Part shown: positions 1 to 64,000 of the stretch, one piece after another
How positions within the stretch are numbered: the first letter of the stretch is position 1
Layout: each line of letters begins with the position of its first letter
Assembly (NCBI GenBank): GCA_021904315.1
Contig: CM038911.1
Span: 1,676,501 to 1,740,500, forward strand
DNA from: Sphagnum magellanicum
Lineage: Eukaryota; Streptophyta; Sphagnopsida; Sphagnales; Sphagnaceae
Direction: 5' to 3'
Length of the DNA stretch: 64,000 bases
The notes under the pieces: model-generated
Seen by the model: only the letters and a program-made list of their open reading frames with translations
Database searches by the model: none
What the model was told of the DNA's origin: nothing
Made by a program: the position numbers and the translations under genes

Positions 1-1096
1 TTTCATTACTCATATGACAATACCATAGTAGAGCATGGAAAATTTAACAATTTAAAAATTAGAACAAAAATTAATTTATTAAAACAATTATTCGTTTTGT
101 CAATGTGGAAACTAACCCTAGACTACACATGGAAGTGTTAGCACCCCAAAGAACTGACAGAGTTCTCACATGCTGTAAAACAAATCAAAAGAGAGAAAAA
201 AAAGATTAGGCTACTTATGAACCCTAAAATACCACAAAAGTTAAATGAGAACAAAGTGCACAAGTAATGTGCAAGAACCCTCTCAAGATACACTAAGAAT
301 GCTCAACATACTTCACACCGACAGGCAACCCTATTATGCCGAACATTGAGAATAGTGATCCCATTTTACCATTAAAAGGGGGGCACTTGGGAGGAAACCC
401 ATCTTATTAATAGAAGTAACAATATTAGGTTGAAGAACAAAAAAAAAAATCTGTTATACCGCAGGAAAGTGTCTGAAGAAAGAAAACCTTTCCCCAGTAC
501 AAAAATAGTTGATTTGGCTCAACTTGCACCCAACACTCAGCATCTCTCATGTCACCTCTTACCACCCTTTTCCTGACTTCTCAAATCAAAAAGCATTTTG
601 TATCAAAATAAGGTGTGCTTTATCTTTATCAATACAACCAAGATAACAAAATGCTTTCAATGCCTTTGTTGTTGGTATGAGATTATTCAAAGAATTGTCA
701 AATTTTTATTGACAAAATCCAAGTTAATTACATTGGTTAAATCCTATGGCTTAACTTGTGTCTAAAAGATTGAATTTTTCTGCACCAAAACAAGGAATAG
801 AAACATATGATCATTGCAAATTCTGTATTGGTAGCAACCAGTATTAAAATTGTCAAGTGTTAAGTCACTTAACCTTCTTCACATTTCACTTTGTAGCTAT
901 GTACTACGTATAATTGGACTTTCATCCACATGGACACCACACAATACTATTGTGCCTATTGCTCAACAAGTTGGAAACACCTTTCCCTTTCCATCAAGCA
1001 TCCCTCTCAAAAGAGGCACTGCGTGCTTTGATTTCCTGATGTTTTCAAAGAACCCCCTCCTTCTAGTCCCATGGGTGTTGTGGAATTCACCTTTGG
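1..1096. other. AT-rich intergenic DNA, no gene seen
   Basis: No open frame here resembles a known protein and no structured repeat stands out. From about 880 the base composition becomes more balanced, leading into the short tandem duplication that follows. Confidence 0.5.
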
Positions 1097-1264
1097 TAAG
1101 CTTCCACTGAGTCCTCCGGCACCTGTTCATTGCCCTCTTTGGGTCTCCTGGTGTCTCCCCTTCTCTGGCCATTTCACCTGTAGTTAAGCTTCTGCCAGTC
1201 CTCTGGTGCTCTTTCTTTGCCCCTTGCGAGTCTCCTGGCGTCTTTGGGGCTTTGGTCATTTTGT
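1097..1264. repeat. 88-bp imperfect tandem duplication
   Basis: Two diverged copies, each beginning TAAGCTTC and each holding a GAGTCTCCTGG- or GGGTCTCCTGG-like core, start at 1097 and 1185. The minus strand is open across both (98 codons, 1259 to 963) and gives a basic, proline/glycine-rich peptide with a repeated TPGD motif. I do not recognise it, and the open frame may be chance. Confidence 0.5.
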
Positions 1265-1718
1265 ATTCTGCCTTTCATTAGGCATGGTCATTGGAGAGTG
1301 TTGGTTCACTGGGACCAGTCTAGTTGAAATCGAATAGTGGCATGTCTAAATTTTTTTTGCCATTCAAAAGGTTTGATATCCTCTCCCCACCGCCCCTAGG
1401 AAAAAGAAGGTTTGATGTCTAGTAGCTGATGAGCCTTTCACCACTTAGACTTCCTCAGGACATGGGTGTTAAAAGAAAAACCATTCCTGAATCTCTGGTG
1501 CATCAGAGACAATTATAAACTGCATCAATGTTACCATTGATCACATGAACACTCTGGCTTCAAGATTTGAGCACCGTGAATTTCTGTAGATGAAAACCAC
1601 CCAAAAATAACCATTTTCCGTCCGGAAGTGTCAGATGTCAGCCTTAACTCGATTACGACCAAACGATATAAATAACATTTGTGCGACGATGCTTGCATCA
1701 GGAAGCATATTAGTGATG

Positions 1719-1791
1719 GCCGTCCTAGCTCAGTTGGTAGAGCGCAAGGCTCTTAACCTTGTGGTCCAGGGTTCGAGCCCCTGGGACGGCG
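1719..1791 (+). tRNA. tRNA-Lys (anticodon CTT)
   Basis: This is a complete 73-nt cloverleaf without an intron. The acceptor arms GCCGTCC (1719-1725) and GGACGGC (1784-1790) pair fully. The D arm is 1728-1743. The anticodon stem CAAGG/CCTTG encloses the loop CTCTTAA with anticodon CTT at 1752-1754, which reads AAG (lysine). The T arm CAGGG/CCCTG encloses TTCGAGC, and the discriminator base is G (1791). The A and B boxes of the Pol III promoter are intact. An AT-rich TATAAATA stretch lies about 45-50 bp upstream, and a T run follows downstream. No stem has a mismatch, so the gene is probably functional. CCA is not encoded, as expected for a nuclear gene. Confidence 0.96.
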
Positions 1792-1816
1792 TAGACTCCG
1801 TGTATATGTATTCCGG

Positions 1817-1822
1817 TTTTTT
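1817..1822 (+). terminator. Pol III T-run terminator of tRNA-Lys
   Basis: Six T residues begin 26 nt after the end of the mature tRNA, the usual form and spacing of an RNA polymerase III terminator. Confidence 0.75.
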
Positions 1823-1829
1823 ATCTTAA

Positions 1830-3660
1830 TTTATTTTGTTTGCCATACTGAATTATCTCAAATTGTGGAAACTGTCTATTTTACTTTTTTCCCCTACAGT
1901 ATTTTCTCAGACTGCGAAAACTATTTGATTACAGGGTTTCAAAAAATTGCAAAATATAATAATTTCACACAGTTTCAAAGTTCCAGGTTTTAGATATTTC
2001 ATACCAGTCAATTTTGAAAGGCGATTCTCACATAGTGGTTATCAAAAGCTCCTTTTTTTTAATCAAACACTGAATATTTTATTTTTCAAAAATTCAAATT
2101 ACAAAAAAAATAAGATTCTCACATAGTGTTATCTCAAGCTCTATTTTATCGAACACTGGATTGTCTAATTTTTAAAGTTTTTAATTACAAAAAAGATAAG
2201 AAGAATAACAAAAAAACATTTTGAGGAAGCCGCCACAACTGCTTTGTGGTATCTCCTCCGGTAAACATTTTCTTTTTTCTTTTAAACTCTACCTACAACC
2301 TTAAACCTACTTCTCCCTAATTAAAACTCCGACCTTGTCATTTTTTAGAGTTCCATAATACTCGGATAGAATATCAATTATTTTTTAAAAAGTCAAGGTT
2401 TTAAATGAGCAGTTCTTCTTAGCTCACAGAGAACTGAGAGACAGGTTTCAAAATAGTATCACCCTTGGTGATACCCTGAAATATTCAAGGTGAGAATCGA
2501 CTTTGAAATCCTGATTGGTTCTCAATCTCTTTTCTGATACCCGCCCAACACTGTCAAAAATGTAGAAATTAAAAACCTCAATTTTATCTTGGGCTGCTTG
2601 TTGGCCAAGGTGAACCAGCACCTACTACACTGGTACCTTCACCTTCTTGAGTGAGACCTTATAGTTGGCCATATTTAACCCAGGGAAAGTTAAATTTGGA
2701 CTCAGAGGCCCAGATTTAGCCTTGGGATGGGAAATCTAACTTACCATGGTTAGATGCAAAAACTTTCGGGTTTAAATTTTTGACCATCATACAAGGGTAG
2801 GTGCTATAGTTTACCCAATGCTTACTTCTAAACATTGTAGGTATCCCATCCCTAGATATGAGAAACTTTGAGATTTTTCTTAGTGTAATTGGATGCTTAC
2901 AAAGCACAAAATCTTGAGGCATATTGGAAAATGGGATGCCCATAGGTGGTTCCAATTTTGAGGTAAGTTGGTTGGTAAGCTATAGATTGTGAGCGGTTGT
3001 ATGCCAAGGTGGGGTTTTTTTTTTTTTCGGGGGAGGGCAAGTGGATCCAATTGGTTACATAGAAAAAAAATTTCTTTAAATGTGGCCATCATAATTTGTG
3101 TCTGTTTCATAACTTGCTGGTGACAAATTTTGAAGTGTTGTATGTTCAAGTGGTTAAATCTTTTTTCAATATTTGAGTTTGATTAGATCTTGGAGCAATG
3201 TAATATTGTGTAAAAAAAATGTTTTAATATGAAAGGTTTTGTGACTATTGAATATGAAGAGTTGTTGATATATGCTTGTTTTGTTTTATAATTGTGCACA
3301 ACAACAAAACACTTAAACCATTTTACCAAATCTACATCATTGGTTTATGTTTTTTGTTTGAAGGAATATTTGTGCAATTGAACTTCAGCAACTTAAGTTT
3401 CTAGTTTCTACCTACAAAAGGAGGACTAACATAAATTTTCAATCAAAAGAAAATAAGCCACACATTTAAGGATAATAATCAAAATTTTAATAAACCAAAA
3501 AAAGAGGAACACTAGAAAGGGGAATGGCTCCTAATTTTCCATTAAAAAAAACACGTACATAAGAGCATGAGAATAAAAGAAAATGAGGGAAAAACAACAA
3601 GAATGTATGTTTTTGAACAATGGGGATATTAAAAAGTTGACTATTTCTTTTATCATATCT
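1830..3660. other. AT-rich intergenic DNA, no gene seen
   Basis: The stretch holds poly-A/T runs and short direct similarities, such as a CTCACATAGTG motif near 2028 and 2115. No protein similarity is recognised on either strand. Confidence 0.5.
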
Positions 3661-3906
3661 TTAGTAAACTATGTCATTCTTCACATGTACATAATGAGGC
3701 TTCACATAATACATACCAACAATCACTCCAAGTTTGGCAATATCACACTTCCTTAAATTTGAATGTTTGATGAAAGAGTCAAGCCTTGGAACTAGCAATT
3801 TATATTTAGCCTCAATTTTGGAGCAAACCTTGCACCTCGCTATTTTCATCTTGTCATTCCCCCCACAAATAGGCTCAAACCAAATAAACCTTATAGCCCA
3901 ATTATC
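3661..3906 (-). pseudogene. N-terminal BED-like zinc-finger fragment of a DNA-transposon protein
   Basis: The minus strand is open from 3906 to 3661. It reads a tryptophan/phenylalanine-rich lead (DNWAIRFIWFEPICGG), then CKVCSK, LLVPRLDSFIKH and NLRKC, a Cys2-His-Cys arrangement like the BED-type finger at the start of many hAT-like plant transposase proteins. An in-frame stop lies just upstream, and no transposase core was found downstream, where the DNA becomes T-rich. I infer an orphan end of a decayed element. The family is not certain. Confidence 0.4.
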
Positions 3907-5225
3907 TTAGTAAACCCAATTTATTTTCTACTTTAACTGTTTGAGTTTTTTGTTCTTTAGTTCATGGATTGTGGGTTTGGTAAGATCTCTAAAAATACAT
4001 GTCACAATTTCTTTACAAACTTTTTTCCCTTTCAAAATGCACTACCCATATAAACAAATGTAACAAGACCCAAGATCACATTGGGTGACAAAGTAGGTTT
4101 TGTTACATTTAGGAAATTAAGGTTTGCATTGTTATGAAAAGGATTGGTGGTTATAAATTTTTTAAAAAATAGAACTTAAAGTTCATTGGAACCTAAAGGG
4201 GCATCATAATTGAACGTCAAAACCTAAAACAATTCAAGTGTGCACAATAACCACAAACATTTAGGTTTGGAAACAATGCTTCATACAAGACTTAGGTTGC
4301 ACAACACAAATGATTCATATAACATTCAAAAGATTCAGGTTTTAGAAAACACACAAAACATTCACAACATTTAGAATTCATATATAGGTGGAATTAGATT
4401 TAGAAAAAAAAGAAGATATGTAAGCAAGAAAAATCAATGAGCATTTAAATTGGTAAGAAACCTAGATAATGAATGTGATGTCAAGTTGCATTTCAGAACT
4501 TCATATTGTTGCAACTTGCAACATTCTAATCTTTGATGTGTTCACATTCAAGAACATATAAAAATATTGTGTAATTGTTGATTATAATTAAAAAGAAATC
4601 CAAGTTTATGTGTACTTTCAAAAACAAAATATGTTAATATGTTATTGCGCCATTCCAAATATTGGAAAAACCATGAATAGCAAAGATCTAATCTTGAATA
4701 CAACATCACTAAATGAGACAATTAAGGTAAGAATGTGAAGATTTGCAGAAAAAAAACATTCATGAACTTTGGAAGCTTGCACTTTAAAATGAGAGAGTTT
4801 TCCCCTTGCAATGCTTTTTCATTGCATTTTTCACCATTGCAATTGGCATTCAAAACTAAATCTATGAAGGCACCAAAGTAAGATCTCATCTTATTACAAT
4901 ACTAAACTCTTAAAATTTTATATTGATAGCAAACCTTGCTACTAAACTTTCATCCGTATTGATGATGCAAGTTACATTTAGAAAAGCAAAGTGATGATAA
5001 AAACCAATGGCAAACCATATTTCTGGCATCCAACGAAAGGGGTTGGTTAGTGTGAGGGGCGCATGGTCGAGATTGTTCATTGGCATATTTTGCCCGTCCA
5101 TGTCATTGCATTATGATGATTTTTTCAGATCCTGTGGATCAAAATCCTAAAGGCCATTTGCCAGGCATTTTTATAGTCACCATGTTGTGAAAATTAGCCA
5201 CAAAAGAAAACACTGATTTAGACCT
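3907..5225. other. AT-rich intergenic DNA, no gene seen
   Basis: No recognisable coding or structured feature was found. Frames are short and biased to A/T codons. Confidence 0.5.
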
Positions 5226-8200
5226 AGGCACTGTTGCTAACATGCTGCCGCTCACCTACGAGACTCGCCACTTAATGCGAATTAATGCTGGGGATCCTCG
5301 CCAGCGGACGTACTTTTGATGAATTTGAAAAACAGACCCTGGCACTTACGATCCCCGCCCTCCCCCGAAGAGTTTAAAAAAAGGGGAGCTAAGAACCTAC
5401 GGTATTTGGGCCTCTACTCAAAAGTTACCGAGTCGGTTGAGTTTTGGCAGGGGTCAAAATGTCGAACACGTGGGGTTTAAAATCTCCTTTGGGCGAAATG
5501 GACGAATGAACGAGATGGCTGAACTAGGGTTAGAGGACGGGACGGAGGGACGGAGGGACGAGGAAGAAGAAGATTTGGCGACGACAGGCTCTCATCTTCC
5601 GAGCAATGGAGCAGATACGCAGAACTTGGAATAATGTTTTGGAATTCGAAGCTCGATAGTAGGAGGGCAATCTTCCTCTGTGAATGATACAAACACATGA
5701 CATAGCAAACTGCCAGTTATCTTGATCCATAATTTTTGCAGATAGAAATTCCTTCCAGTAGTCTGTCATCAAAAAAGCTGAAGAAAAACAAAGCGCATTT
5801 CCTTCAGAGCTGCTCATTTTGATGACTGAGGAACACTGGAGGTGAACCTCTTGTTGTACAGTATATCTCAAAGCTCAAAACAGAAGACCACAATCTAGTC
5901 CAAAAGTCCAAATGGTAATGGAGAGTCTACTCAAAGAAGACCTGAGTTGGCTCTCAGAGATTTCATAACCTGTGACATGTAACAAACTCAAAAAACTTGG
6001 GAATGTTGGGGTTTAATGCTTTCCCATGCGGATTGACATCTTGTGAGGAGGAAAAATCTTGCATTGCAGGATACAATTCAGACTGTCTCCTTGCTGAGGT
6101 TTGTTGTTGTACCCCTGATAACTCTTCCCTCAAGAGCTTCATAAGCTTTTGTGATCATGCCTTTGAGTTCAGAAGATGGTGGCAGGAGCACTTGTGATCT
6201 GTACATCAGAATGCGAAGTACCACACTTAGAGAAAGTCAGTCAATTTCATCGAACAAAGTGTTGTATAAACTAGTCAGAGATCAGGGTAGGATGATGCAC
6301 CAGAAATGCCAAGATAGTGATACTTCGCTCCAGGTTCCCAACCATTCTGTGCCACCCACTGCCTGTCCTGGTGATGCCTGGAGCATCTAACAAAACTTCT
6401 TAAGATAGTTTTCTTACCATTCCAAACTCATGAATTGATAAAAGTCTTGGGGTACTACAAAATGTGTGCTACTGTAAGCTCAAAAGTGGGAGGAATTCAA
6501 AACCTTGTGACTCCATGATATTTTGACCAACCACATGCAAATCCAGGGCTCCTTCTGTCATTAAAAATCCCAAAGCCATCTCTCTCAAGGAAAAAATTGC
6601 AACATGAATCTAAGAGAATGGATTGCATGTAGCCTCAGTGGGAGGAAAACCTTATTGTCATGTCCACTAACCTCTGAACAAGCAGGATATATTCCTCGGT
6701 GAAGTTCTCCGTGGCTTTGAGTTGATCCTTGTATTGAGTGATCTGCTTTCACAAATCCCAGTCCAAGGATGAGGTTACATAAAGTTGACAAACTAAAATG
6801 TTGCAGCATTCACAACAACAGGGCTGTCGAGAGGATATAAATTAACTGGAAAGTTGTTGATGATGCTCCAGTATTCGAAAGCTGCTGAATCATGCACTCG
6901 AGCTGTCTGCTCTTCATTCTAATAAGCTCCTGCAAGGCCCCATGGTTCCATTAGGTTTCAGGCTCTTTGAGAACTTTTAGTAGGTTTGGTGCACTCTGTC
7001 TTGTTGTAGAATATGTTACATGAGCTGCGATGTGTGAAGCAACACATAATGTGCACATTTTTGAATTGACAAGTTGGGGTGAATTTCTATCTTTAGACCT
7101 TTGCTGTTATAGGATGTGCATGAGGGGACTTAATTAGTGAACTTACTGAGGTACATTGTTCACCAGACATGAAATGTGGCATCCAAATTCCAGTGTACAC
7201 ATGCTTCAGTGCAGGGCAAAGTCTTGTTAGACATCAAGACAATATTTGCATGTTACTTGGTTGCAGCAGGATGAGGCAAGCTCCAACTACAGAAAGCACA
7301 GTCCAAGCACATTGAGGCTGTCTGGCACTACAAAATAGAGGTACTAATTTGCTCAGAGGCAAGAACACTACCAAAATGTTCATATACAGTGGTGGGTTCT
7401 AACAGAGCATGCCATGGATTGAATCTGGCTTCATCCAGTTGCAGAAGTGTGTTTGGAAATTGCAAAAATGCAGGCACTTGCCAAATGATACATATAAGAC
7501 TTACCTTGCTGACCTCTTTTTGAGACACCTGTTTTGACCTTGATATTGTTCCACAGATGTCTTCATAATGACCGGTGAAATGATGCCTGCACACCCATCA
7601 ATGTAGTTGATATTTCTTAACATAGCAAGAAAAAGGAGCTGTCCATGAATGGTATAAGAATCTTGTTAGCTGTTGTAGAACTTTTCAGGGAGACATACCA
7701 TGGTCAAACGCTTCAATCGGTAAAATTGCAGTGTCAGGAGAAACATACCTTGTGACACCACAGTACTTAGAGCTTTTTTTTTAAGCAGAATCAGAGGCCT
7801 TCACAAAAATTAGAGGTTGATATCCTCCTTTCTCTTCCCCACCTATTCATTCAGAGTTCAGGGACAGGGAGTCATTCTTTTCACTGGGCTGGATGGTGGT
7901 GAGTGAAAGCTGGTCTCAGGGGATGTCATGAATTTGGTTGTAATCTGGTAACACTTGCTCAGATATTGTTCCCTTCAGCGTTTTGCATCTGTTTGAAGTT
8001 TCTCGGTGGTCTCTGTTTTGCCCTCGCAACTTTCAACTCAGAAACCCATTGGGTTATTACTGGTCATGTTTAGACATTCTGACAAATCAGCAAGCTCTTC
8101 TTCTTCAAGTCTGGAACTGCAGTTTGCAAATCTGATGGGATAGACGCTGGCGGCATGCTTAACACATACAAGTCAGACAGACTCACCATTCTCTAGCAAT

Positions 8201-8850
8201 TGATGTGGCCTCTGAAGTCATCAAGTTGTCAACAATGAGTTGGATTCCTTGTACCCAAGTTGCTTGGAGGGAGCAACTCCATTCTGGCATGGGAATTCCC
8301 CCAATAAATCAATGGACCTTTCAGAGACAAAGAGGACAATTCATTCAGACCCATACTGATGATGGTTTTCAGGCCCCCCTCCCCTCTAACTTCAGCACAA
8401 CAGCCCTCTAAAGGATATCCTTCATTGAATATGGAAGATGCAATTTCCTCAAGCCCACTGTGTGTGATTCTTGTGTTGAGATTCAGTGATGTCGTTGGAA
8501 CATTATTGAAGAAAGCTTTGATAGATGTACATGTACCAAAAAAATCTGGTCATGAGGACTTTTCTTTGGATTTTGCCTCTCGTCCTTAGTACTACTCGAT
8601 GAAGGAATTGCAGACAACAATATTAATGTGCAGGCAAAGAACTTGGAAGAGCTATTATCCTCCCAGACCCCAGAAATAATGAATAATAATATAGACAAAA
8701 ACAGCAGTATTGAGTTTCCATTATTGACATACCTATTGCATGCATTGTATGGAAGAAGAAGAAATGGTCAAAATGTGGGGTTTGAATTTCACCTAACCAT
8801 GCAACTCATGCATCTCCCCTTCTTCATGCAATTGGAACCCTAGATCTGCA
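5226..8850. other. CpG-rich start and balanced-composition block; possible unrecognised transcription unit
   Basis: From about 5230 to 5650 the DNA is rich in CpG, unlike the AT-rich, CpG-poor DNA around it. The following 3 kb keep a near-even base composition. A short plus-strand frame from the ATG at 5507 to 5634 gives an acidic peptide (MNEMAELGLEDGTEG, then a DEEEED run). A minus-strand frame of 113 codons spans 5871-5530. Neither matches a family I know. Later frames (for example 6151-6390, 8205-8411, and 7594-7328 on minus) are short and also unrecognised. The block could be a gene of many small exons, a long non-coding RNA, or an old pseudogene. The composition shift is seen; the transcription unit is inferred. 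Confidence 0.35.
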
Positions 8851-9112
8851 ACAACAGCAACAAAATTATTCAAGGTGATTTTTATTTTATTAATTAATAT
8901 TTATTCCCCCTTTCTTCTCACTCCCTTAGATTAACCTAGTGAACATGGTTTTAAAGTGTTGACCATTTACTGAATTCCAAATAATCCAGGTTTCTTTTTT
9001 TTTCCTGGGGGGGGGGAGAGGGGGATTGTTGTTTGCCCCTTGCATAAAAAATTTGGCAACTTTCTCCCCATAACATTATTTTAATTTAGACTACAAAAAC
9101 TCAAAGAAGTTT

Positions 9113-9222
9113 CACTATAACAAAAGGTGTCCTTGTACCTAAAGTGATTTCACTAGATTTTGAGTGATTTCACTCGTCTAGTGAACAAGGACTAGTGAAT
9201 TGCATCCACATTTGTAGTAGGG
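9113..9222. mobile_element. CACTA-like MITE (copy A, ~110 bp)
   Basis: The left end CACTATAACAAAAGGTG and the reverse complement of the right end, CCCTACTACAAATGTGG, form imperfect terminal inverted repeats. Both begin CACTA or CCCTA, as in the CACTA (En/Spm) superfamily. The inside carries repeated TTTCACT and CTAGTGAA motifs. A longer relative lies at 49081-49236 with the same end sequences. Flanking trinucleotides TTT and TTC would be a decayed 3-bp target duplication. It is far too short to encode a transposase. Confidence 0.65.
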
Positions 9223-12200
9223 TTCCAAAATTTTCATAAAGTTGAGAAAATGAAAAAAAAAAACACTGGTTACAATCAAGATTTTTTAAAAATTTTTTTT
9301 TTTCGATCAATTGAATTATTTTTTCAAAATTGTACAAAAAATTAGTAAAATTAGTTGAATTTGTACTCTAAGAAAAGAAACCAAAAGTCCTAAAATTTCC
9401 CAAATTCTTTAAGGTAAAAAAATACAACACAATTTGTTGGGAAAAAAAACACTCATTATAATCCCATAATATACCATTACACAAACTAAACACATATACA
9501 AAGCTTATATATGTATATATATTCTTTTCTTGATTTTACTCTTATATTGCAGGTCCATGGGCACTATACAAAATTTGGGTTGAGTTGACCAACCTAAATC
9601 ACTAACTAACCTTAAAAGTGAAATAGGTTCAATCCCTCCTCACAATGGCTAAACTTAGATCACTATGCAGTGGAAAAGTTCCATTATGAAGTGAACCCAT
9701 GCACTATTGCTAGCCCAATTCACTATTGAATATTTCCATGCACATTTTTGGAATACATTCACAAATAATGTCACAAATGGTGCCTTAGTGAAGCCTTGAA
9801 TATATAACAATTTTTTTATATTGGAACCCAAAAATTAGCTTGTATATTTTGTTGTTCAATGCACTAGGAGTCTTCTAAATGTTTCAACCCAAATCTGACC
9901 ATGTGCACCAAACTCATAACTAACTGGAAGTTATATCAAAATGCCAGGTCTATTACTATACTTAACACTACCAATCCACAATCTACACCAATTCACCAGG
10001 GTACAACTAGTGAAATCCCATGTGGGAATGATTTTAGAATTTCATAACAACAATTCTGCCATTTCACATACACATCCTGTATGTGATCCTAACATGATTA
10101 AAACTCAATGTACTATTAAATATATTATTCAATATAAACACATGTGTGAAATATGTTTATATTGTTAACTACTTGCAAATCAAGATACCAATATTCATGT
10201 TATTGAACGCAACATTTTCACCCTGGAGCACCCCAAAATGAGGTCATTGACCTCATGTACTAGCTTGTGTGATCCAGGCTTTTTAATGGAATTGCTTTCC
10301 AGTCTGAGTCTCACGTGTCAGCCACAAAGAATACTTGCCCTCTGACCACCCACTTTGCAAAATGGCTATAAGACTTCCATTATAACTTGCATGTTACCCA
10401 TCATGTATTCTAAGCTTTCATAAACCTTATTTGTTTAGGGAACTTACTTGAGTTATTGTCGATGGGAAAATGTACAAGTCTTAGTGTGTTGGCAACCTTT
10501 GTGCATGGTCCACAAGAAAATATTGGTTTTGTTGAACTATCCTCACCCCATGCATATTTGATCAGATCCATGATTTTTGAAATAGAACCTGGTTCATGGC
10601 TGAATAAGAAACAACCAATATCTTCTTCAAAACTCCCATGTAACTTAACTCCATACTCATAATGTTTTGGTCCCTAGTAGAAGCTTGACTACCTTATATG
10701 AGAACTGAAAAAATTCTAGAATCATATTTTTTTGGCCCTACAACACCCTCCTGCTCCATCTAGTAGTGGTTGTCATATCCCCACATCGATGAATATGAAT
10801 GGGCAACCAAAGATGAAGGTTGGGAAAGGCAGACAATATCTTCATTGTGGTCCAACACACCACAGACATGGCCTTCTAAGCAATCACCAAATGGGTGGAC
10901 ATCCATAGCCAAGTGCGGAGTGAATACTCATGCAATCTGACCTTTTCAACCATGTCTAACGCGGTGAATATGTTCTTGCTGACCCTTTTCCACACGAGCT
11001 CGACATACATCATGCTCTTTGCAATATGCCCCTTCCAACCCCTTGACAACATTACTTAATCATGGCTATTGTGTTGACTCCAAACTAAAGGAAGGTGCCA
11101 CACTATACAAGGAATAATGATAGTGCCAATCACAACAATAAATAGAAACTCTGCCTCTAATATATACACTTATGCAAACATAATTGTAAAAAGAAATGTG
11201 TATCAAAATCTGTAGTTAAATTTTGAAAGCCTTACATCATATCTAACTTTTAAGGCTATAGTGTGAAGCTTTCAAGCTTTTCCATTATTGTCTTAAGAAA
11301 TTTTCGACTAGTTTATTGATATTTTGGTTTCTACAATTTGAGCTACATCAATCAAAATATAAGATGAAATCCCTACATGGAAAATAGTAAGTGTACAAGG
11401 AGCAATGACAAAGGGGGGGGGGGGGGGAGAAGAATCTATATGGAAGGGTGAAATACTTCACAATCTTAGGGGTGTTGTAAATACTTCTTATGCCAATGAA
11501 CTAAATGTTGGCAAGCCCTTCTTGTTGAAGGTGTTGGCACAATGGAAGAAACATTAGAAAAACCACAATTAATTACAACTTTTGATTGCATTCATATCAC
11601 GGTGCATCATATTGTAGCCTATATGGATTCATCAAGGGGAAAAAGCTTGAAATTGACAAATGATGCAATTTTGTCTTTAAAATGCAACAAGTTTTCAAGT
11701 TACAAAGAAAAATCATGTCTTTCCACAACTTAAGGAATTTGAAGACAATGATTTCGATATATTGATGGCATTTGAATGACCTAATTTGCGGCACAATGCA
11801 AATCAAAAAATAAATAAAATTTATTGAGATGTTTCAAAAACTCACCAAATTAACTTTTGGGTTACTTTTGAGTTTTGGAGAACATATGTGTGGATGAATT
11901 ATTTTCATGACTACTCAATATTTTCCTCTTTCGTTTTCCTTGAAGGACTTCACTTGCATCAATTACCTCCTCTTCTGGGTGCCACAACTTCCTTTTTGTA
12001 TGTTTGTATAATTGAAGGTATCTCATACAAAACCTAAAGCTTCATCATACATGTATCCCATTGCCATGCATTCTTCTAGTTTTGTTTTATTTAACACATA
12101 TTGTTTCAACACACCCAAATACCTTTTAATTAGATAACACCACCTTGTTGCAATTGGCCCACATATGTCCAAGTCATCTACCAAGTGAATAAGTAGCTAT

Positions 12201-13980
12201 AGAATCATTATGTCAAAAAAACTAGGGGGGAATCACATTTCTAGCATACATAACATTTTCGTAACAAATAATTTCAAGGTGGTTATGTCACCAAGATCCA
12301 TTACTTTCACACATATCCTTTGAAAACATTTACCCAATTGTATCATAACTTCATGAGGACTAAATAGTAACATGTTTCTTACACATGTAGGGTGCCAACG
12401 GGATAACACAAGCCACACCTACTTGCTTAGAAGAGTGCTTTTGGAAGAATATTTCTTAAAATATTTTCATAAAAGTCCTAAAAAAATCTTTAAAAATTTT
12501 CAAATTTTTCTATATGTTATTACATCAAGGTTTATGCAATAGATTTCAAAAAATATTTTCAAAAGTTTTGAACCCCATTTACAAGTCCTTTTTGTATTTA
12601 AAAGCAAGCATTACAATGCTTAATAAGTGTCTTTGAGAACTTTTTATTCATTGGATACTTTTCAAATTTATTTCCATGTTCCAATGATATATTAAGAACC
12701 TTACGATATAAAAGAATCTTATGCTTTCAACACCAAATTAAATCAACACTTCTAAATGTGAAAAGTTAAAATTTAGAACATCACTTATGTTACACTCGAT
12801 ATGCATTACATCTAGTGTGTACCTTGTAAATAATTCCTATACCCCAATTAAAACAATGAATATCAATATGAAACAAACCCACTTGCATGAATAGTTGATA
12901 GTTGGTAATCTAAAATTAAACCATTATTATGCATAAACATGACAAGGGCATCAATGAACCTAATCACTTATATTGATATGACATTTGCACCAAGCAAAGT
13001 GAACTTGCACCCAAATTGATGCGAAAGACCTCCCCATTGGGAACATTAGCAGATTAATACTCAGAGGATTTGGATAGCAATGTTTGTTCATGTTATATCA
13101 AATGATTTTGCATAACTATAAATCCAAGGATGTGACCTTCAGTAATGTAGTTGTTTTTAATTACAAAATACTTTGTTGTCATTGTCCTCCACAACATAGG
13201 CAATGCACATCTTTGGAATGATATACATGATTTGAATGTAACAAATACAAACAAAAGCAAGTAGACTACTAATTCAAATTGATATTCATTAAAAAAATTA
13301 CTATTTTAAGTGTAGAAGAAATTATATTTTACTAGAATAGGCCATATTAACCTCCATAACTAATGCAAGGACAAAAGCATAATCAAACCCTTCATATGTC
13401 TATGAAATTTGTTGCAACTCTCAAATCAACATTCATAATCAACACTTTTGAATCATGTAATTGACCATTCAAGTGTCAATTTCAACTAATTCAAATATAG
13501 TTGTAGATGTGGAATTGTAACTTTGTGCCATTCATGACCAAATTAGTCCACGCTTCATAATGAATGGAAGCAACTTACAAGTTTACATCCTACCATGGTG
13601 CAACACCCATGTTCAACAACAAACAATTTAATAAACACATATAAGTTTTCATAAGTTGCAAAATTTTACTAGTTTAATAATCATTACTTAAGATTGTGCT
13701 TCATTTGGCCTTTGGATTTTGTGGAAACCATTTTTTTGCTTGTCTTAGATTCACATAGAGCACATAAGTACACTTGAGAATGTTCAAACTAGACTTGAAA
13801 GCTTAAAGAAAAAATAAGCTTTAACTAGGATGAAGAAATATGTCTTGACCATCCATTTCAACAAGTCCCCTTTAATACATTAGCCCATATAGGTGTCCAA
13901 AGAATAACAAATCATACCCTCCAATACTCAGGTTCAAACAATGATGGAACACATTTGATGCCATATACCAAGTGGCTAGG
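9223..13980. other. AT-rich DNA with degraded repeats, no gene seen
   Basis: No frame here resembles a known protein. The part from 10680 to 11080 has a more even base composition and may be remains of an element, but I could not assign it. A run of 15 G lies at 11413-11427. Frames such as 11542-11733 and 12418-12233 look like chance. Confidence 0.45.
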
Positions 13981-14023
13981 TCATTAAAGCAAATGTGTCC
14001 TCCTTTTTATAAAAACATGTTCC

Positions 14024-14482
14024 TCATACATAACCCCATTGGAGTACATCATTTGCTTCCATTTGGGGTGGAACCATCTGAATCTCACGAGTACCATCAA
14101 ATGCAATAATGTTTTCTTGAAATTGATGATCCATTGGTAAATATTGATGATGGTTACAATTTGTTTTTGACATGGCTCTGGAATAATGAGATGATGTGTG
14201 TGGGCCACACTTTGGGCATGCATGATAACCTTTTGTGACATAACTAGCCACGATGCTAAATGCAAGGAAATCATGCATGCACCACATGACTATTGTTCTT
14301 AAAGTGAATTGAGAAGCCCCATTATAATTGGCAGCATCATGAATGTGCACTTGTTCATGCCATAAAAAATGCAACTCCTCTAACAATGGTTCCAAGTATG
14401 TGTCCATATTTTCCCTTGTAATTGACTCCTCCCCATGTATAATCAATGATAACATTATTAAATTTTTTTTTTTATTAACCAT
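14024..14482 (-). pseudogene. CACTA (En/Spm, TNP2-type) transposase fragment
   Basis: The open frame of 152 codons matches the core of the Transposase_21 family of plant CACTA elements. MLSLIIHGEES corresponds to the family's MLSLLIPGP-type start. It is followed by YLEPLLEELHFLW, then LRTIVMWCMHDFLAF (family ...W...DFPAY), then TKGYHACPKCG with the conserved Cys pair, then a basic segment and YLPMDH. The family protein is several hundred residues longer, and neither flank continues the frame. A homologous-looking tail persists in another frame down to about 13980. Several frame breaks are therefore inferred, and this is a dead fragment. Confidence 0.8.
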
Positions 14483-14536
14483 GGGAAAACATTATAATTT
14501 AGTAGGATTATAGGCCATGTTCTCCATGTGAGCACT

Positions 14537-14640
14537 CACTAGTAGAAATCAGCCGAAATGTAACCACTCTGTTTGCAATTATATGTGATTTATAGTCATT
14601 TGTGATTAGGTGTGGGAGAATTTACAATTATGAAATCAAA
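14537..14640. mobile_element. possible CACTA element terminus
   Basis: CACTAGTAGAAATCAG at 14537 has the form of a left CACTA terminus and is followed by ATATGTGATTTATAG-like subterminal sequence. It lies about 55 bp from the CACTA transposase fragment but faces away from it. No matching right end was found. Confidence 0.3.
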
Positions 14641-16010
14641 TTTTGACTATTTGGGTCATTCTTATATGTTGCAATTATTGAAATTTTCACCCTATCAATT
14701 GGATGGTTGTATTATCCCATGTGGCCATATTTGATCAATGGCCCAAAATTGAAGATTCTATGGATTGAATTTGTTTTTGTTGTTTTGATTTAAGCATAAA
14801 AAGGTTACTATATAAGATTTTATTTTATTTTTTGGGTTCTATAGATCCAGCATTGGTTAAAAAGTTGTTAGGATTTAAATATGAGCAAAACAACTATTAC
14901 AAAGATTTACATCTATAAGCAAAATAAATTTCCAAGAAAAGCAGTAGAATGGGGATGAATATGAATTTCAAAGCTTATAGAAGCTTATAATGAATGGAAC
15001 CATAGATGTTAAATGAAACAGTTTAGTTTCATATTGAAGAAAAAATACAATACACTATGTTAAGAATACCTAGGATAAAGGAATGGCATGCAAGGTATAG
15101 GACATCATTTGTAATAGTTATGGAACCTTAGGATGCATTTGTTAGTAGAGCAATGAGGTGACGCAATATCCAAGAGAGGTTGTCGTTGAAGGCTATACCT
15201 CTGGAAGTTGAACTAGTTAAAAAGATGGGGAAATAATGCAATTAAGGTTACCCCTATAAATTTACAACCAAGGGTACATGAAAGAATAGAGATGAGTACA
15301 TCATCTTGAAAACATGGCAATTTGTACAATTCCAAAGAAGTACTATGTGTACATGAAAAGGTACATGAAAGGTCGAAGATAAAATCCATTAATAAAGGTT
15401 TTGCTTGGCAATCTACTTCACCTCAATACCATTAACCCCATGAAAAGTGGGAAGAAGACATAGACAATGATAAAGTTGAATAGGTAATACCATAATATGC
15501 CAAAACTATATTTCAAACAAAGTATCTAGAAGAATAGGCTTTTGCAATTGAAATAATGTACCAATCGAGGATGGAGATTAGAGTTGAATGTAACACTCCA
15601 CTAATAATAATAATTAATGTAAGAATGAAACCAAAAATTAATGCCAATGTCTTGCAAACCAATGAATCTAAGGCTAGGTAAAATTGGCAAATCACATTGC
15701 TACCCGAGTCAAAGTATGATTGGGGTACCAAAAAGGACCATTTCCTTTTATATCTAGTGGACCCCTTCATTTAAAACATGTTTTTATAACTTAAGGTCAC
15801 ATTCATATTGAAAGTTTGATTTTCTTCATGGATAGATACATCACTAAGGTATTATTCTATGCATAAATTTCATTTTAACAAATTTCAAGATTCCTACCAA
15901 ATCCTGGAAAAAAATTTAAGACTTTGTTTTCAAAGAAAAAAAAGTTCAAGGACTCATAAGGAATGTTTTTTAAAAAAATTGGCTCAAGATTCTTATCACA
16001 AACACCTTAG
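14641..16010. other. AT-rich intergenic DNA, no gene seen
   Basis: No recognisable coding sequence or ordered repeat was found. The minus-strand frame 15770-15513 contains a hydrophobic stretch but is probably chance. Confidence 0.45.
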
Positions 16011-17560
16011 GTACTAATATGTACATAAAATCTATGAATGATAAAAACCAAGTGCCCTATTGTAATGTAAAAAATTTCAAAAATGAAATTTTAAAAAATT
16101 TTGCACCATTGATAAAACATGGCCCACATTGGATAAAGTTTACTATTCTTACTTTCATAAGTGAAAAAAATAGATATTATAAATGCCTATATAAAGTTGA
16201 AAACAAAATTATTTCATTTGACATGAGAAAGAAAGGCGAAATCTAAGATAGGTCATTAAAAAATAAAATGAAAAAAATGAATTTGAATCCTTAGGAGTGA
16301 GTCTTTAGTATTCCTAAGGGGGCACCCCAATCATGCTTTGACGCACCTAAAGAATGGGTATGGAGTAGATTTGATCAATGTATAGATCAAGAACCCAAAC
16401 CTACACCCAATTGTTGTTATTTATGCAAACAAGAGGGCCATGCTCTTACAAAATGTATGTTTATTGAAAAAAATGTGTGGGATGTAATGATCAATCATTT
16501 GCAAACTAGGGTACAAATCAAGTTGGATATGGAAGAGGAATAGAACCCAATGATTAGGCCTCAAGATGTTGTAAACTTGATACAACAAGAGAATTATAAA
16601 GAAACATCTCACCTTACAAAAAGGTGTGAAATGTGGAATACTCCCTCCGATGTCAGGGTATTTTGACTAATGAGATAATTACATTTTACTCCAAAGAGAG
16701 TTAGTTTGACTATAATTCATATTACTTTGAATTATAAAAGGATTGCAATTCTTAAAAGTAATGGATATATGCCTAGAGTATGGAGTAAACAAGTGGCAAA
16801 CATTGTGGTTGAACACTATGGCAATGTATCATTTCAGGATGGAGTAGCTAATATAGTTTTTTATAGTAGTAAAAAACATGATGTATGGAACAACCACAAA
16901 AGTTGTAGACTAGAATATGTCTATGCAAGTTAATGAAGAAGGATATCTAGTATCCATAGGGAACTAAGAAATTTCTATAGTACCAATGGAAAATTTTCCT
17001 TTGCACAACATGGTATATATTAAACCTATTGGGACAACTCAAGGGAATCATCCACATGTCACTAGAGTAGTACCAAATAGTTTTACACCAAGGAGATCTA
17101 TAGTAATAGAACCTTATGTAGATGTACCAATATGTTTAACCACAAGCATATCATCACATAACATAATTATTACCAAATCAATACCACCATATCTAGGAGG
17201 AGACCTCTTAACTATCTTGAATATAAAAAAAACTTTGGTCCGGATGCTCGTGTATGAGTATTGAAAGCTACTATCAAAGTTAATAATGAAATTGTAGATA
17301 AAGAAATGTTCAATTTGTTCAATTTCACATTGAAAGACAATGCATCGAATTGGTGTAATAATTATATGAGAAATCATCCAAATTGTAGATTTGTAGATCT
17401 AAAACAAGTTTTCTATAGATGATATCAAATAGTACAAAATGGTGAACAAATGTATTTGTAATTCAAGAATTTGAAGTAAGAATCAACATAACAAGTGGAG
17501 GTGTACTATGAAAGATTATTAAAACTAATAAATAGTTTGCAAACTCTTACAACTAATAGA
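16011..17560 (+). mobile_element. Retroelement gag-region fossil (probably Ty3 LTR type), broken
   Basis: Pieces on the plus strand read as gag-type protein. One has a CCHC zinc knuckle (C-x2-C-x4-H-x4-C) near 16410-16455; another, near 17270-17560, has the pattern of a retrotransposon gag core. The knuckle lies upstream of the core, which is unusual and suggests two fragments or a rearrangement. No LTRs, primer-binding site or pol domains were found nearby. The element is broken in many places (roughly six or more) and looks old. Confidence 0.5.
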
Positions 17561-17770
17561 ACATGGTAATGTGTAATGTGCATTTGAAACCATGCCAATG
17601 TGCACATGAAAAATTGGCAACATGCATGTGGCAATGTACAATGGGCATTTGAAAACATGTCAATTTGCACCTCAAAACTTGGCAATGTGTAATGTGCACT
17701 TGAAAACATGCCTATGTGCATGTGAACTTGTCATGTGTCAATTTGGAAACTTGACAATTCACACTAGTCA
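17560..17770. repeat. Imperfect tandem repeat, ~50-65-bp unit
   Basis: Three diverged copies built on AATGTGCATTTGAAAACATG followed by CAATTTGCAC- or CAATGTGCAC-like DNA are anchored at about 17579, 17644 and 17695. Open frames on both strands over this stretch are a by-product of the repeat. Confidence 0.6.
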
Positions 17771-17837
17771 ACTTGGAAAAATGTGCACTTGTAAAGTTTG
17801 TAAACCTTGCAACATGAACCTAAATAACAAAATGGGT

Positions 17838-17972
17838 AGGAAAGTAAATAAGAGGTAGGTGGGTAGGTATGTAAAAGGAGGGTAAGTAGGTAGGCAGGCA
17901 ATCTAGATGGGTTCTTAAGTAGGTAGCCTAGGCAACCTAGACAGTGGGTAGGTAATGTACACGAGGTAGGTG
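17838..17972. repeat. TAGG-type degenerate tetranucleotide tract
   Basis: A run of GTAGG, GGTAGGTA and GTAGGCAGGC motifs. Similar tracts (either strand) occur at about 20265-20400, 57315-57410, 58700-58800 and 61745-61805, so the motif recurs across the window. Confidence 0.6.
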
Positions 17973-18399
17973 AATAGAAAAAGAGCCCATGACAATCTTG
18001 AGAAATAGGAAATGACATCTTGAGGAAATAACAAACTTCAAAAAGCGATCTTGGCAAAATAAGTGAGTATTTGGTATTCCATATTTTGGCTCTATGTGTT
18101 GTGGTAAGGTCAAAGGAAGCTGAATTTTTTTAAAAATGTAGCAGCAGTGGAGGCACTCAAGAACAAGGAAAAAGGGATGAAGACATGATGAACATAGTTT
18201 ACCCCAAAAATATTGATGGTTTTATGAGTTTCAACACTCATCCAATGTTAATGTATTTTTTTCATATTTGTTTTTAATCTCACCCCCTTTATGACCAAAC
18301 TCAGGGTTTTAATGTTGTCTTTTCCTTACTTTACGGATAACTTCAATATACTTGCAAATAGTGTTCTTTTATTAAAATGTTAAGAACTGGGGATTTTTT

Positions 18400-18560
18400 T
18401 AATAGTCTACTTAGGATGTTAGGCTAGGAAGGGTGAGCTCCAAAGGTCAGTTGAGAGCATCAAGAGACATCTTGAACCTCATCAAAACCTGGAAAATCTG
18501 GCAAAAAACAAAATTTCATGGTATTCACTTGTTAAGTATTGTCAGGCAAACTTTTTTTTG
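18400..18560. repeat. Dispersed repeat copy 1 (related to 19755-19900)
   Basis: The stretch with AGGATGTTAGGCTAGGA, GAGTGAGCTCCA/GGGTGAGCTCCA and GAGAGCATCAAGAGA motifs recurs at 19755-19900 in the same orientation. This copy is more diverged. The family is not recognised. Confidence 0.6.
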
Positions 18561-19649
18561 GGTGGTACTGGTGAGAACATCACATATCAATTTTTTTAGG
18601 CTTATTCAATTTCAGAACAATATAGAATTCATTTAAAGAAGATATTTTGATTTTGAATTTTATGTCAAAAGATTATTCAAAGTTTGTAGAATTTGAAACT
18701 TCAATTGAGTTTACAAAATGAGTGGTCCAAGAAAAAGTTTCAAGAAAATGAAATTTCAGATTTCTTTGTATAGGAACGCAAAAGGACAATTTGTCCCATT
18801 CTTGGGTGATACCACTAAGAATGTCACATTTAATTTTTAAAAAAAATATTCAATTTCAATACAACATAAAAAGAATTTTCATTTAAAATTTTGCATCAAA
18901 AGATTACTCAAGTTGTCTAAACTTTGAAATTTCAATTTAATTTACAAAAAATATAATTTTAATATTCCAAATCAGTGATAAGGATTTATTTTTTATAAAA
19001 AAGTAACATGTTGAGTTCCTTTGTTTAAGAATACAAAAATAATATGTTTTTTAAATTATTATTATTATTTTTAGGAGTGCCTATGATCGTGATCTTTTTA
19101 ATTTGATTAATAGATAGTGGATTGAAATAATAATAATGTTTTGAATTTTTTTCAAAAGTCAAAACTAATAGATCTTGAAAAATCATTGCATTCATGTTTA
19201 CAAATTTAAAATAATTCCCCATTTTTGTTTCAATCAACAATTGGGGCTGTAGTAAAAAAATAAAAGTTTCTTTAATGGTGCAACTTGTCACTTAATGATA
19301 AAAAATAAAAAATTTAAAAAACACATATAAGAACATTTCAAAAATAAAAATTTCTTCCTTGTGTAAGTGCAAGTTGACACTTCACGATAAGGGATCAAGA
19401 ATTTCAGGAACACATGTGAAAAACATCTTAAGAACATAAGTCTCTTACTTGTAACTTACATAAGTGTATACAATTTTTTCATAACGTGTACATAGTTGGG
19501 GACAAAAAAATTCACGTGTTATAAGTCAGCAATAAAAAAAACTTTAAAATATTTTTAAAATTATAATTAAATTGAATCCACCTTTCTTTGAATTTTGATG
19601 AGGTGGTCATAGTATACTATGACCTAACACCCAAAGATAAGTTTACCAG
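18561..19649. other. AT-rich DNA, no gene seen
   Basis: Long A/T runs and short similarities between neighbouring segments (for example a TTTGAAATTTCAATT motif near 18690 and 18925), without any coding signal. Confidence 0.45.
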
Positions 19650-19674
19650 CCCCCCCCCCCCCCCCCCCCCCCCC
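19650..19674. repeat. Poly-C run (25 nt)
   Basis: An uninterrupted run of 25 C residues. Such runs are rare in AT-rich plant DNA and are prone to length error in sequencing. Confidence 0.95.
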
Positions 19675-19754
19675 AAACAAACGTTTTTGATTTTTGAAAT
19701 TCCTCCCAGCATTTTCAAGAAGCAATATTCCTATAAATAGTGTGCCCTCCGTAA

Positions 19755-19916
19755 CACGTTTAATGGTCTATTCAGGATGTTAGGCTAGGAGGATTCAGGA
19801 AGAGTGAGCTCCAGAGGTGAGCTGAGAGCATCAAGAGATGTCTTGCAAACTGGTCAGAACCCGGAATAACCTGGCAGAATTTTTTTCCCATGGTACCCAG
19901 TGGATGGGTACCATGG
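19755..19916. repeat. Dispersed repeat copy 2, ending in a 12-bp hairpin
   Basis: This is the second copy of the repeat at 18400-18560. It ends in a perfect inverted repeat: CCATGGTACCCA at 19888-19899 and TGGGTACCATGG at 19905-19916, with a 5-nt loop. The minus strand is open from 20245 to 19772, but the peptide is not recognised. Confidence 0.6.
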
Positions 19917-20133
19917 AAAGTTTTTGTGTAGGGTAACTCCCTGGGAGAAGGGAGTTCCTGAAATAATCTCCCTCGAGGCGTGAGCCAAGGGGAATTCCCC
20001 CCCAGCATTTCCAAGGCAATATTTGCATGATCCAGAACAACCTGGGCAGACCGGACTGAGGAAGGAACAGAAACGGCAAGTGAAATGATAAAATGACATT
20101 CGGTTTCTTCACACACGGGAGGGTCTATCTTAA

Positions 20134-20517
20134 GGCCACAGTGAACTAGCACCCACCCAGGGCACCATCCACTGGATGTCCGTTTTTTTCTCAGCTGTGG
20201 ATGAACCTCAACTGAGTTAATATTTAGTTTCATCTTGGTGACCAATTCTGTAAGAAATAGGTCTCATATATAGGCAGACAGGTAGGAAAATAGGCAACTT
20301 CTAGGTAAGTAGATGAGCTATACATAGCTCAGGGCTCTTTTTACTGCCAACCTACTAACAACCTGCTTGTGAGTTGTTAGTTGGTAGGTAGGAAAAAAAA
20401 AGCAACGAGCTAACCACCATAGTTAGCTAGGGAACTGCAACTTAACAGAAAACTGTTTTCTGACCACCCACCATTCGTCGTTCATGGTGCGCTGGTGGGT
20501 GCTAGTTCACTGTAGCC
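20134..20517. mobile_element. Mutator-like (MULE) MITE, 384 bp, with 9-bp target duplication
   Basis: The left end GGCCACAGTGAACTAGC and the reverse complement of the right end, GGCTACAGTGAACTAGC, agree at all but one position and continue as CACCCACC on both sides. The direct repeat CTATCTTAA lies just outside each end (20125-20133 and 20518-20526). A 9-bp duplication with a G-rich terminus is typical of Mutator-like elements. The inside has TAGG tracts and no coding capacity. It sits about 290 bp upstream of the COMT-like pseudogene start and ends about 120 bp before the AT-rich TATTTAAG motif there. Confidence 0.85.
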
Positions 20518-20636
20518 CTATCTTAAGACCTATTGTAAGACCCTTCTCCTGCACTTAAAACGTTCTGTCAGGTTATTACACAACCCAGAAAAGAAATCAA
20601 CATTCTTGCAGAAATGAAAAACGCAATATGGCACAA

Positions 20637-20644
20637 TATTTAAG
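20637..20644 (+). promoter_or_regulatory. Possible TATA element of the COMT-like pseudogene
   Basis: TATTTAAG lies 167 bp before the ATG at 20811 in otherwise balanced sequence. The position would allow a leader of about 140 nt. The leader (about 20700-20810) is conserved in the minus-strand paralogue. This is a weak call made from motif and position only. Confidence 0.3.
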
Positions 20645-20699
20645 GACGGAATCCATACGAACAGTCCCCACTCCCAACAACACCAGAGAGACGACGAAG

Positions 20700-22990
<2,291 letters not shown>

Positions 22991-23251
22991 ATGTTTCTTT
23001 TTTTTAATTAGTAATTAAGATGAAGCAAGAAAGGGGGGAAACACTTACTCATAAGGAGAAAAGTTAGAAAGGAGAAAGAAAAAAAGAAGTCACTCTTTGT
23101 GTGCAGAAAAAGATAACCTCATAAAGTGTAAGATTTTTGCAAGGCTTTGGATATTCAAATGGAGTTCACAAAAGAATCTGGTCTAGCAAGAGTAAAATGG
23201 CTTACACATAGTACTTTGGATGAAATATAGCCTTTAAGTAACCTAAACTAA
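22991..23251. other. Short AT-rich spacer, no gene seen
   Basis: Nothing recognisable lies between the duplicated arm and the MITE that follows. Confidence 0.4.
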
Positions 23252-23583
23252 GGGCGACTTTAGATGAGGGTCCAAGGTCCAGGGACCAATGGAGTCAAGC
23301 AATCTTATTGGTCAAAAGCTTTAAATTGGTCCCAAGGCCTTTAGATGAGGGTCCAAGACCAAAAAGAGGCAAATTGAGGCTAAACCTACATGGCACTTGT
23401 TTTAGAAGGAAAATCAATTTGTTTGGACCAAAAAACATTGCTAAAAGGAGAGCTCCTGATTTGGAGAATCAAGAATCAGGCTAGGGACCAAGGTATAGTC
23501 CAACTCAAGGATTCAATTTGCTTCAAATCTGTCCAAATTGGTTCCTAAGAAATTGGATCTTGGACCCTCATCTAAAGTGTGCC
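23252..23583. mobile_element. PIF/Harbinger-like (Tourist-type) MITE, 332 bp
   Basis: The left end GGGCGACTTTAGATGAGG and the reverse complement of the right end, GGCACACTTTAGATGAGG, form terminal inverted repeats that continue as GTCCAAG. A TAA trinucleotide flanks both ends (23249-23251 and 23584-23586), as expected for the 3-bp TTA/TAA duplication of PIF/Harbinger elements. An extra internal copy of TTTAGATGAGGGTCCAAG lies near 23340. There is no coding capacity. Confidence 0.8.
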
Positions 23584-23586
23584 TAA

Positions 23587-26500
23587 GTTTGGACCAGTCT
23601 TTCTTCTCTAAATTAGCCCATTTGGCTGTAGAACTCATATTTCATTTGGTTTAATTAGATGATTATTTGTGTGAGGGGTGAATGCACGGTATTGTAACTC
23701 AACAATGGCAAAATTACACTCCCTATAAATTCATATAATTTTTTTTAAATGATTCAAATGGACATGGTTGTTATCTTAAAAATTATCATTATTTTAATTT
23801 TTGAATAATACATGTTCAATCACTTACAAACCTTCCCAAATCTATATGAAAACTTGTATTTAATGTAGCTGATGTCATTTTTTAATTTGAAAGTCCTAAA
23901 ACGAAAACCCACAAAATGCAAAGGAATAATGTTTCATTTAAAACTTTCAAAAAATATGCTTTTGGGACAAAGAAATTGAAAAAAAATAAAAATGTAATTC
24001 ATATGGACTTATGAAAATATGATCAAATTTTAACCATTCAAAAGTCCTAACTATTAAACGGTTAAAGTTTTCAAAGGAAAGATTCCTCATATGAATTTAT
24101 CACCTTGTATTACATTATATATTGAATCCCAATACATTTTTTGGAATGTGAATCAATATAAGTTTTCTCATTTTTTGATGTTCCAATCAGACAACCAATC
24201 CATGTTTTTCAATTTCAAGAGTCCATTAGTATTAGCAAATGAATTTTTTATCAATAAATAACCACATAGTTTTTTTCATAATGAATTTGTTACACTAAAT
24301 CCGAATCCCAATTAGTAGATTTAAGGATATATTAATCATCATATGCATTTGAATAAAAGGTACCCAAAAAAAATATTGTTTCGTTACAAAAATGAACCAC
24401 TATAGCTTGCATCTACCCTAAGGTGGACCTTATTGGACATTTTTTTCAACGAGTGGTTATGATGACTTGTAATTGTCCACAACCTAACTATAGAGGTAAT
24501 AAATGTGGTTGAACACATAGGCAACATGGTGGTTACTAAGGTAATATATGTCATTAAGAAACAAAATTTCACACTATGTCCTCTCCTTCAAGGTGTGAAA
24601 ACGCATATTAATTTTGAAATTTTCAAAGGAAAAGCCATGAAGTCAATGTGCTTTTTAAATTACAAATGACATAGGTCCAAAAAATTCAAAAGAGCTCAAC
24701 TTATGGATATTGTTCCTAATGTTGCTCCAACCATTAGAACAAATGGTTGTTTTCACATATGCTAATGCCATGGAGTTCATTCATTTGAATCTTCATCCAT
24801 GTACTTAACTTTTAGTTTAGTTTCAATTCATTTTTAGTTAACTTCTAATTAAATTTTAATTCACTTTCACTTAATTCATAATTCACTTCTAGTTCATTCT
24901 AGTTAAGTTTTAATTAAGGGCAAAAACATGGTTAGGTGTTTCAAAAGTGGCATTTGAAAGTCCATAATCTAACATTAACAATTTTTTTGTAGTTTTAATG
25001 ATTATCAAACCATAAATCCTATAACTATCCCTTATGTTTTTAATCATAAATATTATCAAACCAACTTATGAATAACCCTAAACATGTGGTTGATAAAAAA
25101 TCCATGCAAAAGATTAAAAAATTTAATGTGAAATGGACTTTCAAAGATAAAATTTATAACAATCATGTCATTTAAAATTTTATAAAATTAAAAACATATA
25201 TATTAGGAAAGTTTCAATGCATTTCACTAATAAATTTTTCATTTGATGATGTTTTATTTCTTAATTTTTATTTTGACATTATTTTGACATATTTTTTGAG
25301 TCCACATTTTTCATTTTCTTTATGAAATGCATAGTGTTGTCATTTAAAAAGTCCATTATGAATCCATAATCTTTTTAAAATTCATCCAAAATTTTTATGA
25401 TGATTCCCATGAAAGTCTATGACAATATGAATAATTAAAAAATTGATAATGTTAGTTTTGAATATGGCTTTAAATTTTACATTTCTATGTAATCCAAAAT
25501 AATTACAAGTGTGACAATCTAAACAGTCTCCCTATTCATGTTTTCATCCTTAAGTTTGAATTAAGTCCAAATTAATTTTTAATTAACTCTTAAGTAACTT
25601 TTAATTAAATCTTAATTAAGTCCTAATTAATTTTAATTAATTTTTAGTAGGGTTCTCAAGAAGTATTTTTATTCAATGCACACATAAAAGCTTCCTTGGA
25701 AGCTTCCTTGAGCTAGGTCTTCATAGGGGTATAAATAAAAGTAAAACTCCTCATTTCTTTGAATTTTTTCAATATCAATTTTAGGCATGATTTTGCACCA
25801 TAGCCTTCTTGTGTTTTTTCCATTTTCATGTTTTTTTTCCACATCTCATGTTTTTATTCTTAGTTTTTATGTTTTTATTTTTGAATCACATAATTTTATT
25901 TTGTTCTTTATTTGAAAGTTAAACTTAAACCTTTCTTTTAACCTTTTTTCTTGTGGATATTTGTGTCCTTGATAGTTATTCCATATTTGTGAATCAAATT
26001 TCGCATCCTTTCAATTACCTGTTTAGACATGTTGATCTTGGATTGATTTAACAAATATGTGCGTAATCCATGGTATGATGGGGGTTTATAATAGGTTTGA
26101 GATATGGAGGTTGTTTTCACAACTTTTATGAATGTTGAGTGTCACACAACATTGAAAGGAATGTTTGCCTCTTAAAATAAAGTTGTTCATTTCTTGTCCA
26201 AATCTTGTTTTCTTGTTGAATTAATCTTTTGTGCAATGAAACTTGTCAAAAGGTTTGAATGTTTTTATTAGGGGATCTATTAAAACCTTTTATGTTGTTT
26301 ATAAGGGGGGTGAAAATTTGAGCCCCTTCAACTTGAGACGTAAAAGTTGATTATATTTCCATTGAAGGATTTGATGTTTCAATGGCTACGTCTTTTGTTC
26401 GCCCATCCAAGAATTGGGCTAATACTTCCATGTCATTTAGTGGTGGAAGGACAAGTTTGCCAAATCAAGCAAAGAATGGCTTTGCCCATGGTTGTGCCCT

Positions 26501-26997
26501 TGAACACATTACAACCTTAATTCGCCCGTGCCACATATCGATAGCCCAAATGGAAGAGCATTCTATCCTTACAATATGAAATAACATTGTTTCAAAACTT
26601 GCATTCCACCTTCCGTGACTTGTCCTTTGGCATCAAATACCATGGACTTCACACATTTCACCTTCCTTCCATTGAAAAAACACAAAAACAATAAGCTTGA
26701 TTAATATAATTAAAGTATTTAACAATAAGATTGGATTCCACCTTTAGGGTTAAATTGAAATTTAACAATTATTTGCAAATGCAATATGGTGATTTGAAAT
26801 TCAATCACCCAAAAAGATTTCACCCGTTCGTCTCAAGGTACATGGCAATGGTTGGTGTTAAAACACAAGGCCCACGCACCTCAAAAAAGAAAGTGAGTTT
26901 ATATTGCAAGGTTTGTTTTTTATTACCAAGCAACAATAAATTTTGTTGCCAAATCAATGGAGAAAATCAATCCACTATTGAACGATTGAAATCTAGA
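23587..26997. other. AT-rich DNA with decayed repeats, no gene seen
   Basis: About 3.4 kb of very AT-rich DNA with recurrent TTAATTAA/AATTAAGTT-type strings near 24830-24920 and 25550-25650. Frames such as 26382-26579 and 26731-27006 are short and match nothing I recognise. Confidence 0.45.
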
Positions 26998-27358
26998 GAC
27001 CTATAGCGATAAAAAAATTTGGTCACACATGATTGGCGAAGGAATGCTTTGAATTGCCATTTGTGTGGTGATGAAAAAAATTTAGTCATTAATAACGGAA
27101 AACTTTGGGTCACCAACAAAATTGACAATTAAAAGTTTTCAATTGTTACATGAATGATGATTGAAAATATTTGGTTGCACAAAATTGGTAATTGAATTTC
27201 GGTTGTCTTAAAATTGGCAACCAAATTTTGATCGTTGCATAATTGGCAATTGAAAATTTTTGGTCGTTATAGGATTGGCAACCAAAAGAAGCCACATGAT
27301 TAATGATTGAATTTTTTTAGTCACCAATCATGGAGCAACCAATTTTTTGTTTTTAGTG
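26998..27358. mobile_element. CACTA-like non-autonomous element with subterminal repeats (~360 bp)
   Basis: Read on the minus strand, the right end begins CACTAAAAACAAAAAATTGG, a typical CACTA terminus. The left end near 27000 (GCGATAAAAAAATTTGG, then CACACATGATTGGCGA) is a diverged inverted copy. The inside repeats ATTGGCAACCAAA- and GGTCGTT-type motifs in both orientations, as expected of subterminal transposase-binding repeats. The left terminal bases no longer read CACTA, so that boundary is approximate. Confidence 0.6.
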
Positions 27359-28030
27359 GCCAATCATAATGGGGGCAACCCAAGTGTAAATATATATTTT
27401 TGACGTTAGTCTTGACAAATGTGACCGACATGTCAAGACAAACATTGACGTTACGAGTGACGCAAAATGGCTGTGTCATGTCCATTTTGACAACCTTCAT
27501 TAATATCAATGGTCTTAAAATTGAGCACATGAAGATTTTGACAAATTAAAAATGATTAATTGTTGAACATTGTGTGTTGCACCATTTATGGTGGCACATG
27601 GCTTTTGGGTAGAACAACCCAAATGGTGATTTTTGTTGTATGGCCACAAAATTTGACTAATCATTATCATTGGCAAAATCCATTGACCACTTGTTCAAAA
27701 CTATTTGGTAGACCACCACAATGATTTTGTGACATTCCACTAGAATGACATGGTTGGAATGGTTACTGCTTGGACCCACATGATCTCCCCCCTCGCCCCT
27801 TGGCACTTTGCCATTCAATTGACTTTTGCCACTAAAGAAAACTTGAGTTGCATTCTTTGATCTTCAAATTCTTGACATTATTGATGGTGGCAAAATTCAT
27901 TACATGTAGATGAACATGACCATTTTCCATAAAGGGAATCAATCTTTGTCTTCCCATTGTTAATAATATTGTATCAATTCTACACATCAAGATGAGTCAA
28001 CATAATTTCAATAGATGTATTAATCTTGGA
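27359..28030. other. AT-rich DNA, no gene seen
   Basis: No feature was recognised. CpG is almost absent, which fits long-term methylation of repeat-rich plant DNA. Confidence 0.4.
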
Positions 28031-28710
28031 TTTTGGGGTTGGCATTATTGATGGAAATATTATATACACAATATTAAAGTTATTTACCTTGTAAATGATG
28101 ATGACAACCATTATCAACAAAGGCATCACTTGTTTAATTTGGATCTTGATCATCATTGTATAATGTTGAAATATAGTATTAAGTTAAGTTCCATTCATGA
28201 AGACATGGAAAAATGCCAATATAAATATGATAAGAAGGCTTCAATTCTGATCTTGACATTATCAATGGCATTAAAGTTATTTACTAACTTTTGAATGATG
28301 ATTATTCCCAAGTAAGATTATGAGTTTTGTAGTTTCAATAGGTGTTTGATATAAGTACTAGATCACTTAAGCTTCTACATGCACACATCAAGTTAATTAA
28401 CACAATTTCCAATATAGATATGGTCCTAGTAGTTTTGGATATTGGTCTTGGCATTATTATTGATGCACAATCTTATCTACATGGTATTAGTGTTCTTTAC
28501 CTTATAAATGATGATCATTATCAATAAAGATGTCACTTGTTTATCTTAATGGATCTTGGCCAAACAATTGTTGCAACATAATACATCATATTATTATGTG
28601 ATAGTATCAGGTGGAATTTTATTGATCAAGAGTTAAAAAAATGCCAATACAAAAATGATCATGAGAAGTCTTAGATCTTGGTCTTGACATTGTCTATGGT
28701 GATAGAGTTG
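28030..28710. repeat. Diverged tandem repeat, ~200-240-bp unit, about 4 copies
   Basis: A GGCATTATTGATGG- or GACATTATCAATGG-like motif recurs at about 28038, 28252, 28448 and 28684. In three copies it is followed by TTATTTACCTTGTAAATGAT-like DNA, and in two by ATCATTATCAA and GCATCACTTGTTTA-like strings. Spacing varies with insertions. No coding frame runs through it. Confidence 0.55.
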
Positions 28711-29190
28711 AGCACTAGTAGCTACTAGACAAGGTGCTATGTACTTTAAAAGTTGTATGAGGGGTTGTTAGCAAGAATTGATGACATAAAAAAGTAATTC
28801 AAGCTACAAGGGGGGTGCATGCAGTGGATCCCGAAATTCTTCATAGTTTGGGTAGTAGTTGAAAAATGTAGCAAGTCGATTAGGGAAGATGGTGTGGTAG
28901 TCACCCTCTAAGTACACAATCTAAAAGCAAGCACAATAAAAAACTCATGGTTCATCATTTAGCTTTGCCCTGGACTCTCCACATCGTTCCTCTTTCATCC
29001 CCACATTGCAACCTTCCCTCAACCTCATAGCTAGAGCTCCACCAATGTTCTTTCATTTTCAACCATTTGCCTTCTAAATAAGATAAGTCTTACATTACAC
29101 ACAAACAACAAACAACTTCACTCCCTCACATGTTCTCTTCAAGGTCTTATGACAAAGTTTAATTTGAAAAAAACTAATAGCATTTGGCAA
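28711..29190. other. AT-rich DNA, no gene seen
   Basis: Nothing recognisable lies between the two tandem arrays. Confidence 0.4.
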
Positions 29191-29598
29191 CTTTCTGTCA
29201 TCACTTTGTATAATGTAGAAAGTGACTCAAAGCCAAAGAAAAAAACCCTAAAATTCAATGTGCTCACACTGGAAAAAAACAGCCACTTCATTTAGGTTGA
29301 CACAATGATAGTTGGATACAAGCGAGCTTTCTGTCATCACTTTGCATAATGTAGAAAGTGACTCAAAGCCAAAGAAAAAAACCCTAAAAGTCAATGTGCT
29401 CACACTGAAAAAGAACAGTCACTTCATTTAGGTTTACACAATGATAGTTGGATACAGGTGAGCTTTCTGTCATCACTTTGTATAATGTAGAAAGTGACTC
29501 CAAGCCAAAGAAAAAAGCCCTAAAATTCAATGTGCTCACACTGAAAAAAAACAGTCACTTCATTTAGGTTTACACACTGATAGTTGGATATAGGTGTC
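29191..29598. repeat. Tandem array, 3 copies of a 136-bp unit
   Basis: Copies begin CTTTCTGTCATCACTTTG at 29191, 29327 and 29463, an exact 136-bp period. They differ at only a few positions each, so the array is young or kept homogeneous. Each copy holds AATGTGCTCACACTG and CACTTCATTTAGGTT. It is not coding. The unit length is in the range of small minisatellites, but three copies give no sign of centromeric function. Confidence 0.92.
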
Positions 29599-29704
29599 AG
29601 AGTAATTACATCAGGTTATTCATGTTTGATAACAAAGTTATTGTTCACTATACCCACTTCTAACTGTGCTTTAACCAACAAATCATGTTGACCCCATTTT
29701 TGAC

Positions 29705-29984
29705 CAGTGTTGGGCAGATACTTGAGTTTGTTGATAACCACTGGTTCCTATTTTATATTGCAAAATTAGAGAACCGTCAGCTCTGGCTTTTCCAAAGAAA
29801 AAAAACGGAGAACAGAACCACTGGTGTATTTCAAAAACCTCAAAGCCCCACAGGTTTTAAGAAAAAGAAATCAGAATAACTGTCTCCTATAAATCAAAAA
29901 CCTTAAAGAGCCATGGAGTTTCCTGAAAGAACCAGGGCCAATTGTTAAAAAGACGGATTTTTTTTTGGAAACCACGGTGATAAC
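29705..29984. mobile_element. Partial hAT-like MITE end
   Basis: CAGTGTTGGGCAGATACTTG at 29705 is a diverged copy of the left end of the element that starts at 29985. No separate right end was found, so it is either a truncated copy or a host for the next element. Confidence 0.4.
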
Positions 29985-30470
29985 CAGTGTTGGCCAGTTA
30001 TTGAGTTTTGACTCAGTTATCAGCCCGGTTATTAGTTTGATCATCGATAACCTGTCAGCCAGTTATTGATTTTTTGGATAACTGGTTAGTAACCTAATTT
30101 GACCGGTATTTAAAATTTCAAAATCTAATAACCTACCAGGAACCTACCTAGGTGACCTAGTTGTCATTCAGGTAGGTTATCAATCCTAAAATACTAAACA
30201 ATTTTATGATAGAAAGCAAAAAACACAAAAAAATTTAAATAAGTTTCAACTTTGTAGAAACCCCTAGAACCGGCTAATAGGTAATGAACAGTTATCAATT
30301 TGTTACATAATGACCTACCCTTATGCATAATCGACGGTTATTACTCAAAAATATTGATAACATAATTGACCCTTCAATTTTTTGATATTGACAACTTGAT
30401 TGCCACTCAATTGTTGTGAAAAATAACCTACCCGGGGGTTATGAAAACAATCAATAACCGGTCAACACTG
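29985..30470. mobile_element. hAT-like MITE (~486 bp)
   Basis: The left end CAGTGTTGGCCAGTTATTGA and the reverse complement of the right end, CAGTGTTGACCGGTTATTGA, are matching terminal inverted repeats of the hAT form CAGTGTTG. The flanking octamers (GTGATAAC, GTAAACAA) agree only partly, so the target duplication has decayed or a boundary is slightly off. The inside has many GGTTATTGA/TAACCTA strings and no coding capacity. Confidence 0.65.
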
Positions 30471-30479
30471 GTAAACAAG

Positions 30480-31040
30480 TTCCAGGGTTTTTCGTCCGCT
30501 AGTGACGACGACGACCGCGTCGACAGAATTGCGTCGTGCACAACGTCCGACAATCGTTGGTACCGACGGACGAGCGGATGCGGACCAAAAGAGGTGTCCG
30601 CGTGTTCAAGGCAACCTCCGCGATCGATTCCCCAAGCGGGCGCTTTTACTTCTTCTTCTGTTTCTTTTTTTGCAAAGGATTGTGTGTGGATCTTATTATA
30701 TGATGTGTCTCTTCTGGATGTGAAGAAAGAACTGACCATCAGTAGTGATTCAAGTAGGTGATTGTGGTAAGAGATGCAATGCAGGTCCCAGCTCCCTCTA
30801 GTACTACGACTTGCAGAGCCTGAATTTATATAGCACACGGAACACTTCAGGCGCGTGTTTGTCGCTCTAGTGTTGTGGAGTTCAAGGTGAAAAAAAGATT
30901 TGTTTGTGGAACTCCAGCAAAGGATAATTCAGAGTCCAAACTATGAGTAGTAGAACTTTGTTGAAGTGTGAGATCAAGGTTTTGGCTAGATCGACTTACG
31001 GGACTGGGGTCCCGATTGATTAGTTGTGTGTATATCGACT
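30480..31040 (+). promoter_or_regulatory. CpG-rich block, probable 5' end of the SERAC1-like gene
   Basis: From 30485 to about 30640 the DNA is dense in CpG (CGACGACGACCGCGTCGAC and neighbours), in contrast to the CpG-poor DNA on both sides. Such islands in this window coincide with genes. It lies on the side where the first exon of the SERAC1-like pseudogene should be. Frames here (30502-30723, 30441-30761) are not recognised, and one ends in a leucine-rich stretch. The role is inferred from position and composition. Confidence 0.4.
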
Positions 31041-31704
31041 AATACTGAAATGGGTCGACCCAGATCGAGCTGCTCTAGTGTAGTAAGTCTTCTGTTTCCC
31101 CCTAATCTCTTGTGAGAAGTTTGTGATCTCATGGGTGCTGGTTTGGAGGATTAACTAGACATTATAGCTGCAGGCATCTCTAGTTCAAATTTGATGAACT
31201 CTTGTTTTTTCTCAGCAACTGGTTTTCATTGCTGATGCATCATGTCTCGAGTAGGACCTCTTTCCATTGAGTTTCTGCGTCCTTAACTGTCGATGAGGAA
31301 GGAAGACTCATGAATTTTGGACTGGGGTTCATCATCCCTTGATGCAAATCTATCCAGTGCATCAATTGTATCCGTGGCCTGAGGGGGGGGCTCTGAAATA
31401 TGACCACGACTTCACGTTCATCTTCAACCACGGCTATTCTAATGACGCGGCCGTTTGGAAAACGACGTGGATCCACGTGGGCATCCCGAAGTCTGCTGGC
31501 CGCAAAAGTGGCTCCCCAAATCCAGGGAAGATCAGGGACTGGGTAGTCGCATTTTGGTGCTGTCCGTGTCCTTCAACGCTAATCTGCAAGGCGCGCACGA
31601 GAGCATGGAGGATATAGGCAAGAAATTGGTTCACTAGTGAACGAGTGAGTGCGCCTGTTCCCCCTTGCTCCTCCCTCCCAGTTATGCCAGGGAATGAGCC
31701 CTTA

Positions 31705-31890
31705 GGATACGTTCTGCACTATGGAATGGTCAAGCCCCTGCCCATTATGTTGGGTAAGACGCCAGGTGAGCCCATTCAGGGGAGCTTGATGATGCACCCA
31801 ACAGATTAATGGACAGTAAGGGGGCTCACCTGACGCCTTACCAAACATAATGAGCAGGTGCTTGACCATTTCATAATACAAAATGTATCC
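31705..31890. mobile_element. MITE with ~70-bp inverted arms, in an intron
   Basis: The left arm begins GGATACGTTCTGCACTATGG; the reverse complement of the right arm begins GGATACATTTTGTATTATGA. The arms stay similar for about 70 bp (AATGGTCAAGC, CATTATGTT, CAGGTGAGCCC). TA flanks both ends, which fits a Tc1/mariner-type duplication; because the flank is TTA on the left and TAA on the right, a 3-bp PIF/Harbinger-type site cannot be excluded. It lies in the first intron of the SERAC1-like pseudogene. Confidence 0.75.
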
Positions 31891-31895
31891 TAAGT

Positions 31896-31958
31896 GCGAG
31901 ACCATTCCATGACATTAATGTCTGGGGTTTAGGGTTTAATGTCATGGAATGGCCTCGC
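31896..31958. repeat. Short inverted repeat (23-bp arms)
   Basis: GCGAGACCATTCCATGACAT... (31896-31918) pairs with its near-exact reverse complement at 31936-31958 around a loop containing GGGTTTAGGG. It is separated from the MITE on its left by only a few bases and shares its ACCATTCCAT-like word, so it may be a remnant of a related element. Confidence 0.7.
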
Positions 31959-32832
31959 ATTTTTTAAATAGTTCATGTTCAACAGAGATTTTGGTCACTA
32001 TTATTATGAGTGTATGACCATCACCGGACAATTATGTCATATAATGGTCAACAAAATGACATAATCTGCTACCCCAGACCTTAAGGTCTCTGGTTCGTCC
32101 TTATAGCTCAGTTTCAGGGCCTTGCCCTCATGACTTACTAGGAGGTAGAATGTTTTTGGTGGGGTTGCTATCTAATGTCATTTGCAAGACAATGAGTTAA
32201 ACCTGATAATATGCTTACTACTAAATCGCTCATCATCTAAGGAAAACTTTATTGGGAGATTTATCAAAAAGTTTATTACAAAATAATCAAATTGCATATG
32301 TGAAGCATTTTGTGTATGGTAGGGCCTGAGGTCAAGGGCATTACAAGAAGTGCCTGTCCAAGGTGGGAGCTGAGCACAACCACTCTTCTGGTAATGCCAT
32401 CAACCGAGGGTGTTGCCAAAAGTAAACAATTGTCAAAAAAATTCAACAGTTGAGGTTATCCCAAAATTCACAAGGTCAATCATCTACAAGGCTAAAAAAT
32501 GGAAGATCCCTGTGGGAAAACTGGAGATAACCTCCAAAAAACAGAAGATACTTCCCAGTTGTGGCAGAGAAGCCCTTCTTGAAAATGGAAGGCCCTGACA
32601 TTTCTCTAAGGTTAAATTCCACTTTGAAACATGCCCTCCAAATACACTAATAAATTTTTGGCAGGTATTTTCGGAACAATTGGAAATATTGTAAATTCAC
32701 TGATAGCTTTGTAGCATTGTAGTTCAAGGTACTTGAAAGCTGATTATCAACAAAGAATAGTGCTGGTGGGCTACAGCTTTGGAGGATTGGTGATCAAGAG
32801 CTTGGTGGTTGAAGCCAAGAAGACTACCCAAG

Positions 32833-35800
32833 CAGTGTTACCAATAACATTTAGAAGGTTCTAAGTACATGTTTTATATGCGTACGCAAAGCCATTTTTC
32901 AAAAACGATCAAATAAACGATTATTTTTTATTAAACATGTAACTCTAAGAAAACCCTAATCTAGCAGCCACCTAGAAGGTAGTAGTCACAACTTAAAAGG
33001 TATCTAGTAACATTGATGTGATGTGTCAATATGTAAACACACCATGTGACAACCTCTTAGGAAGTTTCACTTTCAAATATTTCTTTAAAACTTGAACATA
33101 CTCTTCTTCATTGCTTGAATCAATCAAGACATCAATTTGAAAGCTTTTTACTTAAAATTTGAACAATTTACTAGAACACTCAATCTAGTGTTGGCATAAA
33201 CTGTCATTTTTTTCTAGCTTCAACTTTTGTATTTGTTTTTTTTCCTTTTGTGACAAAGAAACAAAGCTTCAAAGCTTCAATTATTTGATTTCATTTTGCA
33301 CATATTTTCAAAGAGGGACCCGTGGTTGGAGCTAGAAAAAGGAGCTATAAAAGGACCTGTGGCTAAAGTGAAAAGATAGTTGATTGTGCACGGTAGCTGG
33401 CTGGAGCAAGAAGATAGTCATGTCACTAGAGGAAGAAGATGGTCAATTGTTGGTGGCTAGAACAAAAAGATAGTTGACTTTCGAATTGTAAGTTTTTTTT
33501 TGGTGCACTTTGTCTTGTTGTGTTTTTCGTTTTTATTTTTTTCGTTTTTTATAACTTTCACTTTCACTTGTTATTTTCTTTCACATTCTTATTATTCATC
33601 TCGTTCTTTCTCCCTTTTTGTTTTTGGTTTTTTCTACATAAAGACAAAAATGTCTTCTCTTTTTACTAGAAATGGAAATTACATATTATTATTTTTTTTG
33701 TTGATTTTTTTCTTTTTAAGAACTTTGTTTTAATAGCTAGCTTGCCTTGGATTAGTACTATACATAGGTTTCAAAACAATGGGTGGTAGGTGGGACTTGG
33801 GCTTAATGATGTTTTTATTTTCTTCATAATCTAGATTTTACATCGCTCAAACTTAGTTATGCCTACAATTGCACTTCCTAGCAGGTTTGTTGCATGGCAT
33901 GTTTTAGCCTTCTATGTTTTTGCTATGAGTATTCCTCCATACTTCTATTGTGCAACTACCAATGCACTTCCATGCCACTGTTATGTAGAGTGCCTTAGGC
34001 GTCCACGCCATTGCTATGCAATGTGCTTTAGGCCTCCACTTCTTATGTGCTTCATGTTATAATTATTATTTTTTACAACAACATCTACCAACACATCTAG
34101 TTTTCTTGCACAAGATTCTGTTGTAAGTTGTTTCGTAAAAATGTATCTCAATAATTCCTCTTTTACTCCCAACAATTTTTCTATTTCTAAAAAACAAACT
34201 AGTCCATGGCCTTGTTTTAAAGGACTTGAATGTGTAACTCCACCTACAAAACATGGTAGTTCTTGGGAATTGAAATGCAAGTTTTGTACAAATTTTTTTA
34301 AAGTAACATCAATAATAAGAATTCAAGCACATTTTTTGGGCACTTCAAATAACATAGAATTGTGCTTGGTAATTTGACAAGAGACCTTGCAACCATTGAG
34401 AGAGTAGGTTGCAAAAGCTTCAAAACAAAAAGAATTGTGTGAAAGAAATGGAAACATTTACAAGTAAAGTCATTGATTTAACACAACCAAAATTGTAGAC
34501 ATTTGAAATGCTTAAAAACGTGAAGAAACGGATAAAATAATGGCTAAATTATTTTTTTGGATGTGGGATTCCTTTTAAAGTCATCAAATCAAATTATTTC
34601 AAACAAATGATATCTATTGTTAGACATTACGATCTTGGGTATTTACCTCCAAGTTATGAAAAGTTGAGAACAACATTGTTGAAAGGAGTGAAAAATGATT
34701 TGATCAAAAATTTGAATGTTGTGAAGGAAAGTTGGAAAGAAATTGGATGTACCATAACATGTGATGATTGGACTAGTGTTGACAACATACCTTTACTAAA
34801 CATTTTATGTGTTTGTTCAAAAGGGGATTTTTTTTGCAAGGAATTTATACAACTAGCAAGACAAAAGTGGCAATTTATATCATTGACACATTTTTGAAAC
34901 GATTGAAAAAATGGGAAGTGAAAATGTGGTACAAGTGGTGACTCATAATGCAGCAGTATGCAAAAGAGTTGGACGGATCATAGAGAATAAATATCCACAT
35001 ATTACTTACAATGGCTACACAACCCATGGCATTGATCTTGTTTTGGAGGATATTGGAAAAATTGACTAGATTCATAAAATTGTAAATGAGGCTAGAATTA
35101 ATATAAAATTTATAACAAATCGTCATAAAAGCCAAGCATTGTTTAGAAAATTTTCAAGTAAGGAAAACAACTTGGGATTGTTAAGACTAGGAGATACTAG
35201 ATTTGGAACAAATTTTATCATGTTGGAAAGGTAGCAAAAAGTCGAAACACCGATTCCACAAATGAATTCAGAATGGATAAAGTGAATGTGTTTAGATGAA
35301 AAAGAGGATGTTGAATGTGCATTTTTGAGCAATCAATTTTGAAAATTATTCACTTTAATTGTGAAGGTAACTGAACCAATCTTCAATCTCATGAAGCTTG
35401 TTGATTTTGGAAAACCAACAACTGGAAAATTCTATGAATATTATCAATTAATGGAAAAAATCAATGAAATGGATGGATTAACATTTTTCAAAAAAAAAAT
35501 TGTTATTCTAATAAATGATCGATGGAATTTTATGCATAGTTCAATGCATTGTGCAGGAATTGTTTGGGACCCCAAATGGCAAATGAAAGGGCAGGAAAAA
35601 GATGAAGAAATCATGAAGGGTTTTCAAAAAATCCATGACAAGTTTTTTCAAGATGTATGAGATCAAGCAAACATTGAAAAACAGCTTGCTCGTTACAGAA
35701 TTATGGAGGGTCTTTTTGCAGACCCTGCAGCATTTTTGGTGGCCAAGGAAATGCCTGCACATACATGGTGGAGCTCTTATGGATCTGAAACTCCAGAATT

Positions 35801-36197
35801 ACAAAGCTTTGCAATTAAAGTTCTAAGTCAAGTGATTGTAGCATTGGCCTGTGAAAGAAATTGGGGCACATTTGAGTTTATACATAACAGAAAACGTAAT
35901 AGGTTGACTTTCGAAAGAGCTCTAGATTTAGTATTTGTATTTAGTAGTTTACATTTGAAAGAAAAACTATTTGATCCAGAATATAAGGAAGAATTTGTAG
36001 AACGGATAGATGAAGATGAATAAATGCAGAGCAAGATACGATGACCTCAGTTTGAGATCTTGTATTTTAAAAAATTTAAAAGAATATTTTTTATACCGTA
36101 CACCATGACATAATTCTTCTCTGCCTTAAAAACGACGTATTTTTAAAAACATTTTGCCATTTTAAAAAAACATCGTTCTCCGTTTTAGGTAACCCTG
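32833..36197 (+). mobile_element. hAT transposon, 3365 bp, with TIRs and 8-bp target duplication
   Basis: The terminal inverted repeats are CAGTGTTACC (32833-32842) and GGTAACCCTG (36188-36197), matching at 9 of 10 positions. The octamer TACCCAAG lies directly outside both ends (32825-32832 and 36198-36205), the perfect 8-bp duplication expected of hAT elements. The element carries a decayed transposase gene in the same orientation as the host gene. Its first kilobase is T-rich and non-coding, with a small cysteine-rich duplicated stretch near 33960-34050. Ends and target duplication are well kept while the coding part is broken, so it may have been mobilised in trans by a relative before decaying in place. 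Confidence 0.95.
34141..36023 (+). pseudogene. hAT transposase pseudogene (BED, DUF659, hAT dimerisation)
   Basis: Domains occur in the correct order on the plus strand but in different frames. A BED-like finger spans 34260-34377 (CKFCTNFF ... HFLG). The DUF659 transposase core runs from 34607 (PSYEKLRTTLLKGVKNDL, then GCTITCDDWTS with the first catalytic Asp) to about 35070 (LVLEDIGKID). The middle helical part lies at 35361-35660 (KVTEPIFNLMKLVDFGKPTT). The C-terminal dimerisation domain is at 35703-36023 (WWSSYGSETPELQSFAIKVL, then CERNW and RNRLTFERALDLV). In the core, the second catalytic Asp of the usual VTDNAA motif is His (VTHNAA, about 34940-34957). Several frameshifts and stops separate the pieces, so no active enzyme can be made from this copy. 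Confidence 0.9.
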
Positions 36198-36823
36198 TAC
36201 CCAAGAGTATTGCAAGAATGGCGTGGACAGATCCAGGAGGGATAGTTGCAAAGCCTTCATGCGCAATCTAAAAGGCATTGTGTTTTATAGTGTGCCACAC
36301 TCAGGGGCTTCCAAGGATTTTGAGAAGTATTTCACAGATGCCAACAACGTGCCATTCCTCAAGTATAGTGACCGATCGCAGGGGTTGACAAGGTGCATGA
36401 GTGACTTCAATCCTGAAATGGCACAGCTCACTATTGACTTTTAGGGCTCCATCGAAGATGACATGAATCTCTATGCTATTGTCGAAGGCAAAGCAATGGG
36501 GAGCAAGGTACAGAACTTCCTAATCAACCGTAATCAAACTGGGCATTTGGCCACTGGTATCTTGATGTGCTCATCATCATACTCATACTTTGTGTTGTGA
36601 TACAAATGGTTTAAGTTCTTGATTGGTTAATGAAAAAAATTGGATTGTTCCTGTGTTGTAGGTTTTGGTACCAACAGCAACAGGTCGCCCGCTGACACGC
36701 AATGAGTTCATCAAGGTTGGAGATGCTAATCATATGGAAGTCTGCCAGCCTGTTAATGAGGACCACATTTCATACCAGAAATTACTGGAATTTGCAGACA
36801 TCATATTGCAAAAGCCAATTTGA

Positions 36824-38009
36824 GAAAAAATTAGGTTGATTAAAAAATACAGCACCTGTCCAGAGTTAAAAGTATATGTTCCAGATCTGGTTGCCAGCTT
36901 TAGGGAGGTGGTCTTGAAAGCAGCATGAAAGAGTTTGACAAGGGTGGAGTCTGGAGCAGCATGACAGCAGATTTATTCGGTTCTCCTTTCCTCAAAGACC
37001 GCAAACAGTAACCAGTCCACAATCTTGACAGTAATCCACATGTGGAAAAAAGTGGCTAGAGACTCATCCATGTAATTTGAGGCTAAAGAAGCACCCACTC
37101 TCGAGTAAAGATTTATTGTCCATTTAGACAATTTCTAATATCTGTTTTCAGGTTACTGTGCACAGCCCAGAACAACCAATTCAACGAGAACTCTACTCAA
37201 AAGGAAAACTGAGTATAGGACATCAAGAATGCTCAAAATGAAGAGAGTAACTCAAAGAGTGCAAATTCTTGAATCGCACAGATGTTAGAGCCTCAACAGC
37301 TTGCACTCCATGATAAACTCTGTCCTTCGATGCCTGAACTTGGCGCTGTACCCCAAGGGGATCTAGGACTTCACTGTACCCAAATCTGTGGTACTATCAT
37401 CTAATGCCACAATCTTTTGGAAGAATTTAGTGAAAATTCAGAATCCAAGCTAACAAAGATATTGCCTTGGAAGAGAAGAGCAAGCCTCATCCATTGCACC
37501 CATTTTCATTCATTCCTTCAGCAACAATCCTGCAGCAGAACTATGTTCACTTTGCAGTAAGTCTCCAAACACCTTGCTCTCACCTGCTTGTGTCAGTGAA
37601 TCAGATCCTTACCTTAATCAAGTTCGAGATCACTAAGAAAGAAATCCAACAGTTTCATTGGCCATAACGTTTTTCCTTTCACACCTAGAGACAAGCCTAT
37701 TCAACACCTTGTACAATATAGTTATTCACACTTCAGGAAAATTTCGTATTAGTTCAGGTCAAAAATGGTGACAACTAGAATTTGCATGCAACCGTTGAAA
37801 TGGCTTAGTGTATATTTCCATGGAGCTGATGAGATGGCCAAGTGCTTATTTGCATGCAATCAATTGAGCCAACTGCACATGCACTCAAGAAGGCTCACCT
37901 TATTTCCTTTTGGGAGGGGTCAGGGGGCATAATTCTTCTTAAAATTTTGTTCCCACCATGTTCCCCACAAGTTCTCAATGATATTGCCCAGGTTTCAAAT
38001 GTGTTCCAC
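36824..38009 (+). other. Region downstream of the SERAC1-like pseudogene, possibly further exons or 3' UTR
   Basis: Directly after the stop at 36821 a readable stretch follows (KYSTCPELKVYVPDLVASF near 36841-36900), and composition stays balanced to about 37700. This suggests 3' UTR or a longer C-terminal part of the same gene. No known domain is recognised. Confidence 0.35.
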
Positions 38010-38749
38010 AAGGGTGTTCCCAATACTTTTATCCCATAAATCCAATAATTTAAATTTTGAAGAGGTCCACAAACCAAACAAAAAACATTATGACATGTCC
38101 TAAAAATCATACTCATTTTTATCATCTGTCCTTGACAAATATCAATACCTACCATAATATATCATATGAAGAATATACTTACCAATAACCTACCAGTAAT
38201 ATCAATATTATTATACCTACCAATAACCCACTATATTTTCTGTGTGTGACAGACAACATGCAATGTGTTTTTGGTCAATTTTGTGATGTAGCCAGAGTGG
38301 CGATGATCCAAAGGAAGATTTTACCAAATTTGGCCACAAGCTAAATATGAAAGTAACTTAAAAAAAATATCCTTCTACATTCTTGGCTAGATGATCAGAT
38401 GATTTTTCTGAAAATTTGGTTAAATTTTGGCTACTGAAAATCTCAAAAAGCACATATAAATTAGCACTTAAATTTTTCAATATAGCATTAAAATGGCTAT
38501 ATGGATAGCTTGCCAAACAAAAGGCTGATAACATGATAGATCTCTTGAAGTAGTAAGTAGTTGTGTACCAGTTACAAGGTATTTGGATAAAAGTAATTAT
38601 AATATGGTATGTGACTAGCAAATGCCAAGAAATGCGTCACCAATTCATACATGGCAAGCAGAAACCAAGCAGGAAAGCCTTATGGATCCATGAGTTCAGA
38701 CAGGAAAAGTTATCTCCCTAGACAACGGACCCTCATAGTTGTTTTGTGT

Positions 38750-38900
38750 GTTCTTCCACAAGCGAATGTTTCAATGATCCAATCTTGATCGCCTTTGTAA
38801 CTTCCACAAGCGAATGTTTCAATGATCCAATCTTGATCGCCTTTGTGTTACACAAAGGCGATCAAGATTGGATCATTGAAACATTCGCTTGTGGAAGAAC
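38750..38900. repeat. 46-bp unit present three times: two direct, one inverted, forming a perfect foldback
   Basis: Unit 1 (38753-38798) and unit 2 (38801-38846) are identical and begin CTTCCACAAGCGAATG. The stretch 38851-38897 is the exact reverse complement of 38801-38847, a 47-bp perfect stem with a 3-nt loop (TTA). The outer GTTCTTCC of unit 1 also matches the outer end of the inverted arm. The 48-bp direct period is a multiple of 3, so a plus-strand frame (38746-38985) runs through and repeats STSECFNDPILIAFV. It lies in the 3' flank of the open COMT-like gene, inside arm B, and has no counterpart in arm A. Confidence 0.95.
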
Positions 38901-39199
38901 TGTTCACCCACCATCACCACCGACCTTTCCTGAACATCCTCGCTCGAGCCCTTGTACAGTTTTATGGTGGTCCATGGATTTGTAAGACTTGTTACCCTCT
39001 GCTCTGCTAATTGTTGATTGCAGAGAACTGATTTACGACACAATCGATCTGCTGCAGTTCCCCCTACTCTTCTGAGACAAATCTGTATCCAAAAAGAGGA
39101 GCATGAATCGACTTAATGTCTTGTTTGAGAATTGAGGTTAAATTGCTTAAAGATTTACAAATGAAAACTATACTGGTGAAAGAGAGCATACCTAGCATG

Positions 39200-40497
39200 T
39201 TATGCTTTGTTGAATTCGAGCACTGAAAGGAAGCCGATGCTGACGACCACAGATACGCTTGCCAAGCCGGCAGTCTTAGCCAGCTCCTGAAACTCCTGCA
39301 GTGTTCGCTCCCTGGCACCTACCGAATTGAAGGCCAGCATTATCAGTTCCATGCGTAATCTGACTGTCGGTCCTGCACCAAGCTCGGATTGCAGTAGCAA
39401 ATCCGGAAGCACCGATTCCAAGGCAATCACCTTTCCTCCACTGGTTGGCAATGCGTTGAAGCAGTTGCGCAAAATTGTAACGCATTCCGAATCATCCCAG
39501 TTATGCAAAATCCACTGCAAAAAGCGGACAATTCATCAACGACACTCAGCAGCAACTACACGACTGTAAGGAGGAGGAGGAGGAGGACAACAACACAGGA
39601 AGAACTAATTCAGAACCTGCATGAAGATGGTATCACCAGACGGTACGCTCTCAAACATGTTTCCACCGACGTGCTCCACCCCTGTGAAACATTTGGAAAT
39701 TGGCAGTAATGAGTGGCTGAAGCTCTGGTCGAATGGTAAGGTCACAAACTAGTTGATGATCTACGGGATGGCGAGAAGCGAGTACATGATCGAGCAATAC
39801 CTGGATAGGGAGGCGAGGCTGCGACGACATGGGGTAGATCATAATTGATTCCTCGAATGTGCGGGTACTTGGCAGCGATGAGGGCAAGCGAGGACCCTGT
39901 ACCACCTCCAACATCCACCAAGCATTTCCCGTCCTGGAAGTCATGGTAAGCTCGCAACACAGCTTGCATGTAGAGCCGCGAGTGCTGAGCCATCCCCGCG
40001 TTGAAGATTTTGTCGGACCGTGGATTGTGGCTGGTATGCTGGAAAAGACTCTCCCCGTGAGCTTTTCTGAAAGTGTCCGTGCTGTCGTCGAGAACCGTCG
40101 CAGACAGATGATGCCATGGTTCTATGAAATCACGGTCTTGCGACAGGATTATGAAGGGCGCCAATGAAGCTGCGTCCTCGTCGTTCCTCACAAAATAAGT
40201 ACCTACGGGTTGCAGCGCGTAGAAGCGCTCCGTGCTGCTGCTTGAATTGGCGCTCGCGACTGTCACAGCGGATTCGCGTACAACATTCTCGGTGGCCAGT
40301 AGACGCAAGATACGCTCCAGATACCTATCGTTGATTACGGATAGTCCACCGCTATCAGGACGAAGCACTTGCGACGCAATGTCCTTCGCCGTCAAGCTCT
40401 TACCAGCTCCGCGTGCTTTTGCGAGGATTTCGAACACACCTAAGTCGACTGCCGCTTTCAAAGCCGCAGGCACAGCCATCGTGGTGGCAAGTCTCAT
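39200..40497 (-). CDS. COMT-like SAM-dependent O-methyltransferase, 3 exons, start uncertain
   Basis: It probably transfers a methyl group from S-adenosylmethionine to a phenolic hydroxyl (caffeate, flavonoid or a relative) in the cytosol. The exons are 40497-39801, 39681-39617 and 39514-39200, with GT-AG introns of 119 and 102 bp, giving 358 residues from MRLATTMAVPAALKAA (COMT usually about 360-370). The dimerisation/winged-helix part comes first, then LVDVGGGTGSSL (SAM binding), GINYDLPHVV, GVEHVGGNMF across the exon 1-2 junction, and ILHNWDD with the catalytic His. ESVLPD and ARERT carry the two Glu residues that position it. The Asp normally after the His is Asn here (HNW), whereas the pseudogene twin has HDW. 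Upstream of 40497 the frame stays open for 39 codons homologous to the twin's N terminus, but the twin's ATG is ATT here (40614-40612) and a TAA lies two codons before it. Translation may therefore start at 40497, lacking part of the dimerisation arm, or at ATT. Confidence 0.88.
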
Positions 40498-40763
40498 GGC
40501 CGCGTCCCTTGCAGCAGCATCTTGCTCGCCAACAATTCCATTCCCAAATGGAGTCTCATGATGATCCTCCTGCGCCGCCTGTGCATGAAGATCACTACTA
40601 CCGTCCGTTCCAATGCCTTACGACAGAAAGAAAATCACCAGCTTGCTTGTAAGCGTGCACAATTGTGTGCTCACTCGTGCTCACCAGACACTAGAGCTTC
40701 TCTTCTTGTCCGTCTGCTAAAGCAAAGACTCGTTGCCGGGTCTAATATTCTTCCAGTCCTGAT

Positions 40764-40810
40764 TATAAAAATGGTCTCTCTTGTGCCTCGTTGATGCCTT
40801 GCGTATATAT
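40764..40810 (-). promoter_or_regulatory. Possible TATA elements of the open COMT-like gene
   Basis: Two AT-rich motifs read on the minus strand, ATATATACG at about 40810-40802 and TTTTATAATC at 40770-40761, lie 150-190 bp before the ATT that replaces the ancestral start. Either could place a leader like that of the twin. This rests on motif and position only. Confidence 0.3.
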
Positions 40811-40869
40811 TCTCCCCCTCACCATTGCCAATTTCTATTTTCTCTCTCCCTGACACTAGCAATGAGCTC

Positions 40870-42594
40870 TTCCTGACGCCATCTCTCTTTCGTCCTTTCT
40901 TCAGAAGCTTCTTGATCCGAAAAGATTCATATTAAAATCGCAAGCACAGTACGAAGGACGTCCTATAGGCGGCCACGGCTGCATGGAAAAATCAGATTCT
41001 CAGCCGTACAGAAGTCAGACAATCCTTCATTACATCAGTTGGGTACAAGGAGCCAATGGGACTCCTTGACAAAAGGATTCTGAGTCCTCTTTTAGTCCTT
41101 TCCACTTTTTCATATGACTTTTTTTTTAAATGAATTTTTGAAAAAACTTGTTATTAAAAATATATATACTTATCTGAGTAAATCAAATTTTTTTTTTGTG
41201 TTAATCATTGTTCAATAAATATGAATTTTCTTAAATATATAAATTTTGTCAAATTTTATGTTTCGTTTTGAAATTTTATGAAAATATTGAAACATGTTAA
41301 TTATTTTAAGTTTTTATAAAATCATAAATTATAATGTTTTTTATATATGTCATGCACATTACATCTCATTTACATGTGATAGAAAACTTTTGAAATTTTG
41401 AAACATATTCAAAATTTTCTACAAAAAAATATTTTATAATTTTCAAATTGTGAGTGCTTTTTGAATATAAGTAGTAGATTATTATCATCAAAATTATTTT
41501 ATTAAAATCAAAACTTAAATTTTAATTTAATAATTTTTTAATTTGAATTCTTCAACATTCATTTTAGTCATTTAGCATAATTCTAAATGATTAACATAAT
41601 TTTAAAATGTCAAAACAAAAATGTAACAAAAATATAGTTTTCATCATAATCCAACATGATTTTTGACTCCTATGAATGTATTTTTAACCCATTAATGCCC
41701 ACACACACAAATTAATTAAAACAATGATTTAAAATCAAACATGCTTAATCTACACAATCTAAAATTAAACACCAAACACCATTTTGGTTTTGCACTTCAA
41801 CAAAATCTTGGTTTCAAGAGTTGGATTTTTTGCAAACCACATTTTGCACAACAAATTTGCCAAATTTATGCACAACCATTTTATTGAATTACACGATTTA
41901 TGAGAACTTTCTCAATCTTTGCTTGTTGTAAATAAAAAAGACCAAAACCCACAAAACATCTGCCAAATTGTGCACAACATGTTGTACACAATTTACAAAA
42001 GCTCCAATCTTCACTTATTGCCAGCAAAATGGACATGAAATTATATGAAAAAGGTCTAACTTCACACCCATCAAGGTTCATTTATTTGCTTGAATAAAAA
42101 TTTTATTTGCCATGTAAACATCATGCAAGTCTAGTGGTTGTGTCCTTTATGGCAAGCTCAAGCAAAACCATGAAACATGATGAAATGGTGGAACTTGTTT
42201 AAATAATTCGAATGCCAAATGGATTTTATTAAAAAAATAAATCTAGTTGCTACAATGTTGTCTGCAATGATTGAATATTGTCCTTGCAAGCCTCCTAGTC
42301 ATACAATTCAAAGCCCATCAACATCACCTCCATTTGCCTCCTACATTGTCATATCATGCAACAAATTACACATAAAAATGCACCTTGTAACGAATGCTTA
42401 CAAAAGCATCAAAAGCTTTGATTGAGTCAATCAAAACTTCTAGATGTTTTTTGTAAGCTACAATAAATCTCCCCAACAAAATCAGATAATGTACAATCCA
42501 ACTTCTGTATGTTCCTCACATTATTTTTCTTCTCCATTTCTATGATTAATTTTGGTCTACAAGAAAGAGAAAAAATAATTTTTATAAACACATT
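40870..42594. other. AT-rich DNA, no gene seen; repeat related to 50220-50770
   Basis: From about 41150 to 41600 the sequence resembles 50220-50770 in the same orientation (AAATTTTATGTTTC, CATGTACATTA/CATGCACATTACA, TATGTGATA strings in the same order), so both are copies of an old dispersed repeat. No coding signal was seen. Confidence 0.45.
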
Positions 42595-42855
42595 TTAGTA
42601 CTTATTAACATTAAGTTCATTAAGATTACTACATGAAATTGCTTCATTGCTAACCCATAAATAAGTAGTCAAATAGGCAAGTTTATCAATGGGTCCAACA
42701 TAAAAAATATTATTACATGAAATTGTTTGATTATTAACCCATAAATAAGTAGTCAAACAAACAAACTTATTAATGGGTCCAACATAAAAAGGATTACTAC
42801 ATGAAATTGCTTTGCCCCATAAGTCTTCACAAATTGCTTCAAGCTTTTGATCCAA
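42595..42855 (-). repeat. 84-bp tandem repeat inside a minus-strand ORF (28-residue peptide repeat)
   Basis: Copies anchored at 42625, 42709 and 42793 have an exact 84-bp period. The period is 28 codons, and the minus strand stays open for 86 codons through it, repeating the pattern ISCSN-FYVGPI-K--LTTYLWV. The peptide is hydrophobic/aromatic with paired Cys and is not recognised. It could be a piece of a coding exon with a repeated domain or a neutral minisatellite that happens to stay open. Confidence 0.6.
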
Positions 42856-44394
42856 AGTTCCTAGGTGATGAAAACTGATGCTTGTTGACTACTCAAAAAT
42901 TGATGAAGTTGATCCATATCACAAATCTAGTATTTGAACATGATAAGAAGTTTAAATATTTTAATCATGAACTTTTTGCTCATGAATTCATCAAACTCAA
43001 TTAAAACAGATGATAATAAAAAAAGCTTGAAGATATCTAGTTTCTAGCTCAAAACTTTCCATGGAAATGAAGAGTAGCTCTTCTTATTTTTCTTATTCTT
43101 GTTGTTCTTTCTTATTCTTGAGTGAAGTTGTGGCTACCTAGTGTCAAGTAAAGAGCCTTGGTGACATAATAGAGCATCATCATTTATTATTCTAAACATA
43201 AAATCAACTAAATACATTACATTAGCTAGGAAAATGCATGAAAAAACCTCTAAGGAACCCTAAACCCTAAATGCCTAAAAACAAAAAATCTCGTATTTTA
43301 TTACTTACCTCATGCAAAAAGTCCTTGAAGTTTTGTACATGTGTGAAACTTTGATGTACCTTGACAAAATTGGTGTTTATTTGAAAGCTTGATTTGAGTA
43401 GATGAATTTGAGATAAAATAGTTCTTTGGTTTTTGGGAAAACCTTACGTGCAATGACCAACAAACAAGATTTATAAAAAGTTCTTTGCTGATATAGAATT
43501 AAGCAAGCTTCAAGACACATAGGTTATCTAAGAAATACTACTTGTGCCTAAAACAATTGTAGGACTAGAACCATGGTCCAATGTTTAACATTATGCAGTA
43601 ACAAATTGCAGTATGATGATGAAAAAAAACAAAACAAACATGTGAGCTTGGGAATTTTTAAAAAAAACTTATTCACAACTTTTGATGAACTTCGAACCAA
43701 GCTTTGCCATTGCAAACCACCTACAACTTGACCAAAATGACCCAACTCGAACTTCCAAACCATGTTGCCAACAAAAACGATAGTGCAAGTTCTTTCACCA
43801 ATTCTTCATTTGTAATTGATTTGAAAGTATAAAAGCTTTGTTCTTTCACAATTTGTTTTACAGTTGAATTGCAATGGCAATAATGTAAAAAGGAAGAGAA
43901 AAGAACTTGGTGAGCTTCTGCGAAAACAACACGAGAAGCTTTGGAACTTCTAATGTGTCTAAAGAAAAACCCTAAACCCTTAAAAGTCGATGACCTAAAC
44001 TACACGGCCTAAGCTAGTCGCGAGGTTTGCACATAGGACTAATTTCATCATCCTAGGTCAAAGTAGGTCGTAGACTATATGAGAAGACTTCCTGCGTGGG
44101 CTTTTTAAATTTCAAAACTTGAAAGCTTGTTGTTTTAGTTTGAACTAATAACTAGGAACCATGTGTTGATTGAAAAAAAAAAGGTTCTTGAAAACCACTT
44201 CAAGCTTGGCACCCTTGGCTCCTTTTATCATGTTTACACCCTTGTGTACATTATTGAAAGAAATTTATGAATAAATTTTTAATTTTTTCATTTGGACAAA
44301 TTATCAACAAGGTATGAATTATGAAATTTGAGGTTTTGTGTAATGTTTAAATGAAATATGGTCTAAATAAAATAAATAAATGTTTTACACAATA
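42856..44394. other. AT-rich DNA, no gene seen
   Basis: No recognisable coding sequence was found. The minus-strand frame 43763-43548 is short and not recognised. Confidence 0.4.
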
Positions 44395-44480
44395 AGTGGG
44401 GTGGCTTGGTGGTAAAAGAGTTGAACTCTATCCTCAAGGTCCAAGGATCAAACTTGACAAATGACCTTGGTTATGGTCAA
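44395..44480 (+). mobile_element. SINE-like head with Pol III A and B boxes
   Basis: TGGCTTGGTGG near 44402 resembles a tRNA-type A box, and GGATCAAACTT near 44446 a weakened B box, with a spacing usual for tRNA-derived SINEs. No clear tail or target duplication was found. An old tRNA-like relic is the alternative. Confidence 0.3.
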
Positions 44481-45256
44481 TGTTAGAATATTGACTGAAT
44501 ATTCTTAAGCAAGCTTAAGTAGGTAAATTAGATGGTATATTTAACCATTTAAACTAAATTTTAACTTAGTTTAAGTGGTGACATGTGTCAACAATTGATA
44601 GGATGGAATATAATGAAACTAAAAATAATTGAAATAAAATATATCTTATAATTTATATTATATATAATAAATTTATAATAATAAATATTATAATTAAAAA
44701 ATTAATGTTCCCCAAGTTTTTGGTTCAAATTTTTAATAATAAAAAATAATTAAACAATGATTAAATTATCACTAATGATTTCATATATGTCCTTTATGAC
44801 TAATGGATGAAATGTGCCACATCATGTCCTAAATGACTATGTTGATAATGACTTTAGGGCTGTTAGTCATTTTTCTACTTTATAACTAGAATACTAGTCA
44901 TAAACTTAATCATATATTTGAAGATTACTTCTAGTGGTCCTATTATGGGTGTTTCCTTATATCCTCATATTAAAAAACCCCCAAAATCAATTCAAAGCTT
45001 GGTTAGCAATGATGCAAATGGGAATAAGTATTATCTCTTCACGTATAAAAAATTTCAATTTTTTAAAATGGTAGATAATAAGCCCAATTTCAGATAATCA
45101 ATCATATGCAAATTGAAAGATTGGGCCATTTTTTAAAAGAAGTAAAATAAAGGAGAAGAAACCACTCTTTTCCACCCTATGAAAAACCAAAGTGGACCAT
45201 TTTTATTTTTATTTTTGGGTCTTATCTAATGCTAAAAGGAGCATAAATTCAAAGGT

Positions 45257-45277
45257 GGGGGGGGGGGGGGGGGGGGG
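45257..45277. repeat. Poly-G run (21 nt)
   Basis: An uninterrupted run of 21 G residues inside the left arm of the foldback. The right arm has no matching C run. Confidence 0.95.
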
Positions 45278-45284
45278 TAATTCC

Positions 45285-45745
45285 TTTTGGTCCTACAAAT
45301 CAAATGGAAGGGCTTTTTGTTTTTGGTTTCTTTTGGTCTTATTCAAGGCCATAATGAGAAATAATGGAATGGTTTTTTTTCTTCTTATTTTTGGTCTTAT
45401 ATTCCAAGGCTAAAATGAGCCAAAATGGAATGGCTCTTTTTCTTGTTAATTTTTGGTCCTATATTCCAAGGCTAAAATGAACCAAAATGGAATGGTTCTT
45501 TTCCTTGTTAATTTTTGGTCCTATATTCCAAGGCTAAAATGAGCCAAAATGGAATGGTTCTTTTCCTTGTTATTTTTTAATCTTATATTCCAAGGCTAAA
45601 ATGAGCCAAAATGGAATGGTTCTTTTTCTTGTTAATTTTTGGTCCTATATTCAAAGGCTGAAATGAGCCAAAATGCAATGGTTTTTTTCTTGTTAATTTT
45701 TGGTCTTATATTTCAAGGCTAAAATGAGCCAAAAAGGATTAGTTG
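45285..45745. repeat. Tandem array, ~62-bp unit, about 7 copies
   Basis: Copies of CAAGGCTAAAATGAGCCAAA followed by ATGGAATGGTTCTTTT and TTTTTGGTCCTATATTC repeat about every 62 bp. The inner copies are nearly identical and the outer ones diverged. Single diverged copies of the unit occur elsewhere in the same repeat family (about 47250, 47970 and 49510). Confidence 0.9.
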
Positions 45746-46368
45746 TTTTGTTATTCCTTTTGGATTGGAAATGTGGAACAAGATGAATTATTGAAATAAA
45801 ACTACCAAATGTTTGATACAAAATAAGAAGGAAAAATGCAATTCCATTTTTGCTCATTTTAACCTTGAATAAGACTAAAAGAAACCAAAAAAAGCCCTTC
45901 CATTTACATTGTAGGACCAAGAGGAACAAAAATAATAACCCCTCCATTTATGCTCCTTTTAACATTAATATTGGATAAGGCCAAAAGGGAAAAAAAAATT
46001 TGGTCCATTGTGGTTAATCTTATAAGGTGGAAAGGAGTGGTTCCTTTTCCTTTATTTTGCCTCTTCAAAAAATGGCCCAATCTTTCAATTTGCATATTGT
46101 GACTGATTATTTAAAATGGGGCTTATTATCTACCTTTTTAAAAAGTATTATTTTTATATAAATGAGGATAAAATACTTATTCCCATTTGCATCAATGTCC
46201 ACCAAGCTTTGAATTGATTTTGGGGGTTTTTTAATATGACCTAATATAGGGGAACACCCATAATAGGACATATTATCAAAAATAATTAACCAATAGTCTT
46301 TAAGTTGGTTTCAATCATATTGGATACGATCAAAAAAAAAAAACAAGAATTGCTTCATTTTTTATCTT

Positions 46369-46745
46369 CATAGGGTGGATATGACCAAAAGGAACAAAAA
46401 AGGGGTGGTTCCTTCTCTTTTATTTTGCCTCTTCAAAAAATGACCCAATCTTTCAATTTGTGTTTGATTAACTTTCTCAAATTGGGCTTATTATCACCCA
46501 CATGAATCCCCAAAAGTTGGTGAATTCCTCTCACCTAAAAAAACTAAATAAAATAAGGTCTCCAATTTTTTTTAAATTCTATTTTCTCCAAATCATGGTG
46601 ATTTTCTCCAATTTTTTTGCAAGTTCTTTCAAATCTACATTAAGAAGAAAAAAAGTCCCAAAAAGTTGAACTTTTTTAATAGCTTAATTCAATGTGAAAA
46701 TAGGCCCCCCCAAAAAAATTACCCCACAAATACTATATGGGTGGG
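46369..46745. repeat. Dispersed repeat, copy 1 (related to 49690-50060)
   Basis: The block runs from GACCAAAAGGAACAAAAAAG through TGACCCAATCTTTCAATTTG, GGCTTATTATCACCCACA and CCCCAAAAGTTGGTGAATT to a CCCACAAATACTATATGGGT end. It aligns end to end with 49690-50060 in the same orientation. Confidence 0.8.
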
Positions 46746-47169
46746 TTTAAGCATGGTAAATTAGATTGCTTATGTTCCTTGTAGCATAAATGAAAAGTAG
46801 TCATCAAATAAGCTTTGATATATTGAACTTTAAAACATTATTTAGTTCAATGATTAATATGAACATTTTCTTCAACTTTGTTAAAAATTTAAATAAATAA
46901 GTTCTACATGTTTAAAATATGTTTAAGTATATTCATTGAAATTCAAACAAAATTCATAATCTACTTTATAGCTTATAAGTAGGTTGCAAATAGATGAAAT
47001 AGTGCATTTTTAAATTTTGAATTAACGAGTCCTAAAATGTACTTGTGGCTTTTCATTTTTTTGCATTATAATCAAAATATATTCAGCTTATAAGGTAAAA
47101 GAAGGTTTGAAAAAATATTTGTTAGTCAATTTCAAAGTTACATATTTATTACCTACTTTTATTCTCCTA

Positions 47170-47735
47170 TTTGTTCTTTGATTTGATCCTATCCAAGGTT
47201 ATAAAAAAATAACAAGGAAAGCAACTTTTTTTTGTCTCTTTTGGTCCTATATTCCAAACCTAAAAAGAATCAAAATGGACCCCTTTCATGTGTAAAAAAT
47301 ATATCTATTTTTTTTGGTCCTTACTATTTTTAGCCGCTAGCCCAAAAGTATCATTTTTATCAAAGTTGGAGGGGACGAAAGCCATACAAAATGAAGCCTT
47401 CTTTAGACCATAGAAAAGCAACTCCTAATACTCTGACAATTCCCATCATATGAAATGGGTTTAAACTCCAATTATGAAGCTCCTTTGCCATCACAAACTA
47501 AGCATCTCATATTTAATAATGGAAATCATGTAAAATTTGTTCATGCATAATTCGTATATTTCACACACTAATATCATGCATTGAAAACACATTTGACACA
47601 TGAATTTATAGGACGATGCAAAATTCGTTTGACATTCATTCATTCATAGGTTTGTATTTCATTCATCAACACATTTGTCCATGTGTCAACCATGTTTTCA
47701 ACACATGGTATTCATGGGCGATAATTGATACTTGT
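47170..47735. repeat. Direct duplication, copy 1 (second copy 47905-48256)
   Basis: The two copies share a GGTTATAAAA...CAACTTTTTTT...TTTTGGTCCTATATTCCAAA head. They also share a nearly identical ~245-bp tail that begins CTCCTTTGCCATCACAAACT (47483 and 48012) and ends CAACACATGGTATTCATG. Copy 1 has about 190 bp extra between head and tail. Because the tails are so alike, the duplication is fairly recent. Confidence 0.9.
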
Positions 47736-47904
47736 TTTACTCTCCACCACCAAAAGATATTGGGCCATTTTTTGAAAATGAAAAATAAAGGAAAAAGAAC
47801 ATTTTTTTTGGTTCATTGTGGTCTTATCCAATGTTAAAAGGAACATAAATGGAAGGGTTTTTTTCTATTCCTTTTAATGTATAACATAAATGGAAGGGCT
47901 CCTA

Positions 47905-48256
47905 TTTGCTTTTTAATTTGATCTTATCCAGGGTTATAAAAGAACAACAAGCAACTTTTTTGCCTCTTTTGGTCCTATATTCCAAAGCTAAAAAGAATCA
48001 AAATGGACCAGCTCCTTTGCCATCACAAACTAAGCATCTCATGACTTAATAATGGAAATCTTGTAAAATTTGTTCATGCATAATCATACATTTCACACAC
48101 TAATATCATGCATTGAAAACACATTTGACACATGAATTTATTAGACGATGTAAAATTTGTGTGACATTCATTCATTCATAGGTTTGTATTTCATTCATCA
48201 ACACATTTATCCATGTGTCAACCATGTTTTCAACACATGGTATTCATGTGTAAAAA
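47905..48256. repeat. Direct duplication, copy 2
   Basis: Second copy of 47170-47735, shorter by about 190 bp between head and tail. The CATTCATTCATTCATAGG tract is kept in both. Confidence 0.9.
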
Positions 48257-49080
48257 TGTATAAACCTTTGAATGAACGAACTTCACATGATTTCATTATT
48301 AATTCGTCACATGCTAAATTTTTTATGGCTATTCCTTTTGGATTGGAAATGTGGAATAAGAGGGTCAAATCAAAATAAAGTATACCAAAAAAATAAATAT
48401 CTCCACTTTAACTTTGTGCCTCTCATATAACTACCATAAAGTAACATCAAATTAAGTGAAAATATGTGTCAAGTAGCATTAGTTGGCTCTATTAAATTTA
48501 TAAGAATCTAATTCTAAAATAATTAAAGAAAATGAATTTTAAAAGTAAATAAAAAATACATTTGAAGCCAACTAAAAAATATGTGTTCAAACCTACTTTT
48601 TGGTTTAAAAAATTAATGAAATTGATATGTAATAAGTTAGGAAATGAAGATCAACATATGTTTTAGTGAGTCATAAAAAAAAATCTATTTCCTTTTTGTA
48701 AAATCCTACTTGACAACTACTTAAAACGAAAAGTTCATAGTGAAAAGTAAATGTCAAAAGTTATTTGTATTTTGAAAAATCTATTTAAAACCTACTTTTA
48801 CAGTTTGAAATATGAAAATCAATGCACATTAGGGTAAACATATATCATATTTAGTCATTGAAATGAAAGCATTTCATGTTTCACAATTCTATAATGGGTT
48901 TTGTTGTTATTTTAAATTTACTTATTCCAGTTTTGACAAGGTAATCAAGTTGTTCATTTTATTTTGCTTACACCCAAGATTAATTATTTAAATAAAAATA
49001 TCAAATTTTTGATACTTGAGTTTTGCAAATGATTTTTTAAAAAAAATCCACCATATAAATAAAATTTGAAATTAAAAAAA
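48257..49080. other. AT-rich DNA, no gene seen
   Basis: No recognisable feature was found between the duplication and the CACTA-like MITE. Confidence 0.4.
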
Positions 49081-49236
49081 ATTATTACAACAAAAGGTGT
49101 TTGTGTATGCCAAATGATTTCATTGGATTTTGAGTGACTTCACCGGTTGTAATCAATGGGACCCAATGGGGAAACAATGTATTCACTGGTCTAGTGAATG
49201 GGGACTAATGAATTACACCCACATTTTGTAATAGTG
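49081..49236. mobile_element. CACTA-like MITE (copy B, ~156 bp)
   Basis: The right end ACATTTTGTAATAGTG reads CACTATTACAAAATGT on the other strand, a clear CACTA terminus. The left end ATTACAACAAAAGGTG is its diverged partner. The inside shares GATTTTGAGTGA, GGTCTAGTGAA and GGGACTA motifs with copy A at 9113-9222, with about 45 bp extra in the middle. Confidence 0.7.
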
Positions 49237-49689
49237 AATGAATTAAAATATTCAATAATATATGTATATAACTTATGTAATGCATTGCATTATAATTGAA
49301 AAAATAAAATGTTACACTTGTACATTATAATTATGCATGTACAAATTATCTATCTTCAAAATTTTAAATAAAATTTTCGCAAGCAAATAAATAATTCAAT
49401 AATTCAATGATAACTTAACTATGACATTTAACATTTGGTAATTTTGTTTTGACAATTCATCTTGTTTCGTAGTTCCAATCCAAAAAAGAATTTAAAAAAA
49501 ACTCCAATCCATTTTGGCTCCTTCCAGCTTTGGAATATATGACCCAAAAAAAAAATTAAAAATTTTCCATTTATGTTCATATTAGGACCAAAAGACAAAA
49601 AAAAAAACCCTCAATTTATGCTCCTTTTAGCATTGGATAAAACTAAAAAGAACAAAAGAAAGAATTATTCCATTTTTGTTTTTCATAAT

Positions 49690-50060
49690 GTAAATAGTAC
49701 CAAAAGGAACAAGAAAGGGGTGGTTCCTTTTCTTTTATTTTTCTTTTGCAAAAAATGGCCCAATCTTTCAATTTACATCTAATTATCTCAAATTGGACTT
49801 ATTATCACCCACAAATGCATTGAATCCCCAAAAGTTGGTGAATTGCCATGACTTTAAAAGAAAATTAAAATAAGGACTCCAATTTTTTTTTAACTCTATC
49901 TTCCCCAAATCTTGGTGATTTTCTCCAAGTTCATTGTTAATTTTTTCAAATCTACACCAAGAAAACAAAAAGTCCCAAGAAGTTGAAGTTTTCTTGTTAA
50001 CAAAAATGTGAAAATGGGGCCCCCCAAAAAATGGAGTCACCCCACAAAACCTATATGGGT
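49690..50060. repeat. Dispersed repeat, copy 2 (related to 46369-46745)
   Basis: Same order of blocks as copy 1, starting at the ACCAAAAGGAACAAGAAAGG segment and ending CCCACAAAACCTATATGGGT. It differs mainly by small insertions and point changes. Confidence 0.8.
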
Positions 50061-51030
50061 ATAAAGTTGATCACACAAGAATGACAAATCCATATGGAGG
50101 TCTGTTCCATAATTTGAATTATAAGGATCTAATTAGGTATGCAATTAACAAATTATGGACCCAATGGGTCAAGACACACTCAAGGAACCAAAAGCATTAC
50201 TTTACATTAGTCATGCATGTTTTTTTTCCCAAAATAATTTTTTCATATGAATGAATTTTTGAATGATTTGGTTTGCAAATTGTTATGAAAAATGATTAGA
50301 ATTTCCCCAATAACTCAAAAAAAATTCTTAATCATTTTTTAATAACTATAAATTTTTTAAAATGTATAGATTCCTTGCAAATTTTATGTTTCATCTTGCA
50401 AAATCATGATAATTTGAAATCATACCAAAAAATATTAATTTTCTTAAAGTTGAATTTAATGTAATATAAATTAAAACTTTGTCCAATACATCATGTACAT
50501 TATACCTCGTTTATATGTGATAAAACATTCTTGAAGTTTTGAAGTTTTGAATTTTCAAATGTACATATTTTGAATTTTCAAAGTTTTAAAACTTCACATT
50601 TTTGAAATTGTGAATGTCTTTTTAATGTGTTTAATAAGTTATTATCATCTCTCTTTTTTACCATCAATTTTATTGTATTATATGAGTCCTTTGAAAGTCC
50701 TTTGTAAAAATGTCCTTTTTTAATGACATAAATTTTCATTTTCGAAAGTCCTTATTAAACCAAAACTTAAAATTGGATCAAATGGATTTTTAATTTGATT
50801 TTCTTCACATTCATGTGTGTCAAAAAGGAATAATCTGCTATGATTACCATAGTTTCAAATGACCAAAAAAAAATTCTCTAGTTTTTTATGACTAAATCTA
50901 ACATTCAACACCCTTTGTGGTTCCTGTAACTATGTTTTGACCCCAATAGGAGTACTTACATGTATGTGGTACCTTGGTAGACATTAAAGTAAAGGCTATT
51001 AACACGAATGGTTTGCAATGAAGACATGGG
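50061..51030. other. AT-rich DNA, no gene seen; repeat related to 41150-41600
   Basis: The part from 50220 to 50770 is a diverged copy of the repeat at 41150-41600. TTTTGAATTTTCAAA-type strings are locally reiterated near 50540-50590. No coding signal was seen. Confidence 0.45.
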
Positions 51031-51706
51031 GAATAATTGATACTTGTTTTACTTTCCACCACCAAAAGATATTGGGCCATTTTTCAAAAACAAAATATGA
51101 AGGAGAAATAACCATTTTTTTTATTGTTCATTGTGGTCTCGTCCAATGTTAAAAGTAACATAAATGAAAGGGATTTTTTTTGGTCCCTTTTGGTCTTATT
51201 ATATGGTGGAATTCAATAAAAATTTGAATTGAAAAAACTCATTAAAAAAACTCAAGTATTGGTAGTTTTATTTTGACAATTCATCTTGTTCCACATTTTC
51301 CAATCCAAGCGGAATAGAAAAAAATCAATTTTCACTCATTTTAGCCTTTGAATATAAAACCAGAAGGAACACAAAATGAGTCACTCCATTTTGCTCGATT
51401 TTAGCCTTGACTAGGACCAAAAGGAATACATAAAGAAAACCAATATTCCATTTTTGTTTTTTTTAGTTTTCGATAGACAAAATTTTTTTTTTCATTTTCA
51501 TTCCTTTTAGGTTGGATAGGACCAAAAGGAATGGGAAAAAAAAATTACTTTCCCTTGAATTTTCCTTTTGAAATCACATCTCATTCAATTTTTTCTTTTT
51601 TGTTTCCTCTTTAATTTTCACCACATCATTTGTCTTCATCTTATGTTCTTTGCCACCATATAACCTTTTGTTGTGATCTTGCTTATTTTTTTTTTCATTT
51701 CTTTTT
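51031..51706. repeat. GGACCAAAAGGAA-family repeat and T-rich leader upstream of an unknown ORF
   Basis: Several diverged units of the family (CACCAAAAGATATTGGGCCA, GGACCAAAAGGAATAC, GGATAGGACCAAAAGGAATG) are followed by a T-rich stretch with CATATAACCTTTTGTTGTGA. The same order, without the ORF, recurs at 55480-55850 (ACACAACCTTTTGTTTTGAT), and a shorter copy lies at 54630-54870. So this leader and the ORF after it seem to be parts of one repeated unit. Confidence 0.6.
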
Positions 51707-53157
51707 TTGTTCTTATACATTTTTGTCGTTATAAGCTTGGTAGGTCAATTATTTGTATTTTTTTTGTCATTGTTCCATTGCATTATGGAAAATTCAATTA
51801 CAAAAAAGTGGGTGTATCCTCAAGTTGTGGAAGCCAACTATTTGGCATCCATAAATGTCATAGAATCATTGTATGACAAAGAAGGGGCAAAGGGATGTGT
51901 TGGATGTAAATCCCACAAGGACATTAAATTCCAAAAGCTTTTCATTATTCCATGTGAAAAAACATTTCAATCAAAATATCTAAATGATATTTTTATGACC
52001 AAACCTAGAGAAATTGCCTTTGAAGGTGAAGGAGGCATGAAAAGGGTATAAAAAATGGTTACCACAAGGTTTGTGAAACTCACTTGATATCATTTTATGC
52101 AAAAGAATGAATGTTTGAATTTGCAATAAGTATGAAAATATGAACTTAGATGAATGTTTTATAATTGTTCAACATTTTTTTGAATTATCACAAACAAATA
52201 ATTCACAACAAATTGTGGTTCAATGCACTTTTGCAAAAGGAAGTTTATTTGAAAATTTGATGTCACAAAAATTTGCATTGCAAACAAAAACTAAAATAGA
52301 AATATGTTGTTCTCTAATCCCACAAAAATATTGTGTAAAAAATATGTCTTGTTGGTAACATCTAGACTATATGGACATTTGGACAAGTTTTTTCAAATCT
52401 AATGATTTTATTCCTTTGATAAAGGAACCTTTATTAATATTAGATGGAAAGAAAAAAAAGTATGGGTCTTTAAATTCATTGGGAAAAATTAATTTGAGCT
52501 TCATGTTTTATTATCATATTTGCCCTCCATGGTTAAATCAAATGTGCATTACATTAGAAAATCTATGAATCTATATTTTGAAATAGTTCTTTATGTTGGC
52601 ATATCTAGTATAGATCCTAGAAGAGGTTCCCATTGTAATGTATGTCATGGTTATATCACACATGTTAGTTCTATTAGTAATGTTGTTTGGTACAGTAGAA
52701 GAAAAGTTAAACAATCTATACAAGCTACTTGTAAAGGATTAAGGGATAATATTGCAAGCCAACTTTGGAAGGAAGTTAAATTGCATTGTGAAGAAAAGGT
52801 TAATGAGATTTTCAAACAAATATTTACTCCATTAAAATGTATAGAATAGGACTAGAAGATGAAAAGGCAAATGTTCATGTAATCCATATGACCAAAAATG
52901 TTGTGATTAAACCACCTGATGACAACATGGATTTGAATTGTTCTATCATTGGATGGTTCATAAAAAGATTGCCTATAGGTGGCAATTTTGAATTGCACCA
53001 ACTATGGCATTGCTTTGCAATAGAAAATGGATCTATAATATGTTTGAAGAATGAAAAATTGGTGCACAAAACAAGAAAGTTCCAACATCCACCATTGGAA
53101 AATATGGAGTTCTATCAATTAGGATATGCATTTACCAACAAAAAATATGTCTTTTGA
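51707..53157 (+). pseudogene. Decayed ORF of unknown family within a repeat
   Basis: About 1.45 kb of the plus strand stays readable in pieces across all three frames: 51707-52051, 52140-52358, 52371-52568, 52520-52849 and 52837-53157. From the ATG near 51785 the first piece reads MENSITKKWVYPQVVEANYL and contains CVGCKSH. Later pieces contain HCNVCHGYITHV (a paired-Cys segment) and PPDDNMDLNCSIIGWFIKRL. The pieces are ordered and overlap or nearly abut, so they likely came from one protein of roughly 450 residues that has since gained several frameshifts. I do not recognise any domain. It could be a gene captured by a repeat, the protein of an unfamiliar transposon, or an old host gene. Confidence 0.5.
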
Positions 53158-54629
53158 ATTGAAAAACCAAATTAAATAAAAAAATAAGATTAGTACACCG
53201 AGACATGGAGGAATGGTGGACTAATTGGTAGGTGCAAATTCTTCTCTAATTTGTTTTCTACCAAGTAACAAACAGTACAAATCATGCACACAATTGCACT
53301 TAATTTTCATACAATCTGCTACTCCAAACAACTCAAGTTTATTTCAAACTATATTCACAATTCATTTCATTATTGTTATTGTTTCATCACTTCCCAGATT
53401 TTGGAATATTATTGATAATCTATTATCATATCTTGATTATTATGATTAGAAAAACATAAATAGATCTAGAGCTCACACTTATTCTTTGTTTCTTCACCAA
53501 TATTCTACTACTTTCTTTACTTTAAATTGAAAAAATATCAAACACCTATGGTATTAAAATGTAAAAATCAAAATTAAAACATGAAAATTTATGGTTCACA
53601 ATCTAAAAAAACTCTAAAACTTCCTATTATGTCTCTATCACTTTTTTGCATCAACTTCTCTAAGTGTGCCTATAACAATTCTAACCCCAATCTTAATCAA
53701 AAATTAAATTTTAAATCCCTCTCCAAAAAAGATTTGGAAATCAAAACTAAATAAGTATCATAATGTTGTTTTGTTAAATCTCAATTGTACACCTAGTAAC
53801 ACCAATGGTAATGACATGAACAATGAAAAAATAATTCCTCTTTCACTTGAAAGCCACAAAAGAAAAGGTAGACAAATTCAAAGTTCTAGTTTTAATTATA
53901 ACAAGAAATGATAACTTTGAAATAATGTGTGTTTATGTTCCTTTTTGCTTTTGTGACTATTTGATGCATATTATTGTTATATGTTTATGGATGCTTATTA
54001 TTACACATGTGATTTTAAGGTTGGGAATTTGACTTTGCATTGAAATTCTCATTTTTTCATTTTCATTTCAATGAAGGTGATTTTTCATGTGTTTTGACAA
54101 GAGTCCAACTACATTTGTTTTGGATTTAATGTTTATAGGATCTAGACTATTATTATTTCATTCAACGGTTAGAATATGTTTATAAAATTTGGATTTTGTT
54201 ATGGACATGAATATGGATTTCCTTAGTTTCAAATGTTTCAATAGTCAAAAGGTGTGCGAGAGTAGTAATAGTCAAGATATTTACGTGATTAAGGTCACAT
54301 AAATCACTAGATGATGGATATGCAATAAGGATGTCACTAGATCATGGATACAAAATAAGGATGGCATTTTTTTCTAGAGAACAACAATAATATACCATGT
54401 TGATGGTAGTTCAAAACAATCCATATTTGTAATGTACTTGAATGTGACATTTTTGTTTGGTCAATTGTAATGCAATGCATTGCACAATTTTTATATTCAA
54501 ACTAATATTGAACCACTTTTAATTCATTTTAAAAAATGTTTAATTTTATTTCTATGGTGGAGTTTAAAGAAAAATGGAATTAAAAAGAAAAAAAAATCCA
54601 TTTAAAAGAATTAAGTATCAAATATATTC
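53158..54629. other. AT-rich DNA, no gene seen
   Basis: No recognisable feature was found. The short plus-strand frames at 53225-53449 and 53847-54032 include hydrophobic stretches from T-rich codons and are probably chance. Confidence 0.4.
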
Positions 54630-54870
54630 ATTAATAGTTTTATTTTGACAGTTCATGTTGTTCCACATGCCAATTCATAAATAATAATAAAAAAGTTGTA
54701 CTCCATTTTGGCTCCTTATAGGTTTAGAATATGATATCAAAAGGAATAGAAAACAAACCCCTTCATTTTTGTTCTTTTAAGCTCTAGATAGGACCAGATT
54801 AAAAAACCAAAAAAAGGTGGTTCCATTTATGTTCATTTTAGCTTTGGATATGACTTCAAGGAACATAAAA
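54630..54870. repeat. GGACCAAAAGGAA-family repeat, short copy
   Basis: A diverged, truncated copy of the family dominating 45-51.6 kb, with TTTGACAGTTCATGTTGTTC, CCATTTTGGCTCCTT and GATAGGACC segments in the same order as at 51270-51430. Confidence 0.55.
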
Positions 54871-55479
54871 GAACCCTTAGTAAAAACACAATCAAAGAAA
54901 CCACCCAAGTGAATGGACATTCTTTAAAACTACATTTTTATATGTTTGAAAGATCACTAGTGAAGCATAATAGTTTGAATTAATTGCAAAGTCTACAAGC
55001 TCAAAGCTTGACACAAATCAAAAATGTTTTTTCATGTTCAAATCATTCAAACCTTGAAAGTGGACAATCCATATTTCTTTCAAGTTTATCTTTTTTTTCT
55101 ATGAAATGTGCACCATTCCTTTTGAAAATTGGAAAGGATTTTAACATTGATGATTAGAAGGGCAAAACGACTTGAATTACTGAAAATTATTTTTATAACC
55201 CATTTGAGCACATTTGGTTCAAAAGTGTTTTTGACCCTGAAAATGTGCCTTTAACAAAAATTGTTCATATTTATGTGATAAAAGGCATGAATGCATAATA
55301 TATATGATATAAAATCAATTTGTAGTCAAAATGTATTTATATCTAAAATGTAATATTAAATGGGGTACCCAAAATACAAAATTTAAAGTTAGGAACCAAC
55401 ACAAAAATGACACATGTCATGTGCAATCTTTGAAAAAGGATTTTTACCTTACCGCCCTTAGCTCATTTAACCATATTTT

Positions 55480-55850
55480 CTCCCTAATCCATTTTTGTTC
55501 CCCATAAGGTGGATAGGACCAAAAGGAACAAGAAATAAATGGTTTTTTCTCCTTTATTTTTGTTCCCCATAGGGCGGATAGGACCAAAAGGAATAAGAAA
55601 ATAATGGTTTTTTCTCCTTTATCTTGCTTGTTCAAAGATATGGCCCACTCATTTTTAAAAAAAAATTCTTGTTTCCTGTCTTACTTTTGCAACATAATTT
55701 GTATTTGTTTTATGTTCTTTTCCACCACACACAACCTTTTGTTTTGATCTTGCTTGTTTTCCTTTTCATTTGCTTTTTCATTCACATACATTTGTCATTT
55801 TCATGCACATGAAACACCAAGTCCAAGATTATATTTCATTGGTAAAGAAA
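55480..55850. repeat. GGACCAAAAGGAA-family repeat with T-rich leader, copy without the ORF
   Basis: Two tandem units of GGATAGGACCAAAAGGAA are followed by the ACACAACCTTTTGTTTTGAT leader seen before the unknown ORF at 51.7 kb. The DNA after 55850 does not continue with that ORF. Confidence 0.6.
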
Positions 55851-56640
55851 AGGGTATGAAGCACAAGTCTTGTGGACAACCTATTTTAATAACAATATTT
55901 TGCCAACAAGTGAAATTGGAAATCAAAAATTAGAATTTATGAATTGATTTTGGAGGTTTTTAATTGCTACATGTGAGAAAAAAAAAAGTATATATTTTTC
56001 TAATTGGTTTCCAATTTGTGGAACCAAAAAACCTAAAAAGGATTATTAAAACTTGTAAGTTTCATATTTGGTTTATAGCCTATTTTGGCTAAATTTTCCT
56101 ATGGATGATAGCCACTTTGGGTCCAAATAGAAATTCCCTTAAAAACCTCTATTCAAGTTCAGAGGTGTTTGGTACACTATTGTAATTGCATTAATGTGAA
56201 ATAATGGGTTCAAAGTGTTGGTTTTGGGATGTTAGTTTAGGTTAGTATATATGCAAACAAAAGGACACTTGATGTGCTCTTTAGATCCTCTTCACATATA
56301 ATATCGTCATTTTAAGATCTCAAGTTAAGTTTGAGGTTTAAAAAGTAGAGAATTTTTTTCTTAAACAATTTCAACATGGTGCATGCTTGGAGACTAATGG
56401 ATAAAAATCTTGAAGCAAAAAAATGTGGTGATTTTAAATGTGTTATGATACTAGGACATGTGACCTACACATCAAAGGAAGAAAAGGCATATGTACAACC
56501 TATCATTATGAAAAATCTTGTCCATCAAAACCACACTACCTTGTAATTAGAGCTCCAAAAGAATTAATATACAACTACACTATAATTAAAACATGGAAAT
56601 ATGAACAATTAATAATTAAAATGCCACATCAAAAAATCAC
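55851..56640. other. AT-rich DNA, no gene seen
   Basis: Nothing recognisable. The frame 56438-56653 (71 codons) has scattered Cys and His residues but matches nothing I know. Confidence 0.4.
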
Positions 56641-58089
56641 AAAATTATATTAGAGCTACAATTTAGTTGCAAATGGGACACCTATACGGTGTAATATACG
56701 CATCATACATATAGATGTAGTCGATCATATTTGACTTTTTTGCAAGTTGCACTTTAATTGCATGTGGCAATTACATTACAATTTGTGTAAATGTAACACC
56801 CAATCATCAATTACATTGTAACTAGTGTATGGCATTAACACATATAATCATGCCACGTGTACACATTTTCACTAGACATTAAATATGACAATTGCAACTA
56901 ATTATCAACTATGATTCCCATTGATATAACTAATTGTGCCACTACATTGTCACTATGTTGCCACTATGGAAGTACCACCTTTCCACTAGTGACTATTATT
57001 CAACTATTATTAAGTTAATAACTAAAAAAATTCTATAAAATTAAAGTTAAACATAGAGAATGTGGGAAAAGTTTTTTTAGTTGCAACCCGATATGCAACT
57101 AATATGCAATGAAAAGATTTAACCCATATGTTTTGTCTTTGAATTTCGTTTCATAAACTATATAAAGAAGGTGTTTTTTCTTCTGTGGTCACATTCAAAT
57201 ACACGTGCCAATTTGGGCATGAGCTTAAAAAGCTTAACCTTAAAGACAACACATAAAATAAAATAAAAATATTTACATGGCTACTCTTTATCTTGCCCAC
57301 CCTTATACATTCCTACCTACTTCCCTACCTATGTAGGTAGATAGGTATATTGTAACCTAGGTATGTAGGTATGTCCTATTTATTTAGTTTTACCTACCTA
57401 CCCATGCCTATGTATTGACCTACTTAATTATTTAAATATATATTTACTTATATTTTCAAAATTTATGCCATGTGGCAACTTTTAATGGTGTCACATGTCA
57501 CAATCTAAGACCATATAAAATAAATAATCATAATGGATGGTGGAGATCAATATTTCAAAAATAAAATAATTTTCATCCAAAAATCCCCAAAATGTCATTT
57601 GTTAGATTTTGATGGATTAATGAAAAGTAACATCAACATGACGTCACCATGGTAGTTTCAAAGTAATTACATTAAAGTTGCATAATAGTTTTTTTTACCA
57701 CTAGTATAAATCATGTCATTTGCAACTAGTCATTATGCAATTAGCATGCAACTAGTTGTTGTTTGCAACTATATCAATCATGTTTGCAATTGTAAATTGG
57801 GTATTATATGATTTTTGGCCATATGGTTCTATGTGCAACTAACATGCAACTAAATGTGTACAACATGGACATGTGTCATAAAAATAATGGCCTAAACTAA
57901 TACATATTTAAATTAATATATTTAGTATATCTACATAAGCTATACATGTATAGTAGTATTATGTATTTCTAGTACTAAAGTTAAACCCATCTTAATTAAG
58001 GTTAGCTTAAATTAACAATGGTTAAATTAAGTTTGTTTAAACTAACCGTGGTTTAAATATGTATTGGATATTATATATTCCTTGATGAT

Positions 58090-58130
<41 letters not shown>

Positions 58131-59350
58131 TATTTTAATATATTAATAATATTATTTTAATATTATTAGTTATGTTAATATACCTACATGGTTAGTAAGA
58201 TACAATAGTCAACTTACAAGTATCTAAACATCTTAAGCTAATTTCTAGTTTAAGTTAGGTAATAATATTAAAATAATATTAATTATTAATCACTATAAAT
58301 AATCATAATTGTTAAAAATCTCTTCTAATTATAATTATAATAATTAATATTACTATTGAAAACGAATCACTTTATTAATAATATTATTATTAACATTAAA
58401 ACATTATTATATTAATACTTATTTATTATTATTTCTTCTAATATATTGATATCCAGCTTGTAAATAAATTAGGTTAGTACATAACAACATATTGTGGTTG
58501 CATTTAATGTGCAATTAAGTTGGTGATGTTTGTAATGGAATTTTTTATCCCATATTTTCTGGCTTCCAATCCAATTTTGCACACCATATAAGTATGTTCA
58601 CAAACCAAGTACCAAGTGCCATTGGGGATGAGCTAATAAAAAAAGTTTGACCTTAATTAAATGGTGAAGTCCAAAAATAAAATAAGATTATTCTAAATCT
58701 ACCTATTTAGCCTAAGCCTACCTTTCGACCTACTTACATACTTAGACTGACTTACCTACTTAATAAAGTGTAATAATTACCTACCTACTTAGGCACCACA
58801 TGTCAACATTTTAGTAACCTTAAATTGGATTATTTAGATTTCATTAATTAATATTTAAAAATAAAGATAAGTGGGCCTTAACTGCCACATGTCACCATAT
58901 AATTGATGTTTAAAATGGACATGTGTCAAATGGTCAATGAATGTTTCATGGTGTGCCATGTGTCATCATCATAATGGTATGTATGGATGAACATGTATAT
59001 TAACACCATATATACATGTTGCATTCATAGTATCACATGCTATTAAATGTTATGTGAGACTTGTTTTAAGCAACTACACAAATTTGACGTTGCATGTGTT
59101 ACATGCAACTAAATTTTTGTTGCAAATGACAATTGCAAAACTCAAAATTTCTATTAATGTACATAATTGTAATTGAGTTGCATATGTATACAATTTCACA
59201 TGTAGTCAATTACATTCCTTGTAATTCATGCAACTTATTTAATAGCACTCACGCCCATAGAAATACATTAAGTTGTAATATGTTGCAAATGATCATTGCA
59301 ACTCAAAAACCAAGTTGCAAAGCTAGTTGCAAATTACCCCATTTTTTCAT
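56641..59350. repeat. AGTTGCAA / TTGCAACT motif-rich region, possible subterminal repeats
   Basis: The words TTGCAACT, ATGCAACTA and AGTTGCAAA recur many times in both orientations, with clusters near 57077-57110, 57720-57790, 57830-57855, 59070-59140 and 59270-59335. Dense short motifs of this kind are typical of the ends of CACTA-type elements, but no convincing CACTA terminus was found. Related words reappear at 61210-61320 and 61900. TAGG tracts lie at 57315-57410 and 58700-58800. Confidence 0.5.
58090..58131. repeat. Palindromic AAT/ATT microsatellite
   Basis: A TAA run passes directly into an ATT run, giving a near-perfect self-complementary microsatellite able to form a hairpin. Confidence 0.95.
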
Positions 59351-60579
59351 AATGTATTTATAAGAAATGTCATAAGAAGGTGCATGGCCAAGCTTTGTTA
59401 TGTTTGTTGGGGTACAAAATACATGTGCTAATGTAGTTACACTTGAAAAGGGCATGTGTATTCATGAACAAAGTCTTAGCACTATTGTGGAGCTTGTTGC
59501 ATTCACTATGAGGAATTACGTCCGTTGAATCCATCTACCAAGGTTGACACTGGACATGAAGATGAAGAATCAACAAATCCAAAACTATGGTAACGCAGAA
59601 CCTTGGGTGTGGATTCAATGTGTCAGGTTATGCTTATAGTTGCCATAGGTTGCTTGGAAGAAATCACATCATGTGCACCACCATGGAAGTTGTCCCATGA
59701 TGTACATTCTTATCAATGGTTGTTATATGTTGCAAACTTTATGTCCCTTGTGTATCTCTATCACACCAATATGTTTAAAGAAGGAATAACAACAAAACTT
59801 TGAGTGGAAGCAAGTTAGGAGCTTTGCCAAACTCTATATTGTTAGTCCACTAACTCTTTGGCACACATCATATGCTTTACAATATTTTGTAGCATCATTG
59901 AATAGTGTGGGCCACTAGAGTAACCAACATTTAGAATCTTCTTAGCAAGGTGAAAGCATGAAAAACTAGCTAGTCATGCCAAGGTTAAAGTCCTTTCCAA
60001 GGGCTACATTTTCCACATGGTAGTTTTCTATTGGTTTATGTTGCATTTTTCACATAATTTTTTTAACTGAATATCAAAATTGAGGTCAAATATGACATAT
60101 AACATGATAGAAACTAAAATTGTTTTGCATCAAGGCTTACATTATAGTCAAATTCGTAACTTTACTTTGAACCATGATTATAAATTCAAAACTATAATAG
60201 TGTAAAAAGACATTTGAGTATTAAAATCTAAAAAGGTATATGTATTTTTATTTTTTGAATGTTTTGAATACATGGATCCCTTCTTGTGAAATATATTAAA
60301 ATTCACAAAAAAATTGAAATGATTCAATGAGCATTTCATAAGGGAAAATGACTTTTGGTGCAAAAAAAACCACCTATCCACATGCTTTTCTTAAGTGCTT
60401 TAAACATATGAAAGGATTCTTAAAACATGGTGAATTTTCATGAAAATTTTGTAGTTACAACTTTGAAAGTATAAGAACTTATTTCAAAAATAAAACAATT
60501 TTTTTGATATATAGTGTTCCCATGGTGATTTTTCACATTTTCAAAAAATAGTTTTTAAGGACTATCCATACACTACTTG
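59351..60579. other. AT-rich DNA, no gene seen
   Basis: The part from 59400 to 60000 has a more balanced composition and a frame at 59603-59803, but the peptide is not recognised. Confidence 0.4.
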
Positions 60580-61190
60580 GCTCCTTTTTTCCTGCTTTCA
60601 CCCAACAATAATATCTATTGCAAAATGTCCATTTGCAAATTAATCCCTCATGAAGCTCCCATAGTATCTTTTGTGCTTCATCTGTGGTTACTCAACATCA
60701 AAATCTATTGTCCTAACCCACTTGATTTAGTATTCCATCCTATATCATGAATGGTTCTTCTATTTTTGCTAGCCTTTACTTTTGAGTGGTGGTCAAAATT
60801 TCAGACATTTGTCCTGTCTACAAATAATCTTTTACCTCTTCCATCTAGATTGGATATAAATGGAACAAAGCTGCATCTATGGTTTAATTAGGTACACCTA
60901 TTGGTTCTATATTATTTAGTAGCCTAAATAATGCATCTACCATTACATATGTACGTCCTAGTTTATATACTACTATAAATTCATATTCCAAAAATAGAAA
61001 TAATCATTTAGCAATATAACCTGAAACTTATGGTTTGTTGATTAGATAGACTAGAGCCATATGGTCAACATAGAACACAAACTTATTACCTAGTAGGTAA
61101 TGTTTGAACTTGTGAAGTGCAAACACCATAGTTAAAGCTTCACGTTTATGGTATTGTAGTTTTTCTCTACATTGTTCATAAGTTTAAAAG
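60580..61190 (-). mobile_element. Ty3-type LTR retrotransposon pol fossil (RNase H to integrase N-terminus), broken
   Basis: The minus strand carries recognisable remains of the RNase H domain of a Ty3 (gypsy-type) pol, followed by the linker and a trace of the integrase zinc-binding region. No LTRs or other pol domains were found next to it. It has around ten breaks and is old. It lies within the AGTTGCAA-rich region, between that repeat and the helicase fragment. Confidence 0.8.
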
Positions 61191-61878
61191 GGTAAACAAC
61201 AAGTTGATCTTATTTGCGACTACCTGCAACTATGTGTTGTTTACAATTACTTTTGTAACTATTTACCAACTTCACCAAATTTGGGGAGAGTTTGTGACTA
61301 TATTGTGACTACTGTGCAACTACTATATTCATTATCTTCCTATGTGCATGTTTATAGGATTGTATTCATTCATGAATAAGCCCCCATGGCACGTGTAACC
61401 AAAATTTAATTACAAATAACTTGAAAATGTAGCACTAAAGTTATACAATATGTATTATGTGCATGATAAGCATACATATTTAGGGTTGTACAATTAAAAA
61501 GTCTACTTAGACTATAATAAATATATATTATGAATATTATCAACATATTTATAGGGTTTAATGTAAGGATATTGTGAAATGTACATTGAAGGTATATTAA
61601 AGGTGTAAAAACAATGATTTAAATTTATATTTACTATTTTTTTCCTTATCAATAATTATGATGCAATTAATTAATATTGAGTAATTATTTAATTAATAGT
61701 AACTTTTAATTAATATTTGATGCCATTACTATCTATTATTATTAATAGGTAGATAGGTAGGTAATAGGTAAATAGTAAGTACACAGGTTGTAGGTATATA
61801 GGAAATTAGTGAATTAGCTAGTTAATGATAGAGTTACTTACTTATGGAATTGACACAGTTGAAAGGGTAATGAAATTG

Positions 61879-61955
61879 TATGGGATAAAAAATCTAGTCG
61901 CAACTTAGTTGTAAACTATTTATAATTAAGCTACAACTAGATTTTTTATCCCATA
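61879..61955. repeat. Inverted repeat with ~23-bp arms
   Basis: TATGGGATAAAAAATCTAGT (from about 61879) pairs with ACTAGATTTTTTATCCCATA (61936-61955) around a loop containing GTAAACTATTTATAATTAAG. The words TTTTTTATCCCATATT and GGCTTC following it also occur together at about 58540-58566, so the hairpin belongs to a dispersed repeat. It ends about 30 bp before the helicase fragment. Confidence 0.75.
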
Positions 61956-61984
61956 TTGTTTGGCTTCTTTGAACTTTAACTATC

Positions 61985-63049
61985 CACAACACATTTCATA
62001 TACAATGCAAAGGATATGTTCGGCCATTACAAGAATTAAGTGTTGAATTTTAAATTCTCAAAAAAATTGACATCATCATTATTGATGAAATGTCAATGAT
62101 GACAAGTACATTGTTGCAAAACATTGAAACTAGACTATGACAAATTGAAAATGATACAAATGAACCATATCATTTTAAGTTAGTGATTTTGGTGGGCAAT
62201 CATGCACAACTTCCATCAATATGTCATTGCCATCTATTAGACACAAAACATTATTGCCAAAAGCATTATGTTTATAATGCGATTGATTAGAATTTTGCAA
62301 CATATCATACTTTGGAAACTTCAATAAAACATGTTGAAGATCCAGAATATTGTTTTTTTTTAAACATAATTTGTTGTTGAGCACCAACAAAAAAAGAAAT
62401 TTCATCAATTTTAAACAATTGTTACATTGATGAAGATCTAATAGAACAATACATTGATGACAAAACAACAATACTTTGCACACATCGAAAGGACATTGAT
62501 TATTACAGTGATTTGATTCTTCACAAGAAATTTCCAATTGACCAAATTTATGTTATTCAATCTTGGGTGAACAATAAAAGATTCAATCACATGCAACATG
62601 TTGCATTAGGAGCATTGGTTATGTTAATTGAAAACATTGATTTAAAAGTTGGTGTTGTAAATGGAACCACTGGAATCATAACAAAGTTGGAGTTTGATTT
62701 AGAAGATAATGTTTGTAGCATTTCTGTTGCATTCAGTCCATTAGCATACATGCAAATAGTTTGGAAAAAAATAATTCAAAACAAATATGATTCTCAAGGA
62801 CATTTTTACGAAACATCATTTCTTTTATTGTTAGGTTATGCAATTACAGGGCACAAATCCCAAGGTGCAATGATATCAGCCAAAGTGATGATACATATTT
62901 GTGAATCTTTTGTATGAGGATTAGTGTATGTAATGCTATCAAGAGTAACAAGTTGGAAAAATTTGAAAATTGTTAACAATTTTCAACCTTTGGGTATACA
63001 ACCTATGTTGCCATGGTTTTTAGAAAATGTGAACATTGTTGTAAATTGA
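61985..63049 (+). pseudogene. PIF1-like helicase fragment (possibly Helitron-derived)
   Basis: PIF1-type proteins are superfamily 1 DNA helicases. The fragment begins near GYVRPLQELSV, then shows the Walker B-type block IDIIIIDEMSMM (about 62068-62105) and the motif VGNHAQLPSICHCH (family VGDHAQLP; the Asp is Asn here). From 62513 to 62917 a clean frame of 134 codons carries VNNKRFNHMQHVALGALVML, VVNGTTGIITKL and the C-terminal signature LGYAITGHKSQGAMIS. After a stop the similarity continues as YVMLSRVTSW to about 63049. The Walker A part is missing, and several frame breaks lie before 62513. In plants such fragments usually come from Helitrons or related helicase-bearing elements, but no Rep domain or Helitron 3' hairpin was found here. 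Confidence 0.8.
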
Positions 63050-63880
63050 AATACTAACACATGTATCATTGTAATATAGTATGCACTATGTGCAATTCTT
63101 TTGATTGGTTTTACCAATCTCTTTTCCACTCAATGCACAAATTGGGAGTATTTTTCTAGGTTTAAATCCTAGGTTGAGTTATACTTTTATTTTTTAAAGA
63201 TGTCATTTCTTATAAAAATCCCAACCGATTGGTAGAATGGCAAATTTAATAGCTTTCATTGTGTCATTATGACCTTGGTTTCATGAACCATTGGAACAAA
63301 ACAAACAAACAACCTTCTTTCATTGTATAGATATTTAAAAAATTCATTTGAACTTTTATTTGTTCATGATTGTTTCAAAGTTTAATTTTTTTAAGAACTA
63401 ATATGAGATTTACCCACATTTAATTAATAAAATCAATAATAGGCAATCCAAATTCCAATGAGTGTTAATTGAATTTTGGTGTTTCAATTTCCAAAACCAA
63501 TATTAAAATAGATATTACTTTTAGAATCATTACACACCTATAAAATTTTGATTTTTTATAAAAATATTTGAGATGCCCTTCACCCACTTTGCATTGTTTA
63601 TTATATTTATTGAACATCAATTTTAAAGGGTTTTGAAACAAAATTTTGTTTTATTTCTTCTTGACTATGACTATGCATTACACATCCAATTTACTTGGTA
63701 GAAAAAAAAAAAAGATGACCCAACAATTGAAAGGGGAAAAATATGAATATACTTCATAAAATTGGGTGTTAGGCCTACCTCCACCCCAGGTCCAAAAGGG
63801 ACTAACTAGTTCTAAAACTACATCATTTAAATAAAAAAGGTTTCATAAGCATTAGAAATTACATATAGTAAAGGACGTCG
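63050..63880. other. AT-rich DNA, no gene seen
   Basis: No recognisable feature was found. A small hairpin (CTAGG...CCTAG) lies near 63158-63172. Confidence 0.4.
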
Positions 63881-64000
63881 TGAAGCATCATTTCATCCAT
63901 CTGTCCCGTCATCCATCCGTCCATCCATTCGATCATCCATCCATCCTGTCGTGGTCTGTTTACTCCGATGGGGCAGAGAAAGAGTGGAATACAAACGTGG
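63868..64000. other. CpG-containing edge with CCAT-type microsatellite
   Basis: CATCCATC/CGTCCATC units fill about 63893-63945, and CpG becomes frequent again to the end of the window. By analogy with the other CpG-rich blocks here, this may be the 5' end of a gene lying beyond the right edge. Confidence 0.4.

Follow-up and report, generated by a model that had tools for sequence, protein, structure and literature searches.

A three-copy foldback in the 3' flank of a COMT-like methyltransferase gene of Sphagnum magellanicum, probably formed by local template switching

A 46-bp unit occurs three times between positions 38750 and 38900 of the window (the whole stretch of 64,000 nucleotides of Sphagnum magellanicum that was analysed; contig CM038911.1, positions 1,676,501 to 1,740,500, assembly GCA_021904315.1), twice in direct orientation and once as an exact reverse complement. 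We regard it as a genuine mutational scar, of a type already known. Comparison with paralogous sequence indicates that a polymerase probably (at a probability of about 0.8) switched templates at a quasi-palindrome already present in the 3' flank of one member of a COMT-like gene family, leaving a templated inverted insertion of local origin; most likely the resulting scar has no function. As an apparent double excursion in a plant genome it is unusually easy to read: the paralogues supply the insert-free state, and the switch points can be placed with nearly single-base precision.

The two direct copies (38753-38798 and 38801-38846) are identical at 46/46 positions. Perfect inverted pairing extends past the unit, with 38801-38848 matching 38850-38897 over 48 nt (100%, 1 nt between them) and 38750-38798 matching 38852-38900 over 49 nt (100%). 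These figures confirm the arrangement reported in the initial annotation, namely two identical direct copies and a third that is their exact reverse complement, and RNA folding returned the same 47 pairs and 3-nt loop that had been described for the foldback. The inserted block comprises 38750-38849 (100 bp), giving a net gain of 99 bp (Table 1). Inserted copy 1 starts with three bases (GTT) that are missing from copy 2, while the C of the intervening AAC doubles as the first base of copy 2. The original copy starts with ACACAAA, the right half of the quasi-palindrome, and the centre base of the quasi-palindrome is T at 38849 as opposed to A in ten paralogues (L009-L013 and L015-L019).

The foldback is present in the assembly and lies far beyond what chance produces. 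When spacers of up to 400 were allowed, 50 first-order Markov simulations of the window yielded perfect inverted repeats of 16 nt at most. Among the real repeats of the window other than the foldback, an AT-rich 22-mer ranks first in length and several 20-mers come next. A random sample of the same genome (200,000 bases from 20 places on four contigs, 8,196 of them N) contained four perfect inverted repeats of at least 14 nt with a spacer of up to 60, the longest being 16 nt. Several overlapping inverted repeats were also seen in an AT-rich region with AAT/ATT runs at 58090-58392 of the window.

Table 1. Features of the foldback locus and of the related methyltransferase flanks (window coordinates unless C5 is named; F numbers are positions in the ancestral template)
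Feature	Position	Strand	Description
Left flank	38700-38749	+	Collinear with paralogues; last ancestral base is template F76
Left flank end	to 38749		TTTTGTGT; left half of ancestral quasi-palindrome
Inserted copy 1	38750-38798	-	Reverse complement of ancestral F128-F80, 49 bp
AAC	38799-38801	+	Read as return to primary template F77-F79
Inserted copy 2	38801-38849	-	Reverse complement of ancestral F125-F77, flipped centre base included
Original copy of unit	38850-38900	+	Ancestral orientation; the copy initially annotated as the inverted third one
Perfect hairpin	38801-38897	.	DNA: 48-bp arms, 1-nt spacer; RNA: 47 pairs, 3-nt loop
COMT-like O-methyltransferase gene	39200-40497	-	Several ORF pieces read as exons; Dimerisation and Methyltransf_2 (Pfam); 40497 is the first ATG of the ORF, a putative start only
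Inverted flank pair on C5	near 1621367 / 1629073	+ / -
Inverted flank pair on C5	near 1747682 / 1755313	+ / -
Inverted flank pair on C5	near 1824949 / 1832444	+ / -

The neighbouring gene has its stop codon at 39200-39202, which places the foldback some 300-450 bp past the stop, in the 3' flank. The nearest solved structures to its product include plant caffeic-acid and related O-methyltransferases. Its ORF pieces are shared, in corresponding order and at 79-98% amino-acid identity, with the six paralogues compared (L002-L005, L007 and L008). A diverged paralogue lies in opposite orientation at 20.9-22.3 kb of the window (81% amino-acid identity over 174 residues), and the whole-genome search found no copy of the unit near it or elsewhere inside the window. 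The earlier remark that nothing like the foldback occurs in the paired arm (about 20.7-21.8 kb) therefore holds for the window; beyond it, the unit is found as a single copy, at least in part, at no fewer than twelve other genomic places. On C5, methyltransferase flanks occur within about 325 kb as three inverted pairs some 7.5-7.7 kb apart (Table 1) and as single copies, in what looks like a locally amplified gene cluster.

The ancestral state was read from these other places. When 38700-38950 was searched against the whole 439-Mb genome, at least twelve were returned (L009-L020), and these were aligned. The insertion is absent from all 12 found, 11 of which are informative at the joint; these are paralogues and not orthologous alleles. 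The left flank runs straight into the unit in ten of them (L009-L013 and L015-L019) and also in the diverged copy L020 on C12 (79% over 100 bp). L014 is uninformative here because its own deletion takes away the left side and the joint. The left flank thus aligns in 11 of the 12 paralogues, in L013 over 111 bp only. For nine of them its identity is 95.4-98.1% across 318-352 bp; for the right flank the figure is 95.8-97.3% with L009-L012 and L014, across some 400 bp. The original copy at 38850-38900 is identical at 51/51 positions in L009, L011, L015, L016, L017 and L019 and at 50/50 in L018, and is partial or carries one or two differences in the other five. The joint reads TTTTGTGTAACACAAAGG in 9/12 paralogues, and the same number have the quasi-palindrome TTTGTGT-A-ACACAAA at this spot, the exceptions being L018 (one base changed), L014 (deleted) and L020 (diverged). 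No perfect inverted repeat of at least 14 nt with a spacer of up to 60 was found in any of L009-L020.

The insert-free state of the paralogues, the direction of change and the local origin of the inserted bases are thus directly visible. Since twelve paralogous places are without the insertion and nine have the quasi-palindrome exactly there, 38850-38900 is the original copy and the two direct copies are the newcomers. This reverses the wording of the initial annotation, in which the inverted copy appeared as the derived one. As judged from the aligned sequences, the ancestral locus had the unit once, oriented like that supposed third copy and overlapping TTTGTGT-A-ACACAAA. Two further length changes were noted among the paralogues: the L014 deletion (near position 1000), which reaches some 15 bp into the unit, and one of about 78 bp common to L015-L019, which starts 22 bp to the right of the unit. 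The idea of an indel hot spot was set aside, as two such deletions are too few events for the claim.

If L009 is taken for the ancestor, generic parsing of the locus is cheapest as F27-76, the reverse complement of F128-80, AA, the reverse complement of F125-77, and F78 onward, with one substitution at 38922. Identical pieces were obtained with L011, L012 and L016 as ancestor. This parsing leaves AA as filler, and ancestral F77 (A) appears inverted as the T at 38849. A model with two excursions, run on L009-L013 and L015-L019, accounted for 222/222 window bases from L015 and likewise from L016, the AA and the flipped centre base included. The fit was 221/222 from L011, L017 and L019 and 222/223 from L009; it was poorer from L010 and L018 (219/222 each) and from L012 (218/222). 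L013 gave 33 mismatches, 25 of which lie in the left flank, where the comparison is ungapped across a 3-bp indel. No filler is needed for the AA because F77-F79 reads AAC, which is what the primary template offers where copying left off. Taking the AA as templated is suggestive, given that two bases would match by chance about once in 16. Both inserted pieces map to ancestral F77-F128, the two excursions cover the same 46-49 nt, and no ancestral base is missing in this reading. Microhomology at the joints, read off by hand, is about 0, 3, 1 and 7 nt. The blunt left junction (F76 to R128) and the single nucleotide at F79 to R125 count against the template-switch reading, as do the poorer fits and the three paralogues without the exact quasi-palindrome.

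The proposed sequence of steps would begin with synthesis quitting the primary template at F76. The opposite strand would then be copied from F128 back to F80, the primary template resumed at F77-F79 (AAC), and a second excursion made from F125/124 back to F77. Synthesis would finally return at F78 or a few bases further, the exact point being ambiguous because of the 7-bp palindrome arms. Equally, the steps could be read in mirror image on the other strand, and in that case the first switch would have taken place with 7-nt microhomology (TTTGTGT with ACACAAA). A template switch to the opposite or nascent strand at a quasi-palindrome, repeated once, would explain together the inverted orientation, the flipped centre base (A to T, because the opposite strand is copied), flanks that stay collinear, and excursions whose far ends, F128 and F125, nearly coincide. 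The fit of the two-excursion model and the paralogues together argue for short-range template switching rather than a transposon or a read foldback. The initial annotation had listed template switching among its alternatives, and this one is now strongly supported by the paralogue alignment, the parsing and the two-excursion fits. Both excursions may have belonged to one event, with the polymerase engaged either in replicative foldback at a stalled fork or in Pol theta-type repair synthesis.

The locus has the features of a short-range template-switch mutation. The inserts are the reverse complement of ancestral sequence lying within tens to hundreds of nucleotides, synthesis returned to the primary template with both flanks collinear, and the ancestral state and direction come from relatives, which are here paralogues and not orthologues. 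A pre-existing quasi-palindrome, frequent in such mutations and not required, is present at the switch point. As outlined in PMC7954356 and PMC8794818, the four-point template-switch model likewise has a nearby stretch copied in reverse, giving a perfect inverted repeat at a stroke, and the second of these papers argues that such events create perfect hairpins. The moss locus differs from the cases presented there in having two successive excursions on nearly the same template, in a plant, and in being recognized through paralogue comparison. By our own assignment, excursion 1 follows the switch-point order 1-4-3-2, given in PMC7954356 as one of two majority patterns in great apes; for excursion 2 the palindrome arms leave the order ambiguous.

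Two further known systems offer parallels. According to PMC5677150, rad27-delta yeast shows quasi-palindrome correction and palindrome elongation with amplification, for which foldback of the nascent strand is proposed. The moss foldback similarly starts from a quasi-palindrome, ends in a longer palindrome and has amplified DNA; unlike that experiment, it lies in a natural genome. In plants, Pol theta is described (PMC10923293) as inserting iterative templated 'fillers', copied in either orientation from near the break and lying in deletions. Iterative insertion from a nearby template is common to both, whereas in the two-excursion reading the foldback is accompanied by no deletion and lacks no ancestral base, which sets it apart from the fillers as that source describes them.

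Within template switching, the two inserted copies may instead have arisen in two events: a single excursion would have given a simple hairpin, one arm of which was then duplicated in tandem at a 48-bp period, the 2-bp AA being filler where the copies join. This is a sub-version of the template-switch explanation, and the odds of the two overlap. It is possible, if on the doubtful side: the generic parsing does leave AA as filler, and tandem 46-bp direct copies are what end-joining or slippage would be expected to produce, but the AAC offered by the primary template where copying left off makes a filler unnecessary and no one-copy intermediate was seen among the 12 paralogues found. We judge one iterated event to be about twice as likely as a hairpin with later tandem duplication. 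Of a different nature is an assembly or sequencing artefact, that is, a read foldback, also raised in the initial annotation, or a polishing error on a hairpin. The foldback is present in only 1/13 loci and hairpins are hard to sequence, yet one would not expect a read foldback to be followed by collinear sequence left and right, or to bring in two copies whose starts differ by 3 nt. With both flanks collinear with the paralogues and the inserted bases accounted for by adjacent ancestral sequence, an artefact is unlikely. Insertion of a small mobile element (a MITE or foldback element) would be in keeping with the inverted-repeat structure and is nevertheless rejected as extremely improbable: the inserted bases are copies of adjacent sequence, no target-site duplication was found by eye, and the insert is present at 0/12 of the other places found.

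The initial annotation had inferred a very recent event from the identity of the three copies. No difference was indeed found in 3 x 46 bases; this bounds divergence only at about 2.2% per copy (3/138). The divergence from the nearest paralogue on each side is 1.9-2.7%. As the two figures are similar, 'very recent' says hardly more than that the event postdates the separation from the paralogues.

A further proposal concerns function, and is compatible with an origin by template switching: the foldback would be an incipient hairpin-RNA or MIRNA locus, transcribed in the methyltransferase 3' flank, diced, and silencing paralogues in trans. A perfect 47-bp RNA stem can form on either strand; 131-nt pieces have a minimum free energy of -83.3 kcal/mol (+) and -85.7 kcal/mol (-), and three pieces gave stem z-scores of -16.2, -17.4 and -18.3. 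The stem-loop could yield a 21-24-nt duplex. Such stability is no sign of selection, because any perfect inverted duplication gives it automatically, and the capacity to yield the duplex is equally automatic. All 28 21-mers of the 48-nt unit occur in 6/12 paralogues (L009, L011, L015, L016, L017 and L019) and 27 in a seventh (L018), with 7-12 in L010, L012 and L013 and none in L014 and L020; the hairpin, if diced, could therefore act in trans. Against a functional locus, the hairpin occurs in 1/13 loci, so it is not conserved among the paralogues (conservation is not required of a newborn gene), and it lies about 300 bp past the stop codon. A cmscan search of the whole window against Rfam at gathering thresholds gave only one tRNA, a tRNA-Lys (CTT) gene at 1719-1791 (+), with no match at the foldback, and a known RNA family for the hairpin was rejected on this result, though a new gene need not belong to one. 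Among six AATAAA-like hexamers, none was found on the minus strand from the stop codon to 38600; TTGTAA at 39160 and TGTAA at 38852 are present, and polyadenylation patterns are indecisive on transcript ends.

A Dicer substrate, as suggested in the initial annotation, is thus possible in principle, and nothing that was tested supports an incipient small-RNA gene; we consider such a locus very unlikely. Still a little less probable is the stronger version that the sequence might suggest, a newborn and still perfect hairpin-RNA locus in which a single slip would have led to dosage silencing of the locally amplified family. Were it true, at least seven paralogues would have 3' flanks to which its small RNAs match perfectly over almost the entire unit. 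De novo miRNAs are reportedly formed by template switching in primates. An inverted-duplication model of MIRNA origin, as set out in PMC3237417, also has a piece of a gene family giving rise to a perfect hairpin, and lends the proposal some support; by contrast with that model, the hairpin here is at a single locus and is derived from 3' flank rather than coding sequence. By itself the foldback leaves the general picture unchanged, while it illustrates that a single local slip can place a perfect RNA stem of 47 bp in the flank of a gene, and such stems are the material from which new hairpin RNAs are proposed to arise.

The unit had also been noted to keep a frame open at its 48-bp period. On the plus strand, a frame of some 52-55 codons that crosses the unit into the right flank (38843-39010) is open in several paralogues, and a Pfam search of its peptide gave no match up to E = 1. 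The copy on C12 has one stop and 50% amino-acid identity over 52 residues, as against 84% DNA identity over 99; the frame is not visibly constrained, since amino-acid identity is far below DNA identity. A coding reading of the unit was rejected on these grounds and the open frame looks incidental. Elsewhere in the window, a direct repeat of 179 nt (47552-47730 and 48084-48262) was observed, its copies 92% identical and 532 bp apart from start to start.
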